From contig CP092863.1 in assembly GCA_030710605.1 (NCBI GenBank), forward strand, positions 140,003,547 through 140,067,546: a DNA stretch of 64,000 nucleotides. The letters run 5' to 3'. Below, piece by piece: positions 1 through 64,000 of the stretch (position 1 is the first letter of the stretch; each line of letters starts with the position of its first letter). The notes beneath the pieces are model-generated. The model was not told the origin of the DNA, did no database searches, and saw only the letters and a program-made list of their open reading frames with translations. The stretch is from Cordylochernes scorpioides. Taxonomy: Eukaryota; Arthropoda; Arachnida; Pseudoscorpiones; Chernetidae. A program made the translations under genes and the position numbers.

Positions 1-125
1 AAGATATTACAGTCACCTTTATTGAAGACAACGAGATAATCAAGTGTGTGAACAAAATTGTCTCTGTCTCCTTCAAAAAAACTAAACGCCCGGTGACAAC
101 AAAGAATTTCCACTTCCTTAAGATT
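1..125 (-). mobile_element. MITE of the 116-bp-unit family, cut by the window edge
   Basis: The stretch matches the inner part and one end of the TIR family described at 43085-43300 and 44646-44852: a segment with TTATTGAAGA, then a T/A-rich spacer, then CCACTTCCTTAAG at the right. It reads in the reverse orientation and its left end lies outside the window. No coding capacity. Confidence 0.6.
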
Positions 126-344
126 TGCCCGTTAGTATAATTTGACTGAAGGACTGCATGGAAGAATACAGTATAAAGAAGTCAAGTTAGAAGATATGTG
201 AGGTTAATGAACCTACTCAAGACCAAAGAAACTGAATCAGAAGAACGCCAAGAAAGAATACGAAAATGACAATTTTTCTATTCCTGTGTGTGTGTGTGCT
301 CACAGCTTCTCCATTTATATTTTATATCAATAACTTACAATAGT
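126..344. other. Unassigned intergenic DNA
   Basis: AT-rich sequence with a short GT-rich tract near 285-298. No ORF, repeat family or RNA gene could be supported. Confidence 0.4.
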
Positions 345-625
345 TACGTTTGGTGAAAGAGTGGTATAAACCTTCCATTTTCGACTGTCGACTCGGGTTC
401 GAATCCCGCATTGGACACTTTTTTTTTTTGACGATGAAAAATGCCTTCAATGGCTCCCTATTCTTGCAAAACCTTACCCCACCAGTGAGTGCAAGTAACC
501 AAAAGGTAACTCTGGCACAATTGTAATTGCAAAAGTCTAAATAGATTTCTACATGTGCCGCACATGCAGTAACAGCGGTCGCTAACTACCCACCAAGATT
601 ATCATGACCTGTATAACGTGTATGA
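345..625 (+). mobile_element. tRNA-derived SINE copy
   Basis: The head carries a Pol III box B-like motif, GGTTCGAATCC, at about 397-407, followed by CGCATTGGACAC and a T run. The body (from about 485) is the dispersed sequence GTGCAAGTAACCAAA ... CCATGATTATCATGG that recurs at 787, 1063, 17700, 19690 and 30460. A fuller copy is at 19553-19860. The head looks tRNA-like (box B plus an upstream box A-like stretch), but it is diverged and is not a functional tRNA. Confidence 0.6.
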
Positions 626-779
626 GTTAATAATAATATTTTTATAAAAATGTTCATATTTTTATAAAGGTATATCGCAATTTTCTTATATTTGAATATT
701 TATTTTTTGTAGATAATTCCATGTTCCAATACCCATAGGTAGATTTTTGTGATAATGGGGGTCGTGCTCTAATTAACTG

Positions 780-1205
780 GAATAAAATGAGTGCAAGTAA
801 CCAAACAGGGATCTGGCACATTAGTAATTTCAAAAGTCGAACTATTTTCTACTTGTGTAAACATGTGGTGTATTTACAGTAAAAACAGTCGCTAACTACC
901 TACCATGATTATCATGGCCTTTACAAAGTATACTAAAAGGATAATAATTATTTTGAAAAAAGTTTAAATTCATTTTTGAAGACACAATTCCATGTTCTTA
1001 AACACCTATATATAGATATTTAGAAATAATGAAGGTTTTTCCCTAATTAACTGGAATAACGTGAGTGCAAATAACCAAACAGGGATCTGGCACAATGGTA
1101 AGTACAAAAGTCGAACTGCTTTCTACCTCTGTAGCACTTGCAACAAAAGCAATCGCTAATTACACACCATGATTATCATGGCCTATATTACGAATACCAG
1201 GGATA
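780..1205 (+). repeat. Two headless copies of the SINE body
   Basis: Two further copies of the GTGCAAGTAACCAAACAG body start near 787 and 1063. Each ends after the near-palindrome CCATGATTATCATGG. They lack the tRNA-like head. Together with the copy starting at 485 they form three loosely spaced tandem bodies about 280 bp apart. Confidence 0.55.
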
Positions 1206-1734
1206 ATAAATAATAAAAAAAGGTTTTGATTTATTATTGAAGATAATCCAATGTTTTTATATACCCAAATATAGATTTTAGACACAATGGGGGGCCCTAA
1301 TTAACAGGAATAAATAGACATTTTAAAAGACTTTCGAGCTTCCCAAATTGAAGACAAACAATTAGCGACACCTACTTATACATTCAGCATAATTAGCAGT
1401 TGAGATATACTGGCACATATGCAAATTAGGACCGGTTATATAAATATTTGCCTAGCAATTAAACACAGGACTTGGGTGAATATTTTAGTCCAAATTTGTT
1501 ATTGTTTCTATGTATCGATTTGTTTGGAAAGCTACAGTGCTTGATAAAATATTTGCTTTAAGGAGTACTTTATGAAAATTTTCAATAGACAATTCAACAA
1601 GGCGTTTCTTTACTTTAAAAAACAAATAAGAGAGTTTGCAAACAATGTCGTTAGCTTAGGGATTTATCAATGATTAGAAGAAAATCAAATTTTTGATAAG
1701 TACGATGTTTTAATATGAAGGAGCTATGTAACAA
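1206..1734. other. Unassigned AT-rich DNA
   Basis: No ORF of note, no recognised repeat and no RNA gene seen in this stretch. Confidence 0.4.
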
Positions 1735-1900
1735 ATTATTTATTAATTTTATTATTTTTATTAACAGAGTGGTCATTTTTATGTTTATATTTTGCTACTC
1801 TGTAAATTTCCCTCGTGGCTTATCTTTTGTTTACCAATTATAGTTTGTCCTTGCCTGAAATAAATTGCTGTCTCCTCCTGAAGTTTTTGTCTAGAGAGAG
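1735..1900. repeat. Dispersed repeat family A
   Basis: A block containing TATTTTGCTACTCTGTAAA and CTGAAATAAATTG. Related copies are at about 2945-3125, 22875-23060, 30830-30910 and 31285-31395. The family is non-coding. Its class was not identified. Confidence 0.5.
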
Positions 1901-1904
1901 CTTT

Positions 1905-2083
1905 AGAGGAGTATAGGAGCTCCATTCAACCTATCAAACAAGATACTGAAGGAGGACTTGAACCAACCCGATCTAGAAGATATGTATCAAACTTCCGTTA
2001 AGAAATTATACCTTCAAATGCAAAATTCAAATAATCCAACCATACAAGATATTCTACAAAATAAAGGAGATATCAATCCCTGA
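1905..2083 (+). pseudogene. Short coding-like remnant, unrecognised
   Basis: One frame stays open for nearly 60 codons and ends at TGA 2081-2083. It includes the hydrophilic residues KEDLNQPDLEDMYQTSVKKL. There is no clear start codon, splice signal or family match. It may be the last piece of a decayed element or simply chance. Confidence 0.15.
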
Positions 2084-2184
2084 TTCCGACGACCCGGCCC
2101 TGACACTTAGTTAAGAGCTCATCGCCCAACAGCTGCCCTCCTGCAAGGTCCGGGGGGACCACCTCTACTCCACCAACTCGCCAT

Positions 2185-2619
2185 TCTATATACATTTACG
2201 AGCGTCATTCTTCATCTCCTAATCATTTATCAACTCTGTCACCGTTTGCTTTTTTTTTTGGAATGGCGCCCTCCTATTGGTTGGCTACGATCACGCCACC
2301 TCCCTCCCCCCCCCCCCCCCCCCCCCCCCATCATGCCCCCCCCCCCCACTCGCTTTTTCGTTTTTGTAACTATTGTGTTGGAGCGGGTCGCTCCTTAAAT
2401 AAATGCATATATTAGTTAATAACTAAATGAAATCCTCTCTTTCTTTTTCCCAGTATGAGACGCCTACGGAAGTACATAGACAGATAAAGCACATAGGCTA
2501 TAGTTATTAACTAATATATGCATTTATTTAAGGCGCCAATTTATAATTGTAACAAATAGTATTTGAATAAAAACATTCAATCGGGTAAAACACGGGCGTT
2601 GCCCGGGTCATTCGGTTAG
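2185..2619 (+). mobile_element. Non-autonomous Helitron-like element, copy 1
   Basis: Starts TCTATATAC and ends with a GC-rich hairpin (CGGGCGTTGCCCG) about 10 nt before the terminal TTAG, a mutated CTAG. The same ends are found at 28164-28623, 29455-29886 and, inverted, at 53720-54115. The interior has a long C tract (2288-2346) and an inverted pair around 2395-2425 and 2505-2535. A 5' TC and a 3' hairpin followed by CTRR are known Helitron hallmarks. The assignment rests on those and on an empty-site comparison for copy 2. Confidence 0.65.
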
Positions 2620-2639
2620 TATATATATATGAAGAATAT

Positions 2640-3654
2640 TATTGTTACTTCCCCTAAAAAATGCAAATTTTATGCAATTTTTGTTCAGCAAAGTAAAACC
2701 TCTCTTATGCAATATATTTAGAAAAATATATAAAACGACTCTCTTCTCTTTTCCGAAGTTGAGTTTCTGATTTATTCTCAATCTTTACGGTTTTACAAAC
2801 CTTTCTATAGGAGTATTTGGTCTTGTATATTTGCATAATAGCCTGTTGAAGAACGCCATTGTCCGAAAGCTCGCAGACTTTTAAATAAAGAAACACATCG
2901 CGTCTACTTTTGTTTTCTTCCAAAAGGAAAAATATATTGTAAAAGAGTATTTATTATTTTATTAATGTAGTATTGTTTTTTTATGTTTATATTTAGCTAT
3001 ACTCTGTACACTTCCCTCTTTTACTTATCTTTTGTTCATTATTCATAGTTTGTTCTTGCCTGAAATAAATTGTTGTGTCATGCTGAAGTTGGTCTTTCCT
3101 AATTTTCCACGTGGCAAAATATATAAGAAAATTTGTTAGTCCTAAAAATGGTAAATATCTATTTACATATACTAGAAGTCTATAATTCTTATGTGCATAT
3201 GTGAGAGATATATATAATGATATACCAACAAAAAAAGAAAAAAAGAAATATTTCAGAAGGTTTGTTAGGCCTAAAAATGGCAAAACTTTCCTCATCATCT
3301 AACTACCTGCATTTTAATAATGGGTTCATTTTTCCTTCTAAAGAAGCAAGAAAAAAAAAAACTTCTTGTGTGAAAAAAATAATTAGGACTCTTGTTTAGA
3401 AGTCCATTTACGTATTTTAGTTTGAAAAAAAAAACAGCGTTTTAGATTTTTAGAAAAAAGAAAAAAAAAGCTGGACGCTTTTAATTTTAACATTTGCATT
3501 AGTTAGGAACAATTCAGTAGAAAACGTTTGGGTTTTTAAAAAAATTCTGTCTCGGTTTGTGAAATGTAATTTTGAAAAAGGTTTTGGGTATTGTGCATCT
3601 GAAAATGTGCTTACTATGATAATATAATATTAATCATTGTTTCTTTACAAAGTT
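2640..3654. other. AT-rich DNA with a family A repeat copy
   Basis: Contains family A repeat at about 2945-3125 and several A/T homopolymers. Short minus-strand open frames (for example 2705-2923) have no recognisable domain and low-complexity composition, so they are not called. Confidence 0.4.
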
Positions 3655-3885
3655 TACAAGCCTTTTTGGTCGTTGAGGTATAGCTTGTACAACGCTGACG
3701 AAGGCCAACAGCCCGAAACGCGTACGTGGTTAACTTTTCTTCATTAATCAAGAAACGGCATTTGACCAAAAATGGAATAATAAAAAATCAACGATTAGTT
3801 GATATTTATTCCGATAGATGGCGCAAGCTATCAGCAATTTTCACTTGCACGATCAGGTGATGCCTTTTTCTTAATATAAAATCTT
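3655..3885 (+). mobile_element. Hammerhead-bearing short repeat (Penelope/retrozyme-like)
   Basis: The repeat holds a hammerhead-like core at 3689-3730: CTGACGA (3695-3701), a helix II with loop CAACA, then GAAA (3715-3718) and a GTA site before CGTGGT. Helix I pairs ACAACG with CGTGGT with one mismatch, and the first helix II pair is A-C, so cleavage is doubtful. It is followed by the ATCAACGATTAGTTGATATT and GATGGCGCAAGC blocks shared with copies at 18715-18850, 24225-24300, 25510-25720, 36420-36500 and 51560-51905. Confidence 0.6.
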
Positions 3886-4039
3886 TGTTTACGTTATATA
3901 ATTAACAAAGTATTTACTTACAGGTTAGTGATAGATAACGTAAGTTGTTTACATTCTACGTACAGAACTGAACTGTACTTTTTTTTCTTAAAGTTTACAA
4001 GAGTTTAGTATTAAGTGTAAGAGAGAATTTGTACAGAGA

Positions 4040-4240
4040 ATAAAATGGTATCCATAGAAGAAAAAACACAAGTTGGGGAGAAGAGCTTTTTTATATAAGA
4101 AATTGATCGTACAAGCTTTAAGGAAAGACGCCCGTAGAAGGGCGTTCTGCACCTGTAGAAAGACGTTTTGCCCGAAAGCTTGTACCATCCTCCTCTTATA
4201 TAAAGAATCTCTTCTCCCTGACTTGTGTTTCTTCTTCTGT
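4040..4240. mobile_element. Foldback element with hammerhead-like centre
   Basis: Two inverted arms (ACACAAGTTGGGGAGAAGAG on the left and its near complement at 4195-4235) flank a centre with CTGTAGAAAGACG...GCCCGAAAGCTTG. The centre resembles a hammerhead core, but position 6 of CUGANGA is changed, so it is probably inactive. A second copy at 28130-28770 is split by a Helitron-like insertion; this copy supplies its empty site. Confidence 0.55.
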
Positions 4241-4299
4241 AGCGAATAGAGAGTTCATTGTTTTCTTAAAATGGTATCTGTCAAGAAATTCCCCATCAT

Positions 4300-4445
4300 A
4301 TTTACATATGTACTCACCACTGATGAGCCAAGCCCTCCCAATATATATTTTCATCGCAGTAAGGGCAGTAGAAGTTTGTATTATGTATAAAAGAAATATT
4401 CGTGCTTTTAAAATTCCTTTCATTTTATATTTTCATATGCAGCTC
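4300..4445 (+). repeat. Dispersed repeat family B
   Basis: Contains CTGATGAGCCAAGCCCTCC followed by a GCAGTAAGG motif. Copies in reverse orientation are at 23148-23275, 41690-41870 and 49680-49800. The CTGATGA box is not followed by a helix II or GAAA, so this is not a hammerhead. Class unknown. Confidence 0.5.
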
Positions 4446-4660
4446 GTACCAATTTGTTATTCCCGTAATAATCATTATGGAACTTATTATTAATTAAGTT
4501 TATGGTTTGGTAGAATCCTTTAATGGATTCCTTCAATTAGGAGAAATCTGGGATTTCAACATCCATTTTGTGTTGTGGTACTCCTATAGTTTCTCTTTAT
4601 GAAACTGGTCATATACATCTAGGTTAGTTTCATCGAATCAATACTCATGGACAAACTTAT

Positions 4661-5042
4661 TGACAAACTTGACGGGAGAGGCGACCCTTGTCTCTTTAGA
4701 TAAATTTCCTCCCGGCAAAATTTCCATCTATATTTTAGCCATAGATATGGCCCGCCAGCTAAACATCTCTTTGGCAGATTGTCAAGATTCCATCAGATCC
4801 CGTGTGGATCTCATGGAATAAAGTCCGCCCTAGACTGACGAGGGCCATTAGCCCGAAACCATGGTCTCTAGGTGGACGCTTCTCAGTTTGCCAAAGCTGG
4901 TGTTGTGGCTTTGTCACCGACCCGAGGCCGCTAGTTGCGGCGGCGGTCAATAGATGGCGTCTGGTTTTAGACATATATTTTGACGGGAGAGGCGACCCTT
5001 GTCTCTTTAGATCAATTTCCTCCCGGCAAAATTTCCATCTAT
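4661..5042 (+). mobile_element. Retrozyme-like hammerhead element with target-site duplication
   Basis: A 382-bp insertion in the left TIR of the surrounding MITE. An 8-bp duplication AAACTTAT lies on both sides (4653-4660 and 5043-5050). Inside, a block of about 63 bp beginning TGACGGGAGAGG occurs twice (4670-4732 and 4981-5043) with one mismatch noticed, setting a unit length of 311 bp. One fully paired hammerhead ribozyme lies between the two blocks. No ORF is convincing: the two opposing frames of 70-80 codons here have no domain. The structure equals about 1.2 copies of a 311-nt circle, as expected if a self-cleaved circular RNA was reverse transcribed and integrated by another element's enzyme. 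Retrozymes of this general design are known in plants and animals; this family itself is not one I recognise. Confidence 0.7.
4823..4877 (+). ncRNA. Intact hammerhead ribozyme (type I)
   Basis: All core residues are present: CTGACGA at 4835-4841, GAAA at 4855-4858 and a GTC cleavage triplet at 4864-4866. Helix II is GGGC/GCCC with loop CATTA. Helix I pairs CCTAGA (4829-4834) with TCTAGG (4867-4872), then after a small internal loop GTCC (4823-4826) with GGAC (4874-4877). Helix III is the short palindrome ACCATGGT, typical of retroelement hammerheads that work best as dimers. Predicted cleavage is after 4866. Confidence 0.85.
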
Positions 5043-5563
5043 AAACTTATGGAAGTTGCACCTTTTATCATGTATATCGGGATTCAGACAATAACTCTGA
5101 AAGATATTACAGTGACCTTTATTGAAGATATAAGAGATAACCAAGCGTGAACAAAACTTAAGGAAGTTGTAACTTTCAGCATGTATATCGGGATTCAGAC
5201 AATAACTCTGAAAGATATTACAGTGACCTTTATTGAAGATACAAGAGATAACTAAGTGTGAACAAAACTTAAGGAAGTTGTACCTTTCAGCATGTATATC
5301 GGGATTCAGACAATAACTCTGAAAGATATTACAGTGACCTTTATTGAAGACATACAAGATAACCAAGTTTGAACAAAACTTAAGGAAGTTGTACATTTCA
5401 GCATGTATATCAGGATTCAGACAATAACTCTGAAATATATTACAGTGACCTCTATTGAAGACACACGTGATAACCAAGTGTGAACAACTTCTGTCTCCTT
5501 CGTTAAAATAGAAGACCAGCGACATTAAAGACATTCCACATACTCAAGTTTTGTCGATGAGTG

Positions 5564-6783
5564 TATATATATAGGCAAATATGAGGAAAAACAGATAAAT
5601 ACAAAATTTATAATCGTAAATATTGAGGCTGCCTGGCCGGCATTCATATTTCTTAAAAATAAAGATACTTCGGCCAGTAAATCTTTTTATATACTATTTA
5701 TATACGTTTATAAATCAATATATAGGTGGATTGGGTGTTTTCTAGAATCCATTTAACAAATGTTTGTTAGGCAAACTTTTACTCGGGTAAAAACTGGGCG
5801 AAGCCGGGTACATTCGCTAAATACAGTTATTTACAAATGTTCGTTTGTGGCAAGATACTATTCTTTTAACTTCAAATTACCGAGTGGACCAATTAATATT
5901 AATTTTATTCAACTTATCGAGTATTTTTCATTTCATTTTTTAATGGAATAGTGCTTCAATTGGTGCATTTATCAATGTAAAAGTAAGATCATTATTAGAA
6001 CAACATATCTGCTGGTAAAACATCATCAACAATAAACGGAAAAAAAATCTTGAATTATTTTTCAAAAAATTATTTTTAAGGCATCCCTAAAACAAACATT
6101 TTCGACAAAACACATTAAAAAAATAAAAGATTAAAAAAGAAAATCACGTCGCAGTTTACTTCTAATCACTTCCCTAAAAAAATGGATTGAATCTATAAAA
6201 CGAAGGAAATTAAATTTCTAAAAGAGAGAGAGAGAACTATTTTTATCAAACGATATTTTAAAACATGGCAGACGATAGTGACGTGTTATCATCATCATCA
6301 TCACGCTATCCATTAAGCGTGTGTCCCCATCGTCTGTTTACACACAAAACAAAACAAAAACTAAAACTTTTCGCGCTTGAAGAAGCAGACGAGATGTGTG
6401 TTATCTGGTTGAATAGTTTCAAATAGTAAGTGCACTTAGCTAACTAATATCCCCAGTTATAGTTAGCTAGCGCGATGAAGATATTTAATAGTTAATTAGT
6501 AAAGAAAAAAAAAACCGTATATAAAACACAGGGTGTAGTTAACTATCTTAACTAATAATTTATTATAAAATAAGAAACCGGGTTTTTTTTTTTTTGAGCA
6601 ATGTTTAATATTTGATTTTGTGTATATAAATAAATTTAGAGCTATTTTTTTTAAAAGCAATGCTTTTATTACATTTGAAAATTTTAAAACCCTATATATA
6701 TATTAAAATAATACCGTTAAGAGGATTTCAAAATTTATAAAATTTGCTATTTAGTTCAAACATGTGAGGTTTGTTTATATATA
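5564..6783. other. AT-rich DNA with repeat fragments
   Basis: Holds a fragment shared with 27385-27560 (GGCTGCCTGGCCGGC and CTTCGGCCAGTAAATC, about 5625-5690) and a Helitron-like 3' end at about 5790-5818 (hairpin TGGGCGAAGCC, CGCTAA). The rest, up to the gypsy LTR, is low-complexity AT-rich DNA apart from a small ORF at 6265. Confidence 0.4.
6265..6426 (+). CDS. Small ORF, 53 codons, unrecognised
   Basis: An ATG in good context (A at -3, G at +4) opens a 53-residue frame that starts MADDSDVL, has a run of five serines from a TCA repeat, and ends with a TAG at 6424-6426. Composition is less AT-biased than the flanks. No domain, signal peptide or neighbour supports a function, and a chance ORF is just as likely. 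Confidence 0.15.
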   Translation: MADDSDVLSSSSSRYPLSVCPHRLFTHKTKQKLKLFALEEADEMCVIWLNSFK

Positions 6784-7664
6784 TGTCATAATTTGTATAT
6801 AATTAAATGCAACCCCGACCCACTATGTATGTACCATGTATGATTTTCGAAGACTTAATAAAGAACAAGGTAACTGGAGGGAAGCAAGTAGCATTAAGAT
6901 ATAGGAAGTAGACCTAAGGCTGGCACGACTATTCTGGGCACCCCTGTGTCAATATTGCAGGGGCAGAAACCGGACGTCTCTAGTGACCAGAAGTTATAAA
7001 TGTTAAAGCTAACACCCAATATTTCCGGCAAAGACAGGACGTATCCAATATCCACAGAAGTTATATTAGTATAGAGACACCCCATACTTCCGACCCAAGA
7101 TAGGACGTATTTGATAACACGGAAGTAAATAAAGTCAAAATAGCACTCGACACTTTCTATCAAGCAGACCACAGCTTTCATCAAGGAAAGCCGCGGGCCA
7201 ATCAAAAGATAGCATCTAAATAGGTCAACCAATAGGGAAAAAGCATGTGATCATCTCTCAACCAATCAGAGAGAAACGGAGTCGTGGTGTTAAATCGAAA
7301 GGCAAGGATGGTGAGTGAGGTTTTCGCTCTCATAGGAACAACACCTGCAGTAGCGACTTGGCTCCCATCGAGTTCGGATCAGCCTTCGACTTGCTCCCAC
7401 CAAGGTAACATCTGTTCTAGAGATTTCTCTCTCAGCTCAGCTCATAGCTATGTCAATCACCGCCATGTGATCAGATAAGGAACAATCAAACCCGCTCCTT
7501 CTCAAACCTTCTTCCCTCCAATCCAGTTGCCTTTTATTTTCAAAACAATCACGTGTCCTGATTATTCCTAACTGTATGCTTCACTTACCACTCAACGACT
7601 GCGCTTCAACCAAATCTCACCATTCGCATCCAACAATAAGAAACCCCGCAACGATATTGCCACA
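6784..7664 (+). repeat. 5' LTR of the gypsy element
   Basis: 881 bp, TG...CA ends, nearly identical to 14236-15116 at a constant offset of 7452. ORFs inside it (for example the minus-strand frame at 6894-7232) occur identically in both LTRs and are by-products of LTR sequence. Confidence 0.93.
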
Positions 7665-7691
7665 GAACGGTTAAGTCGACAGGATAGTGAG

Positions 7692-8624
7692 ATGGAATTA
7701 AATCAGGATCCCATAGGCGTAAAGTCAGACGGTCCAACGGAAACAATGGAAAGAAGGCAAGAAGCAAGGGAGAACGAAGGGGCAGGAGAAAGACAGGAAG
7801 TGATCGGCCGAGAGACAACTGCGCCCCTAGCGGACGCCGTCAATCAGCTGTCAACGCTTCTGACCCGGGCAAAAATTTCTGATGGAGCGGAGTCGGCGAT
7901 CCCGCCTTTCGACGGCACATACAGCGCGACACAGTTTTTCCAGACGTTCGACCGAAAAATGGAAGACGCATCCATGGGAGAACAAGAAAAATTACTGCGC
8001 CTACCAAACTACCTGGTGCGACAACCCCTGGAACTCTTCAGGAAACTTCGGCTGGCCGACCGGAGTTATTTCCAGGTGAGACAAATCCTCCTAGATCTCT
8101 ACCCTGAGTCAAACGAAGCGTCCTTTGCGAAATATTTCGCCATGAAACTCACTGGACAAGCCAACTTAGAGACCTACTACCGGGAGAAAACCGCCATGGG
8201 ATTGCAACTAGGACTTCCACAAGAGGTGATCCTCGAGACGCTGACAGAAGGACTGCCATTCAACGACCAGCGCCTAGTCCGCGTAGTACCTCCCGAGAAC
8301 CTAGGAGAATGGTTCCGCCTGGTACAGCGGATCCACGGGCCCAGTGTACCGGCAACGCGATCCAGAGAAGATCAACCACCCACAATGTCGGGTCCGTACC
8401 ACAGCACACCCCGACGCCCAGGTGCATGGAATGCACCTCTTCCGCCGTCCAATTGCAAGTTCTGCGGCGCGAGACACTGGCATAGCGAATGCCGACGTCG
8501 ACCAGTCCCGACGATCCACGAAAAAGTGCGGACGGTGCAAACAGTCCCAAAACAACCAGCCCCGATTCCACAACAACCAAGTCAAGCCAGGGACACCCCA
8601 GCCGAGCAGCCCTTTCGAGACTGA
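7692..8624 (+). CDS. Gag-like capsid/nucleocapsid protein of the gypsy element
   Basis: A 310-residue protein starting 27 bp after the 5' LTR. The central part (about residues 70-210) has the helical pattern of a retrotransposon capsid, with FDGTYSATQFFQTFDRK and a later LPFNDQRLV stretch. A zinc-knuckle-like CKFCGARHWHSEC motif lies near residues 254-267. The tail is proline/glutamine-rich. It would form the particle that packages the RNA. The last part (8344-8624) overlaps the pol frame, which is +1 relative to gag, so pol is probably made by frameshifting close to the gag stop; that is inferred from the layout. The capsid match is by pattern only. Confidence 0.85.
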   Translation: MELNQDPIGVKSDGPTETMERRQEARENEGAGERQEVIGRETTAPLADAVNQLSTLLTRAKISDGAESAIPPFDGTYSATQFFQTFDRKMEDASMGEQEKLLRLPNYLVRQPLELFRKLRLADRSYFQVRQILLDLYPESNEASFAKYFAMKLTGQANLETYYREKTAMGLQLGLPQEVILETLTEGLPFNDQRLVRVVPPENLGEWFRLVQRIHGPSVPATRSREDQPPTMSGPYHSTPRRPGAWNAPLPPSNCKFCGARHWHSECRRRPVPTIHEKVRTVQTVPKQPAPIPQQPSQARDTPAEQPFRD

Positions 8625-11600
8625 GGTAGGATCCCTAAACCAACTGACTGTCAAACCTTTTCTAACCCCTAATGTATCATGCCCCTTTTTAATTGATACA
8701 GGCGCCAGCCTGAGTATAGTGCCATATAATATTTATCATAGGCTAAAAACCCACCTGCCTAATTTAACCCTTGAGGGACAGTCACTACACCTCCAAACCC
8801 TAAACGGATTTGCAAAAACCATGGGTAAACTAGCTATCCCACTGACAATAGGACAAATATCACGAAAGGAGTATTTCCATGTAGTAAATGCACCATTGCC
8901 ATTCGGAATTCTTAGTATCAATAGCCTCCATAAATTCAGATTAACCATAGATTTTAATAAATGCACTATACTCCAGCTGGGCGCCCCATTGTCTACCCTT
9001 TCCTACCATTTTAATCATGTGTCCAATGTATGCACGTACTGGCAATGTCAGGCGATGTCACAAAAAATTTTCCCCACATCCCAACTTTCCGCCTATGACA
9101 ACCATTGCGTGCATTCATTGAGAAAACCCCACTTATCTACATGCCCCTTTTTCACTAAAGCCAATTGCCCTTTTTACATGCCCTCAAATAATCAAACCAC
9201 AACAACTTCAACTTATGAACCTGTCCAAAACGCACCCACACAGCGGGATAACTCGCATACCAAAAACCTAGGTGATCACACACCGTTACACAACTCTCAC
9301 ATGACCAACCCACACAACGAACTCGACACTCACACTAATACACAACAAAACCCTTTACCACATGCATACTACAACACAACACCTAACACTCACTATACAC
9401 CACAGTTCACAACACTTCTACAAAGGTACACTCACATTTTTTCACAGGACAAATTCAACGTACCATGCTTACGGATTCCACCAGTAAAAATACCCACGAA
9501 TTCCGAAAAAATAATCACCATACGTCCATATCGTGTTCCGATATGTGACCAACAAGAAATCCGTAACCAAATACAACAAATGCTGGAGAACGGCATCATA
9601 GAGCAATCTTTTTCACCTTTCTCGAGCCCTGTCACCCTCGTCACTAAGCGCGACAAAACCAAACGGTTTTGTATCGATTATAGGAAGGTGAATGAACTAA
9701 TCAGCTCTGATGTCCATCCCCTCCCGAGAATCGAGGATATCCTAGACCGCCTCGCACAAGCCAAATATTTCTCCACGGCCGACATATCCTCTGCGTATTG
9801 GCAAGTCCCAATACACCCCGATTCTCGACCACTGTTAGCATTTGCCACCTTTGAAGGATTATACCAACCCACTCGATTACCTTTCGGGTTAAAAACCAGT
9901 CCTCAGATTTACGAACGAGCCATAAGTCAGGTCCTACAGAGACACGGACTTGACTGTGTGGCACATTACTTTGATGATTTCATCATTTACTCCAACACGT
10001 TGGAGGAGCATCAAAGCCACCTGCGACAATTTTTCGCCTTTTGCGAAGCGGAGAAGTTACAACTTAACTTCGCAAAATGCGAATTTTTTAAGCAATCCAT
10101 AAATTTTCTAGGTTACACCATCACAGCTGGTACAATCACACCACTCACACGTAACACCGACATTATCCACGCCATAAAACAACCACACAACCGAAAAACA
10201 CTACAATCCTTCTTAGGCGCTGTGAACGTCTATAACAAATTCATTCCGGAATACGCTCGCTTGCGAGCACCACTCAACAATCTCCTCAAAAAGGACGTCG
10301 TGTGGAACTGGAATGAAGCTTGTCAAGAGGCGTTCATTGACCTGAAAGGAAACCTCACACAACACCCCATTTTACACCTTTACAAAGAAGGTCTGCCATG
10401 CCAAGTGTATTGCGATGCATCCACCCTCGGTATAGCAGGCATTCTCAAACAAGTTCACCCTGACGGAAACGTATATCCAATTCAATATTTCAGCCGAACA
10501 TTGCGCCCACACGAGAAAAACTACTCCATCTCTGAACTTGAGTGCTTAGCAATCGTTGAGAGTGTGGAGAAGTTTCGCATCTATCTTATGGGCAGAAAAT
10601 TTACAATATTTTCTGACCATCACGCATTGCAGTGGTTGAAAACCATCAAGAACCCGTCCGGTAGACTGTTTCGATGGAGTTTACGACTATCGAGTTACGA
10701 ATATGAGGTCCGCTACATAAAGGGAAAACTACAATACGAAGCAGATCTCTTGTCCCGTAACCCGTTTTGTGGATTCTTGGACGCCACCCTTATCAAGACC
10801 CACCAATCTCCTCCATCGAAAGAGTCTAGTTTGACCATTGATCATAATGGATTACATACAGTTTCCCGAAAAGGTGTAACCAAGATTATACTTCCAAAAC
10901 CACTCATACAACAACTCTTACAAACAGTACACACACAATACAATCACCCCGGTATTTCACAAATGTCACGAATCATCTCCACACAATATTACTGGCAAGG
11001 TATGTCAAAAGATATTAAACAAAGAGTTAAGACCTGTCCCACCTGCCAATTAACAAAACGTCCAGTAGGACCCACTTACGGAGAATTAAGTCAACCTCCG
11101 GAATCTAAAGAACCCTTCGACCTTTTATCCCTGGACACCATAGCAGGATTTGCCAAATATGGCAACACCAAGACATACCTCCATGTGGTAGTCGATCATT
11201 TTTCACGCTACGCGTGGGCTTTTCCATCTAAATCCACCAGTACCACCACCTACCAACAGGTACTTAAGCGAATATTCCAGGATGGTTCTCCAAAACGCCT
11301 TCTTACGGATAGAGCCCCTGCCTTCACTTCACCCAAATTTCGTAGTTTCCTACTTAATAGAAATATTCACCCATTGCTCACAACCAGCAACAATCCACAG
11401 GCCAACGGTCTATGTGAACGCCTGAACGCCACCCTCACGGGAAAACTTAGGTTATTACACCTAGAAAATCCTAAGGTCGCATGGACCAAGTTGGTCAAGA
11501 AGGTTACACTTATATATAACAAGACACCCCACTCTACCACAGGTTTTCCACCCATATACTTAATGTTTGGTATCCTACCCCCAGAAATCTCTAATCATAA

Positions 11601-12483
11601 CACACCATACCCAGATATCGACAAAGCTAGAAAAATTGCACACACACGCACACAAAACAAACATTTACAAGACAAAAACACTTATGACCAACGACACAAG
11701 CAACCACATTTCGAAGTAGGTGATCTAGTGTTAGTAAAATTATATCACCACCCAAATACAGGGAAACTCGCGCCATATTTCACAGGACCTCACACAATAT
11801 TAGAAATTATTTCACCAAATGTGGTCCGCATAGATCGACCAAATCAACCACTTCAAAGAGACACTGACACAATCCACGTCAACAAACTTAAACTGTATAC
11901 AGAAAAAATCCATTATATATCACCACCCGCCGTTCGCACCTATCATATAAAGCACAACCCCAATTACACGTTCCCTTTCAAACATTTAACACCCGAATTA
12001 TTCCCAACAGAGTCATTAAGGTTCAAACCCACCAGCAGCGAACCTTTCAAGCATTTAGACCCTGCCATTTTTGCAACAAGACGATTTACATCACTCTTCC
12101 CCGACGTTAAAAACTGCAAACCTGACAACCAGCTCAATCATATCACACCACTCCCTAAAGATATCAAACAGGAGAACTGCGAACCTACCAATCATTCAAA
12201 TTCTACAATTTATAAGGTTCAAGCAAATATTTCAGAGTCCCCAGTTACAAAAATGTGGACGAACATGGGGCAATACCCTATTTTTCATCTGATTTTCATC
12301 CTTTGTTTGTTACTTCTGCCATACAACTGTATTCCAATTTTATTCATCAATTACTTGTTTATATATACCATGCCCGCTCAGAAAATCTTCGAACTACAAG
12401 AGGCAGTTTTTAATTTTGGACAAACATTAGGAAACATCTTTGCAGAAAATCTAAATAAACTCCGAAAAGATAGCAGTAACTGA
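8344..12483 (+). CDS. Pol polyprotein of the gypsy element
   Basis: A 1379-codon open frame. Numbered from 8344, an aspartic protease LIDTGAS has its catalytic D near residue 118. RT has FCIDYRKVN, DISSAYWQVPI and a YFDD active site at about 542-545, in place of the commoner YVDD/YIDD. RNase H has CDAST near 690-695. Integrase has the HHCC zinc domain (about 860-900, CPTCQ) and a DDE triad near 931 (LDTIAG), 988 (LTDRAPA) and 1024 (GLCERLN). This order is that of Ty3/gypsy. About 220 further residues follow, ending in a very hydrophobic stretch near 1309-1340 and a polar tail. The first ATG at 8344 is inside gag, so the real N-terminus is probably set by a frameshift near 8600. Confidence 0.93.
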   Translation: MYRQRDPEKINHPQCRVRTTAHPDAQVHGMHLFRRPIASSAARDTGIANADVDQSRRSTKKCGRCKQSQNNQPRFHNNQVKPGTPQPSSPFETEVGSLNQLTVKPFLTPNVSCPFLIDTGASLSIVPYNIYHRLKTHLPNLTLEGQSLHLQTLNGFAKTMGKLAIPLTIGQISRKEYFHVVNAPLPFGILSINSLHKFRLTIDFNKCTILQLGAPLSTLSYHFNHVSNVCTYWQCQAMSQKIFPTSQLSAYDNHCVHSLRKPHLSTCPFFTKANCPFYMPSNNQTTTTSTYEPVQNAPTQRDNSHTKNLGDHTPLHNSHMTNPHNELDTHTNTQQNPLPHAYYNTTPNTHYTPQFTTLLQRYTHIFSQDKFNVPCLRIPPVKIPTNSEKIITIRPYRVPICDQQEIRNQIQQMLENGIIEQSFSPFSSPVTLVTKRDKTKRFCIDYRKVNELISSDVHPLPRIEDILDRLAQAKYFSTADISSAYWQVPIHPDSRPLLAFATFEGLYQPTRLPFGLKTSPQIYERAISQVLQRHGLDCVAHYFDDFIIYSNTLEEHQSHLRQFFAFCEAEKLQLNFAKCEFFKQSINFLGYTITAGTITPLTRNTDIIHAIKQPHNRKTLQSFLGAVNVYNKFIPEYARLRAPLNNLLKKDVVWNWNEACQEAFIDLKGNLTQHPILHLYKEGLPCQVYCDASTLGIAGILKQVHPDGNVYPIQYFSRTLRPHEKNYSISELECLAIVESVEKFRIYLMGRKFTIFSDHHALQWLKTIKNPSGRLFRWSLRLSSYEYEVRYIKGKLQYEADLLSRNPFCGFLDATLIKTHQSPPSKESSLTIDHNGLHTVSRKGVTKIILPKPLIQQLLQTVHTQYNHPGISQMSRIISTQYYWQGMSKDIKQRVKTCPTCQLTKRPVGPTYGELSQPPESKEPFDLLSLDTIAGFAKYGNTKTYLHVVVDHFSRYAWAFPSKSTSTTTYQQVLKRIFQDGSPKRLLTDRAPAFTSPKFRSFLLNRNIHPLLTTSNNPQANGLCERLNATLTGKLRLLHLENPKVAWTKLVKKVTLIYNKTPHSTTGFPPIYLMFGILPPEISNHNTPYPDIDKARKIAHTRTQNKHLQDKNTYDQRHKQPHFEVGDLVLVKLYHHPNTGKLAPYFTGPHTILEIISPNVVRIDRPNQPLQRDTDTIHVNKLKLYTEKIHYISPPAVRTYHIKHNPNYTFPFKHLTPELFPTESLRFKPTSSEPFKHLDPAIFATRRFTSLFPDVKNCKPDNQLNHITPLPKDIKQENCEPTNHSNSTIYKVQANISESPVTKMWTNMGQYPIFHLIFILCLLLLPYNCIPILFINYLFIYTMPAQKIFELQEAVFNFGQTLGNIFAENLNKLRKDSSN

Positions 12484-14235
12484 AAGATAACCAACCGATG
12501 TCGGAGAAGCCGTACTCCAAAAACAAGCCCCGAGCCGCACCAAAAATAAATAGACGGCAGGAAACGAGAATTTGAGACACCACGACGGAAGTGTAGTTCG
12601 CAGCGATAAATTCGGCCTCTGTAAACAAAGCGGAGCGCCCTCGTCCGATCTCCAATTTCATTCCCTCTCGTTTGCCCGACACACCCCACTTCCGTATCTC
12701 TAATTACAATGAGAAGATCCCCTATTGAGGTCAACTGGGAACCTCGCTATACCACCGATTTTGATTCCAGTTCGAGTCTACATATCGATTTTTACCAACC
12801 AACTCCACATCCACGAGACAACACATAGAACTAGCTCACACATCTCTTACACAACCGACCTCTAACATTTTTTCACAACACACACACAAAGACAAAAAAT
12901 TACACCTAAAGGTTATATAGATTTCCATGTCTCCTGTACACACAGCATAAACGCACTTGAGGACTAGAATCACGTTTTTCACCTAAGTGTCGCTACAGAC
13001 GAGACAAAAAATTTATAGGGCATAATTGAGCAAGTAAAACATTTATAGGGCAAAATGGAGCAACCAATACATGTAGATCAGGGCATGTAGATACCATAGG
13101 GTTCAAACCAATACACCTTATTTTTCATATCAATCATTTTCATTATTTTCTCTCAATTAAAAATATAAATGTTTAATCAATTTAGCAATTTATTCAACTT
13201 ATTATCAATTTTAATCATTAACTATCATTTTATTTACCAATTAGCTTATATTATCATTTTCACTTATCAATTATCATTCTATTTACCACTTGACTTATAT
13301 TGCCACAACTCAATTATCAACGAAAACCCACTGGTTTTCGATTAAACTAAAAACATTAAATCACCCTTTGTTGTTGAAACCTTTTTATTTTTCATTTTTT
13401 TTTCAAACGCTCAACTTTGATTTCGTTCAACTCTTATTTTTATTTTTATTTTGATTTCTCAAAAGACCTTATGAAATTTCCTCGAATTCCTTTCCAAAAT
13501 TCAAGCAAAAAAAGTAATTAGGCATTTTTCCTTTTTTTTTTCACCATTCAACCAAGCACTCAACTTTGATTTCGCTCAAAAAACTCTTATTTTATTTTTA
13601 TTTTTGATTTCTCAAAAGACCTAATAGAATTCCTTCGATTTCATTCCCAATTTCGAGCTAGAATATGGTTAGGCATTTTTCTTTTTTTTCTCACCATTCA
13701 ACCAAACACACTCAATTTTGATTTCATTCAACTTCTTATTTCATTTTGTTTTGATTTCAAAGCACCTTATGAAATTTCCTCGATTCCTTTTTCTCAGAAT
13801 TCGAGCAAAAAAGTAACTAAGCAGTTGTCTTTGTCACCATGCAACAAAATATTTTTCTTTTTCAACCAAACACATTCAATTTTGATTTCATTCAACTATT
13901 TTTATATTATTTTTATTTGATTTCAAAAGCCTTAACAGAACTCCCTCGATATCATTTCTTATCTCGAGTAGAATTCGTTTAGGCGCATTTTTTTTGTTTT
14001 ACCCACTATGTACCATAACCTTCATTGATTTCTTACAATTAAAAAATTTTTTGATTTCTATTAATTATACTCAACCTATATCATCAACCCCATTCTATCT
14101 TACTTATGTCACCAGCAATGCTTGTATATAGCCCCTCAATACCTACAACTAATTTTCCCACAAAATTATTTTTCATTTTACAGAATTCTCTCAGGCTAAC
14201 CCCTTCTTGAATTCTTCACATGTAGGGGGCGCATC
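12484..14235 (+). other. Gypsy 3' non-coding region
   Basis: No open frame of interest. From about 13375 to 13995 there are four imperfect copies of a ~155-bp unit (AACTTTGATTTCGTTCAACT, then TTTGATTTCTCAAAAGACCT, then a CTCGA motif and TTAGGCATTTTT). A GTAGGGGGCGCATC segment just before the 3' LTR may be the polypurine tract. Confidence 0.6.
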
Positions 14236-15116
14236 TGTCATAATTTGTATATAATTAAATGCAACCCCGACCCACTATGTATGTACCATGTATGATTTTC
14301 GAAGACTTAATAAAGAACAAGGTAACTGGAGGGAAGCAAGTAGCATTAAGATATAGGAAGTAGACCTAAGGCTGGCACGACTATTCTGGGCACCCCTGTG
14401 TCAATATTGCAGGGGCAGAAACCGGACGTCTCTAGTGACCAGAAGTTATAAATGTTAAAGCTAACACCCAATATTTCCGGCAAAGACAGGACGTATCCAA
14501 TATCCACAGAAGTTATATTAGTATAGAGACACCCCATACTTCCGACCCAAGATAGGACGTATTTGATAACACGGAAGTAAATAAAGTCAAAATAGCACTC
14601 GACACTTCCTATCAAGCAGACCACAGCTTTCATCAAGGAAAGCCGCGGGCCAATCAAAAGATAGCATCTAAATAGGTCAACCAATAGGGAAAAAGCATGT
14701 GATCATCTCTCAACCAATCAGAGAGAAACGGAGTCGTGGTGTTAAATCGAAAGGCAAGGATGGTGAGTGAGGTTTTCGCTCTCATAGGAACAACACCTGC
14801 AGTAGCGACTTGGCTCCCATCGAGTTCGGATCAGCCTTCGACTTGCTCCCACCAAGGTAACATCTGTTCTAGAGATTTCTCTCTCAGCTCAGCTCATAGC
14901 TATGTCAATCACCGCCATGTGATCAGATAAGGAACAATCAAACCCGCTCCTTCTCAAACCTTCTTCCCTCCAATCCAGTTGCCTTTTATTTTCAAAACAA
15001 TCACGTGTCCTGATTATTCCTAACTGTATGCTTCACTTACCACTCAACGACTGCGCTTCAACCAAATCTCACCATTCGCATCCAACAATAAGAAACCCCG
15101 CAACGATATTGCCACA
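14236..15116 (+). repeat. 3' LTR of the gypsy element
   Basis: 881 bp, the partner of 6784-7664. It is followed by TATA, the target duplication. Confidence 0.93.
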
Positions 15117-15289
15117 TATATGTAATAAGTAAGTAGTTAGTATAGAGTAGTATAAAGGGAGAAAAACACCAGCAAAACATCGGCGGTTAAAGTTAAATTC
15201 AAAATCTGTATTTCTTAATATATTTTACTTTTCTCTATTTTCCAAATTTTTTTACTATTAATCAAAACAAGGTAATAAGACCAAATCCA

Positions 15290-15575
15290 AATAAATAAAT
15301 AGCGTGTGACGTTTCGGTAACAGCGTTGTTACCATCTTCAGACATGATAAATTTTACCACAGCATGTTTTAAATAGCTACTGTTATCAAGTGTGTAAACA
15401 AGATACTTCTTCTTATCTGTTATCTTGTTTACACACTTGATAACACTAGCTATTTAAAACATGCTGTGGTAAAATTTCTCATTCAGTACTTTTGTCTGAA
15501 GATGGCAACAACGCTGTTATCGAAACGTCACACACTATTTATTTATTTGAATTTGGCCTTATTACCTTGTTTTAT
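15290..15575. mobile_element. Foldback element with two opposed hammerhead motifs
   Basis: Inverted arms (ACAAGGTAATAAGACCAAAT on the left, its near complement at 15555-15575) enclose two inverted hammerhead-like cores. The minus-strand core (15346-15303) has CTGAAGA, GGTAAC/GTTACC helix II, GAAA and a GTC site. The plus-strand core (15491-15533) has CTGAAGA, a helix II with one mismatch, GAAA and GTC. In both there is one unpaired base between the CUGANGA box and helix II, so activity is uncertain. Confidence 0.6.
15303..15346 (-). ncRNA. Hammerhead-like ribozyme motif
   Basis: On the minus strand: CTGAAGA (15341-15335), one unpaired T, helix II GGTAAC/GTTACC with a six-base loop, GAAA (15315-15312), helix III ACGT palindrome, cleavage site GTC at 15310-15308. 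Helix I pairs CATGT with ACACG with one mismatch. Confidence 0.55.
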
Positions 15576-15639
15576 AATCTATAATCCAAATTGTGCCTTA
15601 TCAATTTTACTATTAATATATTAAAATAATATGTATATG

Positions 15640-15904
15640 GTAATTTAAACCAACAACCCCATATTGTAAATAACTTATAACAATATTTTTATGTTGTATA
15701 ATTGAAACACATCTGTAAATGATTATACGCATGATTGACATGTGTCATTACATCATCATATGTAATGTAATTTGTACAAACTGAGGATAAATAAATAAAA
15801 CTCTGTAATAGAGATTAAGAGTTGAGCTAAAGAGATAGATGGAAGTCACAAAACAACATCTATAGATTGGAAACTGTCAGGACGGCGCCAGTTTAGAATT
15901 TCGC
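15640..15904. repeat. LTR-like repeat truncated by the gap
   Basis: Closely matches 49862-49947 plus 50740-50900, including ATTATACGCATGATTGACAT and TGTACAAACTGAGGATAAA. This copy is uninterrupted at the point where the other carries a LINE fragment, so it supplies the empty site. It ends at the assembly gap. Confidence 0.55.
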
Positions 15905-16004
15905 NNNNNNNNNNNNNNNNNNNNNNNNNNNNNNNNNNNNNNNNNNNNNNNNNNNNNNNNNNNNNNNNNNNNNNNNNNNNNNNNNNNNNNNNNNNNNNNN
16001 NNNN
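15905..16004. other. Assembly gap (100 N)
   Basis: Exactly 100 N, a conventional placeholder for a scaffold gap of unknown size. Confidence 0.98.
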
Positions 16005-16625
16005 CTTTCCTTTAATAAGGCACAATAAGGTCGCGCATATAGCATGTGGAACACAATAGTTTCTTACTCCAATTATTGTTTTTATTGAGATGTGGTTTAT
16101 TTAGTTATCCCGATTAAGATATTCAAGCCTCAATTGCATAAAATTTATTCTAGAATGTAGAGGCGGGATGTTCGGGCAAACTGGAGGTTTAGAGGGTTCT
16201 GTTTCATTTAGATAGGTTGGTAGCGTTTCTTGTTGGAGAGAAGATAAGGAATCTGGTTTCATTCATGTAGGTTGGCTGTAGATGTAAATGTTTGTGGAGC
16301 GTGTGTAGAGTCGATGTAATCTTGTAGTTGTTGGTGTTGTGGGTGTAGAGTTGGTGTCAATTGAAGTGTAGCTTTGTAGATATTAGTGTGTAGATGTAAG
16401 TGCAGAGTTGGTGTGAGTCGTGGAAATATGAAGTTGGCATTTTCGGCGATGATAACAAACTTGCAGATCAACTCGAGAGAGAACTTCTCCCCATTGAAAT
16501 TTCCTCCAGATATGATCCAATAAGGTATTTTCCAATTTTCGGAGCAGCATTCCAGAAATGAAGGTCACTGAGTGCACGGACCTAGTGTTCAAACGACAGC
16601 CCGTCGAGTTTGTAGAGCCGCGATG
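16005..16625. other. Unassigned GT-rich DNA
   Basis: Contains a GTGTAGATGTAAGTGCAG-like degenerate repeat at 16265-16420. Minus-strand frames at 16259-16592 are open but overlap each other in different registers and show no known domain. Not called as genes. Confidence 0.35.
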
Positions 16626-17120
16626 TGGTAGATGAATTCATATTATAAAATGTAGATGTCCTGGTCTTGTGGCAGCTGTGACAAGCTTGATGTAGCCACT
16701 GAGTAGCAGCACTGTTCCTGATGTAGGGCCGGGCCTTTGTCTATAGGAACCCCCAGCTTGTTCCTTGCCCGGCGGAAACAGCTTCTACTCTGGTAGATGA
16801 ATTAAAATTAGAGAAAGTAGACGTCCCGGACTGTGGCAGCTGTGTTCAGCTATAACGTAGCCACGGAGTAATGGCGCTTCTCCTGATGTAGGGCCGGGCT
16901 TGTTTGTACAGGAACCCCCAACTTGTTCCTCACCCGGCGGAGATCAGCGATTACTCTGGTAGATAAAGTCGGATACTGAATGTAGACGTCTGTGGCAGCT
17001 GTGCTTAGCTCAATGTAGCCACGGGGCAGTACCACTGTCCCTGATATAGTACCAGGCCTGTTTTGTACAGGAACTCCCCAACTTGTTCCTTGCCCGGCGG
17101 GAATTCAGCGGATACTGCGA
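16626..17120. repeat. Three tandem copies of a ~165-bp unit
   Basis: Each copy begins GTAGATGAATT or GTAGATAAAGT and contains GTGGCAGCTGTG, then GTAGGGCCGGGC or similar, AACTTGTTCC and CCCGGCGG, ending in TACTCTG or TACTGCG. The copies differ by many substitutions. A minus-strand frame of 61 codons at 16850-17035 falls inside and is not supported as a gene. Confidence 0.7.
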
Positions 17121-17160
17121 TAGTTCATTGTTGGGTTTCCAGGACGTCAGAAATTCCTGA

Positions 17161-17690
17161 ATAGACGCTTACAAATTACTTTTACTAGATTTTCTCTATT
17201 AATATATATATATCTAAACCCACACACGATTACATAATAAATCTCACAACACACCAATATATTGAGATATTAAAATGATGGTTTTTTGAAAGTTGATCAA
17301 AGATAAACTTTATAATTAGTAGACCTAAAGAAAGCGTATTTTCGACAACATTTGAAATTTCTTAGTATGAAAATATTCTGGCATTTACCTCAATAGCTTT
17401 ACACTGCTTATTTATTACCGTATAACAAACGGCATAATGTTGATGAGATTGCTTTTAATTTTATGTTTTGTTGTAGAAATATTTTTCTTTTTGGGGAGTT
17501 TCTTGTAGAATGGAGACATACCTTAGTCACATCAACCACAGTTTCAACTTATTTTTGTTGAACTAATGTTTCAGCTACTTACTGCGACCTTTATCAGTAG
17601 GAATAGAAAACAGTAGATTACCGAAACGTTGGGTCAAAAATAAATAAAAATTAAAATTATGTGATTGATGTAGTTGAGTATATTTACAAG
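17161..17690. other. AT-rich DNA with a degenerate hammerhead remnant
   Basis: A minus-strand CTGATAAAGGTCGCAG...GCTGAAACATT sequence at about 17565-17615 recalls a hammerhead but lacks a paired helix II and has CUGAUAA in place of CUGANGA. Otherwise unassigned. Confidence 0.35.
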
Positions 17691-17699
17691 TATTTCCTT

Positions 17700-18062
17700 G
17701 TATTCAACAAGATATAGTGTTAGGTATCTTGGGTGATGGCACTTATCATACAGTACACATGGTACAGGCCATGATAACCATGGTGGGTAGAAGTTGGCGA
17801 CTGCTTTTACTGTAAGTACACCACATGTCTACACTTGTAGAAATGAGATGTAGAAATCAGCATGACTTTTGCATTAACAAGTGTGTCAAAGATCCGTTTG
17901 GTTACTTGTTCTTACTAATGTTGTTGTTTTTGTAAGTATCGGAGATGCCAAAAAAAAAAAAAAAAAAGAATCTATAGCAGGAATCGAACTCGGGTCCTGG
18001 CTGTCGAAAATTGCCAGTTAATACCACTTCGCTACGGATCTCCAAGTATCATGGTGTTTATA
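17700..18062 (-). mobile_element. tRNA-derived SINE copy, minus strand
   Basis: The minus-strand head near 18050-17980 contains the box B-like GAGTTCGATTCC, followed by a T run (A run 17950-17966 on the plus strand) and the GTAACCAAACGGATC body down to about 17710. Same family as 19553-19860. Confidence 0.55.
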
Positions 18063-18169
18063 GAATTGAACTTACTCGTTGATTAACTGGAAGTAACCAA
18101 ACAGGGATCTAGCACCTTGTACGTACAGAAATCTAACTACTTCTAAAAGTTTTTAATTAAAAAGGCATA

Positions 18170-18370
18170 TATTTGGATTAAAATATCATTTATTTCACTA
18201 ATATTTCAGTTGGCTGAACGCCAACCTTTATCAAGGTGTTATAACATATTTAATGTATGTGTTATATGTTTATAATACCTTGATAAATGTTGGCGTTCAG
18301 CCAACTGAAATATTGGTAAAATAAATTATATTTTGATTCAATATATGCCTTTTTAATTAAAGATTTATTT
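18170..18370. mobile_element. Foldback with degenerate hammerhead cores
   Basis: Two inverted copies of TTGATAAAGGTTGGCGTTCA...GCCAACTGAAATATT. Helix II (TTGGC/GCCAA) and GAAA are present but the CUGANGA box has decayed to UUGAUAA, so catalysis is not expected. Confidence 0.5.
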
Positions 18371-18424
18371 ATGGATTACTCTATTTTCAAAATTTCTAAA
18401 AGTGTAGACATGTGGAGTACTTAC

Positions 18425-18662
18425 AGTACACTTATGAACAGAACTTAAGGAAGTGGAAAGTCTTTGATGTCGCTGGTTGCCTGATTTTTTTTTTTTTTTT
18501 TGAAGAAGAAGAAGACGGGCAATTTTTATTTTTCACTTGGTTATATCATGGTCTTCAATAAAAGTCACTGTGTACCAAATATTTTTCAGAGTTATTGTCT
18601 GAAAATTCCGATATACATGCTAAAAGGTACAACTTCCTTCAGTATTGTCCATGATTGTCTAT
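18425..18662 (+). mobile_element. MITE of the 116-bp-unit family
   Basis: Runs from AACTTAAGGAAGTGGAAAG through a long T tract and TTCAATAAAAGTCACTG to CAACTTCCTTCAGTATTGTCC. Basic single-unit form of the MITE, with a diverged left end. Confidence 0.6.
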
Positions 18663-19552
18663 AACTATAGATTGATAAAGAAAGAAAAGTTTTGGAAAAT
18701 GAAAAAGATATTTCCTGATGATGCAACTGAAAGTTGCTGATGGCTTGCGCCATCTGTCGGAATAAATATCAATTATTCGTTGATATTGAAACTTTTAGTT
18801 TCACAATCAGGAGATACCTTTTTCTTAATTTATCCATCTGATCTCCGTATAATTTCACTTTTGTACTATGTTTTTTTTTTCTTAGGTTTTGTCCATGAGT
18901 GAATATACAGTCTAAATCTACCAATAAAAGACACCTCCACTAGCATGGGCAGTACCATGTTTGTATAACAGAAAATAGTGAGGAAAAACCGGGTAAATTC
19001 GAGGAAAATTCAAACATGGATGCCGGAAGACTTTCTTCTCGCCGGTTTCCTTTTTGTGTTGAGTGACAGCTTGTGTTGGCCATTGTTGTTGTGGAACATT
19101 CCTTCGTTCTTTTGTTCTCTTATCACTGAATGTCGCTCTTCGCCCTCCATTTCCTTACACCCATTTTGTTGAATCTCTGAACAAAATATTGACTTGTTAC
19201 ACGCCAATTGTCTCTTTTTGCTATAAAATGTTAGAAAATCCAATTTAAAAACACCATATTTTATTAGAGTTGAAATAAATCTTTGTGTATAACCTTTCAA
19301 ATCCTGGTCTTTTTCTATTCTAGTAGACGTTTTGAACACATTTATTACAAAAAGCCAACCTGTATATCATTGTTTTGGGATTTGGCCCCTATGTCTGAAT
19401 TTTCCAAAACGGGTGTTGTGGTTCATTCTTTATCATCACTAATATGGTTTTTTTACTGGGGTCAGGCATAGTGTTATTGTTCTGATGCATATTTAAAAGG
19501 AGAGGTACCTATTTTTGGTATATGAATAACAACAACCTTATGTTATAAGCAG
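18663..19552. other. Unassigned DNA with a hammerhead-repeat fragment
   Basis: At 18715-18850 lies the GATGGCTTGCGCCATCTGTC fragment of the hammerhead-bearing repeat family. The rest has overlapping short open frames on both strands (18978-19339) with no domain, so none is called. Confidence 0.35.
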
Positions 19553-19862
19553 GGGTCGGTGGAAGGATGGTTTAAACCATTGGTTTTCGACCGCTACTAC
19601 CCGGGTTCGATTCCCGCATTGGGCACTTTTTTACTGATAAAAAAATGCTCCAATGACCCCGATTCTTGCAAAAGTCCAACCCCACCAGCGAGTGCAAGTA
19701 ACCAAACGGGGCTTTGGCACATTTGTAAGTGCAAAGTCGAACTGCTTTTCACATGTGTAGACATGTGGTGCACTTACAATAAATGCAGTTGCCTACCAAA
19801 CCCACCATGGTTATCATGGCCTGTACCACGTGTACTAGGGATGTTATTGTTGGAATATTACA
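19553..19862 (+). mobile_element. tRNA-derived SINE, fullest copy
   Basis: The head holds box B GGTTCGATTCC (about 19603-19613) within CCCGGGTTCGATTCCCGC, followed by ATTGGGCAC and a T run. The body contains GTGCAAGTAACCAAACGGG, CACATGTGTAGACATGTGGT and ends after CCATGGTTATCATGG and CACGTGTACTA. Non-coding; it would depend on a LINE for movement. The LINE at 19990 starts about 130 bp downstream, but shared 3' tails were not seen. Confidence 0.6.
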
Positions 19863-20499
19863 CAGAGTGACAATGGCTATAGATGAGCTCGTGTTTGTAT
19901 AGGAACTTGTATGTATATTATAAATATAGTTTTTGTTGTTTTCATGTAGACATATATACCAAGTTTTGTATAAATTTGCAATGAAGTACATACAACTGAT
20001 AATTTCACCACAGCTACTAATTATTCCACATGGAAATTCAGTGAAGAAAAGGCGAACTGGTCAAATTTTGGCCAGAATTTCAATAAAATAGATCAAAATA
20101 ATATTGAAAACTTTTTAGATACAGCAAATACAAGGAAAGACGTCGATAGCGCGGTAAAAGAACTTTCGAACACGCTCATTGAAGCAGCGTATAATACTCT
20201 TAAACTAAGAAAAAAACAAACAAATAAAAAACAACATAAACAGATGGTGGAACGCGGACTTGACACGCCTTGAGAGCTATTGTAAATACCTCCGTAACTC
20301 CTATTATCGGGCAAAAAATCCCTCTATCCATATTCAACAACAGTATAAAAGTGCAAGAAACAAATACGTCAGGGAAATAAATAAGGCTAAAATAATGTCT
20401 TGGAGGTTTTTCTTAGAGGACATCAAATAAAAAAACCCATATGGAAATTTATACAGGGTATACAAAAATATTAAAAACGGTTCACACCGAAAGGGAATT

Positions 20500-21645
20500 T
20501 TGGAAATCTTAGAAGTGAATAAAGATGAAGAACGATTCCAGAAGACAGTAGAACTTTTGAACAACCTTTTCCCCGATGATAGAGATAATGAAGACACAAC
20601 CTTCCACAAAAACATAAGGAACTATACTCTAGGATTTCATAATAAAGAAAATATAATAATAACGCCCAATGAAGTAAATGGAATAATTGATGAACTAAAC
20701 TCAAAGAAAACGCCTGGAATTGATAATATTTCTAATAATATGATAAAACATACTAAACAATTAATAGTTCCAATACTGGTGAAACTTTTTCAAAAATGCT
20801 TAGATTTAAATTATTATCCGAATGAATGGAAAAAATCTGAGGTAATAATTATTCCCAAACCAGGTAAAACAGACATGAAAATTTATAAAAGCTACAGACC
20901 CATTTGTCTCAACTCAAACATTTCCAAAATATTTGAAAAAATAATTAACAACAAACTAATAAAATTTTATGAAGACTCGAATCTGCTTAACAATCGTCAA
21001 CATGGATTTAGAAGATCAAGATCTACTATCTCTGCATTAAATGAAATTGTCAAAATAGCTCTAGAACATAAAAACAAAGAATATACAGCTATAATCGCAG
21101 TTGATATAAGTGGAGCGTTCGACAATGCATGGTGGCCGATGGTGCTGAAAAGACTAGATGAGGACAACGTTCAAGCTTCAATAATAAAACTACTACAGTC
21201 TTTTCTTAATAATAGAAGAGTGAGATTTAGATACTCATCAAATGAAACCCATAAAAAATTAAGCAAGGGATGTCCACAGGGTGGACCTATATCCCCTACA
21301 ATATGGAATATCATTCTAAACGATTTACTGGATAACTATTCAGAATCAAACAGTGAAATAATTGCTTATGCGGATGATATAACTGTGATATGTTGGGGAA
21401 ACAACTTGACAGAACTTCGGAATACAACAGGAAAGGTCATGGGGAGAATATTAGCCTGGTGTGGGAACAATAAGTTGACCGTATCTGAAGAGAAAACGAA
21501 AATCTTATACTTGTTTAATAGCAAAATAGCTGCAAAAATTCCGAACACTATCACTGCCAATCGGGTAGAAAAACTGAAGATTATGGGAATAACTTTTAAA
21601 AATCTTAGAAAAAAAAAACAAATTGGATTTTGTGCCCCATATTGA
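20500..21645 (+). pseudogene. LINE reverse transcriptase domain (broken ORF)
   Basis: A 381-codon open part of the ORF2-like protein. RT signatures appear in order: TPGIDNISNNMIK, IIIPKPGK, YRPICLNSNISK, QHGFRRSRSTISAL, AVDISGAFDNAWW, KGCPQGGPISPTIWN and the catalytic IIAYADDITV. This is the usual order for R1/Jockey/I-type LINEs. Upstream sequence from 20015 continues the protein but contains stop codons (near 20271 and 20428). The frame is lost at the A9 run around 21609-21619. There is no real start codon at 20500; the call only marks the open stretch. Confidence 0.85.
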
Positions 21646-22376
21646 TGAGATTATTACTAAGACAAATAGAGCTAGTGGATACCTAATTGGATTAACCGGG
21701 AAAGCATGGGGACTGGACAGTAAAAGAAGAATAGAACTCTATAAGACACTGTTTCGAAGTTCACTAACTTATGGTTCCACGATCTGGTACAACTTTATAC
21801 CCAAAAATGTCAAAGATAAATTAAACTCTCTGCAGTACAAAATTTTGAAGCACAGTACACAGGTTTATAATTCAACATCTTCAAACTGTACTCATATTGT
21901 TGCTAGAACACCAAAGCTCACGGATTTTATTGAAACAAATATACTAAAAATAAATATTGGATACAAAAAATCAGATCCAACTAAAAGAAAAATTATATCT
22001 AATTTTATAAACCAGAAATTTGAGGAATACTATGGAGGTGCCAATGATAATTTCAAGGGATTCTTTGATACTTCAAGAATTCCTAACTATGTTCAACCCA
22101 ACTTCTATAACGTTCAATTTTTTACTGGACACACACACACATGGTGACTTCAACACTTATTTGTTTAGAATTGGCAAAATTGGTTCACCTGCATGCACTT
22201 GTGGAAACGAACAACAAACCCCTGAACACCTTCTGATAAACTGTCCATTAACTTCTGATCTAAGGGAAGAAAACCAACTTTACCTGACTAATACAAAACA
22301 AGCTGCTTGCAATAAAGACCAATACATCAAGTTTAATAGATTCTGCAGGATGTATATTTGGAGGCAAAAGTGTTGA
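21623..22376 (+). pseudogene. LINE C-terminal region in two frames
   Basis: After the A-run frameshift, 21623-22147 continues the RT thumb and C-terminal region (IELYKTLFRSSLTYGSTIWY). A second frameshift lies in the CA repeat at 22129-22140. The third frame (22020-22376) then gives the Cys/His cluster CTCGNEQQTPEHLLINCP, typical of the R1/Jockey C-terminus, and ends at TGA 22374-22376. Both breaks are at simple repeats, so sequencing error is possible, but the upstream stops show the copy is dead. Confidence 0.8.
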
Positions 22377-22663
22377 CTGTACATATTTCAAGCTACTGCT
22401 TATAATTGCTATATGTAAAATTTGACATCGAACGTTTAATTTTAATGATTTCCAATGTTCAATTGTATTAATTGTATATAATTTAAAATATACACGCAAT
22501 TATCCAAATTGTGGATATGGCGTGTCTCTCCCAACTGTTGAATAAATAAATAAATAATAAATGATATGTAAAGTTGAATTGGTTTCGGATTCATCCTTCT
22601 TACGTACTTTAATTACATAACAGTTATAAGCAGACAAACTTCTACTCGTGTAGGCAGACTCAC

Positions 22664-22837
22664 CGTGTACGGAGACCCGGACCAGCTTGCTGAGGTCGGC
22701 CCCTACGCCGTTCCCCGCCTGACATAGATAAGCCCCGGCGTCGGCTTCCTGAGCATCCAGTAGCGCCAAGGTACCGTTCTCGTAGACATGGAGGCGGGCA
22801 GAGCTACTGATGGGTGCGTAGTTCTGGGGGACAGTTC
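22664..22837 (-). CDS. Dscam: Dscam-type exon: second half of Ig8
   Basis: A 174-bp exon (58 codons), phase 1 at both ends. The acceptor is TTGTATACAG before GAACTG at 22837 and the donor is CACG/GTGAGT after 22664. It codes the E-F-G strands of an Ig domain: YENGTLALLDAQEADAGAYL, then CQAGNGVGADLSKLVRVSVH, with the DAGxYxC signature. The GVGAD-SK motif matches the end of Ig8 in Dscam proteins. With the exon at 26309-26428 it forms one complete Ig domain: the split codon makes glycine, giving RKALG-TVPQNY. Dscam proteins are single-pass homophilic receptors in neural wiring and, in arthropods, immunity. The next exon (Ig9) was not found to the left in this window. Confidence 0.88.
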
Positions 22838-22874
22838 CTGTATACAACATATCTACATATGATATTGAAACAAA

Positions 22875-23060
22875 GTTTTTATTAATTTTATTTTTTTTAA
22901 TAACAGAGTGGTCATTTTTTTTATGTTTATATTTTGCTACTCTGTAAATTTCCCTCGTGGCTTATCTTTTATTTACCATTCATAGTTTGTTCTTGCCTGA
23001 AATAAATTGTTGTCTCCTCCTGAAGTTTTTGTCTTCCCTAATTTTCCACGTGACAATATT
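22875..23060. repeat. Dispersed repeat family A copy
   Basis: Shares TATTTTGCTACTCTGTAAA, AAATAAATTGTTGTCTCC and AATTTTCCACGTG with the other family A copies. Intronic. Confidence 0.5.
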
Positions 23061-23954
23061 TATAAATTTAATTACCATCTATCGTTAAAATTTGTAACAA
23101 ATAAATTTACTGGCAATATGTTTCTTTTCAATAATATCATCAAATATTATCTCTACAGACCTTACTGCAATAATATAAATTATTAAATGAGAGGGCTTGG
23201 CTCATCAGTAGTGAAAATTCTTAGCGGTTTCGCCAAATTAATCTCTAGACCGCTCTACTATTGTATTGGATTGGTTTGGGATATACCCTAAGCTACCTTC
23301 CATAGAAAATACACTTGCCAACATTGTTGTATTGTGCTGTAAAAAACAATATCATACGCAATAATAATAATAATAGAAAATACAGGGTATATACCACACC
23401 AAAAAAAAAAAACAAAAACAAATATTGTCTCTTTCTCCTTAAAAAAAAAAATAGATGACCGGCGACATCGAATAGTGTATATATATTGTTTTATTTTAAA
23501 ATGAAACATAGTCGTCAAAAATATTAGAAATGCTTATAACAGACGGCGCGCTATAATGTTAATATTATATTAAAAAATCCATTTTTAGTAATCCCCACAC
23601 ATAAGAGTTTATAATTAGAACTAACTAGGACTCTCCAATATAGTGTGGTGTTAGTTTTTAATTAAAACAGCTCTCTTCAATTAAAAAAAAACTGTTTTGA
23701 TCGATGAATGTAATTAAAACAGGCGACTTGATTCTCCAATTAAAAAAAAAGTTTTTTTTTCTTCTTAAATCGATACCTGTTTCTGTTTTTTTTTTTTTAC
23801 AATGTGTTCGGTACGGTTGAGAAGACATGGCTGATAGTCTGTTACTAAAGATAGAAGTTTAAAAAACGAATAAAATGATTATATATATGTGAAAAAAATA
23901 ATAATCAAATAATAATAAAAAAATAAAGGTCAGGTGTTGATATATTAAAAACAA
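23061..23954. other. AT-rich intron or downstream DNA
   Basis: Contains repeat family B (23148-23275, minus orientation), several A and T homopolymers and a direct pair of TTAATTAAAACAG-like segments near 23655-23720. No exon or RNA gene seen. Confidence 0.4.
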
Positions 23955-24215
23955 AATATAGGCATATCCTGACTACGCTCACATGAGCTTAAAAAAAAAA
24001 AAATTGGTCGTAGAGGTACAGCCTGCACCACGCTGACGAGGGCCAACAGCCCGAAACACGTACGTGGTTAACTTTTCTTGATTTATCAAGAAATTGGGTT
24101 GGCCAAATATCAGGGAACAGGTTAAATCAACGTTTAGTTGATTTCTGTTCCACTAGATGGCGCTCTGCCATCTAAAAAAAGCTCGTGTGAGCGGCCAGGA
24201 TATGCCTATTCTAGG
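23955..24215 (+). mobile_element. Hammerhead foldback repeat, intact ribozyme
   Basis: The ends are inverted (GGCATATCCTGAC at left, CCAGGATATGCC at right). A fully paired hammerhead sits near the left end, followed by CTTGATTTATCAAGAAATTG and GATGGCGCTCTGCCATC. The same end pair occurs at 30922-31232, 31630-32036, 33895-33935 and 59020-59470. Non-autonomous; the hammerhead links it to Penelope-like elements (inference). Confidence 0.7.
24027..24068 (+). ncRNA. Intact hammerhead ribozyme
   Basis: CTGACGA at 24033-24039, helix II GGGC/GCCC with loop CAACA, GAAA at 24053-24056, helix III ACACGT, cleavage triplet GTA at 24060-24062. Helix I pairs ACCACG with CGTGGT, six perfect pairs. All core positions conform to the consensus. 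Confidence 0.8.
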
Positions 24216-25505
24216 AAGAAATCTACGTTTAGTTGATATTTATTCCGATAGATGGCGCAACCCATCATAAATATTAAGTTGTAGGATCAAGAGATTTATT
24301 TTGCTCCCCCTAAAAGTAATATATGTAATAATAATAATAATTTGAAAAAAAATAGGATAAATATTTATTGCAGACAATGTCTAGCGTGTTTATCTAAAAA
24401 TAAAAAAATATATATAAAAAATGAAGGCGAAGAAAGATAAATAAAGTAACTTCAAAAATAAATCGTATTTTATTTATATATACAATCAATATAAATATCT
24501 AAATACACGCAGACGAAAAAAAAGCAGACGAATTTTTTTTTCCTAAGCAAGCTGCTTCAACACCATTTTTCAAAAAAATGTCTGATAACTAAATAAAATA
24601 AAAAAAAGATAGAGAGCTATGATTGATGGCTACAAGGAAAATAAACTTAAGTATTATAGCAAAATATAGCTTATATAACTGTCAATATATCTCTTCTTTC
24701 CCACTGTTGAGCTAAACAATCTATGGCATCACTGAAAAATAAAACATTTTTTTTCCTCTCGGAATTTTGATATACGAACTGACACTCCTGGGATTCTTCT
24801 TTTTAAAAAATATTTTCTACGATTTTTTTAGCTGAAAAATGAGATTATTTCGAGATAATATATTTAACCTTAATGTTTTAGCATATATTAAAACTTTATA
24901 AATATTAAAGTCAAATATGATTGCAGTTGATTTTATCGATTTATGTTGTATATATATATTAATTAATTGTTACCACAGAGTGTGTGTAAGCTCACAGGTA
25001 AATAGGCGCTAACCGAAAGAAGAAAAAAAGTTAATTTGTTTTAATATTAGTTTCCCTTTATATTTTGTTCTCTCTCTTGTAAATCAATAAATATAATGTT
25101 TAATTAATAATATATTCTTGGAATCAGTTTCATTAAAAATTCTAAGCAAAGTCAACAATTTATAACTAAGCCTAAAAGAGAACCAGAAATTATTGCTTTT
25201 AATTCAATCAGACGGTGTAAATATTCTCGAAATTATGCGTCGCATATACGACGACGGAGATACGACGACGAACAGTAATTCCTTAATAATTTTAACCGAG
25301 TTTAAAGTACTAAACAATTTGACAATTAAAATAATTCTATTGACATCTTGTCAATATATGCAAAAGTACACAGTCTGCACTGTACTTTAAAGTACAAGAA
25401 AAACTTCTTGGAGACTTCGACAAGAAAGACTTCGAGGAACATGAACTCATGAAATTCGTGTAATCTTTACACAAGGGGATAAGAAACAACAACAACAGAA
25501 ATACT
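24216..25505. other. AT-rich intronic DNA
   Basis: Starts with a fragment of the hammerhead repeat family (ATTTATTCCGATAGATGGCG, 24235-24265). The rest is long A/T tracts and scattered short open frames (25193-25390) without domains. Nothing else recognised. Confidence 0.4.
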
Positions 25506-25722
25506 TCTTCTGATCGTACAACTAAAAGGTTGCTGATTGGTTGCGCCATCTATCCGAATAAATATCAACTAATCGTTGATTAAAAAAAAATTATTCCAGA
25601 ATTAGCCAAAATACCCATTCTTGATTAATCAAGAAAAGCTAACCAGGTACGTGTTTCGGGCTCTTGGTCCTTATCAGCGTGTTGCAAGCTGTATCTCAAC
25701 GACAAAACAAATCAAGGATTGG
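25506..25722 (-). mobile_element. Hammerhead repeat with decayed ribozyme
   Basis: The family copy runs from GGTTGCTGATTGGTTGCGCC to the AACGACAAAACAA end. The minus-strand core has CTGATAA in place of CTGANGA and only a partly paired helix II, so it is probably inactive. Confidence 0.55.
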
Positions 25723-26308
25723 GTATTTATGGCCGGAAGAACGTGGTAACGCCAAACTATATGGAAATATAGTAGATAAAAAATAAATTGAAAATTGATT
25801 TATAACTACCCGTTCTGTTGTCTTGTCTACAATACAATCGAAACAAAAGCAATCGTATATGAAATGGAAACAATATATTTCTTTTTTGTTCAGCGATAGT
25901 CAAGTTGGTGATGGTGTTTGAAGAATATAGTTTAGTTAGATAACATGGGGAGAGACAATGTTTGACTGTCATGTGGTGGATTGCCAACTAACGATCATGG
26001 AAGCTAATGAACTAAGACAGGACCTATATTCCAACCCTGCCAAGATTATATTTTAATCCATGAATATAGTCTCTATGACCTTGTATATAAAGCTGCAGAA
26101 CATTCCCAAGAACAAACCACATTGGCGACATTCTGATAAACTGGATGTCCACCAATAGACGTGATGTCTAAAGGCCAAACTCTCGGATAGTTGGCGACAT
26201 TAGTACGTGGTGGCTCCAGGAATCACCTCAAGATAGAGACCTTGTATAAAATTACAATGGGATAATGAAAATAATGATTTTAAAAAATTAAAGGGAGACG
26301 GAGCTTAC
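25723..26308. other. Intronic DNA, possible old LTR fragment
   Basis: At 25990-26260 there is a TATATAAAGCTGCAG promoter-like site and two CATTGGCGACATT-type or TTGGCGACATT motifs that recall LTR/primer-site junctions. No internal coding region accompanies them. The LTR reading is speculative. Confidence 0.25.
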
Positions 26309-26428
26309 CTAGGGCTTTCCTCCAGACAAGACGGGGAGCAGGGAACCCCTCAGCTTGGCAGTCTATGGCGATGGATCGACCCCTCACCACATCAACATCC
26401 CGGGGTTCAATCTTCCAGCTGGGGGGCA
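26309..26428 (-). CDS. Dscam: Dscam-type exon: first half of Ig8
   Basis: A 120-bp exon (40 codons), phase 1 at both ends. The acceptor is GGTACTGTGCAG before TGCCCC at 26428 and the donor is CTAG/GTAAGC after 26309. It codes PPSWKIEPRDVDVVRGRSIA and DCQAEGFPAPRLVWRKALG, the A to C strands of an Ig domain with the first disulphide cysteine and the core tryptophan. The exon break just after W-(K/R)KA-G is where Dscam Ig8 is split. The split first codon completes to valine with the upstream exon, giving the VPP linker typical of Dscam domain starts. It pairs with the exon at 22664-22837 about 3.5 kb downstream on the minus strand. Confidence 0.88.
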
Positions 26429-27136
26429 CTGCACAGTACCTGGCACGTTGGGGGGTAGGTACAACGGCTTGTACTGGCTACGGTATAGGGTTGTCCCAGA
26501 AGTTCGGGTTTTTCTTATTACTAGGCGAATAATATTATTACGGCGAATACATAATAATACAATTACTTTATATATATCAGAGTGGAGGCTATGTGGAGGG
26601 GTCTATTGCGGTGGAAACAACGACAACCTGGGCCAGGGCTACAGCTATGGTAGGGTGGCCCCATCCGCAACACATTCCATTCTGGGCCCTATGGCGAAGA
26701 CAGAGGTGGGGGAAGATACTAAACGACTGTCCATTACTTCTACATACATAAACATCCCTTCCCAACATTTGTATAAAATAAAGTCGTAATAAACACACCT
26801 TTTTTTCCCATCTTTTTAATTTTTGGATTTTCTTTTCATTCTACAACTGTCATTCTCTGTAGCTTGTGTCGGTTCAATATATGTCTACAAATGTTTTTTA
26901 TGTTTCCTATCTTCTCAGCTTCTTTGGAATATGCACATTATATGTACAAAATCATTTTTAATAAAATTGATATTTAAAAAAACTTTATACATAATACAAA
27001 GACATTATACATAACGGTAAATAATATTGGTATTACAATTTTTGGCAAGTGTTTACGAACTTTTAGGACAACCTGGTAATAAAGTTATATACACAGCTGC
27101 ACCTCAACCAAAACCACCGTTTATCTAGTATTCTAC
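26429..27136. other. Intronic DNA
   Basis: A plus-strand open frame across 26355-26789 is mainly the complement of the Ig8 exon plus GC-richer flank and has no domain. The rest is AT-rich without recognised features. Confidence 0.35.
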
Positions 27137-27345
27137 TCATGGACAAAACTTAAGGAAGTGGAAAGTCTTTGATGTCGGCAGTCGTTTATTTATTTACTTT
27201 TTAAAGAAGCTAGAAACGCAATTTTCTTCATACTCGGGTGTCTTCAATAAAGGTCACTGTAATATCTTTCAGAGTTATTGTCTAAATTCCGATATACATG
27301 CTGAAAGGTACAACTTCCTTAAGTTTTGTCCATGAGTGTTGCTTG
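27137..27345 (+). mobile_element. MITE, basic single-unit form
   Basis: Starts ACTCATGGACAAAACTTAAG at about 27136 and ends TAAGTTTTGTCCATGAGTG near 27340. The inside has TTCAATAAAGGTCACTG, GAGTTATTGTC and GATATACATGC. About 205 bp, which is the founder size from which tandem versions derive. Confidence 0.75.
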
Positions 27346-27384
27346 AATTAATTTATAAAAGAAGAGACATATTTATTCAATCAT

Positions 27385-27562
27385 AAAGATAGAGGCTGCC
27401 TGGCCGGCGGCATTCATAGTTCTTAAAATTAAAGATACTTCGGCCAGTAAATCTTTTTTATTGTCTCGACGTTTCGCCAAAAATATTTTGTTCTCATCAG
27501 AAGCTCGAAACGTCGAGACAATAATAAAAGATTTACTAGCCGAAGTATCTTTAATTTGAAGA
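27385..27562. mobile_element. Foldback with hammerhead motif on the minus strand
   Basis: The arms CTTCGGCCAGTAAATC and GATTTACTAGCCGAAG flank a pair of CGACGTTTCG/CGAAACGTCG segments. On the minus strand at 27503-27465 are CTGATGA, an AT-rich imperfect helix II, GAAA and a GTC site, with only three helix I pairs. Weak but complete core. Confidence 0.5.
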
Positions 27563-27599
27563 AATATTCATTCAAATTATAGGTAAACATTATGAGTAC

Positions 27600-27838
27600 G
27601 TCTATTGAAAGTAGAGCAGAAACTTTCTTACAACTCTAAATACGACACGATAGACTTCCTACTTGAGACCTATAGACTGACGAGAACCATTCTGACACTT
27701 CATCAGCAGATAAGAGAGGACGTGTGGAACGGTCCGAAAGAGAGTTTCAACGCTGTCTGCCTTCCGTATGTACAAGATGATTATAATGAACACGCAGGAT
27801 TGATAAGTGAATATCTATTTTTATTTTTTAGAATATAA
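27600..27838 (+). pseudogene. Coding-like remnant, unrecognised
   Basis: An open frame of 77 codons without a proper ATG, containing FLLETYRLTRTILTLHQQI and FNAVCLPYVQDDYNEH. The even amino-acid composition looks coding. The C-part faintly recalls the LPY motif seen in Penelope-like polyproteins, and a hammerhead-like foldback follows at 27895. The evidence is too thin for a family call. Confidence 0.25.
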
Positions 27839-27894
27839 TCATTTTCTAGCAATTCTAGATAATAAGGTAAACGTCTAAGGATGAGTATCTTTTA

Positions 27895-28030
27895 TTAAAC
27901 GTTTTTTTGAGCTTTCGGGATAACACCCTTCAACAAGAAAGATATTGATACAAAATACAAAATTTTGTATGAATTTTTCCTGTAGAAGGGCGTTATCCCG
28001 AAAGCTCAAAAAACGTTTAATAAAGGATAC
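27895..28030. mobile_element. Foldback with hammerhead-like centre
   Basis: The inverted arms AAACGTTTTTTTGAGCTTTC and GAAAGCTCAAAAAACGTTT flank a centre. The plus core reads CTGTAGAAGGGCGTTATCCC then GAAAGCTC. Helix II (GGG/CCC) and GAAA are kept, but the CUGANGA box is CUGUAGA, a change at an essential position. Confidence 0.5.
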
Positions 28031-28129
28031 TTATCCTTAGAAATTTACTTTGTTATCTAAAATAAGAGAATATCTGTTCAATTTATTACCAAAGATAAAG
28101 ATATAATTAAGATAATGTCCCAATTGGAT

Positions 28130-28770
28130 ATAGAACAAGAAACACAGGTCAGGGAGAAGATATTCTATATACAGTTACGAGCGTCATTCCTCATCTCCTA
28201 ATCAACAATCAGTCATCAGTTTTCATCTCTGTCACCGTTTACTTTTTTTTTTGGAATGGCGCTCTCCTATTGGTTGGCTACGGTCGCGCCACCTTTGCCC
28301 CCCCCCCCCCCATCATGCCCCCCCCCCCACTCACTATTTCGTCTTTGTAACTATTGTGTTGGAGCGGGTCGCTCCCTAAATAAATGCATATACGAGTATA
28401 CTCGTATTAGATAATAACCAAATGGAATCCTCTCTTTCTTTTTCCCAGTAAGAGACGCCTACGGAAGCCAACAGTACATAGACAGATAAAGCACATAGGC
28501 TATAGTTATTAACTAACATATGCAATTATTTAAGGCGCCAATTTATAATTGTAACAAATAGTATTTGAATCAAAACATTCACAATCGGGTAAAACACGGG
28601 CGTTGCCCGGGTCATTCGGCTAGTTCTTTATATAAGAGGAGGATGGTACAAGCTTTCAGTCAAGACGTCCTCCTACAGGTACCTGTAGTCTTGCCCGAAA
28701 GCTTGTAAGATCGTTCTCTTATAAAAATAGCTCTTCTTCCCCAGGCTTGTGTTACTTCTACTATTGAAGG
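28130..28770. mobile_element. Foldback element split by a Helitron-like insertion
   Basis: The left arm ends ...CAGGGAGAAGATAT at 28163 and resumes at 28624 with TTCTTTATATAAGAGG. The reverse complement of 4170-4235 reads across this junction without interruption. The right part contains the CTTGCCCGAAAGCTTG segment and the second arm, ending at about 28765. Confidence 0.6.
28164..28623 (+). mobile_element. Non-autonomous Helitron-like element, copy 2
   Basis: TCTATATACAG start, a hairpin CGGGCGTTGCCCG, then GGTCATTCGGCTAG end. Comparison with the uninterrupted foldback at 4040-4240 shows a clean insertion at a TT/AT position without target-site duplication, which is the behaviour known for Helitrons. 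Confidence 0.7.
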
Positions 28771-29032
28771 CTACAGGGATTTGAACAAGCACCAGTTCTG
28801 TCCTCCCAAGAGAACAACAGTCTTGATTTCCAGACTTAAGTCTGGTCATCTACGGACAATGACTTTCCAGAATGGTTGCAAGGTTTTCCCACTATGTATT
28901 AAGTGCAATTCTCAGCCTGCAACCCCAAGACATATTATTGACTGTATTGACTCATCTATTGATGAGCTCTACTCTTCCCCGGCAGACACCATCAAAAATA
29001 TCAAGCTTTACAAGCTTGATACCTTAGTGTGA
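28771..29032 (+). pseudogene. C-terminal remnant of a LINE polyprotein
   Basis: The frame ends with TTVLISRLKSGHLRTMTF and a Cys/His cluster (C-x2-C...PRHIIDC), the usual tail after RNase H or RT in Jockey-like LINEs. Only about 80 residues remain, ending at TGA 29030-29032. Dead fragment. Confidence 0.55.
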
Positions 29033-29454
29033 TTGAGTGAAGATAAGAAGAAGAAGAAAGGATTTTAAAACACAAGAACCCATCGGCATATATTCTGAGT
29101 GAACAGAAAGTGGCATGAATTGGTTTTCAACATCGATTTAGGGATAAGATATGAGAGAAGTCGTGTTGACCCTTTCTAGGGTTGATAACAAAACCACAAC
29201 AATATTTGAGAAAATTTGGAATGCCCAATTGAGGACAATAGTTTTGTGCTTAAAGCCAAATTATCTAGACTAATTCTATGATTAAAATATAGAGGGAGAT
29301 TTTGTACAAAAAGTTTAGATTTCGCTGTTTATAGACATTCTGTTGTGGTGTAACTCGCTGGCTACCCATAACAGATGGCACGGTATACAAAATAGGTTGT
29401 TGGGCAAAGCGTACCACTCAGCACGGATGAGCTGAGGCCCTCCCATTTACCTAT
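29033..29454. other. Unassigned intronic DNA
   Basis: No ORF or recognised repeat, apart from a short GATGAGCTGAGGCCCTCCC piece (29425-29445) related to repeat family B. Confidence 0.35.
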
Positions 29455-29886
29455 TCTATATACAGTTACGAGCGTCATCAATTCTTCATCTCTTAATTCT
29501 TCATCTCTTAATCATTTACCTCTGTCACCGTTTGCTTTTTTTTTTTGGAATGGCACCCTCCTATTGGTTGGCTACGATCACGCCACCTTTGCCCCCCCCC
29601 CCCTACCACTCGCTATTTCGTCATTGTAACTATTGTGTTGGAGCGGGTCGCTCCCTAAATAAATGCATATATTAGATAATAACCAAATGGAATCCTCTCT
29701 TTCTTTTTCCCAGTAAGAGACGCCTACGGAAGCCAACAGTACATAGACAGATAAAGCACATAGGCTATAGTCATTAACTAATATATGCATTTATTTAAGG
29801 CGCCAATTTATAATTGTAACAAATAGTATTTGAAACAAAACATTCAATCGGGTAAAACACGGGCGTTGCCCGGGTCATTCGGCTAG
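29455..29886 (+). mobile_element. Non-autonomous Helitron-like element, copy 3
   Basis: Same ends as copies 1 and 2 (TCTATATACAG...CGGCTAG), with a C tract at 29591-29602. It ends 107 bp from the Ig7 exon, on its downstream (donor) side. Confidence 0.65.
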
Positions 29887-29992
29887 TGTTGTATAGAACC
29901 GAGCATGATGGTAACAGGCTGCAAGTGTTGTGGGTACTTGGTGTAGGGGCCGCCGCTGTGGAGGTAGGGAGAGAAGAAGAACGGCGTCCTAC

Positions 29993-30277
29993 CGTGTATT
30001 ACCATTGCTGCGCTGTGGAGTGTACGGCCCGCGGCATTCTGGGCCACACACGTATAGGTGGCCCTGTGACCAGGGGCCACAGCGGGGAACAACAGCGTCG
30101 ACGAGAAGTCCGCCATATCGTGGACTCTCAGGTCCCCAGGGTCACCCAGAGGTTCCCCGTCCCGCTCCCACCGTAGTGAGATGGGCGGGTCCCCACGCAC
30201 CACGGTACATGTGATGCTGAGCCGCTGGCCCATGTGGACGCTGGCTGGGAGACGGAATGGCTCAATGACTGGAGGCA
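29993..30277 (-). CDS. Dscam: Dscam-type exon: complete Ig7
   Basis: A 285-bp exon (95 codons), phase 1 at both ends. The acceptor is GTGTCCGTGCAG before TGCCTCC at 30277 and the donor is CACG/GTAGGA after 29993. It codes one full Ig domain: PPVIEPFRLPASVHMGQRLS, ITCTVVRGDPPISLRWERDG and later TYTCVAQNAAGRTLHSAAM, with both disulphide cysteines and the tryptophan. The PPVIEPF start and the GDxPIxxxW core are strongly Dscam Ig7-like. In insects and crustaceans Ig7 is the product of the exon 9 alternative cluster; here I see only one copy in about 30 kb. The usual DxGxYTC before the second cysteine is HRATYTC here. Confidence 0.9.
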
Positions 30278-30439
30278 CTGCACGGACACACAGCTGTCGT
30301 GTGACATCCACTTTGGTACGGTCCTCTTGATATCTTGTAACATACACTTTCTCACGTGGATAGCACTTCCTCTTAGCAAGGATACTACTATCTTTGGACC
30401 CAACATACAAGTATATAATTGTATATATTTATTTGATAG

Positions 30440-30612
30440 GAGCAAAAGTCCAACCCCACCAGTGAGTGCAAGTAACCAAACGGGGGTCTGGCACATTTGT
30501 AAGTGCAAAGTCTAACTGCTTTTCACATGTGTAGACATGTGGTTCACTTACAGTAAAAGCAGTCGCTAACTACCCACCATGATTATCATGGCCTGTACCA
30601 CGTGTACTAAGG
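30440..30612 (+). repeat. SINE body, headless
   Basis: Carries GTGCAAGTAACCAAACGGG, CACATGTGTAGACATGTGG, CCATGATTATCATGG and CACGTGTACTA, without the tRNA-like head. Confidence 0.55.
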
Positions 30613-30921
30613 ATTAGCAAAAAATAAAAAATAGTATTTAATAGTTCCTAATTTTAAAAATATATCGTACCTTTTAAGATTCTATTAAGTTTTCATAAAT
30701 CAAGCTCATATGAACATTTATAAATTGTTAAAAAATAGAAAAATTTGATTACTATTTTGAAAGCTAACAGAAAATTATAAAAAAAAAATCCTGATTGTTA
30801 ATATAATGTCAGTTAAGCAAGCTAAAAAGTATTTATTATTTTATTAACACAGATTATTAATTTTGATATTTATATTTTGCTACTCTGTAAACTTTCCTCA
30901 TTTCTTATCTTAAAAATAAAT

Positions 30922-31232
30922 AAGGCATCTCCTGACCACGAGCACATGTGCTTTTTAGATGGCAGAGCGCCATCTAGTGGAGCAAAAATAAACTAAACGT
31001 TTATTTAGCTTGCTCCGAGATATTTGGCCAACCCAATTTCTTGATAAATCAAGAAAAGCCATCCACGAACGCGTTTCGCGCTGTTGGCGCTCGTCAGCGT
31101 GGAGATCAAATTGGGTTGGCCAAATATCTCGGAGCAAGCTAAATAAACGTTTAGTTTATTTTTGCTCCACTAGATGGTGCTCTGCCATCTAAAAAGCACA
31201 TATGCTCGTGGTCAGGAGATGCCTTATTTATT
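30922..31232. mobile_element. Large near-perfect palindrome with central hammerhead
   Basis: The left arm (GGCATCTCCTGACCACGAGC at 30923 to about 31045) and right arm (31106 to GAGATGCC at about 31231) are almost exact complements around a ~60-bp centre. The centre holds a complete hammerhead on the minus strand. The two mirrored 60-codon frames (30955-31137 and 31010-31192) are by-products of the palindrome. Confidence 0.75.
31061..31103 (-). ncRNA. Intact hammerhead ribozyme
   Basis: On the minus strand: helix I TCCACG/CGTGGA, CTGACGA, helix II GCGC/GCGC with loop CAACA, GAAA, helix III ACGCGT, site GTT. Helix II has two compensatory changes relative to GGGC/GCCC at 24027-24068, which supports RNA-level selection in the family. 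GTT is a permitted but slower site than GTC. Confidence 0.72.
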
Positions 31233-31284
31233 TTTAATATCAACACCTGACCAGCTTATCTTTTATTTTTTCTATTGTTTTTTT

Positions 31285-31395
31285 TTTCATTTCTTATCTT
31301 GTATTTGGCAAATTATAATTTGTTCTGGCTTTATATAAATTGCCGTGTCATCCTGAAGTTTGTTTTGCCAATTTTCTACGTGGCAAAATATATAT
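31285..31395. repeat. Dispersed repeat family A fragment
   Basis: Contains the family's CATCCTGAAGTTTG and AATTTTCTACGTGGC segments. Confidence 0.4.
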
Positions 31396-31577
31396 ATGAG
31401 TGAAAAATTCGTGGTTGGTTTTTCTTGATTCATCAAGAAATAGGTTGGCCAAATATTATGGAACAAGTCTAGATTAATGTAATTTTTGTTCAACAAGTGG
31501 CGCTATGCCATATAAAATGATCATGCAAGCGGTCTCTCTCTCGGGAGATAGGTATTTATTATTTTAAATATTTATAT

Positions 31578-32036
31578 ATGGAAAAACGAAAGAAAAAAAT
31601 AAAAGATAAAAAGATCAGGTGTTGAAATCAATATTAAAAATGGCATATCCTGACCAGGAGCACATGTGCTTTACAGAAGGCAGAGCTCCATCTGGTGGAA
31701 GAGAAATCAACTAAACATTGATTTAGCCTGTTCCCTGATTTTTTTCCAACCCAATTTCTTGATAAATCAAGAAAAGCCATCCACGAACGCGTTTCACGCT
31801 GTTGGCGCTTGTCAGCGTGGAGTAGGCTGTACCACTGCGACCAAAAAATATTTTTTGGTCCCAGTGGCTTCTTGAAAAAACCAAGAAATGGGTATTTAAG
31901 GCCAAACTTGCGTAAATACGCTTAGCACATAAAAAACGAAAGAAAAAATAAAAAGATCAGGTGTTGAAATCAATATTAAAAATGGCATATCCTGACCAGG
32001 AGCACATGTGCTTTACAGAAGGCAGAGCGCCATCTG
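31578..32036 (-). mobile_element. Hammerhead element with direct terminal repeats
   Basis: A block including AAAAGATCAGGTGTTGAAAT and GGCATATCCTGACCAGGAGC occurs at about 31578-31690 and again at 31931-32036, offset 342 bp. Between them lies a minus-strand hammerhead core (about 31763-31815) with CTGACAA in place of CTGANGA, so this copy is probably inactive. The arrangement repeats that of the 4661-5042 element. Confidence 0.6.
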
Positions 32037-32039
32037 CAA

Positions 32040-32593
32040 TATAAAAATGAGAATTCTGTTGATTTTGGTTATCTTGAGGATTATTATTATTTGTTGCTTG
32101 TTTTTGTATACATGAGTATTTATAGAATTGATACTTGATGCTGATCATTTTGAGAATAGAGATAATTGTTGAGTAGTCGTTAAAATAATAAAATAGTTTT
32201 GATCAGAGATTTCTTTATTTGAGCTAAGGAATATATATGAAATATATAATTTGGTAAAAGTACCGCCTGGCTTAAGGCGAGTTAGAACAAGGGAAAACAA
32301 AATATTATTTACATAATGTACAAAGATTTGAGCCGGCCAACGGGGAAAAACAACAACGAGTTTTTATATGCAAAGCTTGACCTCTGGCGGTCGATTTAAC
32401 AGAATATTTGAATCTATGATCTATAATTTTAAATGAAAGAATGTTTTTATATAACATATATATATGAAAAAATTGCCGGGAGGAAATTGATCCATTGAAG
32501 CATAGGGCGCCTCTCCCGTCAAAACCTATATATATATATATATGTGTGTCATGTATAATACATGTTCATCCTTGCCTTTACAATTTAACAAAA
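32040..32593. other. Unassigned AT-rich DNA
   Basis: Includes a fragment at 32470-32520 (inverted GACGGGAGAGGCG and TCCTCCCGGCAA) related to the terminal block of the 4661-5042 element, and a TA repeat at 32526-32545. Nothing else seen. Confidence 0.4.
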
Positions 32594-33791
32594 TCAATAA
32601 GCAATCCAGGGCCAGGTTCTTTAACTATTTTGCCCTAACATGCCCTTCAAGAGAAGAACTAGAAGTATAAATTCCAGCTAACTTAGCTTTAACTATTTTG
32701 CCCTAACATGCCCTTCAAGAGAAGAACTAGAAGTATAAATTCCAGCTAACTTAGCTTTAACTATTTTGCCCTAACATGCCCTTCAAGAGAAGAACTAGAA
32801 GTATAAATTCCAGCTAACTTAGCTTTAACTATTTTGCCCTAACATGCCCTTCAAGAGAAGAACTAGAAGTATAAATTCCAGCTAACTTAGCTTTAACTAT
32901 TTTGCCCTAACATGCCCTTCAAGAGAAGAACTAGAAGTATAAATTCCAGCTAACTTAGCTTTAACTATTTTGCCCTAACATGCCCTTCAAGAGAAGAACT
33001 AGAAGTATAAATTCCAGCTAACTTAGCTTTAACTATTTTGCCCTAACATGCCCTTCAAGAGAAGAACTAGAAGTATAAATTCCAGCTAACTTAGCTTTAA
33101 CTATTTTGCCCTAACATGCCCTTCAAGAGAAGAACTAGAAGTATAAATTCCAGCTAACTTAGCTTTAACTATTTTGCCCTAACATGCCCTTCAAGAGAAG
33201 AACTAGAAGTATAAATTCCAGCTAACTTAGCTTTAACTATTTTGCCCTAACATGCCCTTCAAGAGAAGAACTAGAAGTATAAATTCCAGCTAACTTAGCT
33301 TTAACTATTTTGCCCTAACATGCCCTTCAAGAGAAGAACTAGAAGTATAAATTCCAGCTAACTTAGATTTAACTATTTTGCCCTAACATGCCCTTCAAGA
33401 GAAGAACTAGAAGTATAAATTCCAGCTAACTTAGCTTTAACTATTTTGCCCTAACATGCCCTTCAAGAGAAGAACTAGAAGTATAAATTCCAGCTAACTT
33501 AGCTTTAACTATTTTGCCCTAACATGCCCTTCAAGAGAAGAACTAGAAGTATAAATTCCAGCTAACTTAGCTTTAACTATTTTGCCCTAACATGCCCTTC
33601 AAGAGAAGAACTAGAAGTATAAATTCCAGCTAACTTAGCTTTAACTATTTTGCCCTAACATGCCCTTCAAGAGAAGAACTAGAAGTATAAATTCCAGCTA
33701 ACTTAGCTGGAAGTCATATTTCTAGTTCTCCTGTTGAAGGCCATGTTAGGGCAAAATAGTTAAATTAACCTGGCCCTGTATTGCTTATTGA
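32594..33791. mobile_element. Foldback MITE whose left arm is amplified 16-fold
   Basis: The left terminus (TCAATAAGCAATCCAGGGCC) is repeated inverted at the right (GGCCCTGTATTGCTTATTGA). The right arm continues the complement of the tandem unit (CATGTTAGGGCAAAATAG). The element's own arm therefore contains the sequence that is tandemly amplified. Confidence 0.7.
32620..33707 (+). repeat. Tandem array, 16 copies of 68 bp
   Basis: The array is exactly 1088 bp = 16 x 68. The unit begins TTTAACTATTTTGCCCTAAC. Copies look identical except for one base near 33367. Such uniformity means very recent expansion or homogenisation, or an assembly effect. Confidence 0.92.
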
Positions 33792-34189
33792 CTTTATATT
33801 AAATTAAAAAATATATATATGTAGTATAAATAAATATATACAGATATATGTATATATTTATTTATTATATATTTGTATATTAAAAAACAAAAAAGGCATA
33901 TCCTGACCAGGATCACATGAGCTTTTCTAGATGTTTTTAATATCAACACCTGACTATTTTTATATTTTTTATTGTTTTTTCGCATATTTGTTTATATATA
34001 TATATAGTATATTTTAAACTGTATGACACTTTTAGTATATGTCACATATCTCCCAATTAGTTAGAGCCGATGCCTTAAAATATCCTACCTTCTATTAAAA
34101 TGTACACTATTTCTATTTACTACCACCCCATATTTTGTATATAAACTATTTGTATTTTTACCCCTATTTGTATTTAAAACTAAAAATGG
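33792..34189. other. AT-rich DNA with a hammerhead-repeat end
   Basis: GGCATATCCTGACCAGGATC at 33894-33915 is an end of the hammerhead foldback family. The rest is TA-rich and unassigned. Confidence 0.4.
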
Positions 34190-34510
34190 TGACGTCAAAA
34201 TAAAGATCCAAAGAGTGTTCGGTCAGCTGGTGGCAGGGACAGAGGGGAGGAAAAAGGCAACGCCCAGCCCATGTGGGGTCCCGAGGGACATCTTTATAGA
34301 CGACCCCTGAAAACAGGACAGGTTTTGGCAGGGGGTCAGCAGATGGTTCTAGGGTGTGTTTTCTCGGCAGGCGGCTTCTGTCTCACATACAGTCTCTCCC
34401 TCCATGTCTCGGTGATAAGCATCCAAGTTTGTGTCATGGCCTCTACCTCTGTCCCGTGGGCTGTACCCGATCACTCTCTGTGCTAACATTCAGCCCTGCC
34501 TCTTCTTCTT
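34190..34510. other. GC-richer unique block, unrecognised
   Basis: A local rise in GC with overlapping plus-strand frames (34271-34659) in two registers. Neither has a recognisable domain, and no convincing splice pair or Ig signature was found on the minus strand. It could be an exon of another gene, a promoter or a retroelement remnant. Confidence 0.25.
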
Positions 34511-35080
34511 GTTGTCCGCGTGTGGGAATAACATCAACACTCGCCTCACGTACACGACTGCCAGCTTATCCATACGTCGGCATTTGCAACAATATTACAT
34601 ATATATACCGTTTATGTGATATAAATAAATATATTAAAAATAAAAGAGACATATCCTGAACGTGATCATATATGAGCACATAAATAAATATATATGATAA
34701 CAATTATAACTACTAAATTATAATGATAGAAAACAACAACAATAAAAAAAGAGAGTAGAAATAAAGGTTAACCAGCCCAGACTACAAGAGGGACAGAAAA
34801 ACTGCGACAACAAAGAACAAGTATTGGGCGTACCTAGGGACATTGAACGCCAGTTTTTTGGCCGTGTAGTGACAATACCTAGGTGTATTGGGGGCAAGAA
34901 AACTAAATAATTAAACGGGAGATTCTTTAAATCTTTATTTACAAAGCTGACATATGTATATATTCCGTATTATTGTGCAAATTAAAGATTTAATAACCCC
35001 TTCCCTAAAATATAAAGCAATCATATATATATATATATTAAAAAGAGAGATTAAGAGGAACGTGGTAAGTTTCTTTATTA
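34511..35080. other. Unassigned AT-rich DNA
   Basis: Contains a GACATATCCTGAACGTGATC fragment of the hammerhead repeats (34646-34666) and no gene. Confidence 0.35.
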
Positions 35081-35086
35081 AGCAGT

Positions 35087-35125
35087 ATACGAGCTTTCGG
35101 ACGTCAGCCGTCCTTCATCAGGTAT
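35087..35125 (-). ncRNA. Hammerhead motif in the Penelope-like 3' end
   Basis: On the minus strand: helix I ATAC/GTAT, CTGATGA (35121-35115), one unpaired A, helix II GGACG/CGTCC with a five-base loop, GAAA (35098-35095), helix III AGCT, site CTC before 35090. The core is complete but has one extra base before helix II. Confidence 0.65.
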
Positions 35126-35401
35126 TGACATGAATGAGAAGGAGATGCTATATTTATAAGCGACAGTTTAGCATAAAAAATATTAAACAAGAAATAAAAG
35201 ATTAAAAAGATTTGAGATTTGCATGCCAGTAATAAAAATATTTAAAAGTGTACAATATATAGATTTAAGAAAATCTGCATACCTAGGATGAAGGGAAAAA
35301 GGCGGAAAACTAGAGGCGAAGACAAAAGCAAGAATAAAAATAAAAATAAGAATATAAACGAGAATATAAAAAAAACAGCGGAATAAAGATAAAGTTAAAA
35401 G

Positions 35402-35797
35402 TTACGAAGGAGGTGTATCTGTTGGTATAGAATAAAAAGCAGAATATTGGGGCGGGAGGTCAATCTTTCTGTTGAGGCTGGGTGTAGTATTGGAGACAAG
35501 GGCTTCGAGAACTAAGCGTTGGTATTTATTTGCTATATCGCTATAAACGGGGGTTGTATTGTCGAGATTAAAGGAATGTCCGGATTCGGCGATATGTTGG
35601 TATATGAGCGATTTTTTGTCTTTCGAGCGGATGTTGCGGGCGTGTTCACTGGCTCTGATGGCGATTGTTCGGCCTGTTTCTCCAATATAGCATAAATCGC
35701 AATCGTTACAAGGAATTTTGTAAACGGCGTTAGAAAGGGATTGGGGGTTACGTTTGGCGGAGCTTTTTGTGATTGGATGTCGTAGGAAGGTGTGCAC
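35402..35797 (-). pseudogene. Penelope-like GIY-YIG endonuclease
   Basis: A 131-codon frame. VYKIPCNDCDLCYIGETGRT carries the VYKI/YIGETGR pair of the GIY-YIG fold together with the cysteines typical of the Penelope type. It is followed by R-x3-EH (RASEHARNI) and HIAESGHSFN. The C-terminal tail has YQRLVLEALVSNTTPSLNRK. The endonuclease nicks target DNA for insertion. Catalytic residues look intact, but the upstream frame is broken. Confidence 0.88.
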
Positions 35798-35964
35798 TTG
35801 TAAAGAGTGCGAATGCCGAATTTACGTAAAAAGGAACCAATACCGGAATTCGTGGTGGAGTATGGGAGGACGCAGGTGCTTTTAAATAAAGGAGGTGTGG
35901 TTCTTTTTTGATTGGGTGTGAAAAAATGTCGGTCGATAAAACCGCGTGGATTGCCCGCGGACAA
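35533..35964 (-). pseudogene. Penelope-like linker region
   Basis: Holds RGFIDRHFFTPNQKR and STCVLPYSTTNSGIGSFLRK followed by FGIRTLYK, a conserved stretch between RT and endonuclease in Penelope-like proteins. The second half of this frame is out of register with the endonuclease frame that starts at 35797. Confidence 0.75.
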
Positions 35965-35998
35965 GAGATGCGAGTAGACCGTGCGCCTCTCGATATTT

Positions 35999-36325
35999 TT
36001 AAAGAAAGGGAGGGAACAGTGGGTGTAGATACGTTTGGAAAGAGTTCGGACGGTGGTGATCTTGTGGGAGACGGGGGGCGTGGGATGAAAAATGTAGGTA
36101 CGAGGGGGTAAAGCCGGGTTTGTGAAAGACCGTTGTGTGGAATTTATCGTCGGTGTTAATAATTAAAATGTCTAAAAATGGAATACAGTTAGAGCGGGAC
36201 GGGTTGTGTGTAAAAAGTAGATCCGGATGGTAAGAGTTTAAAGCGGTGAGAATGGGTAAATGATCGGTATCTCGGTGTAGGCAGAAGATGTCGTCTACGT
36301 AACGTAACCAAGTAACGACCCCCAA
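35999..36325 (-). pseudogene. Penelope-like RT fragment (YVDD)
   Basis: 109 codons with TWLRYVDDIFCLHR, the catalytic RT motif, and CIPFLDILIINTDDKFHTTV, the conserved PFLD segment downstream. The 5' part of the RT is absent. The frame closes at 35999, and the next part of the protein lies in another frame (35964-35533), so a frameshift lies in the 35965-36000 region. Confidence 0.85.
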
Positions 36326-36414
36326 ATGATCTTATATATATATATATTATTTATATATTAATGGATAAATACTATAAAAGAGGGGCGTAATTGCACTGGG
36401 ATCAGGTAGATAAA

Positions 36415-36563
36415 TTAAGAAAAAGCATCTCCTGTGATCATGCTACTAAAAGTTACTGATGGCTTGCGCCATCTATCGGAATAAATATCAACTAATCCTT
36501 GATTAATCAAGAAAGAGTATCCGGCCAATTCTGGAATAATTAAAAACCAACGATTAGTTGATA
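36415..36563. repeat. Hammerhead-repeat fragment
   Basis: GATGGCTTGCGCCATCTATC, ATCAACTAATCCTTGATTAA and CAACGATTAGTTGATA segments of the hammerhead repeat family, without a core. Confidence 0.45.
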
Positions 36564-37318
36564 CTAGCGGACCCGCCCGGCTTCGCCCGGGTTTTACCAG
36601 AGTGAATGTTTGTCTAAAGAACATTTGTTAAAACAATTCTCTTTAAACTTATAAAACGTACTCGGCTTCGCCCGGGGTTTTACCCGAGTAAAGGTTTGTC
36701 TAGCGAACATTTGTTAAAACAATTCTCTAAAAACTTATTAAAAAATAAAAAGATATATTTTGATAATTTGAAACTCGTAAATTTGAATCTCTCGATAAAG
36801 TGAACATTTTTTCCCGGTCCCTGTGTGCCTTGTCATCCTGAATTTTGTCTTTCCTAATTTTCTACATTAGAAAATCATAGTTTTATCTAGTGAACATTTT
36901 TTCCCGGTCCCTTGAGAAATACTCGATAAGTTGAATAAAATCAATATTAATTGGTTCCCTCGGTAATTGGAAGTTAAAGGAATAGTATCTTCGCCTTGGA
37001 ATTGTATCATTATTCTTGTCGCAAATAAATTGCCGTGTCATCCTGAGATAATCTTACTTTTGATAAATAATATTTAAGATAACAAACTTTGTGATAAGAA
37101 AACTTGTTATCATCGTCACAATGGGGGCGCTGCTTGCGAGTTAAATCTACAAATCTGCAAATAACTCTAAGGATATTCAAGATATTCATGAAATTATTTT
37201 TCAAAAACCTTCCCGGTGATATACCTAATAATATCCCAAAATTTCACGGCGATTGGATGTATGGTTTTTGAATCTATAGAGTACAGACAGACAGACATTC
37301 AATTTTATATATATAAGA
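36564..37318 (-). mobile_element. Second Helitron-like family, fuller copy
   Basis: On the minus strand it starts TCTTATATATATAAAATTG, has a GTCTGTCTGTC run, and ends with a GC-rich hairpin (CCCGGGCGAAGCCGGG), GGGTCCG and CTAG. The last ~90 bp are partly duplicated inside (36660-36730). The 5' part recurs at 38193-38540 and 39115-39470. Helitron-like by its termini; no Rep/helicase ORF. Confidence 0.6.
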
Positions 37319-37356
37319 TAATATAAAAGAGTTTTAAAAATTGTAAAAAAAAAAAA

Positions 37357-37427
37357 TGCATCGGCCGGGAATCGAACCCGGGCCGCCCGCGTGGCAGGCG
37401 AGCATTCTACCACTGAACCACCGATGC
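37357..37427 (-). tRNA. tRNA-Gly (anticodon GCC)
   Basis: A 71-nt minus-strand gene. The seven-pair acceptor is GCATCGG/CCGATGC with discriminator A. Box A is GGTTCAGTGGTAGAATG-like, the anticodon GCC is complementary to 37393-37395, and box B is GGTTCGATTCC. A run of T on the minus strand directly after the 3' end (37344-37356) is a Pol III terminator. All stems pair, so it looks functional. There is no intron. It lies between a Helitron-like element and a minisatellite. Confidence 0.95.
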
Positions 37428-37680
37428 TTAAAAAAATGGCCATATTTAGGTATTCATTCCTTTCCGGATTAGTCCGCGTAAAAAAAAGTTCTTCAAATGA
37501 AAAAAAAAAAAAAAAGAAATAGCCAAAAATACTAATCAAAATGCAGCCGAAAATTTTCCTCAGGTTTATAAAAAGCGACATGCAAAATATGGTACCAATT
37601 GCTTCAGTAGTTTTTGAGTTTATCGCGAAACAGACAGACAGACAGAAATTGACTTATATATATATATATATATAGAGATA
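37428..37680. other. tRNA 5' flank and CAGA/TA-repeat tail
   Basis: AT-rich flank ending in CAGACAGACAGACAG and a TA run. The tail recalls the terminal microsatellite of the second Helitron-like family. No gene. Confidence 0.35.
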
Positions 37681-37682
37681 GA

Positions 37683-38192
37683 GATTTACTCTTCATTGTT
37701 GGCTTTTTAACTTACATTCATTCTTCATTGTTGGCTTTTTATATTACATTCACTCTTCATTGTTGGCTTTTTATCTTACATTCACTCTGTTGGCTTTTAT
37801 ATTACATTTACTCTTCATTGTTGGCTTTTTATCTTACATTCACTCTTCATTGTTGGCTTTTTATATTATATTTACTCTTCATTGTTGGCTTTTTATCTTA
37901 CATTCATTCTTCATTGTTGGCTTTTTATATTCCATTTACTCTTCATTGTTGGCTTTTTATCTTACATTCACTCTTCATTGCTGGCTTTTTATCTTACATT
38001 CATTCTTCATTGTTGGCTTTTTATATTACATTCGCTCTTCATTGTTGGCTTTTTATCTTACATTCATTCTTCATTTTTGGCTTTTTATATTACATTCACT
38101 CTTCATTGTTGGCTTTTTATCTTACATTCATTCTTCATTGTTGGCTTTTTATATTGCATTCACTCTTCATTGTTGGCTTTTTATATCATATA
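37683..38192 (+). repeat. 32-bp minisatellite, array 1
   Basis: The unit is CTTCATTGTTGGCTTTTTAT followed by (C/A)TTACATTCAC or T. CTTACA and ATTACA variants often alternate, giving a 64-bp pattern. Because 32 is not a multiple of 3, all three frames stay open; these are not genes. Confidence 0.9.
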
Positions 38193-38538
38193 GAAAATCA
38201 TAGTTTTATCTAGTGAACATTTTTTCCCGTGTCACATTGCCGTGTCATCCTGAGATAATCTTACTTTTGATAAATAATATTTAAGATAACAAACTTAGTG
38301 ATAAGAAAACTTGTTATCATCGTCACAATGGGGGCGCTGCTTGCGAGTTAAATCTACAAATCTGCAAGTAACTCTAAGGTTATTCAAGATATTCATGAAA
38401 TTATTTTTCAAAAACCTTCCCGGTGATATACCTAATAATATCCCAAAATTTCACGGCGATTGGATGTGTGGTTTTTGAATCTATAGAGTACAAACAAACA
38501 AACAGACATACAGACAGATATTCAATTTTATATATATA
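38193..38538 (-). repeat. Truncated Helitron-like end between the minisatellites
   Basis: Matches 36880-37318 in part (GGCGCTGCTTGCGAGTTAAA, TTTCACGGCGATTGGATG, CAGACAGA tail) and is nearly the same as 39115-39470, showing that minisatellite plus flank was duplicated as one block. Confidence 0.65.
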
Positions 38539-39114
38539 GATTTACTCTTCATTGTTGGCTTTTTATCTTACATTCACTCTTCATTGTTGGCTTTTTATAT
38601 TATATTTACTCTTCATTGTTGGCTTTTTATCTTACATTCATTCTTCATTGTTGGCTTTTTATATTACATTTACTCTTCATTGTTGGCTTTTTATCTTACA
38701 TTCACTCTTCATTGTTGGCTTTTTATCTTACATTCATTCTTCATTGTTGGCTTTTTATATTACATTCACTCTTCATTGTTGGCTTTTTATCTTACATTCA
38801 TTCTTCATTGTTGGCTTTTTATCTTACATTCATTCTTCATTGTTGGCTTTTTATATTACATTCACTCTTCATTGTTGGCTTTTTATCTTACATTTACTCT
38901 TCATTGCTGGCTTTTTATCTTACATTCACTCTTCATTGTTGGCTTTTTATATTATATTTACTCTTCTTTGTTGGCTTTTTATCTTACATTCATTCTTCAT
39001 TGTTGGCTTTTTATATTACATTTACTATTCATTGTTGGCTTTTTATCTTACATTCATTCTTCATTGTTGGCTTTTTATATTACATTCACTCTTCATTGTT
39101 GGCTTTTTATATCA
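38539..39114 (+). repeat. 32-bp minisatellite, array 2
   Basis: Same unit and same right flank as array 1, about 18 units. ORFs of 167-195 codons in three frames come from the repeat. Confidence 0.9.
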
Positions 39115-39470
39115 TATAGAAAATCATAGTTTTATCTAGTGAACATTTTTCCCGTGTCACATTGCCGTGTCATCCTGAGATAATCTTACTTTTGATAAAT
39201 AATGTTTAAGATAACAAACTTAGTGATAAGAAAACTTGTTAACATCGTCACAATGGGGGCGCTGCTTGCGAGTTAAATCTACAAATCTGCAAGTAACTCT
39301 AAGGATATTCAAGATATTCATGAAATTATTTTTCAAAAACCTTCCCGGTGATATACCTAATAATATCCCAAAATTTCACGGCGATTGGATGTATGGTTTT
39401 TGAATCTATAGAGTACAAACAAACAAACAAACAGACAGACAGACAGACATTCAATTTTATATATATAGAT
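39115..39470 (-). repeat. Truncated Helitron-like end, third copy
   Basis: Repeats 38193-38538 with few changes and ends CAGACAGACAGACATTCAAT then a TA run. Confidence 0.65.
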
Positions 39471-40669
39471 TCCCAAGACCATGAAGAAATCTCTGATACT
39501 ATTAATAATAAATAATAAAAACAATTCACCGCAAACTTGAAACTATCCAACTATTCCGACTTTTCTCCCAGATAACTGAGGTAAACAATGCGGCTGATGG
39601 TACAAACAGTATGTTTATTTTATAATTTAAAAAAGGGCACCTCTCCCTTTGAATAAAAGCATAGAGGTGTCTTTATTGGTGAGAGGTGTCAGAACATACA
39701 AAGGCGTGTGGTCGGCACCAAAAGAAGTTGAACCATGAACATATTGCCAGGTGCAACCAGCTTTCAACTAAATTTAATGAGATGTGTAAAAATATCAGAA
39801 GAAACTAATCCTTGGTCTGCCCATTTTCTACACAACTTTCAATAGGTAGAGCAATAAAATCAAAAGATCATTATAGATATAAGATTTGCATAATTCATAG
39901 ATATTTATTAAAATAAAGATCACCTTTCCCGTCAAAATTAACGATAACACTGTCATCTATTGATCGTCTCCGAAAACCAGCGAACTCGGGTAGACGACAA
40001 AGCCACAACACCAGCTTTCAAAAACTGAGAAGCGCCCATCTGGAGAACATGGATTAAGGATAATGGCCCTCGTCAGTCCAGCAGTTAAAAGTCCGCCTTG
40101 GACTGACAATGGCCATTAGCCCGAAACCATGGTTTCCAGGTAGGAGCTTCTCAATTTATTGACCAGAGTCAGCTAGTTTGAGAAGACAGTCTAAAATGGT
40201 GCTTAGTTTTAGTGTCTATTTTGACGGAAGAGGCGACTTATTTTAATAGATTAAACGTCATTTTTATAGAATCTAATGTTGATATCAGTTTTTTTTAATG
40301 TTTCAATATACAACAGCCTTTTTTCTGCTTGTTTTCAATCGTTGCATGAAGTTTGCCAGAGCTTCTAAAACTGCTCATGAGATTGGTACTGTGAATTTAG
40401 AACCTCATCAAAATAAAAGTACCTCTTTCATAAAAATAGACAAGAATCTTAGGTACCATCTATTGACCGTCTCTATAAATCTAGAAGACTCAAAAGCCAC
40501 AACACCATCTTTGGTAAATTCCGAACGCTCACTAATGTGTTGACTAATGTTTCGGACTAATGACCATCATCAGTACAGGTCAGAATTCAATTTCAATTCG
40601 ATCAACAAGATATTCATAAGTGAATTAAATAAATTTAAAATATTTGCTGAGTTTCTTTATTCAGATATT
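39471..40669. other. Intronic DNA with decayed hammerhead repeats
   Basis: At 40085-40150 there is a degraded copy of the 4823-4877 hammerhead (CTGACAATGGCCATTAGCCC, GAAACCATGG), with an inverted partial core at 40060-40080. At 40545-40590 there is a minus-strand core with CTGATGA and GAAAC but mismatched helices. Short frames (40298-40543) have no domain. Confidence 0.45.
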
Positions 40670-41200
40670 GGGAGACAAGCTTTCACGCGGTCACGCTTCA
40701 TCAGGCCACTGGCTCCACAAAGGCGAGCAACACACATACAATAGAGATTCACAGAAATACATTTTCAAAAATCAAATATAAAAATAGTTTCCAGTTGTAG
40801 AGGGTACAGTTTCAATGGGGGTGGGAGTATCTGCGTTGATTATGCTGGAACTGTTAATGTAGATCTTCTGTTTATTCTGTAATTGTCTTTGGAGATTAAA
40901 GATTCTAGAATGAGTCTATTGTATTTGGAGAATATGCTATGGACATGTTACATCTTGTAGGTTGAGTTGATGACCTGTAGAATTTCCATGCTGGAATATT
41001 ACGGATTTGTTATCTTGGTTTCTGATATTACGGCTATGTTCTTTAACTCTTATGTCTATTGATCTGCTGGTCTCTCCTATGTAAGAGACATTGTCGGAAG
41101 GAGATGGAGTATATGGCGTTCTGCTTGTTTCTAGACTCTGTATTATATTCTCATAAAATCTTCTTCTGAATCTATCAAAGACGGATTTATCTAACACAGA
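40670..41200 (-). mobile_element. Second Penelope-like 3' end with hammerhead
   Basis: On the minus strand, a GIY-YIG endonuclease piece (41197-40937) with VSYIGETSRSIDIRVKEHSR and STGHQLN, shifted relative to its upstream VYSI segment, is followed by the C-terminal tail in another frame (IFSKYNRLILE). A hammerhead motif at 40708-40670 comes next: CTGATGA, a short bulged helix II GCG/CGC, GAAA, site CTT. A different family from 35087-36329 with the same layout. Confidence 0.75.
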
Positions 41201-42079
41201 GTATCAGGGACAAATCTATAGACAAAAATGAAATTAAAAACGATAAACTTTCGCCAATTTTTTGACACAGTAAAATATTAATTTTACATATTGATTTATA
41301 TATAGAAAAATTAACTTCTAATTTACAACCATTTCAGATAATATGGAAGACCTGGAGAAAAAAAAAAGTATCAAAAAACCTGTTTAAACGCGGACAACAA
41401 GTCATTAATAATGATTCAAACTACATGATCAATTTATTTTCATTTTGTTTTCAACAATTTTAATCACTTTTAGTGCTAATTATTGATTCGATAGCAAGTC
41501 TTTTAGATTTTTTATATTGTTAAATAAAGGTAACGGCCATGTAAATCCAATATTTACACTACATTAATGGCAGACTTTTAAAATAATGTACTTATAATTA
41601 TGGATAATAAATTTTATTGTTGAGGAAAATAGGATATCACCTTTCTCTGTGTGACAATACTTCTTGTATGGATAAGTAAAACATTTTATAAAATGAAAGG
41701 ATTTAAAAGTACGAATGTTTCTTTTATACACAATACAAACTTCTACTGTCCTTACTGCGACGAAAAAATATATTGGGAGGGCTTGGCTCATCAGTGGTGA
41801 ACCCTCCTAGCGGCTTTGCCAATTTAATCTACCAGACCGCTTCTTAGAGCTCTAATACTGTATTGGACGATTCTGCTTATATACGCAACACTGAAGGGTG
41901 GAATCTCAGAAATGGTTTTCAAGAAAACTATGGACATAAGCTTGTAGAACATTTTACTGTGCTCTAAGCCTATGTGTTTATAGATTTTTTAAACTAACTT
42001 AATAAAGAATTACTTTCTAGTGCAGAGTTTATACAAGCTGAATAGAGCCCAATATCATATTAGATGTAACATATGAACA
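41201..42079. other. Intronic AT-rich DNA with repeat family B
   Basis: Repeat family B in minus orientation at about 41690-41870. Otherwise no recognised feature. Confidence 0.4.
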
Positions 42080-42175
42080 AAACTAGAGAAAGTGGAAAGT
42101 CTTTGATGTCGCCGGTCGTCTATTTTTTTTTTCTGAAGGAGACTGAAGGAATCTTTTTCACCTTTTAAAAAGATA
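42075..42175 (+). mobile_element. MITE left-end fragment
   Basis: AACAAAACTAGAGAAAGTGG then TCTTTGATGTCGCCGGTCG and a T tract match the left end of the MITE family. The rest is missing. Confidence 0.5.
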
Positions 42176-43084
42176 CCTACTTCATCCAACTACCCGCTAT
42201 CTTTTATATTACATGAAATACCTTATTAATTATTATTCGAATAGAAAAATACCATCAATATAATGAAAGAAAAATATAATATATATAAAAAAGACAGATT
42301 ATTATAGAAAAAAAAAGGTGTCAATCGTAAAAATATACATAAACAAAAAGGTAAAAATAGAGAAAACACAACCAAAACATTTGTAAACATATTCAAATGA
42401 AGGCTCAGCAAACAATAGGAAACAATGTCGTCATTGTTGTCCGCAGCAACCACCAAACGACAATCTAGTGTCATGGCGATTTTGGATACAAAGGCAGACG
42501 ACAAAGGATTAAGATGAATAGAGCTCCGTCTAGCGGGACATTTCCGAAATACGCCGACCCCAGCGGAATTTCCAACTTATAAAACATTTCCCTGTAAAGA
42601 GGAATTTAAAATGGTTTTACGTGAACCAGAATTGTAATTTAAATATTAGAGAAAACATTTTTAGAGAAGATTAAGAAAAAAATGCGCCATTTTTTAGCGT
42701 TACAAAAATTTGCGATAGCATTTTCTATTTTATAGAAATTTCCAAAAATAAATTTTAATATCACGCGATATATACTATTAAAAACCTTTTATAGAAACTT
42801 CACTCCATATTTTATATATTAATTTATTATTTTAATTGAGAAGTATAATTTATTTAATAAATGTTTACTTGATTTTTACGGTCTTTATATTAATACAAGA
42901 GCCTTTGCACGTCGCACGTACGACGGAAAATATCAAGAATGATGGAACTTCAAAAGGGGTGGCCATATAATGAAATCAAACAATTCACACGCCGCTCAAA
43001 TTCCCCATTACAGAATAACCTGATCAAGCGTTAGATCGCTTTAGAATAAATATATTGAAAGCCTAATATTCACATATGTATATT
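42176..43084. other. Unassigned AT-rich DNA
   Basis: Around 42385-42520 there is a less AT-rich block with a 30-codon plus-strand ORF starting MSSLLSAATT and an overlapping minus-strand frame rich in hydrophobic residues. Neither is supported as a gene. Confidence 0.35.
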
Positions 43085-43300
43085 ATATATATGCTCATGA
43101 ACAAAACTTAAGGAAGTGGAAAGTTTTTGATATCGTCGGTCATCTGTTTTTTTTTTTAGGAAGACAGTAAATTTTGTTTACACTTGGTTATCTCGTGTGT
43201 CTTCAATAAAAATTACTGTAATATATTTCAGAGTTATTGTCTGAATCCCGATATACATGCAAGAAGGCACAACTTCCTTAAGTTTTGTCCATGAGTGTAT
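43085..43300 (+). mobile_element. MITE, basic single-unit form
   Basis: ATGAACAAAACTTAAGGAAG at the left and CTTAAGTTTTGTCCATGAGT at the right, with TTCAATAAAAATTACTG and GATATACATGC inside. TA-rich on both sides. Confidence 0.7.
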
Positions 43301-43369
43301 ATTAAAAATAATATAAGGCATATTTTTATCAATCGCCAGAGTATTTTATTTATTTTTTATTTTACATGT

Positions 43370-43815
43370 TCAGCGTATTTAGGAAAATTACGCGAAGACC
43401 TTCAGGATGCATTCTACTCTCTCTATGCCCCAGGATCTGTAGGCCTGGCTGTTAGGCGTCGGTCTCCATCCCGAGGCAATGACAAGTGTGGCTACCATCT
43501 ACAAGTACCATCTTGGTCTTGAGGAGGTAACACCAGCCATCACATCGACCTGCCCACTCTGTGGGAAATAACTCTCGCAGTCCATCAGTGGTGGAGTCTT
43601 TCCCGCGTTGGGCACCACCAATGAAGACCTTGTATATATTTCATTTATGTATATTTATCAATTATTCTATATATTTCTGTTTATTTTACCCCCCCCCCCC
43701 CCCCCCCCCCGCCAATATATTTATGATTTTTAATTCTTATATATTAATATTTATTCAATTTGTATATTTAACCTCTTATATGGACGTTGTAATAAAGCAG
43801 TTTCAATCTCAATCT
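43370..43815 (+). pseudogene. 3' end fragment of a LINE
   Basis: A frame with VATIYKYHLGLEEVTPAITS followed by CPLCGK and a stop resembles the C-terminal Cys-cluster of a LINE. The stretch ends in AATAAAGCAGTTTCAATC and a CAATCT-type repeat, as LINE tails often do. A C tract lies at 43690-43709. Weak assignment. Confidence 0.35.
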
Positions 43816-43854
43816 ATCTCTCCTACCAATATATAATATAGATATACAGATATA

Positions 43855-44060
43855 CCAAAAGAGGCACCTCTCCCTTCAAATGCTCATCAGAACGATGACA
43901 CTATTGCAACACTCTAGTAAAAAAACTTTACTAGTGATGATAAAGAATGAGCCACACAACACCAGTTATGACAAATTCAGACAAAAAGCCAACAACCTGT
44001 ATACCATGGTCTTCGGACTATGGCCCTCATCAGTAGAGTGACGGCTTCGAGTTCATAACA
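43855..44060. mobile_element. Decayed hammerhead element
   Basis: A minus-strand core near 44040-43995: CTGATGAGGGCCATAG then TCCGAAGACCATGG. An inserted base in the GAAA region breaks it. It belongs with the ACCATGGT helix III family of 4823-4877. Confidence 0.5.
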
Positions 44061-44645
44061 TTCTACGAGAGGGGTGAAATACGAGATATAGATGTGTATA
44101 CAAACGGAAGAGTATCAACAATTCAACAACTAACAAAGGGAGAATCAACAATACAACACAACGTCAAACCATTGTTAAATAGAGATAATTGAAATTGGAA
44201 TTTGCATAATTAGAGTATTGAGCGTCTAAGCGGTGGGTGGCCACGTTGTGTCGAATCAATGATTCAAATCCAATCAGTAATTTAATCTCAATCCCAGGTT
44301 ACCTTCCTGATTGATTTCGACCCTTTTCTTTGTTCTCTGGCGTCGAGATTAGAGCTAACTTGGCCTGGCCACGATGTATATACCCTCGACTATATTGTAG
44401 CGTGGCTGAAAGGACATAGGAGAGATCACGTGGTGTTCGAAATCCAAAAAGGAAAGTTATGAAATCGATCGAATTAGGCAAAAAGAGGTTTAAGCTGGAG
44501 AAGTGTTTCCCCCCCCCCCTTTTTTTTTTTTTTTCGTGATAAAGAGCTATGCACGAAAGTTCCTCTAAAATAGAGAGAAGTGTATGTTCATTCTTATATA
44601 TCGATACTTTATGATTAAAAAGTAGTTACTGTTATACGTGTATAT
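44061..44645. other. Unassigned DNA
   Basis: A C run and T run at 44509-44534. No ORF or repeat recognised. Confidence 0.35.
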
Positions 44646-44852
44646 ACACTCATGGACAAAACTTAAGGAAGTGGAAAATCTGATAACACTAGTCGTCTGT
44701 TTTTTGAAAGAGACAGAGGCAATTTTGTTCACACTTGGTTATCTCGTATGTCTTCAATAAAGGTCACTGTAATATCTTTCAGAGTTATTGTCTGAATACC
44801 GATATATATTCTGAAAGGTACAACTTCCTTGAGTTTTGTCCATGAGTGGATA
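44646..44852 (+). mobile_element. MITE, basic form with clear TIRs
   Basis: CACTCATGGACAAAACTTAA at the left and GAGTTTTGTCCATGAGTG at the right, directly flanked by TA-rich sequence. About 205 bp. Best guide to the family's true ends. Confidence 0.78.
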
Positions 44853-45232
44853 TAGATGTAGGTGGGTAATAAAAATAGAAAAGTCCACTAGAGTCTGAAG
44901 TATACAACCTGTGGGAGATTGAAGTTGACAGATAATGAAGGCAGCTCCCTCCCATTCCTCTTAAAATTTTACTGCCAAACTCTCCCGGGTTATAAAATAG
45001 AGAGGAATCAAATCTCCTGTTTGGGAGCTAATCAATATGCAATTTTCCCCCAATTTACATATTGTTTACAGGATCAAGATTTTAGATAATTGCTTTACAA
45101 AGAGTTCTTGTGAAATACCTAGAAGAGAATATCTAGTGGAAGAATGCACACCACACATACAGATATCGCTGGTCACTCCTGAAGGCGATTGTGAGAAGAA
45201 CTAATCCATATGAAATTTTCCTCAATTTACAC
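44853..45232. other. Unassigned DNA
   Basis: A segment at 45085-45150 (GTGAAATACCTAGAAGAGAA) is similar to 45575-45625, on the other side of the next MITE, suggesting a duplicated or split older element. No gene. Confidence 0.3.
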
Positions 45233-45545
45233 TCATGGATAAAACTTAAGGAAGTTGTACCTTTCAGCATGTATATCGGGATTGAGACAATAACTCTGAA
45301 ATATATTAAAGTGACCTTTATTGAAGACACACGAAATAACCAAGTGTGAATAAAACTTAAGGAAGTTGTACCTTTTAGCATGTATATCGGGATTGAGACA
45401 ATAACTCTGAAAGATATTACAGTGGCCTTTATTGAAGACATACGAGATAACCAAGTGTGAACAAAACTAACTTTGTATCCTTCCAAAAATAGACGACGGC
45501 GACGTACAAAAACTTTCCACTTCCTTAAGTTAGGTCCATAAGTGT
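45233..45545 (-). mobile_element. MITE with two internal units
   Basis: ACTCATGGATAAAACTTAAG at the left and TAAGTTAGGTCCATAAGTG at the right. Inside are two 116-bp units in the minus orientation. Open frames here come from the units. Confidence 0.68.
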
Positions 45546-46016
45546 ACATCTTGTTCACACAGTTACAAGACTTCACAAAGTGTACTCACGAAATTCCTAG
45601 AATAGAACCTCTAGTGAAAGACGTCAATGAGAGATTCATATATATCTTTATTACCTTATATCCACCAAAAAGACCTCTGGGAAAACTCCAGGACTATAAT
45701 AGAAAATATGAGACAATGGGACGTAATAAAGATCGTTTAAATGACTTGAGGAATAAGCAACAACAATAACTTTGTTTATACGTTTTAGTTAGGTGTAGAA
45801 GGGCTCACCCGCGAAAGCTTCCTTTAATAAAGTAAATAAAATGAGTTGCGACGTCTTATACTTTTTTTTTTAATTTGTTGAAATCGTCAATCCTGTGATG
45901 ATGAATGTGGGGTAAGTTCAGGTCAGTATCTCTCTAAGGAATAGTTAGTGAAGAGTAGTTAGAGAGTCTGTTATGTAAGGTTCTCTAGTTGTGTGTATAG
46001 TTAGAACATCACGTAC
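45546..46016. other. Intronic DNA
   Basis: A 75-codon plus frame (45542-45769) with no domain, then GTGTAGAAGGGCTCACCC and GCGAAAGCTTCC (45790-45822), a hammerhead-like remnant. Nothing else seen. Confidence 0.3.
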
Positions 46017-46178
46017 CTCTGACAGCCACAAAGGCCGAGCTGGACGCCGACTGCCCCTGGGCATTCCTAGCCGTGCAGGAGTAAGTCCCTTCGTCCAGTT
46101 GTCGGTCCAGAGTCCGTACCTCCAGAGTACCGTTGGGGTAGACGGTCTGTCGATGAGTGGTAGGTAGTCTCGTACCAT
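46017..46178 (-). CDS. Dscam: Dscam-type exon: second half of Ig6
   Basis: A 162-bp exon (54 codons), phase 1 at both ends. The acceptor is GTGTGTACAG before ATGGTACG at 46178 and the donor is CAGAG/GTACGT after 46017. It codes DGTRLPTTHRQTVYPNGTLE and TYSCTARNAQGQSASSSAFV followed by AVR, the C'-G half of an Ig domain with the second cysteine and DEGTYSC. Joined to 30277-29993 the split codon gives valine and the VPPVIEPF linker, which fixes order and frame. The intron between them is about 15.7 kb and full of elements. The first half of Ig6 was not found upstream in this window. Confidence 0.87.
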
Positions 46179-46469
46179 CTGTACACACCGCTACATCTTA
46201 GCGTTCGATTGATGGTCATTATATTGTCGCAGTAGGGTTCTGCAGACAGTGCTGTTAATGGTCGAATGAGCACACTGTAAGGGTCTCTGTTCGACTCCTC
46301 TTTATTTACCTTCATGTATTATGGAGAACAAGTAATATACATCATCCAATAACAGGGAGAACGACTTCACTGATGGTCTGATGGGTTTATTCCTTCCTGA
46401 TTGGTCCGCCCCACCCCCTGGTCCACAGGTGGTGGATGATTTTATTCTCCTTTAGACACGTTGTCGTAG
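46179..46469. other. Intron upstream of the Ig6 exon
   Basis: No exon seen. Minus-strand open frames here extend from the exon in the wrong register. Confidence 0.35.
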
Positions 46470-49235
46470 ATATAGAACATTGCTGGTGCTGTGATAGAGA
46501 TGTATGGAGACATCTGAGGCTCTTCATTGGACATGACAACAACAACAGAAAATTGACATGGACCCAGAACTTTACACACCCAAGATAGTGGACATTGCTA
46601 CTGCTGTGATAAAGATGTATGGAGACATCTGAGGCTCTTCATTGGACACAACGACAACAATAGAAAATTGACATGGAACCAGAACTTACACACCCAAGAT
46701 AGAGAACATTGCGACTGCTGTGATAAAGATGTATGGAGACATCTGAGGCTCTTCATTGGACACGATAACAACAACAACAGAAAATTGACATGGACCCAGA
46801 ACTTTACACACCCAAGATAGAGAACATTGCGACTGCTGTGATAGAGAGATGTATGGAGACATCTGAGGCTCTTCGTTGGACACAACGACAACAATAGAAA
46901 ATTGACATGGACCCAGAACAGCAGCTTTACATACCCAAGATAGAGAACATTGCGACTGCTGTGATAGAGATCTACGGAGACATCTGAGGCTCTTCATTGG
47001 ACACGATAACAAAAATAGGGAAATTGACATGGACCCAGAACAGCAGCTTTACATACCCAAGATAGAGAACATTGCGACTGCTGTGATAGAGATGCATGGA
47101 GACATCTGAGGCTCTTCATTGGACACGATAACAAAAATAGAAAATTGACATGGACCCAAAACTTTACACATCCAAGATAGAGGACATTGCGACTGCTGTG
47201 ATAGAGATGCATGGAGACATCTGAGGCTCTTCATTGGACACGATAACAAAAATAGAAAATTGACATGGACCCAGAAATTTACACACCCAAGATAGAGGAC
47301 ATTGCGACTGCTGTGATAGAGATGCATGGAGACATCTGAGGCTCTTCATTGGACACGATAACAAAAATAGAAAATTGACATGGACCCAGAAATTTACACA
47401 CCCAAGATAGAGGACATTGCGACTGCTGTGATAGAGATGCATGGAGACATCTGAGGTTCTTCATTGGATACGATAACAAAAATAGAAAATTGACATGGAC
47501 CCAGATCTTTACACACCCAAGATAGAGGACATTGCGATTGCTTTGATAGAGATGCCTGGAGACATCTGAGGTTCTTCATTGGACACGATAACAAAAATAG
47601 AAAATTGACATGGACCCAGAAATTTACACACCCAAGATAGAGGACATTGCGACTGCTGTGATAGTGATGCATGGAGACATCTGAGGCTCTTCATTGGACA
47701 CAACGACAACAATATAAATTGACATGGACCCAGAACAGCAGCTTTACATACCCAAGATAGAGAACATTGCCGCTGCTGTGATAGAGATGCATGGAGACAT
47801 CTGAGGCTCTTCATTGGACACGATAACAAAAATAGAAAATTGACATGGACCCAGAACTTACACACCCAAGATAGAGGACATTGAGTCTGCTGTGATAGAG
47901 ATGTATGGAGACATCTGAGGCTCTTCATTGGACACGATAACAACAACAACAGAAAATTGACATGGACCCAGAACTTTACACACCCAAGATAGAGAACATT
48001 GCGACTGCTGTGATAGAGAGATGTATGGAGACATCTGAGGCTCTTCGTTGGACACAACGACAACAATAGAAAATTGACATGGACCCAGAACAGCAGCTTT
48101 ACATACCCAAGATAGAGAACATTGCGACTGCTGTGATAGAGATCTACGGAGACATCTGAGGCTCTTCATTGGACACGATAACAAAAATAGGGAAATTGAC
48201 ATGGACCCAGAACAGCAGCTTTACATACCCAAGATAGAGAACATTGCGACTGCTGTGATAGAGATGCATGGAGACATCTGAGGCTCTTCATTGGACACGA
48301 TAACAAAAATAGAAAATTGACATGGACCCAGAAATTTACACACCCAAGATAGAGGACATTGCGACTGCTGTGATAGAGATGCATGGAGACATCTGAGGCT
48401 CTTCATTGGACACGATAACAAAAATAGAAAATTGACATGGACCCAGAAATTTACACACCCAAGATAGAGGACATTGCGACTGCTGTGATAGAGATGCATG
48501 GAGACATCTGAGGCTCTTCATTGGACACGATAACAAAAATAGAAAATTGACATGGACCCAGAAATTTACACACCCAAGATAGAGGACATTGCGACTGCTG
48601 TGATAGAGATGCATGGAGACATCTGAGGTTCTTCATTGGATACGATAACAAAAATAGAAAATTGACATGGACCCAGATCTTTACACACCCAAGATAGAGG
48701 ACATTGCGATTGCTTTGATAGAGATGCCTGGAGACATCTGAGGTTCTTCATTGGACACGATAACAAAAATAGAAAATTGACATGGACCCAGAAATTTACA
48801 CACCCAAGATAGAGGACATTGCGACTGCTGTGATAGAGATGCATGGAGACATCTGAGGCTCTTCATTGGACACGATAACAAAAATAGAAAATTGACATGG
48901 ACCCAGAAATTTACACACCCAAGATAGAGGACATTGCGACTGCTGTGATAGAGATGCATGGAGACATCTGAGGTTCTTCATTGGATACGATAACAAAAAT
49001 AGAAAATTGACATGGACCCAGATCTTTACACACTAAAGATAGAGGACATTGCGATTGCTTTGATAGAGATGCCTGGAGACATCTGAGGTTCTTCATTGGA
49101 CACGATAACAAAAATAGAAAATTGACATGGACCCAGATCTTTACACACCCAAGATAGAGGACATTGCGACTGCTGTGATAGAGATGCATGGAGACATCTG
49201 AGGTTCTTCATTGGACACAACAACAACAACAATAC
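46470..49235 (-). repeat. 115-bp satellite array, about 24 units
   Basis: The unit contains GACATTGCGACTGCTGTGAT, GGAGACATCTGAGGCTCTTC and AATTGACATGGACCCAGA. Variants with AACAGCAGC inserts repeat at a 1172-bp spacing (for example 46686-47030 and 47858-48202), showing that a block of about ten units was duplicated. Runs of the array are also spaced by multiples of 115. The many overlapping minus-strand frames (66-185 codons) arise because the unit is not a multiple of 3. Intronic to the Dscam-type gene. Confidence 0.92.
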
Positions 49236-49854
49236 GTTGTCGTAACACAACCATATCAATAGAACTAGTGTATATGCCCGTTTTACTAACTTTGTTAATA
49301 TATTATCTAATAATTGTATATACAGGCGAGAAACATGATATATGAAAGCCATTTATATTTTCAAAAATATATTCTCTTATCGATATCGTAAGTCTATTTC
49401 AGAAAATCATCATAAAAAGAGGAAAAAAATAGGACCTGGGGGGACATATATTAAAAGAAATGGATTGATGAAGAAAGTTTATGGGGATAAAAATAGTATG
49501 AAAAAAGAACGGTATGGGAATAAATAGAATTTGACTGATGGACTGGATGGGAAGCTATGAAGAAATAAAGAACTCAAGAAAGCGAAGTATGGCGTCACTG
49601 GAGACCTGCTCAAGAAGACGAAGAATATACAAAAAATAATACCATTTAGAGTGATTTTTTACTTTTATAAATAAAAAATCTCCTACTGTCCTTACTGCGA
49701 TGAAAAATATGTTCGGAGGGCTTGGCTCACATCCTGGCTATTTCGCCAGTTTATTCTACCAAACCGCTTTCATATTTTATGAATGTACCTAATTGATATG
49801 GGACAATTCTACTTATGTATTAATAAATAAACATAATTTGCATATATAAAAAGT
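49236..49854. other. Intergenic or intronic AT-rich DNA
   Basis: Repeat family B fragment at 49680-49800. The array-like flank ATACGTTGTCGTAAC mirrors the left flank of the satellite. No gene. Confidence 0.35.
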
Positions 49855-49947
49855 ATATACATATGGTAATTTAAACCAACAACCTTATATTGTATAATAC
49901 TTATAACAAGATTTTCATGTTGTATAATAGAAACACATCTGTAAATC

Positions 49948-50729
49948 ATGGGTGCATAATGTAGCTGCTGTATTGTCCGTGAGGTCAAGAGACGTACGGA
50001 CCTCTATGGTGTTGATCTCTTGGCGGAAGCTAATAGACACACAACTAAATTCTACCTTACGAATTATAACAGGGGTTTGCCAACCTACAAGAATCGACTG
50101 GCTTCCAGTTCTTGCTCACATCTCTCCGCCTGAGCTACGCAGAAAGGAAGCCACCAAGAAAATGTACCAAAAACTCTTGGATTCACCCGACCTCGAAATT
50201 AACCCAATCCTACAGTCTCCCCCAAAACATAGACTAAAATCAAGGAATCCGATATGGTCCAGAGGAAACCAACTTCTCTCCCAAAATTTTAATATCTCAG
50301 AAGCATGGACAAATTCCTGGATCAGCTCCGACATCCCAAACAAGAACCTCATCACAAGCCCAAGTGTCAAGATCCCAGGTTTTTCCCTCCCTCGACGAGA
50401 ATGGGTGCTTCTAAACCGCTTTAGGACAGGACAGGGAAGGTGTGCAGAGCTGATGAAGTTATGGGGCTACACCAAAGATCCAAATTGTGCCTGCAACATC
50501 CCACAATCAATGTCCCATATACTAGATGACTGCCCGCTGTATAAATTCAATGGAGGAATCTCCAATCTCCACTCTGTCACCCCGGAAGCCCTGAACTGGC
50601 TGAAGGCCTTGCCTCTCAGACTTTAATGACCGAGAAGTCCTCACTTCTTTTTTCTAGATTTGATTCATTTTGTCTCCTCTCTTATTGTAAAGACGTTGCT
50701 GTATCACCTCATAAGCATAAATAAATAAA
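49948..50729 (+). mobile_element. 5'-truncated LINE insertion with 10-bp duplication
   Basis: The host sequence ATCTGTAAAT occurs on both sides (49938-49947 and 50730-50739). The copy at 15640-15904 reads through the site with only one ATCTGTAAAT. The insertion ends with an ATAAATAAATAAA tail. This is a textbook target-primed LINE insertion. Confidence 0.82.
49952..50626 (+). pseudogene. LINE ORF2 C-terminal fragment
   Basis: A 224-codon open frame with STLRIITGVCQPTRIDWLPV, AHISPPELRRKEATKKM, later RREWVLLNRFRTGQGRCAEL and a Cys/His cluster CACNIPQSMSHILDDCP near the end. This is the region after the RT in Jockey- or RTE-type LINEs. The frame is intact to its TAA, but the RT and endonuclease are absent because of 5' truncation, so it cannot act alone. 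The apparent start is inside the original protein. Confidence 0.75.
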
Positions 50730-51385
50730 ATCTGTAAATGATTATACGCATTATTGACATGTGTCATTACATCATCATATGTAATGTACTTTGTACAAAC
50801 TGAGGATAAACAAATAAAACTCTGTAATAGATTAAGAGTTGAGATAAAGCAAGAGATCCAACAACATCTAAAGATAGGGAACTGTCAGGGCGGCGCCAGT
50901 ATCCAATTTCGCTTCCGATCCACGCTTTTTTTGCATCCGCTGAAATTCAGTACTTCCTTTCTCGGCAAAGATATAAAAGACCTCCGCCCTTGCCGAAAAT
51001 ATAATCACTTTATAATCACTTCACCATCAGCGGGAGCCCTCGTCACTTCATCTTCTGATGCTCGACCATGCCGTAGATCAGTAATAAAACTTCTTATCTC
51101 TCCATCTTTCGCTCCTAGCTCAACTTTTTATCAGTTCACGGAACTTTCCTAGTGCAACTTTGTCTTCATTTTTTTGTGTGTGGACATTCCCAAGCTTTCC
51201 ACTCTGCCTCGACCACGACTGCCTGTACTCTGTGAGAAATGTTAAAGGTCTCCCAAGTTGCAGAGAGGTACTGGAAAACTCTCCACGCCCTGACTGTCCC
51301 TCTCGGTTATTACAGGTTTGCCCCTCTCGGTTACCACACACCACAGCGAGAGACCCTCGGTTACCACATGTACATAAAATTCTTA

Positions 51386-51559
51386 TTATAGGATAAGTTC
51401 CTATATATCTGTATAACTAAAAAAATAGTTTAAGTCTAAATCCAATCTAAGGATCCACACACAACAAGAGAGGACACACACTTATCCCTTTGATTGGTCA
51501 CTAAGCAGTAATTTGCAGATATAACCTATAGGTGAAAAATAGTACAAAAGTGTGTGAAA
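51386..51559. repeat. Diverged outlying unit of the 51905-52510 repeat
   Basis: Shares CCAATCTAAGGAT, ACAAGAGAGGACA and TAATTTGCAGATATA with the tandem copies further right. Confidence 0.4.
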
Positions 51560-51905
51560 TTGTACTGGGATCAGGTGGATAAATTAAGGGAAAAAAAGGA
51601 ATTTCCTGATTGTGCAACTAAAAGTTGATGATGGCTTGCGCCATCTGTCCACCTGATATCCATCTGACCCCAGTACAATTTCACTTTTGTACTATTTTTC
51701 ACATAGTTTGGCCTGAATACCTGTTTCATGTTTTTTTCAGGATGCCCCAAAGACCAGATTTTTTTGTCGTTGAGGTACAGCTTGCATCACGCCGATGAGG
51801 ACCAACAGCCAAAAACGTGTACATGGTTAGCTTTCTTGATTAATCCGACAGATGGCGCAAGCCATCACAACTTTTATTTGCATGATCAGGAGATGCCTTT
51901 TTATT
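51560..51905 (+). mobile_element. Hammerhead repeat, decayed core
   Basis: The family blocks GATGGCTTGCGCCATCTGTC and GTCGTTGAGGTACAGCTTGC flank a core near 51787-51830 with CCGATGA, unpaired helix II and AAAAAC. The ribozyme is lost. Confidence 0.5.
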
Positions 51906-52512
51906 GATAAGCAATATGTACATATAATGCAGATTGTAGGTTATAGATTTCCGTATAAAAACAAAGCTAGATAAAGTACAATCTACGGATATAACAAGAT
52001 AGGGCCATCACACATCTATTCTTTGGATTAACGGCTAAAACTTAATTTGCATATATAAGCTATATGGATATATAATCCAGATTGTTGTTATAGATACCTG
52101 TAAAAAAAAACAGATATTGATAAAGTCTAAATTCGATTAATAAAAAAAATAAAAAATAAAATAAGAGAGGACAAAGATCTATCCCTTGAATTGAGGACTA
52201 AAACCTGATTTGCATATATAAGCTATGTACATATAATACAGATTGTAGGTTCTAGATATACGTATAAACACAAAGCTAGATGAAGTCCAATCTAAGGATA
52301 GAACAAGATAGGACCATCACACATCTATTCCCTGGATTAACGACTAAAACTTAATTTGCATATATAAGCTGTATGCACATATAATCCAGATTGTATGTTA
52401 TAGATATTTGTATAAAACAAATTTAGATAAAGTCCAATCAAAGGATAGAACAAGATAGGACCATCACATATCTATTCGCTGGATTAACGACTAAAACGTA
52501 ATTTGCATAGCG
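51905..52512. repeat. Four imperfect tandem copies of ~150-160 bp
   Basis: Each has TTTGCATATATAAGCT, ATATAATCCAGATTGT, AGATAAAGTCCAATC and ACCATCACACATCTATTC. Spacings of 163 and 147 bp were measured between TTTGCATATATAAGC motifs. Class unknown. Confidence 0.7.
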
Positions 52513-53719
52513 TATTGACTCGCAGGAAGAATAGGATGGATTTCTCATAATTAAATGGAGCTAATTGTTTCACGTTTATTGCCCCACCGTTAAGTCACCA
52601 TTAGATGATGATTTCTTCCATTTCGAGCCATCTCTGCTCATTTGAAATATCACCATTTGGCCGCTCTCTCATTTCAATGTTGAATATTCAGAATTCCTTA
52701 ATGAAAATGGGGAAAATCATTGGGAAAATCTGGCTCACATCAATGGCTGACTATTTTGTAAATTTCGGCAGTTGAAGCTACCAAACGGCAACAAATATTG
52801 CTTACACCGCTAATATAGAATCGTGATCTTCTGGCTTATATTCTATATTGTTGCTTGTTAAAGAGCCTTGGTACGAAAGCTTGCCTTTTAAATACATAAT
52901 AAAGAGAAACATATTGTAAATAGTTTGAGTCAAAAGGCGATTCATCAATTAAGTTTTCATTCAATAAGTTTTTCATCAATTTTTTTTTTCTTTACAGATC
53001 CAGGTACGCCCTTTTTTATAAACCCAATATTGTAAATAATTCTTTAAACTATAATAGAGCAATTTGCGCACTTTTATTCTTTATATATTATATATGAATA
53101 GATATAATCATTTTTATTTATATATAACGAGAAAAATAAAAAGAGATACGCTCTTAATATATATTTTCATACTGAATATATTTTTAAAAACAATTATATT
53201 GCGTGATATATGCGAAATATAGGGTACTTCTACCTTTAAAATAGCATTTTATCGACCATCTCACCGCAAAGCATGCATACTAAGATAGGCGAATAAAACA
53301 CAGCACACCAGTTTAGGAAAATTCAGACAAAAGCCAACAACCTATATACCATGGTTTCGGGCTAGGACCTCACCAGTAACAGGGGCGGCTTCGATTCCGC
53401 AACATCCTACTAGAAGAATTTCAATCGATCGAAAAATGCAAGTACGCATATCATAATTACTGTAAAACCTCTCATAAGCGATCAATCTGATGAACAAGCA
53501 TTCTTATGAGCGACCACCTTCGTAAAGACGCCCCTGATATGATTCAATCTCCAATGAACGACCAACTCTCTCCATGAAAGACCAAAGTTATACAGTCTTT
53601 TTGGCGGTCTTTCGTGGAAGGTCCTACTGTAATATTGAAAAAAAAACATTCTCAAATTTTAATCATACATCATGTTTTTTATTGAGTCGTAAATTATTAC
53701 CTTTCCCTTTCTAGAATAA
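52513..53719. other. Unassigned DNA with one decayed hammerhead
   Basis: A minus-strand remnant at about 53335-53395 contains TAGCCCGAAACCATGG preceded by a damaged CTGGTGAGG box. Near 53470-53640 is a region with TCATAAGCGA and ATGAACGACC direct repeats. No gene. Confidence 0.35.
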
Positions 53720-54115
53720 CTAGCCGAATGACCCGGGCAACGTCCGTGTTTTACCCGATTGAATGTTTTGATTCAAATACTATTTGTTACAATTATAAAT
53801 TGGCGCCTTATATAAATGCATATGTTAGTTAATAACTATAGCCTATGTGCTTTATCTGTCTATGTACTGTTGGCTTCCGTAGGCGTCTCTTACTGGGAAA
53901 AAGAAAGAGAGGATTCCATTTGGTTATTAACTAATATATGCATTTATTTAAGGAGCGACCCGCTCCAACACAATGGTTACAAAAACGAAAAAGCGAGTGG
54001 GGGCAAAGGTGGCGTGATCGTAGCCGACCAATAGGAGGGCGCCATTCCAAAAAAAAAAAAAGCAAACGGTGACAGAGATGACTGATGAAGAATGACGCTC
54101 GTAACTGTATATAGA
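53720..54115 (-). mobile_element. Non-autonomous Helitron-like element, copy 4
   Basis: Inverted relative to copies 1-3: CTAGCCGAATGACCCGGGC at the left and CTCGTAACTGTATATAGA at the right. The 72-codon frame at 53816-54034 belongs to the element's internal sequence and has a counterpart in copy 3. Confidence 0.65.
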
Positions 54116-54734
54116 ATACGCTAGGTAATGTATAATGATGTTTACGTAAAAAAATGCTTATGTCACATATTTACTGTATATTCATTTACATGCTTGTATG
54201 GCAAAAACCAAGGGTGATGGAAAATTTCAGACATCATGTTAAATTCAGCGTGAAAAGTTACAATAGAAACACTTTCAATGTTTCTTGTGCAAAAGAAAAA
54301 AAAAATTTTTCACCTGTTATTTGGATCAAAAACTTTCTTTTACTACTTTACTTCCAACATTTCGACAACCCTCTGTCGTCCTTTTCAAGGAATTACTTGG
54401 TTACTGTTTACTTTTATACAAATTATGAAGGATCTGATATTTTAAAAACTTGGCGCGTGGAGCGCCTTGATACTCAAAACAATGAGATAGAGACAATATG
54501 TTAATGCATATAATTTATGACTTGATTATAAAAGCAACCCGAAAATGGTGCTTTTAATGTTTTTTTTTTTTTTTGTTATAATTAAGATTGAAACAGAATC
54601 ATTATTCTTTTCCTAAGAAAATCCTCAATGAATGAACCAAATGGCCCAAGACTTACCAGCAGACTATGGCTATAGATAGGCCATCTTGGAAATGTTTAAT
54701 TGAAGATATACAACAGCCTTAGGACATCTAAATA
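54116..54734. other. Unassigned DNA with a hammerhead-like remnant
   Basis: At 54355-54400, minus strand, a CTTGAAAAGGACGACAG box, GACGAC/GTTGTC helix II and GAAATGTTGG are found. The CUGANGA box has decayed. The 116-codon frame across it has no domain. Confidence 0.35.
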
Positions 54735-57700
54735 CACTCATGTACAAAACCTAAGGTGGTGGAAAATCTTTGATACCACCGGTCGTCTATTTTTTTTAAA
54801 GGAGACAAAGGCAATTATTTTCACACTTGGTTATCTCGTGTGTCTTCAATAAAAGTCTCACTGTAATATATTTCAGAATTATTGTCTGAATCCTGATATA
54901 CATGCTGAAAGGTACAACTTTCTTAAGTTTTGTTCACACTTGGTTATCTCGTGTGTCTTCAATAAAGGTCACTGTAATATATTTCAGATTTATTGTCTGA
55001 ATCCCGATATACATGCTGAAAGGTACAACTTCCTTCAGTTTTGTTCACACTTGGTTATCTAGTGTGCCTTCTATAAAGATCACTGTAATATATTTCATTC
55101 AGAGTTATTGTCTGAATCCCGATATACATGCTGAAAGGTACAACTTCCTTCAGTTTTGTTCACACCTGGTTTTCTCGCGTGTCTTCAATAAAGGTCACTG
55201 TAATATCTTTCAGAGTTATTGTCTGAATCCCGATATACATGCTATAAGGTACAACTTCCTTAAGTTTTGTTTACACTTGGTTATATCGTGTGTCTTCAAT
55301 ATAGGTCACTGTAATATCTTTCAGAGTTATTGTCTGAATCCCGATATACATGCTATAAGGTACAACTTCCTTAAGTTTTGTTTACACTTGGTTATCTCTT
55401 GTGTCTTCAATAAAGGTCACTGTAATATCTTTCAGAGTTATTGTCTGAATCCCGATATACATGCTATCTGGCTGCCAACTCCTGCCTGAAACTCAGCGAT
55501 TTCTTCAAGAATCCCGAAGAAGAGAAATGCTGGATGAATCCTGCTAATTGCCCAAATGGATTCACTCTGAGTTTCTGGGCAAAAATTATCTTCCAAAGCA
55601 CGGGCCAGGAGAGACATTATTTCTTGAGCACAGGAGGGGACGAGCAAGGCACCCCCGGGGTGGGGCTCTACATCAAGGGCATCCACCTGTACGTGCTGGT
55701 GTCCACAGGGGAGTACGTCTGGACACTGCAGATGACCGGCCAGGTCCACAACAACACCTGGGTCAACCTGGCCCTGTCGTGGTCGGACGACGCCGGTCTC
55801 CAGTTTTTCGTGAACGGCAAGCGCGTGGCGGTGGTGCTGTACCCCGACGCGGTGGGCAAGCCGGCGCGGCCGCCTCTGCAGCCGTTCGAGTTGACGCTGG
55901 GGTGCCGTCGCCTGGCGCTCGGGAGCTACGATGACTTCTCCGACGGCAAGTTCGACGAGCTGGGCGTGTGGTGGCGAGCGCTAGGGGACGAAGACAAAGA
56001 CGTATTCCTCGGAGGATATGATTGTAATCCTGAGACTCATCCTCTGGCCTGCGACACGGAGGTGGATGCACTTTCAGAGAACTTGACGGATCTTGATCTC
56101 AGCAACCCCGATGTCCTCAAAAACTCCGCAAATCATCTGAAGGGCTTTTTGAAGATTCTTCTGGTAGTTCTGCCAATTCCAGCGCTATGAACGGCCACCA
56201 TGGGAATGCATCCTCCCAGCTGGATGCGCTCAGAGAAAAAGTCCAAAAACTTCGAGATCACATCGATATCGTGAAGACCCTGTTCCAGAAGACTTCAGGA
56301 ATTCGAGAGGCCGTCAACGACAGCAGCTCCTATTTAAGCGGTGTTCTGAACATCCAGCAAGGGATCGTGGACAATTTGTTCGGGAAGATGGACCCGGGGG
56401 TATGGCGCCAGATGGACGAGACGGACGACGGAGCGGTGAAGCTGTCGCGAGAGTTCGAATCGTGGGCCATAAAGAAGGTCGCGCAGACCCCGCCTGACTT
56501 CAACATGACCATCTTCACCCAGACTGACAATATGGTGACGCAGGCTGACCAGCTGATGGTTCACAACTTCCTCAACACCAAGCGGTACCCGAGTCCGTCC
56601 CCGGCCCCCGGAACCGAATGGAAGGGTCCCGTAGCTCGCTTCGAGGTGCCCACCGACATCTACGGCGACCGCACGAGGACCAGCCAAGTCAACCTCTTCT
56701 CGGTCCTTTACAAGCACCTCCACAAAACTGCTTCGCTCATTAACTCCGTCACTGGCAAGAATACCGATGGCGTGCACCTGGCCAGCTCGGTGCTCAGCAT
56801 CACGGTCGACCCCGACTACAGCAAGCAGGCGCTGGCCAACGATCCTGTGGTACAACTTCCTTAAGTTTTGTTTACACTTGGTTATCTCGTGTGTCTTCAA
56901 TAAAGGTCACTGTAATATCTTTCAGAGTTATTGTCTGAATCCCGATATACATGCTATAAGGTACAACTTCCTTCAGTTTTGTTCACACCTGGTTTTCTCG
57001 CGTGTCTTCAATAAAGGTCACTGTAATATATTTCAGAGTTATTGTCTGAATCCCGATATACATGCTGAAAGGTACAACTTCTTTAAGTTTTGTTCACACT
57101 TGGTTATCTCGCGTGTCTTCAATAAAGGTCACTGTAATATATTTCAGAGTTATTGTCTGAATCCCGATATACATGCTGAAAGGTACAACTTCCTTCAGTT
57201 TTGTTCACACTTAGTTATCTCGCGTGTCTTCAATAAAGGTCACTGTAATATATTTCAGAGTTATTGTCTGAATCCCGATATACATGCTGAAAGGTACAAC
57301 TTCCTTCAGTTTTGTTCACACTTAGTTATCTAGTGTGCCTTCAATAAAGGTCACTGTAATATATTTCAGAGTTATTGTCTGAATCCCGATATACATGCTG
57401 AAAGGTACAACTTCCTTCAGTTTTGTTCACACCTGGTTTTCTCGCGTGTCTTCAATAAAGGTCACTGTAATATATTTCAGAGTTATTGTCTGAATCCCGA
57501 TATACATGCTGAAAGGTACAACTTCTTTAAGTTTTGTTCACACTTGGTTATCTCGCGTGTCTTCAATAAAGGTCACTGTAATATATTTCAGAGTTATTGT
57601 CTGAATCCCGATATACATGCTGAAAGGTACAACTTCTTTAAGTTTTGTTCACACTTGGTTATCTCGCGTGTCTTCAATAAAGGTCACTGTAATATATTTC

Positions 57701-57990
57701 AGAGTTATTGTCTGAATCCCGATATACATGCTGAAAGGTACAACTTCCTTCAGTTTTGTTCACACTTAGTTATCTAGTGTGCCTTCAATAAAGGTCACTG
57801 TAATATATTTCAGAGTTATTGTCTGAATCCCGATATACATGCTGAAAGGTACAACTTCCTTCAGTTTTGTTCACACCTGGTTTCCTCGCGTGTCTTCAAT
57901 AAAGGTCACTAAAATATATTTCAGAGTTATTGTCTGAATCCCGATATACATGCTGAAAGGTAAAACTTCCTTGAGTTTTGTCTATGAGTT
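54735..57990 (+). mobile_element. Giant MITE/satellite with captured receptor sequence
   Basis: The left TIR CACTCATGTACAAAACCTAA starts at 54735 and the right TIR TTGAGTTTTGTCTATGAGTT ends at 57990. Between them are about five 116-bp units, then 1.38 kb of GC-rich coding-type sequence, then about ten more units. The units keep the same orientation on both sides. Frames of 77-188 codons with FNKGHCNIFQSYCLNPDIHA come from the units and are not genes. Confidence 0.72.
55466..56848 (+). pseudogene. Captured LamG/pentraxin + GAIN receptor fragment
   Basis: The first part (to about 56060) codes a LamG/pentraxin-like domain: CWMNPANCPNGFTLSFWAK, HNNTWVNLALSWSDDAGLQF and FDELGVWWRAL. After one frameshift in a T run near 56145-56155, the second part gives a Ser/Asn-rich linker, then QLDALREKVQKLRDHIDIVK and SLINSVTGKNTDGVHLASSV, resembling the start of a GAIN domain. 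This order is that of the extracellular region of adhesion GPCRs; the GPS site and seven-helix part are absent. No intron is seen in about 460 codons. Both ends stop abruptly inside a satellite unit. It could instead be a large exon (GTGGTACAAC at the right would allow a donor), but the frameshift and exact satellite junctions favour capture. Confidence 0.7.
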
Positions 57991-59835
57991 TTGTAAACAA
58001 TAATTGAAAACACAAAAATATCACAAAATAACACCTATATTCACAGTTTAAAATGAAACATTCGATTGATATTATAGAATATTGAAATCATTATGAGAGA
58101 AAAAAAAAAAGAGCGAGAATCAAATATTTCTAAAAAAAAGATTGTTCCATAAAAGCAAAGCCATATTTAATTTCTAAAAATACACATCAAAAGGAAACGT
58201 CTGAAAAAAGGGCAATATATATTTATTACATTTTAAAATGACTTGACCCCATTTTTCAATGGAAATTTCTAACATTCTTTAACAAAAAAAAAAAAAAAAA
58301 AAAAAATTCAACGATTTTTCAACTTGGAGAAATGACATTAAGATCAATGAATACGTTATTATAGATATATATATGTGTGCACTTATCAATTTTTACAAAA
58401 ATAGATTAAAAACTATAAATAACATAGAACTTTTTTTAAAATGAAACTATTAATTTTTATAATGAATATATAAAAAAATATTCGCATAAGATATCTTTTA
58501 AAATAACTTCGAAATATTCATTTTTAACATCTGAAAAAAAATCTATCTAAAATTACCATATATCTTGCCTATCTTTAAAAAAGTATATAAATTTCACAAA
58601 GTTTTTTTATATTATTCATCATAAATTATAAAATATATCATTATCAATTCAGCGCCATCTATAGCTCAAAATTAGAAATATTTTGACGATACATTTTTAT
58701 TTTTTGAAATATTTATAATGATGGCATATGAGAACTCTACAGAGATTTATTAGAAATATTAAACTATAATACCAATGAGAAATGATACAAGTTTAAATAA
58801 TACAATAATAGTGTAAATGGCAATATTATTGGTTTTTTAAAGTAATATTATTTGTACTATATATTCATGCTTAATGTTTACTTTGACTTTAAATTGTATA
58901 TTAAATAGCAAGATGATATTTGTGTAGTACTTCCATGAAGCACAAATATCTTAAACCTTCTAATTGTTCCTTTAAAAAAAAATTATTATACATATATTAT
59001 TATGAAAAAATAAAAAAATGGCGCTCTGCCATCTAAAAAGCACATGTGCTCGTGGTCAGGAGATGCCTTCTTTATTTTTAATATATTATTATAAAAATAA
59101 TTTTAAAATAACCATCTAAAATGCTTATTAAAGTGGTCAGGATATGCCTTTTAAAGAATTTTAATATCAAAACCTGACCTTTTTTCTATTTTCAAAATTA
59201 TTTTTCATATTAACAAGATAGTATTCACGCATATATGTCCTAGAATATCCATTTCTTGATTTCTCAGGAAGCCTCGGGACCAAATTTCTGGTTGTAGAGG
59301 TACAGCCTGCACCATGTTGACGAGGGCCAAAAGCCCGAAACGCGTACGTGGTTGCCTTCTTTGATTTATCAAGAAATTGGGTTAGTTAAATATCACAAAA
59401 CAAGTTATATAAACGATGGCGCTCTGCCATTTATAGTGCTCATGTGAGGGGTCAGGATATGACCTTTTTTAAAATTTTATATTTTAGTATTATTATGATT
59501 ATTTCTTCTTCTTTTTTTAGACGTTAGACTGCAGTGAATAAAATTGGTGGCTTTCCTTTTTCAATTTTTATTCATTGAAATTTAGAGTCTGTAGAAATTG
59601 CTTTAATTACATAAATAGAACCTAAGTTATGGTATTCATGTACACCAAAAGAAGATTTATAATTAAAGGGAGAGGTGCTTATTTTTGGTGTGTATGCATA
59701 TATATTAAATACAGAAGGCATATCCTGACCGCTCACATTATATATTTATATCTTACAAAGCAGATTCTCCGAAAGACTACCTTTTTTTAAAAATGACTAT
59801 AAGAATCTGATGCGATTCGAACTTTTGGCCTTAAT
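57991..59835. other. AT-rich DNA with hammerhead-repeat pieces
   Basis: 58000-59000 has no recognisable feature beyond A/T tracts. 59020-59470 holds ends and body of the hammerhead foldback family (GGCGCTCTGCCATCTAAAAA, GTGGTCAGGATATGCC) and a core at 59312-59353 with TTGACGA in place of CTGANGA, hence decayed. No gene. Confidence 0.4.
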
Positions 59836-60050
59836 TACACTCATGGACAAAACTTAAGGAAGTTGTACCTTTTACCATGTATATCGGGATTGAGACAATA
59901 ACTCTGAAAGATATTACAGTGACCTTTATTGAGGACACACGAGATAACCAAGTGTGAACAAAATTACCTCTGACTTCTTCTTCTACTTCAAAAAAAAAAA
60001 AAAAAAAACAGAAGGTCGGTGATATCAATTATTTTTAAGTTTTCTAGATC
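59836..60050 (-). mobile_element. MITE fragment next to the LINE
   Basis: CACTCATGGACAAAACTTAA at the left, one unit, then an A run and GTCGGTGATATCAA. The right TIR is missing; an AC microsatellite and the LINE follow. Confidence 0.6.
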
Positions 60051-60065
60051 CAGCGTGCAAAGTAG

Positions 60066-60090
60066 TACACACACACACACACACACACTC
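60066..60090 (+). repeat. AC microsatellite at the LINE 5' boundary
   Basis: A short (AC)n run directly before the GC-rich LINE begins. It may be the insertion target. Confidence 0.8.
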
Positions 60091-60267
60091 GAGCGAGCGG
60101 CCACGCTTTCGCGAGCTCCGCCGTTTTCGCCTTTTGAGTGCGTGTAAAAGGCGCTTAATCTGGCAAGTGTAGTATTGGCGGAAAGCCCAGGATGTGCTGA
60201 AAAAGTGCCTGAAAGGCCCAGCATCCTGCTACAAACAGGCGAAGAATTATCGCCAAAAGAAGGAAAT

Positions 60268-61158
60268 ATGAAGAAAACAATTGATATTTCTTCAGAAAAT
60301 CAAAAGTATGCAAATTCGCCGGCAGGCGACTTGCATGTAAATCCGGCCGCCGCGCGTGGTGACGTCACGGCTCCGAAGACTGCTGCTACGACCAGCGCAA
60401 CTTCAGCCAGCCCGGCCTCGCTCAACTGGGCCGACAGCGAGATGGCGGAGGTGAACGACAACGAGGGCTTCATCGTCGTGAAGGCCAAGAAGAGGCGCCT
60501 CGGCTCAACTTCACCTGAGCACGCTGCCAGGCAGCCCAACAAGCCTGGAGAGCAGCGCAGCTCCCAGCAGCGGAAGCGGCCAACAGGGCCGAGAGCAGTG
60601 CCGCCCCAGGAGATCAAGGCGACACGCAAGAACATCGCCGAGGCCAAGGCGAGGCAGAACTCATCTACCCACGAAAACTACATCTTCGTGGAGCGATGCC
60701 CAGAGTTCCCGGACTACACCTACCTAAAGGCAATATCCAAGCTGGTCGGGGGGCCAAATGACATCACATATTTCGGCAAAATGAACGGCCATTTCCTCGT
60801 GGGCTTGGCGACCAAAGATCTTGCGCTCCGTCTGGCTGAGGGCGACCTTGAGATCGAGGGAACGACCCTTAGGGTCTTCCCCTACCGTAAGAGGGCCGAA
60901 CGAATCGTCGTCGCCAACCTGCCAGGCTTCGTGGACGACTTCACCGTTGTGAACGCCCTGAGCCCATACGGGAGGGTCACCTCCATCGCCCCCATCCTGA
61001 TCAAAATGGGGGAGTTCACATTCACCGACGGCCGCCGGGAAGCCTTCATCCTGCTCAAGGACGGCATCAAGCTAGACAGGCTGCCCACCCGCCTGGACAT
61101 TCAATCCAAGGGAGATTCCCTGCCCGCCTTCCTCTCCCTTGGGAAAAAAAGGCTCTAA
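60268..61158 (+). CDS. LINE ORF1, first copy of the duplicated region
   Basis: The reading frame is open from 60175 (a TTG); the first ATG is at 60268. The N-terminal part is low complexity. From about residue 115 follows ENYIFVERCPEFPDYTYLKA and later RIVVANLPGFVDDFTVVNAL, an RNP/RRM-like region as in Tx1 ORF1 proteins. ORF1 proteins bind element RNA. The frame stops at TAA 61156-61158 just after a run of seven A. In the +1 frame the sequence instead continues into a zinc knuckle (KCGKQGHRRANCPS). An indel in the A run has therefore probably separated the two. The stop is followed at once by ATG. Confidence 0.7.
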   Translation: MKKTIDISSENQKYANSPAGDLHVNPAAARGDVTAPKTAATTSATSASPASLNWADSEMAEVNDNEGFIVVKAKKRRLGSTSPEHAARQPNKPGEQRSSQQRKRPTGPRAVPPQEIKATRKNIAEAKARQNSSTHENYIFVERCPEFPDYTYLKAISKLVGGPNDITYFGKMNGHFLVGLATKDLALRLAEGDLEIEGTTLRVFPYRKRAERIVVANLPGFVDDFTVVNALSPYGRVTSIAPILIKMGEFTFTDGRREAFILLKDGIKLDRLPTRLDIQSKGDSLPAFLSLGKKRL

Positions 61159-61843
61159 ATGCGGAAAGCAGGGCCACCGCAGAGCAAACTGCCCATCGCT
61201 CGCCAGCAGCGGAAGCGGCCAACAGGGCCGAGAGCAGTGCCGCCCCAGGAGATCAAGGCGACACGCAAGAACATCGCCGAGGCCAAGGCGAGGCAGAACT
61301 CATCTACCCACGAAAACTACATCTTCGTGGAGCGATGCCCAGAGTTCCCGGACTACACCTACCTAAAGGCAATATCCAAGCTGGTCGGGGGGCCAAATGA
61401 CATCACATATTTCGGCAAAATGAACGGCCATTTCCTCGTGGGCTTGGCGACCAAAGATCTTGCGCTCCGTCTGGCTGAGGGCGACCTTGAGATCGAGGGA
61501 ACGACCCTTAGGGTCTTCCCCTACCGTAAGAGGGCCGAACGAATCGTCGTCGCCAACCTGCCAGGCTTCGTGGACGACTTCACCGTTGTGAACGCCCTGA
61601 GCCCATACGGGAGGGTCACCTCCATCGCCCCCATCCTGATCAAAATGGGGGAGTTCACATTCACCGACGGCCGCCGGGAAGCCTTCATCCTGCTCAAGGA
61701 CGGCATCAAGCTAGACAGGCTGCCCACCCGCCTGGACATTCAATCCAAGGGAGATTCCCTGCCCGCCTTCCTCTCCCTTGGGAAAAAAAGGCTCTAAATG
61801 CGGAAAGCAGGGCCACCGCAGAGCAAACTGCCCATCGCTCGCC
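60566..61843 (+). repeat. Perfect 639-bp tandem duplication in ORF1
   Basis: 60566-61204 and 61205-61843 look identical at every position compared. 639 is 213 codons, so the frame is kept. The duplication includes the RRM-like region, the A run, the stop and the zinc knuckle. Confidence 0.9.
61159..61797 (+). CDS. LINE ORF1, second copy of the duplicated region
   Basis: Same frame as the first copy, starting at the ATG that directly follows its stop (TAAATG). After a few residues (MRKAGPPQSKLPIARQQRKR) it repeats the RRM-like part and ends at the same A-run stop (61795-61797). Functional status unclear; it may be an assembly duplicate. Confidence 0.55.
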   Translation: MRKAGPPQSKLPIARQQRKRPTGPRAVPPQEIKATRKNIAEAKARQNSSTHENYIFVERCPEFPDYTYLKAISKLVGGPNDITYFGKMNGHFLVGLATKDLALRLAEGDLEIEGTTLRVFPYRKRAERIVVANLPGFVDDFTVVNALSPYGRVTSIAPILIKMGEFTFTDGRREAFILLKDGIKLDRLPTRLDIQSKGDSLPAFLSLGKKRL

Positions 61844-62379
61844 AGGCAGAACAGCAGCCCCAGGCAAGCAGCGTCTCCCACCGACGCAAGGCCCCCCCCC
61901 CCCCCCCATCTCCTCCTCCTCCTCAGCAGCCAAGGAGGCCGACACCTGCGCCCGCAACATCGGCGTCCCCTGTCCAACCGGCGAAGTCTTCAACTGAGGC
62001 TCCAGTGACCCCCTCGGCACACCATCCTGCCGAACCGAGGGATCTTGCCCAGCCCGCCCCTGTCGCCCTCCCTGCTCCTCTAGCTGCCCCGCGGCCCCCC
62101 GAGACCTTTCCGCTCGACATTGAGATGTCGGAGGAGGAGCTCCCCAACCTCTCCATCGACTGGGACGGGCTGCCCGGTATAGACCGCGAGGACGCACAGC
62201 GGCTACTCACCTCTAAAGGAAAAATGGAGAAGCGAGCGCCCTCGCTGTCAAAGGCACAGGTCGCCGCCCTCGACCAGGTGGCCGAAACCATCAAGGCCTC
62301 GATCCCAGACTCCAACCACACCATCCGCAAGACCCTCCAGAAGACCAAGGGGGCGCTGCATAAGGGACGGCAACAATGA
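61798..62379 (+). CDS. LINE ORF1, C-terminal part
   Basis: 193 codons in the same frame, again starting at an ATG right after the stop. It has a proline-rich segment encoded across a C14-type run (about 61891-61906) and an acidic stretch ETFPLDIEMSEEELPNLSID, then a basic helical C-terminus. The zinc knuckle just upstream is in another frame between the A run and the C run, so two compensating homopolymer indels are likely. The TGA (62377-62379) overlaps the ORF2 start as ATGA. Confidence 0.65.
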   Translation: MRKAGPPQSKLPIARQAEQQPQASSVSHRRKAPPPPPSPPPPQQPRRPTPAPATSASPVQPAKSSTEAPVTPSAHHPAEPRDLAQPAPVALPAPLAAPRPPETFPLDIEMSEEELPNLSIDWDGLPGIDREDAQRLLTSKGKMEKRAPSLSKAQVAALDQVAETIKASIPDSNHTIRKTLQKTKGALHKGRQQ

Positions 62380-64000
62380 GCTACCGTCTCGCCAGCATCA
62401 ACGCGCGAGGGCTCGCCACTCGGGGGAGGAGCCTTGCCCTTTGTCATCTCCTCAGACAACATCACGTGGACATCGCGTTTGTCCAGGAGACAAACGCTTT
62501 TCATCTCGGCAGCGGCCAAGACCTCTGCCTCGGCTACAGCGCTGTTATATTGGCCCATCCCGTAGCCATCTCGGGATCCGGACTCGCCTGCGTCTTCGGA
62601 CCAGGCGTCGCCGTGCTACGACAGCGTATCCTGTGGCCGGGCCACATCGCCTTGGCAACAATAGATGTCCGCGGCGAGGAGATGACGGCCATCGCCGTTC
62701 ATCTGGCGCATGAACCCCGGGAAAGAAACCGGCAACTGGAGCTCCTGGCGGCGACAGCGGCACAGGAGGAGGAGGGAGCCTGCTGGATCATCGGCGATTT
62801 TAACATCAGGGATCGGGGCCCCTCATCATCATCATCATCGGATGCCCTCGCCGCTCTTCTGGACCTGGCCGCGCTGGTCGACGTGGCCACCCAGTTCGAC
62901 GCCGCCCACCTGCCCACCAGAGTCGCCATGCACGGCGACCAAGTCGAATCCAACCGCTTGGACCGGATCCTCGTCCCTGCTGGAGTCCTGGATCGCGTGT
63001 CCATCTACGCGACCAGCCACTACCACCTCTCGGACCACCGCCTCGTGCTGCTCCAGGTGGGCCCGCCCACCTCCGCCGTCTCCTCCCCCACCCAGCCTCG
63101 CTTGGCCGCGATGCTCCGCTCCGGCCTCGTTCTCGAACATCTGGCTGGTTACATCCGGGAGCTCGAGGAAGACAAGGCGCACGATGACGACGACGGGATC
63201 CTTTGGGACAGGTGGACCACCATCAAGGCGGGACTGCTGGCGGAGGCCAGATCCCTGCACGATCCCCGCCACGCTGCCAGCGACATCTACGTCTACAGGG
63301 CGAGACGTTACATCGCGGCGCAGCTCGAGGCCTCCTCCATCCGGGCCGACTACCCTTCGCTGCCGGACCTAGCACGCGCCATCCGCCTCCGACGCCCGGT
63401 CAGCGTCATCAGGGACGAGCAAGATAACATCATCGAGGGCCCCGAGCTTCGGCGGAGGGCGTTCGCGACCTTCCAGCCTCGCTTCGCCCGTCCCACCAGC
63501 GATCCAGCTGCGGGAGCTGCCTTCATCGCCAGCAGCGCGCCCACCACCACCCGCGAGCTGAGTGAGGAGGACCCGCTCCACCGGCCGGACATCAGCCCCA
63601 GCGAGATCGCCAACGCTATCGAGCACCTCCCTCGCGGAAAGGCCCCCGGCTGGGATGGCTTGCCGTGCGAGCTCCTCGTCGCCTTCAGCGAGGACTTCTT
63701 CGCGGAAGCTCTGGCCCGGGTGTTCGCGGCATCACGGCTCCGCGGTGCCCTGCCTCCGTCGACGCGGCGCAGCTCCATCTGCCTCGTGCCCAAGGCCCGC
63801 GGAGGTCGCGGCCTTAATGGCTACAGGCCCGTCGCGCTGCCCTCGGCCGACTACAGGGTCCTGGCCGCCATCCTTCACCGGCGCCTCAAGCCCCACCTGC
63901 GGACCCTTGTGCCGGAATGCCAGACCTACGCCGTCCCCGGGAGGTCCCCGTCATGGAACATCGCCATGGTGACGGACGCCGTCGAGGAGGCCACCGCCTT
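62376..64000 (+). CDS. LINE ORF2: endonuclease and reverse transcriptase (partial)
   Basis: A frame open from ATG 62376 to the window end (541 codons), overlapping the ORF1 stop by 4 bp, which suggests reinitiation. The N-terminal APE-type endonuclease has SINARGL (N9), FVQET (E38), GDFN (D141, N143) and SDHR (D220, H221), all catalytic landmarks in place. RT begins around residue 410 with PRGKAPGWDGLPCELL, then ICLVPKARGG, GYRPVAL and QTYAVPGRSPSWNIAM. The catalytic YADD lies beyond the edge. ORF2 nicks target DNA and copies the RNA. It is the longest open frame in this part. No stop was seen, so the element may be active if the remainder is intact. Confidence 0.88.
   Translation, partial: MSYRLASINARGLATRGRSLALCHLLRQHHVDIAFVQETNAFHLGSGQDLCLGYSAVILAHPVAISGSGLACVFGPGVAVLRQRILWPGHIALATIDVRGEEMTAIAVHLAHEPRERNRQLELLAATAAQEEEGACWIIGDFNIRDRGPSSSSSSDALAALLDLAALVDVATQFDAAHLPTRVAMHGDQVESNRLDRILVPAGVLDRVSIYATSHYHLSDHRLVLLQVGPPTSAVSSPTQPRLAAMLRSGLVLEHLAGYIRELEEDKAHDDDDGILWDRWTTIKAGLLAEARSLHDPRHAASDIYVYRARRYIAAQLEASSIRADYPSLPDLARAIRLRRPVSVIRDEQDNIIEGPELRRRAFATFQPRFARPTSDPAAGAAFIASSAPTTTRELSEEDPLHRPDISPSEIANAIEHLPRGKAPGWDGLPCELLVAFSEDFFAEALARVFAASRLRGALPPSTRRSSICLVPKARGGRGLNGYRPVALPSADYRVLAAILHRRLKPHLRTLVPECQTYAVPGRSPSWNIAMVTDAVEEATA

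What the first reader, a model, noticed from the sequence alone, without database searches (positions are those of the whole stretch)
4653..5050. Retrozyme-like hammerhead element with target duplication and 1.2-mer structure
Seen: an 8-bp duplication (AAACTTAT) flanks 382 bp that contain one fully paired hammerhead and 63-bp direct repeats offset by 311 bp. The insertion lies within a MITE terminal repeat, so its edges can be read. Known: retrozymes are non-coding elements whose circular RNAs self-cleave by hammerheads and are copied by other elements' enzymes. Inference: a circular RNA of about 311 nt was reverse transcribed slightly past one turn and integrated. This family appears undescribed to me.
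Basis: partly seen in the sequence, partly recalled or inferred. Interest (0 to 1): 0.87.

Follow-up and report, generated by a model that had tools for sequence, protein, structure and literature searches.

The report
Ribozyme retroelement with Penelope-type insertion ends
A short non-coding jumping element of a pseudoscorpion carries an RNA-cutting ribozyme, and the scars it leaves in the genome suggest it travels as an RNA circle copied into DNA by the enzymes of another element class (Penelope), a link that had been proposed for such elements.

Summary
Window 4653-5050 is an insertion into the terminal repeat of a DNA transposon, with an 8-bp target duplication, one complete type I hammerhead motif and a 311-nt unit present 1.2 times. 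The genome matches Cordylochernes scorpioides (pseudoscorpion). It holds a dispersed family of this element: 3044 first-look candidates, 40 scored, 43 near-full matches at 91-100% identity. This is a new family of the known metazoan non-LTR retrozymes.

The new part is the insertion pattern. In 37 of 38 loci read, the 3' end falls at one of two unit positions about 32 nt apart. In 29 of 38 an inverted partial copy is joined head to head. In 24 of 25 readable composites exactly one outer end carries the 32-nt 'tail'. Clear target duplications run from 8 to 14 bp. The host's abundant Penelope-like elements show the same pattern (6 of 6 fetched pairs). In three of five multi-unit insertions, two with units in both arms, the units are 98-100% alike, against 94% between loci. 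This favours one circular RNA copied from both ends of the break by Penelope-type machinery. Circular RNA, self-cleavage and Penelope protein action were not tested.

The parts
4653..4660 (.). left copy of the 8-bp target site duplication AAACTTAT
   Evidence: sequence; the flank continues the terminal repeat seen unbroken at about 45235; automatic edge match
4661..4668 (.). 8-nt filler TGACAAAC between the target duplication and the element, resembling the target sequence just before it
   Evidence: sequence; near repeat of 4643-4654 (D5)
4669..4979 (+). 311-nt retrozyme unit (319-320 nt in most genome copies); apparently non-coding
   Evidence: ATG frames inside it: 30 aa on the plus strand, 71 aa on the minus strand
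4669..4732 (+). 5' copy of the 64-nt terminal repeat (unit positions 1-64)
4823..4877 (+). type I hammerhead ribozyme motif, predicted cleavage 4866/4867; stem III is the palindrome ACCAUGGU
   Evidence: stems I and II, not III, form in the circular minimum-energy fold
4980..5043 (+). 3' copy of the 64-nt terminal repeat; hairpin at unit positions 1-50 in the local fold
5009..5018 (+). site 1 (unit 30-39), one of the two 3' ends of genome copies, in the upper part of the hairpin; inferred reverse-transcription start
   Evidence: 25 of 38 right ends at unit 28-40
5013..5043 (+). 'tail' between site 1 and site 2 (about 32 nt)
5041..5043 (+). site 2 (unit 62-68), the other 3' end, 3' of the hairpin; end of this copy
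   Evidence: 12 of 38 right ends at unit 60-70
5043..5050 (.). right copy of the target site duplication AAACTTAT
5043..5554 (.). target: transposon with 111-bp internal tandem repeats and terminal inverted repeat, interrupted by the insertion
39910..40081 (-). diverged family copy (E 4.9e-25), head to head with the next
   Evidence: (nhmmer)
40077..40244 (+). diverged family copy, inverted partner of the previous
40451..40607 (-). diverged family copy
43955..44061 (-). diverged family copy
53250..53407 (-). diverged family copy
32461..32533 (-). only the terminal hairpin of the family (a 0.2-mer with nearly the same two ends, in an AT run)
30912..31254 (-). second hammerhead family: 343-bp foldback with the ribozyme in the middle, one arm 19 nt longer (tail), 8-bp duplication AAGATAAG at 30904-30911 and 31255-31262
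35402..36162 (-). Penelope-like element: GIY-YIG and linker reading frames, hammerhead-like motif at 35121(-)
   Evidence: PF01541 E 0.0032, 18.2 bits, below its cut-off of 22.6; the linker frame has no Pfam match and its naming is recalled; 150 scored genome relatives

Best explanation
A non-autonomous retrozyme. Inferred steps: transcripts of genomic copies cut themselves at the hammerhead into 311-320-nt RNAs, which are closed to circles. A Penelope-like protein (reverse transcriptase plus GIY-YIG endonuclease) binds the terminal hairpin and cuts AT-rich DNA with a stagger of about 8-14 bp. Each of the two DNA ends primes on the RNA at a fixed internal place, one at site 1 (upper part of the hairpin) and the other at site 2 (just 3' of the hairpin). 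The copies run round the circle, at times more than once, and are joined head to head. Shown here: the anatomy, two fixed ends, exactly one tail per insertion in nearly all readable composites, target duplications, near-identity of units in both arms of two multi-unit insertions, and the same pattern in the host's Penelope-like elements. Inferred: cleavage, circularity, the enzyme.
For: Right (3') ends of 38 distinct loci: 25 at unit 28-40, 12 at 60-70, 1 elsewhere. 29 of 38 have an inverted arm head to head; of 25 composites with both outer ends at unit 15-70, 24 have exactly one tail (strict ends: 19 of 20, Fisher 7e-5; loose: 8e-6). Shared words of 8 bp or more at the two edges in 17 of 27, against 19% of mismatched pairs; 0 of 2000 permutations reach it. 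Edge flanks 81% AT against 64% at 300-900 nt away, richer in 27 of 27. Units of one insertion: L041, 7 full units in both arms, mean 99.76%; L031, 4 units in both arms, 99.2%; L033, 3 units in one arm, 98.75%; between loci 94.1% (max 98.4%). Inverted arm matches the direct arm of its own locus best in 7 of 17, and better than the mean in 12 of 17. Penelope-like elements of the same genome: 14 of 30 fetched 3' ends carry a tail (whole or part, up to about 30 nt) and 16 do not; 6 of 6 head-to-head pairs with both ends fetched have exactly one tail and a duplication of 11-14 bp (mismatched pairs at most 8); of 40 neighbours within 8 kb among 150 matches 35 are head to head and none tail to tail. 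Published: Penelope-like reverse transcriptase starts at two adjacent internal sites and extends both DNA strands at AT-rich targets (PMC11167929); inverted pLTR, 9-bp duplication, 31-bp tail on one of the inverted pLTRs (PMC3846280).
Against: No RNA evidence of circles or cleavage. The overlap inside >1-unit copies is hardly more alike within a locus (94.5%) than between loci (93.9%), though it ranks first in 8 of 25. Two of five multi-unit insertions are little more alike inside than between loci (L003 96.3%, L032 95.3%); gene conversion could make arms alike. The hammerhead is not more conserved than the rest of the unit (0.975 against 0.966, p 0.16); the 48 intact of 53 hammerheads (34 of 39 loci had a match) were found with a pattern that already required CCATGG and most of the core, so that figure is flattering. 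Five composites have outer ends elsewhere and were left out of the tail count; five of the 25 counted have an end some nucleotides off; one divergent pair has two tails. 10 of 27 loci show no shared word of 8 bp or more, and several of the 17 hits are AT runs. PMC11167929 saw no difference in start site between top and bottom strand, and PMC3846280 explains inverted arms by self-priming. No BLAST match (E<=0.01) of the retrozyme lies in the part shared by the 30 Penelope loci, judged by position; their 5' ends were not compared. The window copy itself has no inverted arm.
Confidence: 0.75

Rival explanations
1. Same element and same Penelope-type insertion, but the template is an uncut linear multimer transcribed from a tandem array; the ribozyme is dispensable.
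For: PMC11167929 reports that hammerhead mutants of a Penelope-like element still insert and that uncut RNA is the main substrate in vitro. Tandem arrays exist (L033, L041). Overlap identity inside single copies hardly favours a circle; hammerhead no more conserved than the rest.
Against: Units in both arms of L041 and L031 are 98.8-100% alike, which one circle explains most simply; a homogeneous array would do so too.
Confidence: 0.3
2. The inverted arm is made by self-priming or template jumping of one cDNA, not by priming from the second DNA end.
For: PMC3846280 explains head-to-head Penelope arms by self-priming on an antisense template.
Against: A fold-back copy should end at the same site as the first copy; here the two outer ends lie at the two different sites in 24 of 25, and the target duplication brackets the whole composite where it can be read.
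Confidence: 0.25
3. A SINE-like element copied by a LINE, the inverted arms being L1-style twin priming.
For: Inverted 5' segments and target duplications are known from LINEs (recalled; PMC2912911 seen only as a search listing and start of abstract). PMC4918200 compares 15-bp duplications of Nematostella repeats to LINEs.
Against: Outer ends keep to two internal unit positions with one tail; no poly(A) seen at the edges printed; the same pattern in the host's Penelope-like elements.
Confidence: 0.06
4. A DNA transposon of hAT type (8-bp duplication), a miniature LTR element, or a scrap of satellite DNA that happens to hold a hammerhead.
For: 8-bp duplication and 64-bp terminal direct repeats in the window copy; tandem 320-bp units at some places.
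Against: No terminal inverted repeat in this copy; duplications up to 14 bp in others; variable 5' ends; no primer-binding site or purine tract by reading next to the repeats; dispersed, 33 of 38 loci with a direct arm under 1.8 units.
Confidence: 0.02

Closest known systems
Metazoan non-LTR retrozymes (Cervera and de la Pena 2020, PMC7229834; abstract, results parts 1-2 of 3 and discussion read)
   Same: Type I hammerhead, 150-450-bp non-coding unit, tandem or >1-unit copies, target duplication longer than 4 bp, GC below 50% (0.495 here), stable predicted circle, coexistence with Penelope-like elements
   Different: Head-to-head inverted arms, two fixed 3' ends and a one-sided tail are not described in the sections I read; the authors' review (PMC7761336, passages) says no conserved motif points to the mobilising element
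Penelope-like elements (PMC3846280 passages and discussion; PMC11167929 abstract and main text read)
   Same: Inverted head-to-head partial copies, tail of about 31 nt on one side, target duplications of about 8-14 bp, AT-rich targets, hammerhead-like motif, more-than-unit copies
   Different: The retrozyme has no protein, is 311-320 nt and showed no sequence match to the shared 3' part of the host's Penelope-like elements, apart from a short TCTCTTT-like run at site 1 seen by eye
Plant LTR retrozymes (PMC4918200, passages read)
   Same: Hammerhead-bearing non-coding element thought to move through RNA circles
   Different: Type III hammerheads in 350-bp LTRs, 4-bp duplications, primer-binding site and purine tract (also PMC7761336, passages)
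Terminons and minimal hammerheads of Penelope-like elements (mentioned in PMC7761336; passages read)
   Same: Type I hammerhead with a weak stem III; like family 2 here
   Different: Coding retrotransposons; Terminons are giant and attached to telomeric repeats

Membership tests
Metazoan non-LTR retrozyme | type I hammerhead motif with complete core | tested here: met
   48 of 53 pattern-matched genome units intact (pattern biased towards intact ones); but Rfam score 12.5 bits against cut-off 56.3
Metazoan non-LTR retrozyme | unit of 150-450 bp without protein | tested here: met
   311 bp here, 319-320 elsewhere; ATG frames of 30 aa (plus) and 71 aa (minus) only
Metazoan non-LTR retrozyme | many copies, tandem or more than one unit | tested here: met
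   3044 candidates, 40 scored; up to 5.1 + 3.2 units
Metazoan non-LTR retrozyme | target duplication longer than 4 bp | tested here: met
   shared word of 8 bp or more in 17 of 27
Metazoan non-LTR retrozyme | no LTR, primer-binding site, purine tract; GC below 50% | tested here: met
   GC 0.495; sites absent by reading the sequence next to the repeats, no program used
Metazoan non-LTR retrozyme | stable self-paired circle that lets the ribozyme fold | tested here: inconclusive
   circular fold -116.5 kcal/mol, 0 of 200 shuffles as low; stems I and II form but stem III does not and three core bases are paired; 4 of 101 control windows have as extreme a z-score
Metazoan non-LTR retrozyme | expressed as circular RNA; self-cleavage | not testable with these tools
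   no RNA reads or bench
Penelope-like element | single reading frame with reverse transcriptase and GIY-YIG endonuclease | tested here: not met
   no such frame in the unit
Penelope-like element | insertion pattern: inverted arms, tail on one end, duplication about 9-14 bp | tested here: met
   compared with the host's own elements
LTR or TRIM element | short fixed duplication, primer-binding site, purine tract, both ends fixed | tested here: not met
   duplication 8-14 bp, variable 5' ends; features of the family recalled

The most novel reading that the evidence does not exclude
One circular RNA is copied at the same time from both ends of one DNA break by a Penelope-type dimer: one subunit always starts in the hairpin (site 1), the other always just behind it (site 2). 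Each rolls round the circle, and the two copies are joined head to head. This would explain the one-sided tail of Penelope-like elements themselves, and would make animal retrozymes the SINE-like partners of Penelope-like elements. (Lowered from 0.45 after adding that PMC11167929 saw no strand difference in start site and that PMC3846280 favours self-priming.)
Probability: 0.4. Interest if true: 0.78.

Novelty: new variant of a known kind. Interest (0 to 1): 0.6.

Why it matters
What moves animal retrozymes is an open question: Penelope-like elements were proposed because both carry hammerheads, occur in tandem and coexist, with no motif to decide (PMC7229834, PMC7761336), and descent of retrozymes from them has been suggested (PMC11722881, passages). 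Here the insertion scars give a direct, countable signature that is shared with the host's own Penelope-like elements. It makes the question testable in any genome, and gives a short RNA (under 350 nt) with which two-ended Penelope priming could be studied in vitro. The one-tail rule also bears on how Penelope-like elements themselves insert.

Tried and rejected
Rfam: no usable hammerhead call. A 25-nt core pattern in IMG/VR: 0 hits (records of this or very near genomes may be left out there). Protein relatives of the window's laminin-G frame: none at E<=0.001. Overlap identity as a test of circularity: hardly discriminating. Extra conservation of the hammerhead: not found. Self-pairing of the unit as proof of a circle: 4 of 101 control windows equal it. 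The 64-nt hairpin as a genome query, meant to sample copies of every length: nothing rang, so copy lengths here are biased to at least about one unit. Shorter hammerhead queries did not complete. Searches for print on this insertion pattern in retrozymes: (listed titles, abstract starts and counts seen); nothing found in what was listed or read. on chelicerates listed nothing on retrozymes (15 of 3033 and 10 of 830 papers shown). Searches were on Penelope-like elements. The 2014 paper on Penelope hammerheads (PMC4209133) is not held.

Full report
What was checked. The target is a transposon with a terminal inverted repeat and 111-bp internal repeats. An unbroken terminal repeat at about 45235 shows the empty site. 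The 382 bp between the duplications include 8 nt of filler (4661-4668). Rfam does not recognise the hammerhead (12.5 bits against 56.3), and the minimum-energy fold forms stems I and II but not III. A structural scan finds 5 such motifs in the window where 40 shuffled windows give 0.05 on average; one of the 5 is probably chance.

Organism. A reverse transcriptase frame of the window is 92% identical, over 68% of its length, to a protein of Cordylochernes scorpioides. Eight contig lengths of the held genome (C1, C2, C3, C5, C10, C16, C19, C22) equal those printed for that species, and one (C21) is 130 bases off a similar one. This is a pseudoscorpion, an arachnid.

Family. The genome search (answered once for this query) gave 3044 first-look candidates. 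The 40 scored gave 43 near-full matches at 91-100% identity on many contigs. Most units are 319-320 nt; the window copy, and a copy 85 kb away in a stretch that is 97% identical over 2.6 kb, element included, are the 311-nt form. I read 38 distinct loci: L001, L003, L004 and L006-L040. L002 (that duplication), L005 and L041 (same place as L004) are not counted. These loci were chosen by a full-length match, so their lengths are biased to about one unit or more; the direct arm is 1.09 to 5.14 units, under 1.8 in 33 of 38. The end positions are not obviously biased.

The ends. 'Direct arm' is the longer arm. Its right (3') end lies at unit position 28-40 in 25 of 38, at 60-70 in 12 of 38, and elsewhere (18) in 1. 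The terminal hairpin spans unit positions 1-50 in the local fold; site 1 lies in its upper part and site 2 just 3' of it. 29 of 38 loci carry an inverted partial copy directly upstream, head to head (the one in L010 is a stub of about 17 nt read by eye). Counting a second, divergent composite in L037 there are 30 composites. In 5 (L008, L014, L016, L022, L025) the outer end of the inverted arm lies elsewhere, in L014 next to masked letters. Of the other 25, 24 have the tail, whole or part, on exactly one end and one (the divergent pair in L037) on both; none has it on neither. L003, L017, L021, L024 and L032 enter this count with an end some nucleotides off. With strict windows it is 19 of 20 (Fisher 7e-5).

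Target duplications. Edges of 27 loci were tested (L014 left out for masked letters, L031-L040 not tested). The longest shared word was 8 bp or more in 17 of 27, against 19% of mismatched pairs; no permutation of 2000 reached this. Clear cases are 9 to 14 bp (for example L009, L017, L018, L021, L023, L026, L030); some others, such as 18 nt in L004, are AT runs that could be chance. The 30 nt at the edges are 81% AT against 64% farther off, richer in 27 of 27.

One RNA for both arms. In insertions with several full units, all units of L041 (7, both orientations) are 99.4-100% alike, of L031 (4, both orientations) 98.75-99.7%, of L033 (3, one orientation) 98.1-99.1%; L003 96.3% and L032 95.3% are not. 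Between loci the mean is 94.1% (sd 1.5, highest 98.4%). The inverted arm matches the direct arm of its own locus best of all in 7 of 17. Gene conversion between arms could also do this. The overlap inside single >1-unit copies hardly discriminates (94.5% within, 93.9% between; first rank in 8 of 25).

The host's Penelope-like elements as a yardstick. The window piece 35402-35821(-) is a GIY-YIG domain by a weak Pfam match (E 0.0032, below the cut-off). Its genome search gave 47,365 candidates, of which 150 were scored, 96-100% identical, some in open frames of 800 aa or more. Among 40 neighbouring pairs within 8 kb, 35 are head to head, 4 plus-plus, 1 minus-minus, none tail to tail. Of 30 fetched loci, 16 end at ...TCTCTCTTTTTA or close to it and 14 carry more, up to about 30 nt. 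In the six head-to-head pairs for which both ends were fetched, exactly one end has the tail (6 of 6; partial in L058) and the outer flanks share 11-14 bp (mismatched partners at most 8). This is the same grammar as the retrozyme's. The published description agrees: an adjacent inverted pLTR, a 9-bp duplication and a 31-bp tail at one of the inverted pLTRs in a rotifer (PMC3846280, passages), and two adjacent internal start sites, extension of both DNA strands and AT-rich targets for the anole element (PMC11167929, main text). Two published points go the other way: the anole work saw no difference in start site between strands, and the rotifer authors explain inverted arms by self-priming.

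A second hammerhead family. Minimal hammerheads with a palindromic or near-palindromic stem III occur at 3695, 24033, 25681, 31097, 31815, 51792 and 59317; only 24033 and 31097 have both core and stems intact. The one at 31097 sits in the middle of a foldback of 343 bp with an 8-bp duplication (AAGATAAG), one arm 19 nt longer than the other, and a hairpin GGTCAGG/CCTGACC around the two ends: the same grammar in a different sequence. At 31815 and 59317 direct repeats flank the ribozyme.

Mechanism. Most likely a circular RNA made by the hammerhead and a host ligase (as published for other animal retrozymes, PMC7229834) is bound at its hairpin by a Penelope-type protein. Both ends of a staggered break prime, one at each site, and each copy can run round more than once. 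Shown: ends, tail rule, duplications, unit identity in some insertions, and the shared grammar. Inferred: cleavage, circle, enzyme, dimer. The main rival keeps everything but the circle.

Novelty. The kind (animal non-LTR retrozyme) is known, with a putative tick example in PMC4918200. The insertion grammar in a retrozyme, and with it direct evidence for the proposed Penelope link, I did not find in print (searches in the papers held).

Noticed in passing
window 30912-31254, 31580-32036, 24028-24207, 59018-59471, 3692-3824, 25613-25681, 51788-51845: A second hammerhead family (minimal type I, palindromic or near-palindromic stem III); one copy is a near-perfect foldback with the ribozyme in the middle and an 8-bp duplication. 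It shows a base-pair swap in stem II (G-C to C-G) that keeps the pairing. 2 of 7 motifs have core and stems intact.
   Followed up: partly
L041 (held genome C20:36098800-36106400): 5.1 direct units head to head with 3.2 inverted units of the retrozyme, the 7 full units 99.4-100% alike: looks like a recent two-sided rolling copy of one circle.
   Followed up: yes
window 4858-4865: Hammerhead stem III reads ACCATGG, a good start-codon context opening a 30-aa frame (4861-4953); in the anole Penelope-like element the hammerhead overlaps the start codon (PMC11167929). Possibly a relic of descent from a Penelope-like element; untested.
   Followed up: no
held genome, Penelope-like elements: Very young and abundant Penelope-like family: 150 of 150 scored matches 96-100% identical, many long open frames; the one-tail rule held in 6 of 6 pairs with both ends fetched.
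   Followed up: partly
window 5043-5554, 45230-45550, 54726-55466, 56849-57981: DNA transposon family with terminal inverted repeat ACACTCATGGAyAAAACTTAAGG and variable numbers of internal 111-bp tandem repeats (about 2 to 10).
   Followed up: no
window 55426-56864: Coding frames (the first Laminin_G_3 by Pfam) with the 111-bp repeat arrays directly on both sides.
   Followed up: no
window 37684-39112: Long array of a 32-bp tandem repeat next to a tRNA-Gly gene (37357-37427, minus strand).
   Followed up: no
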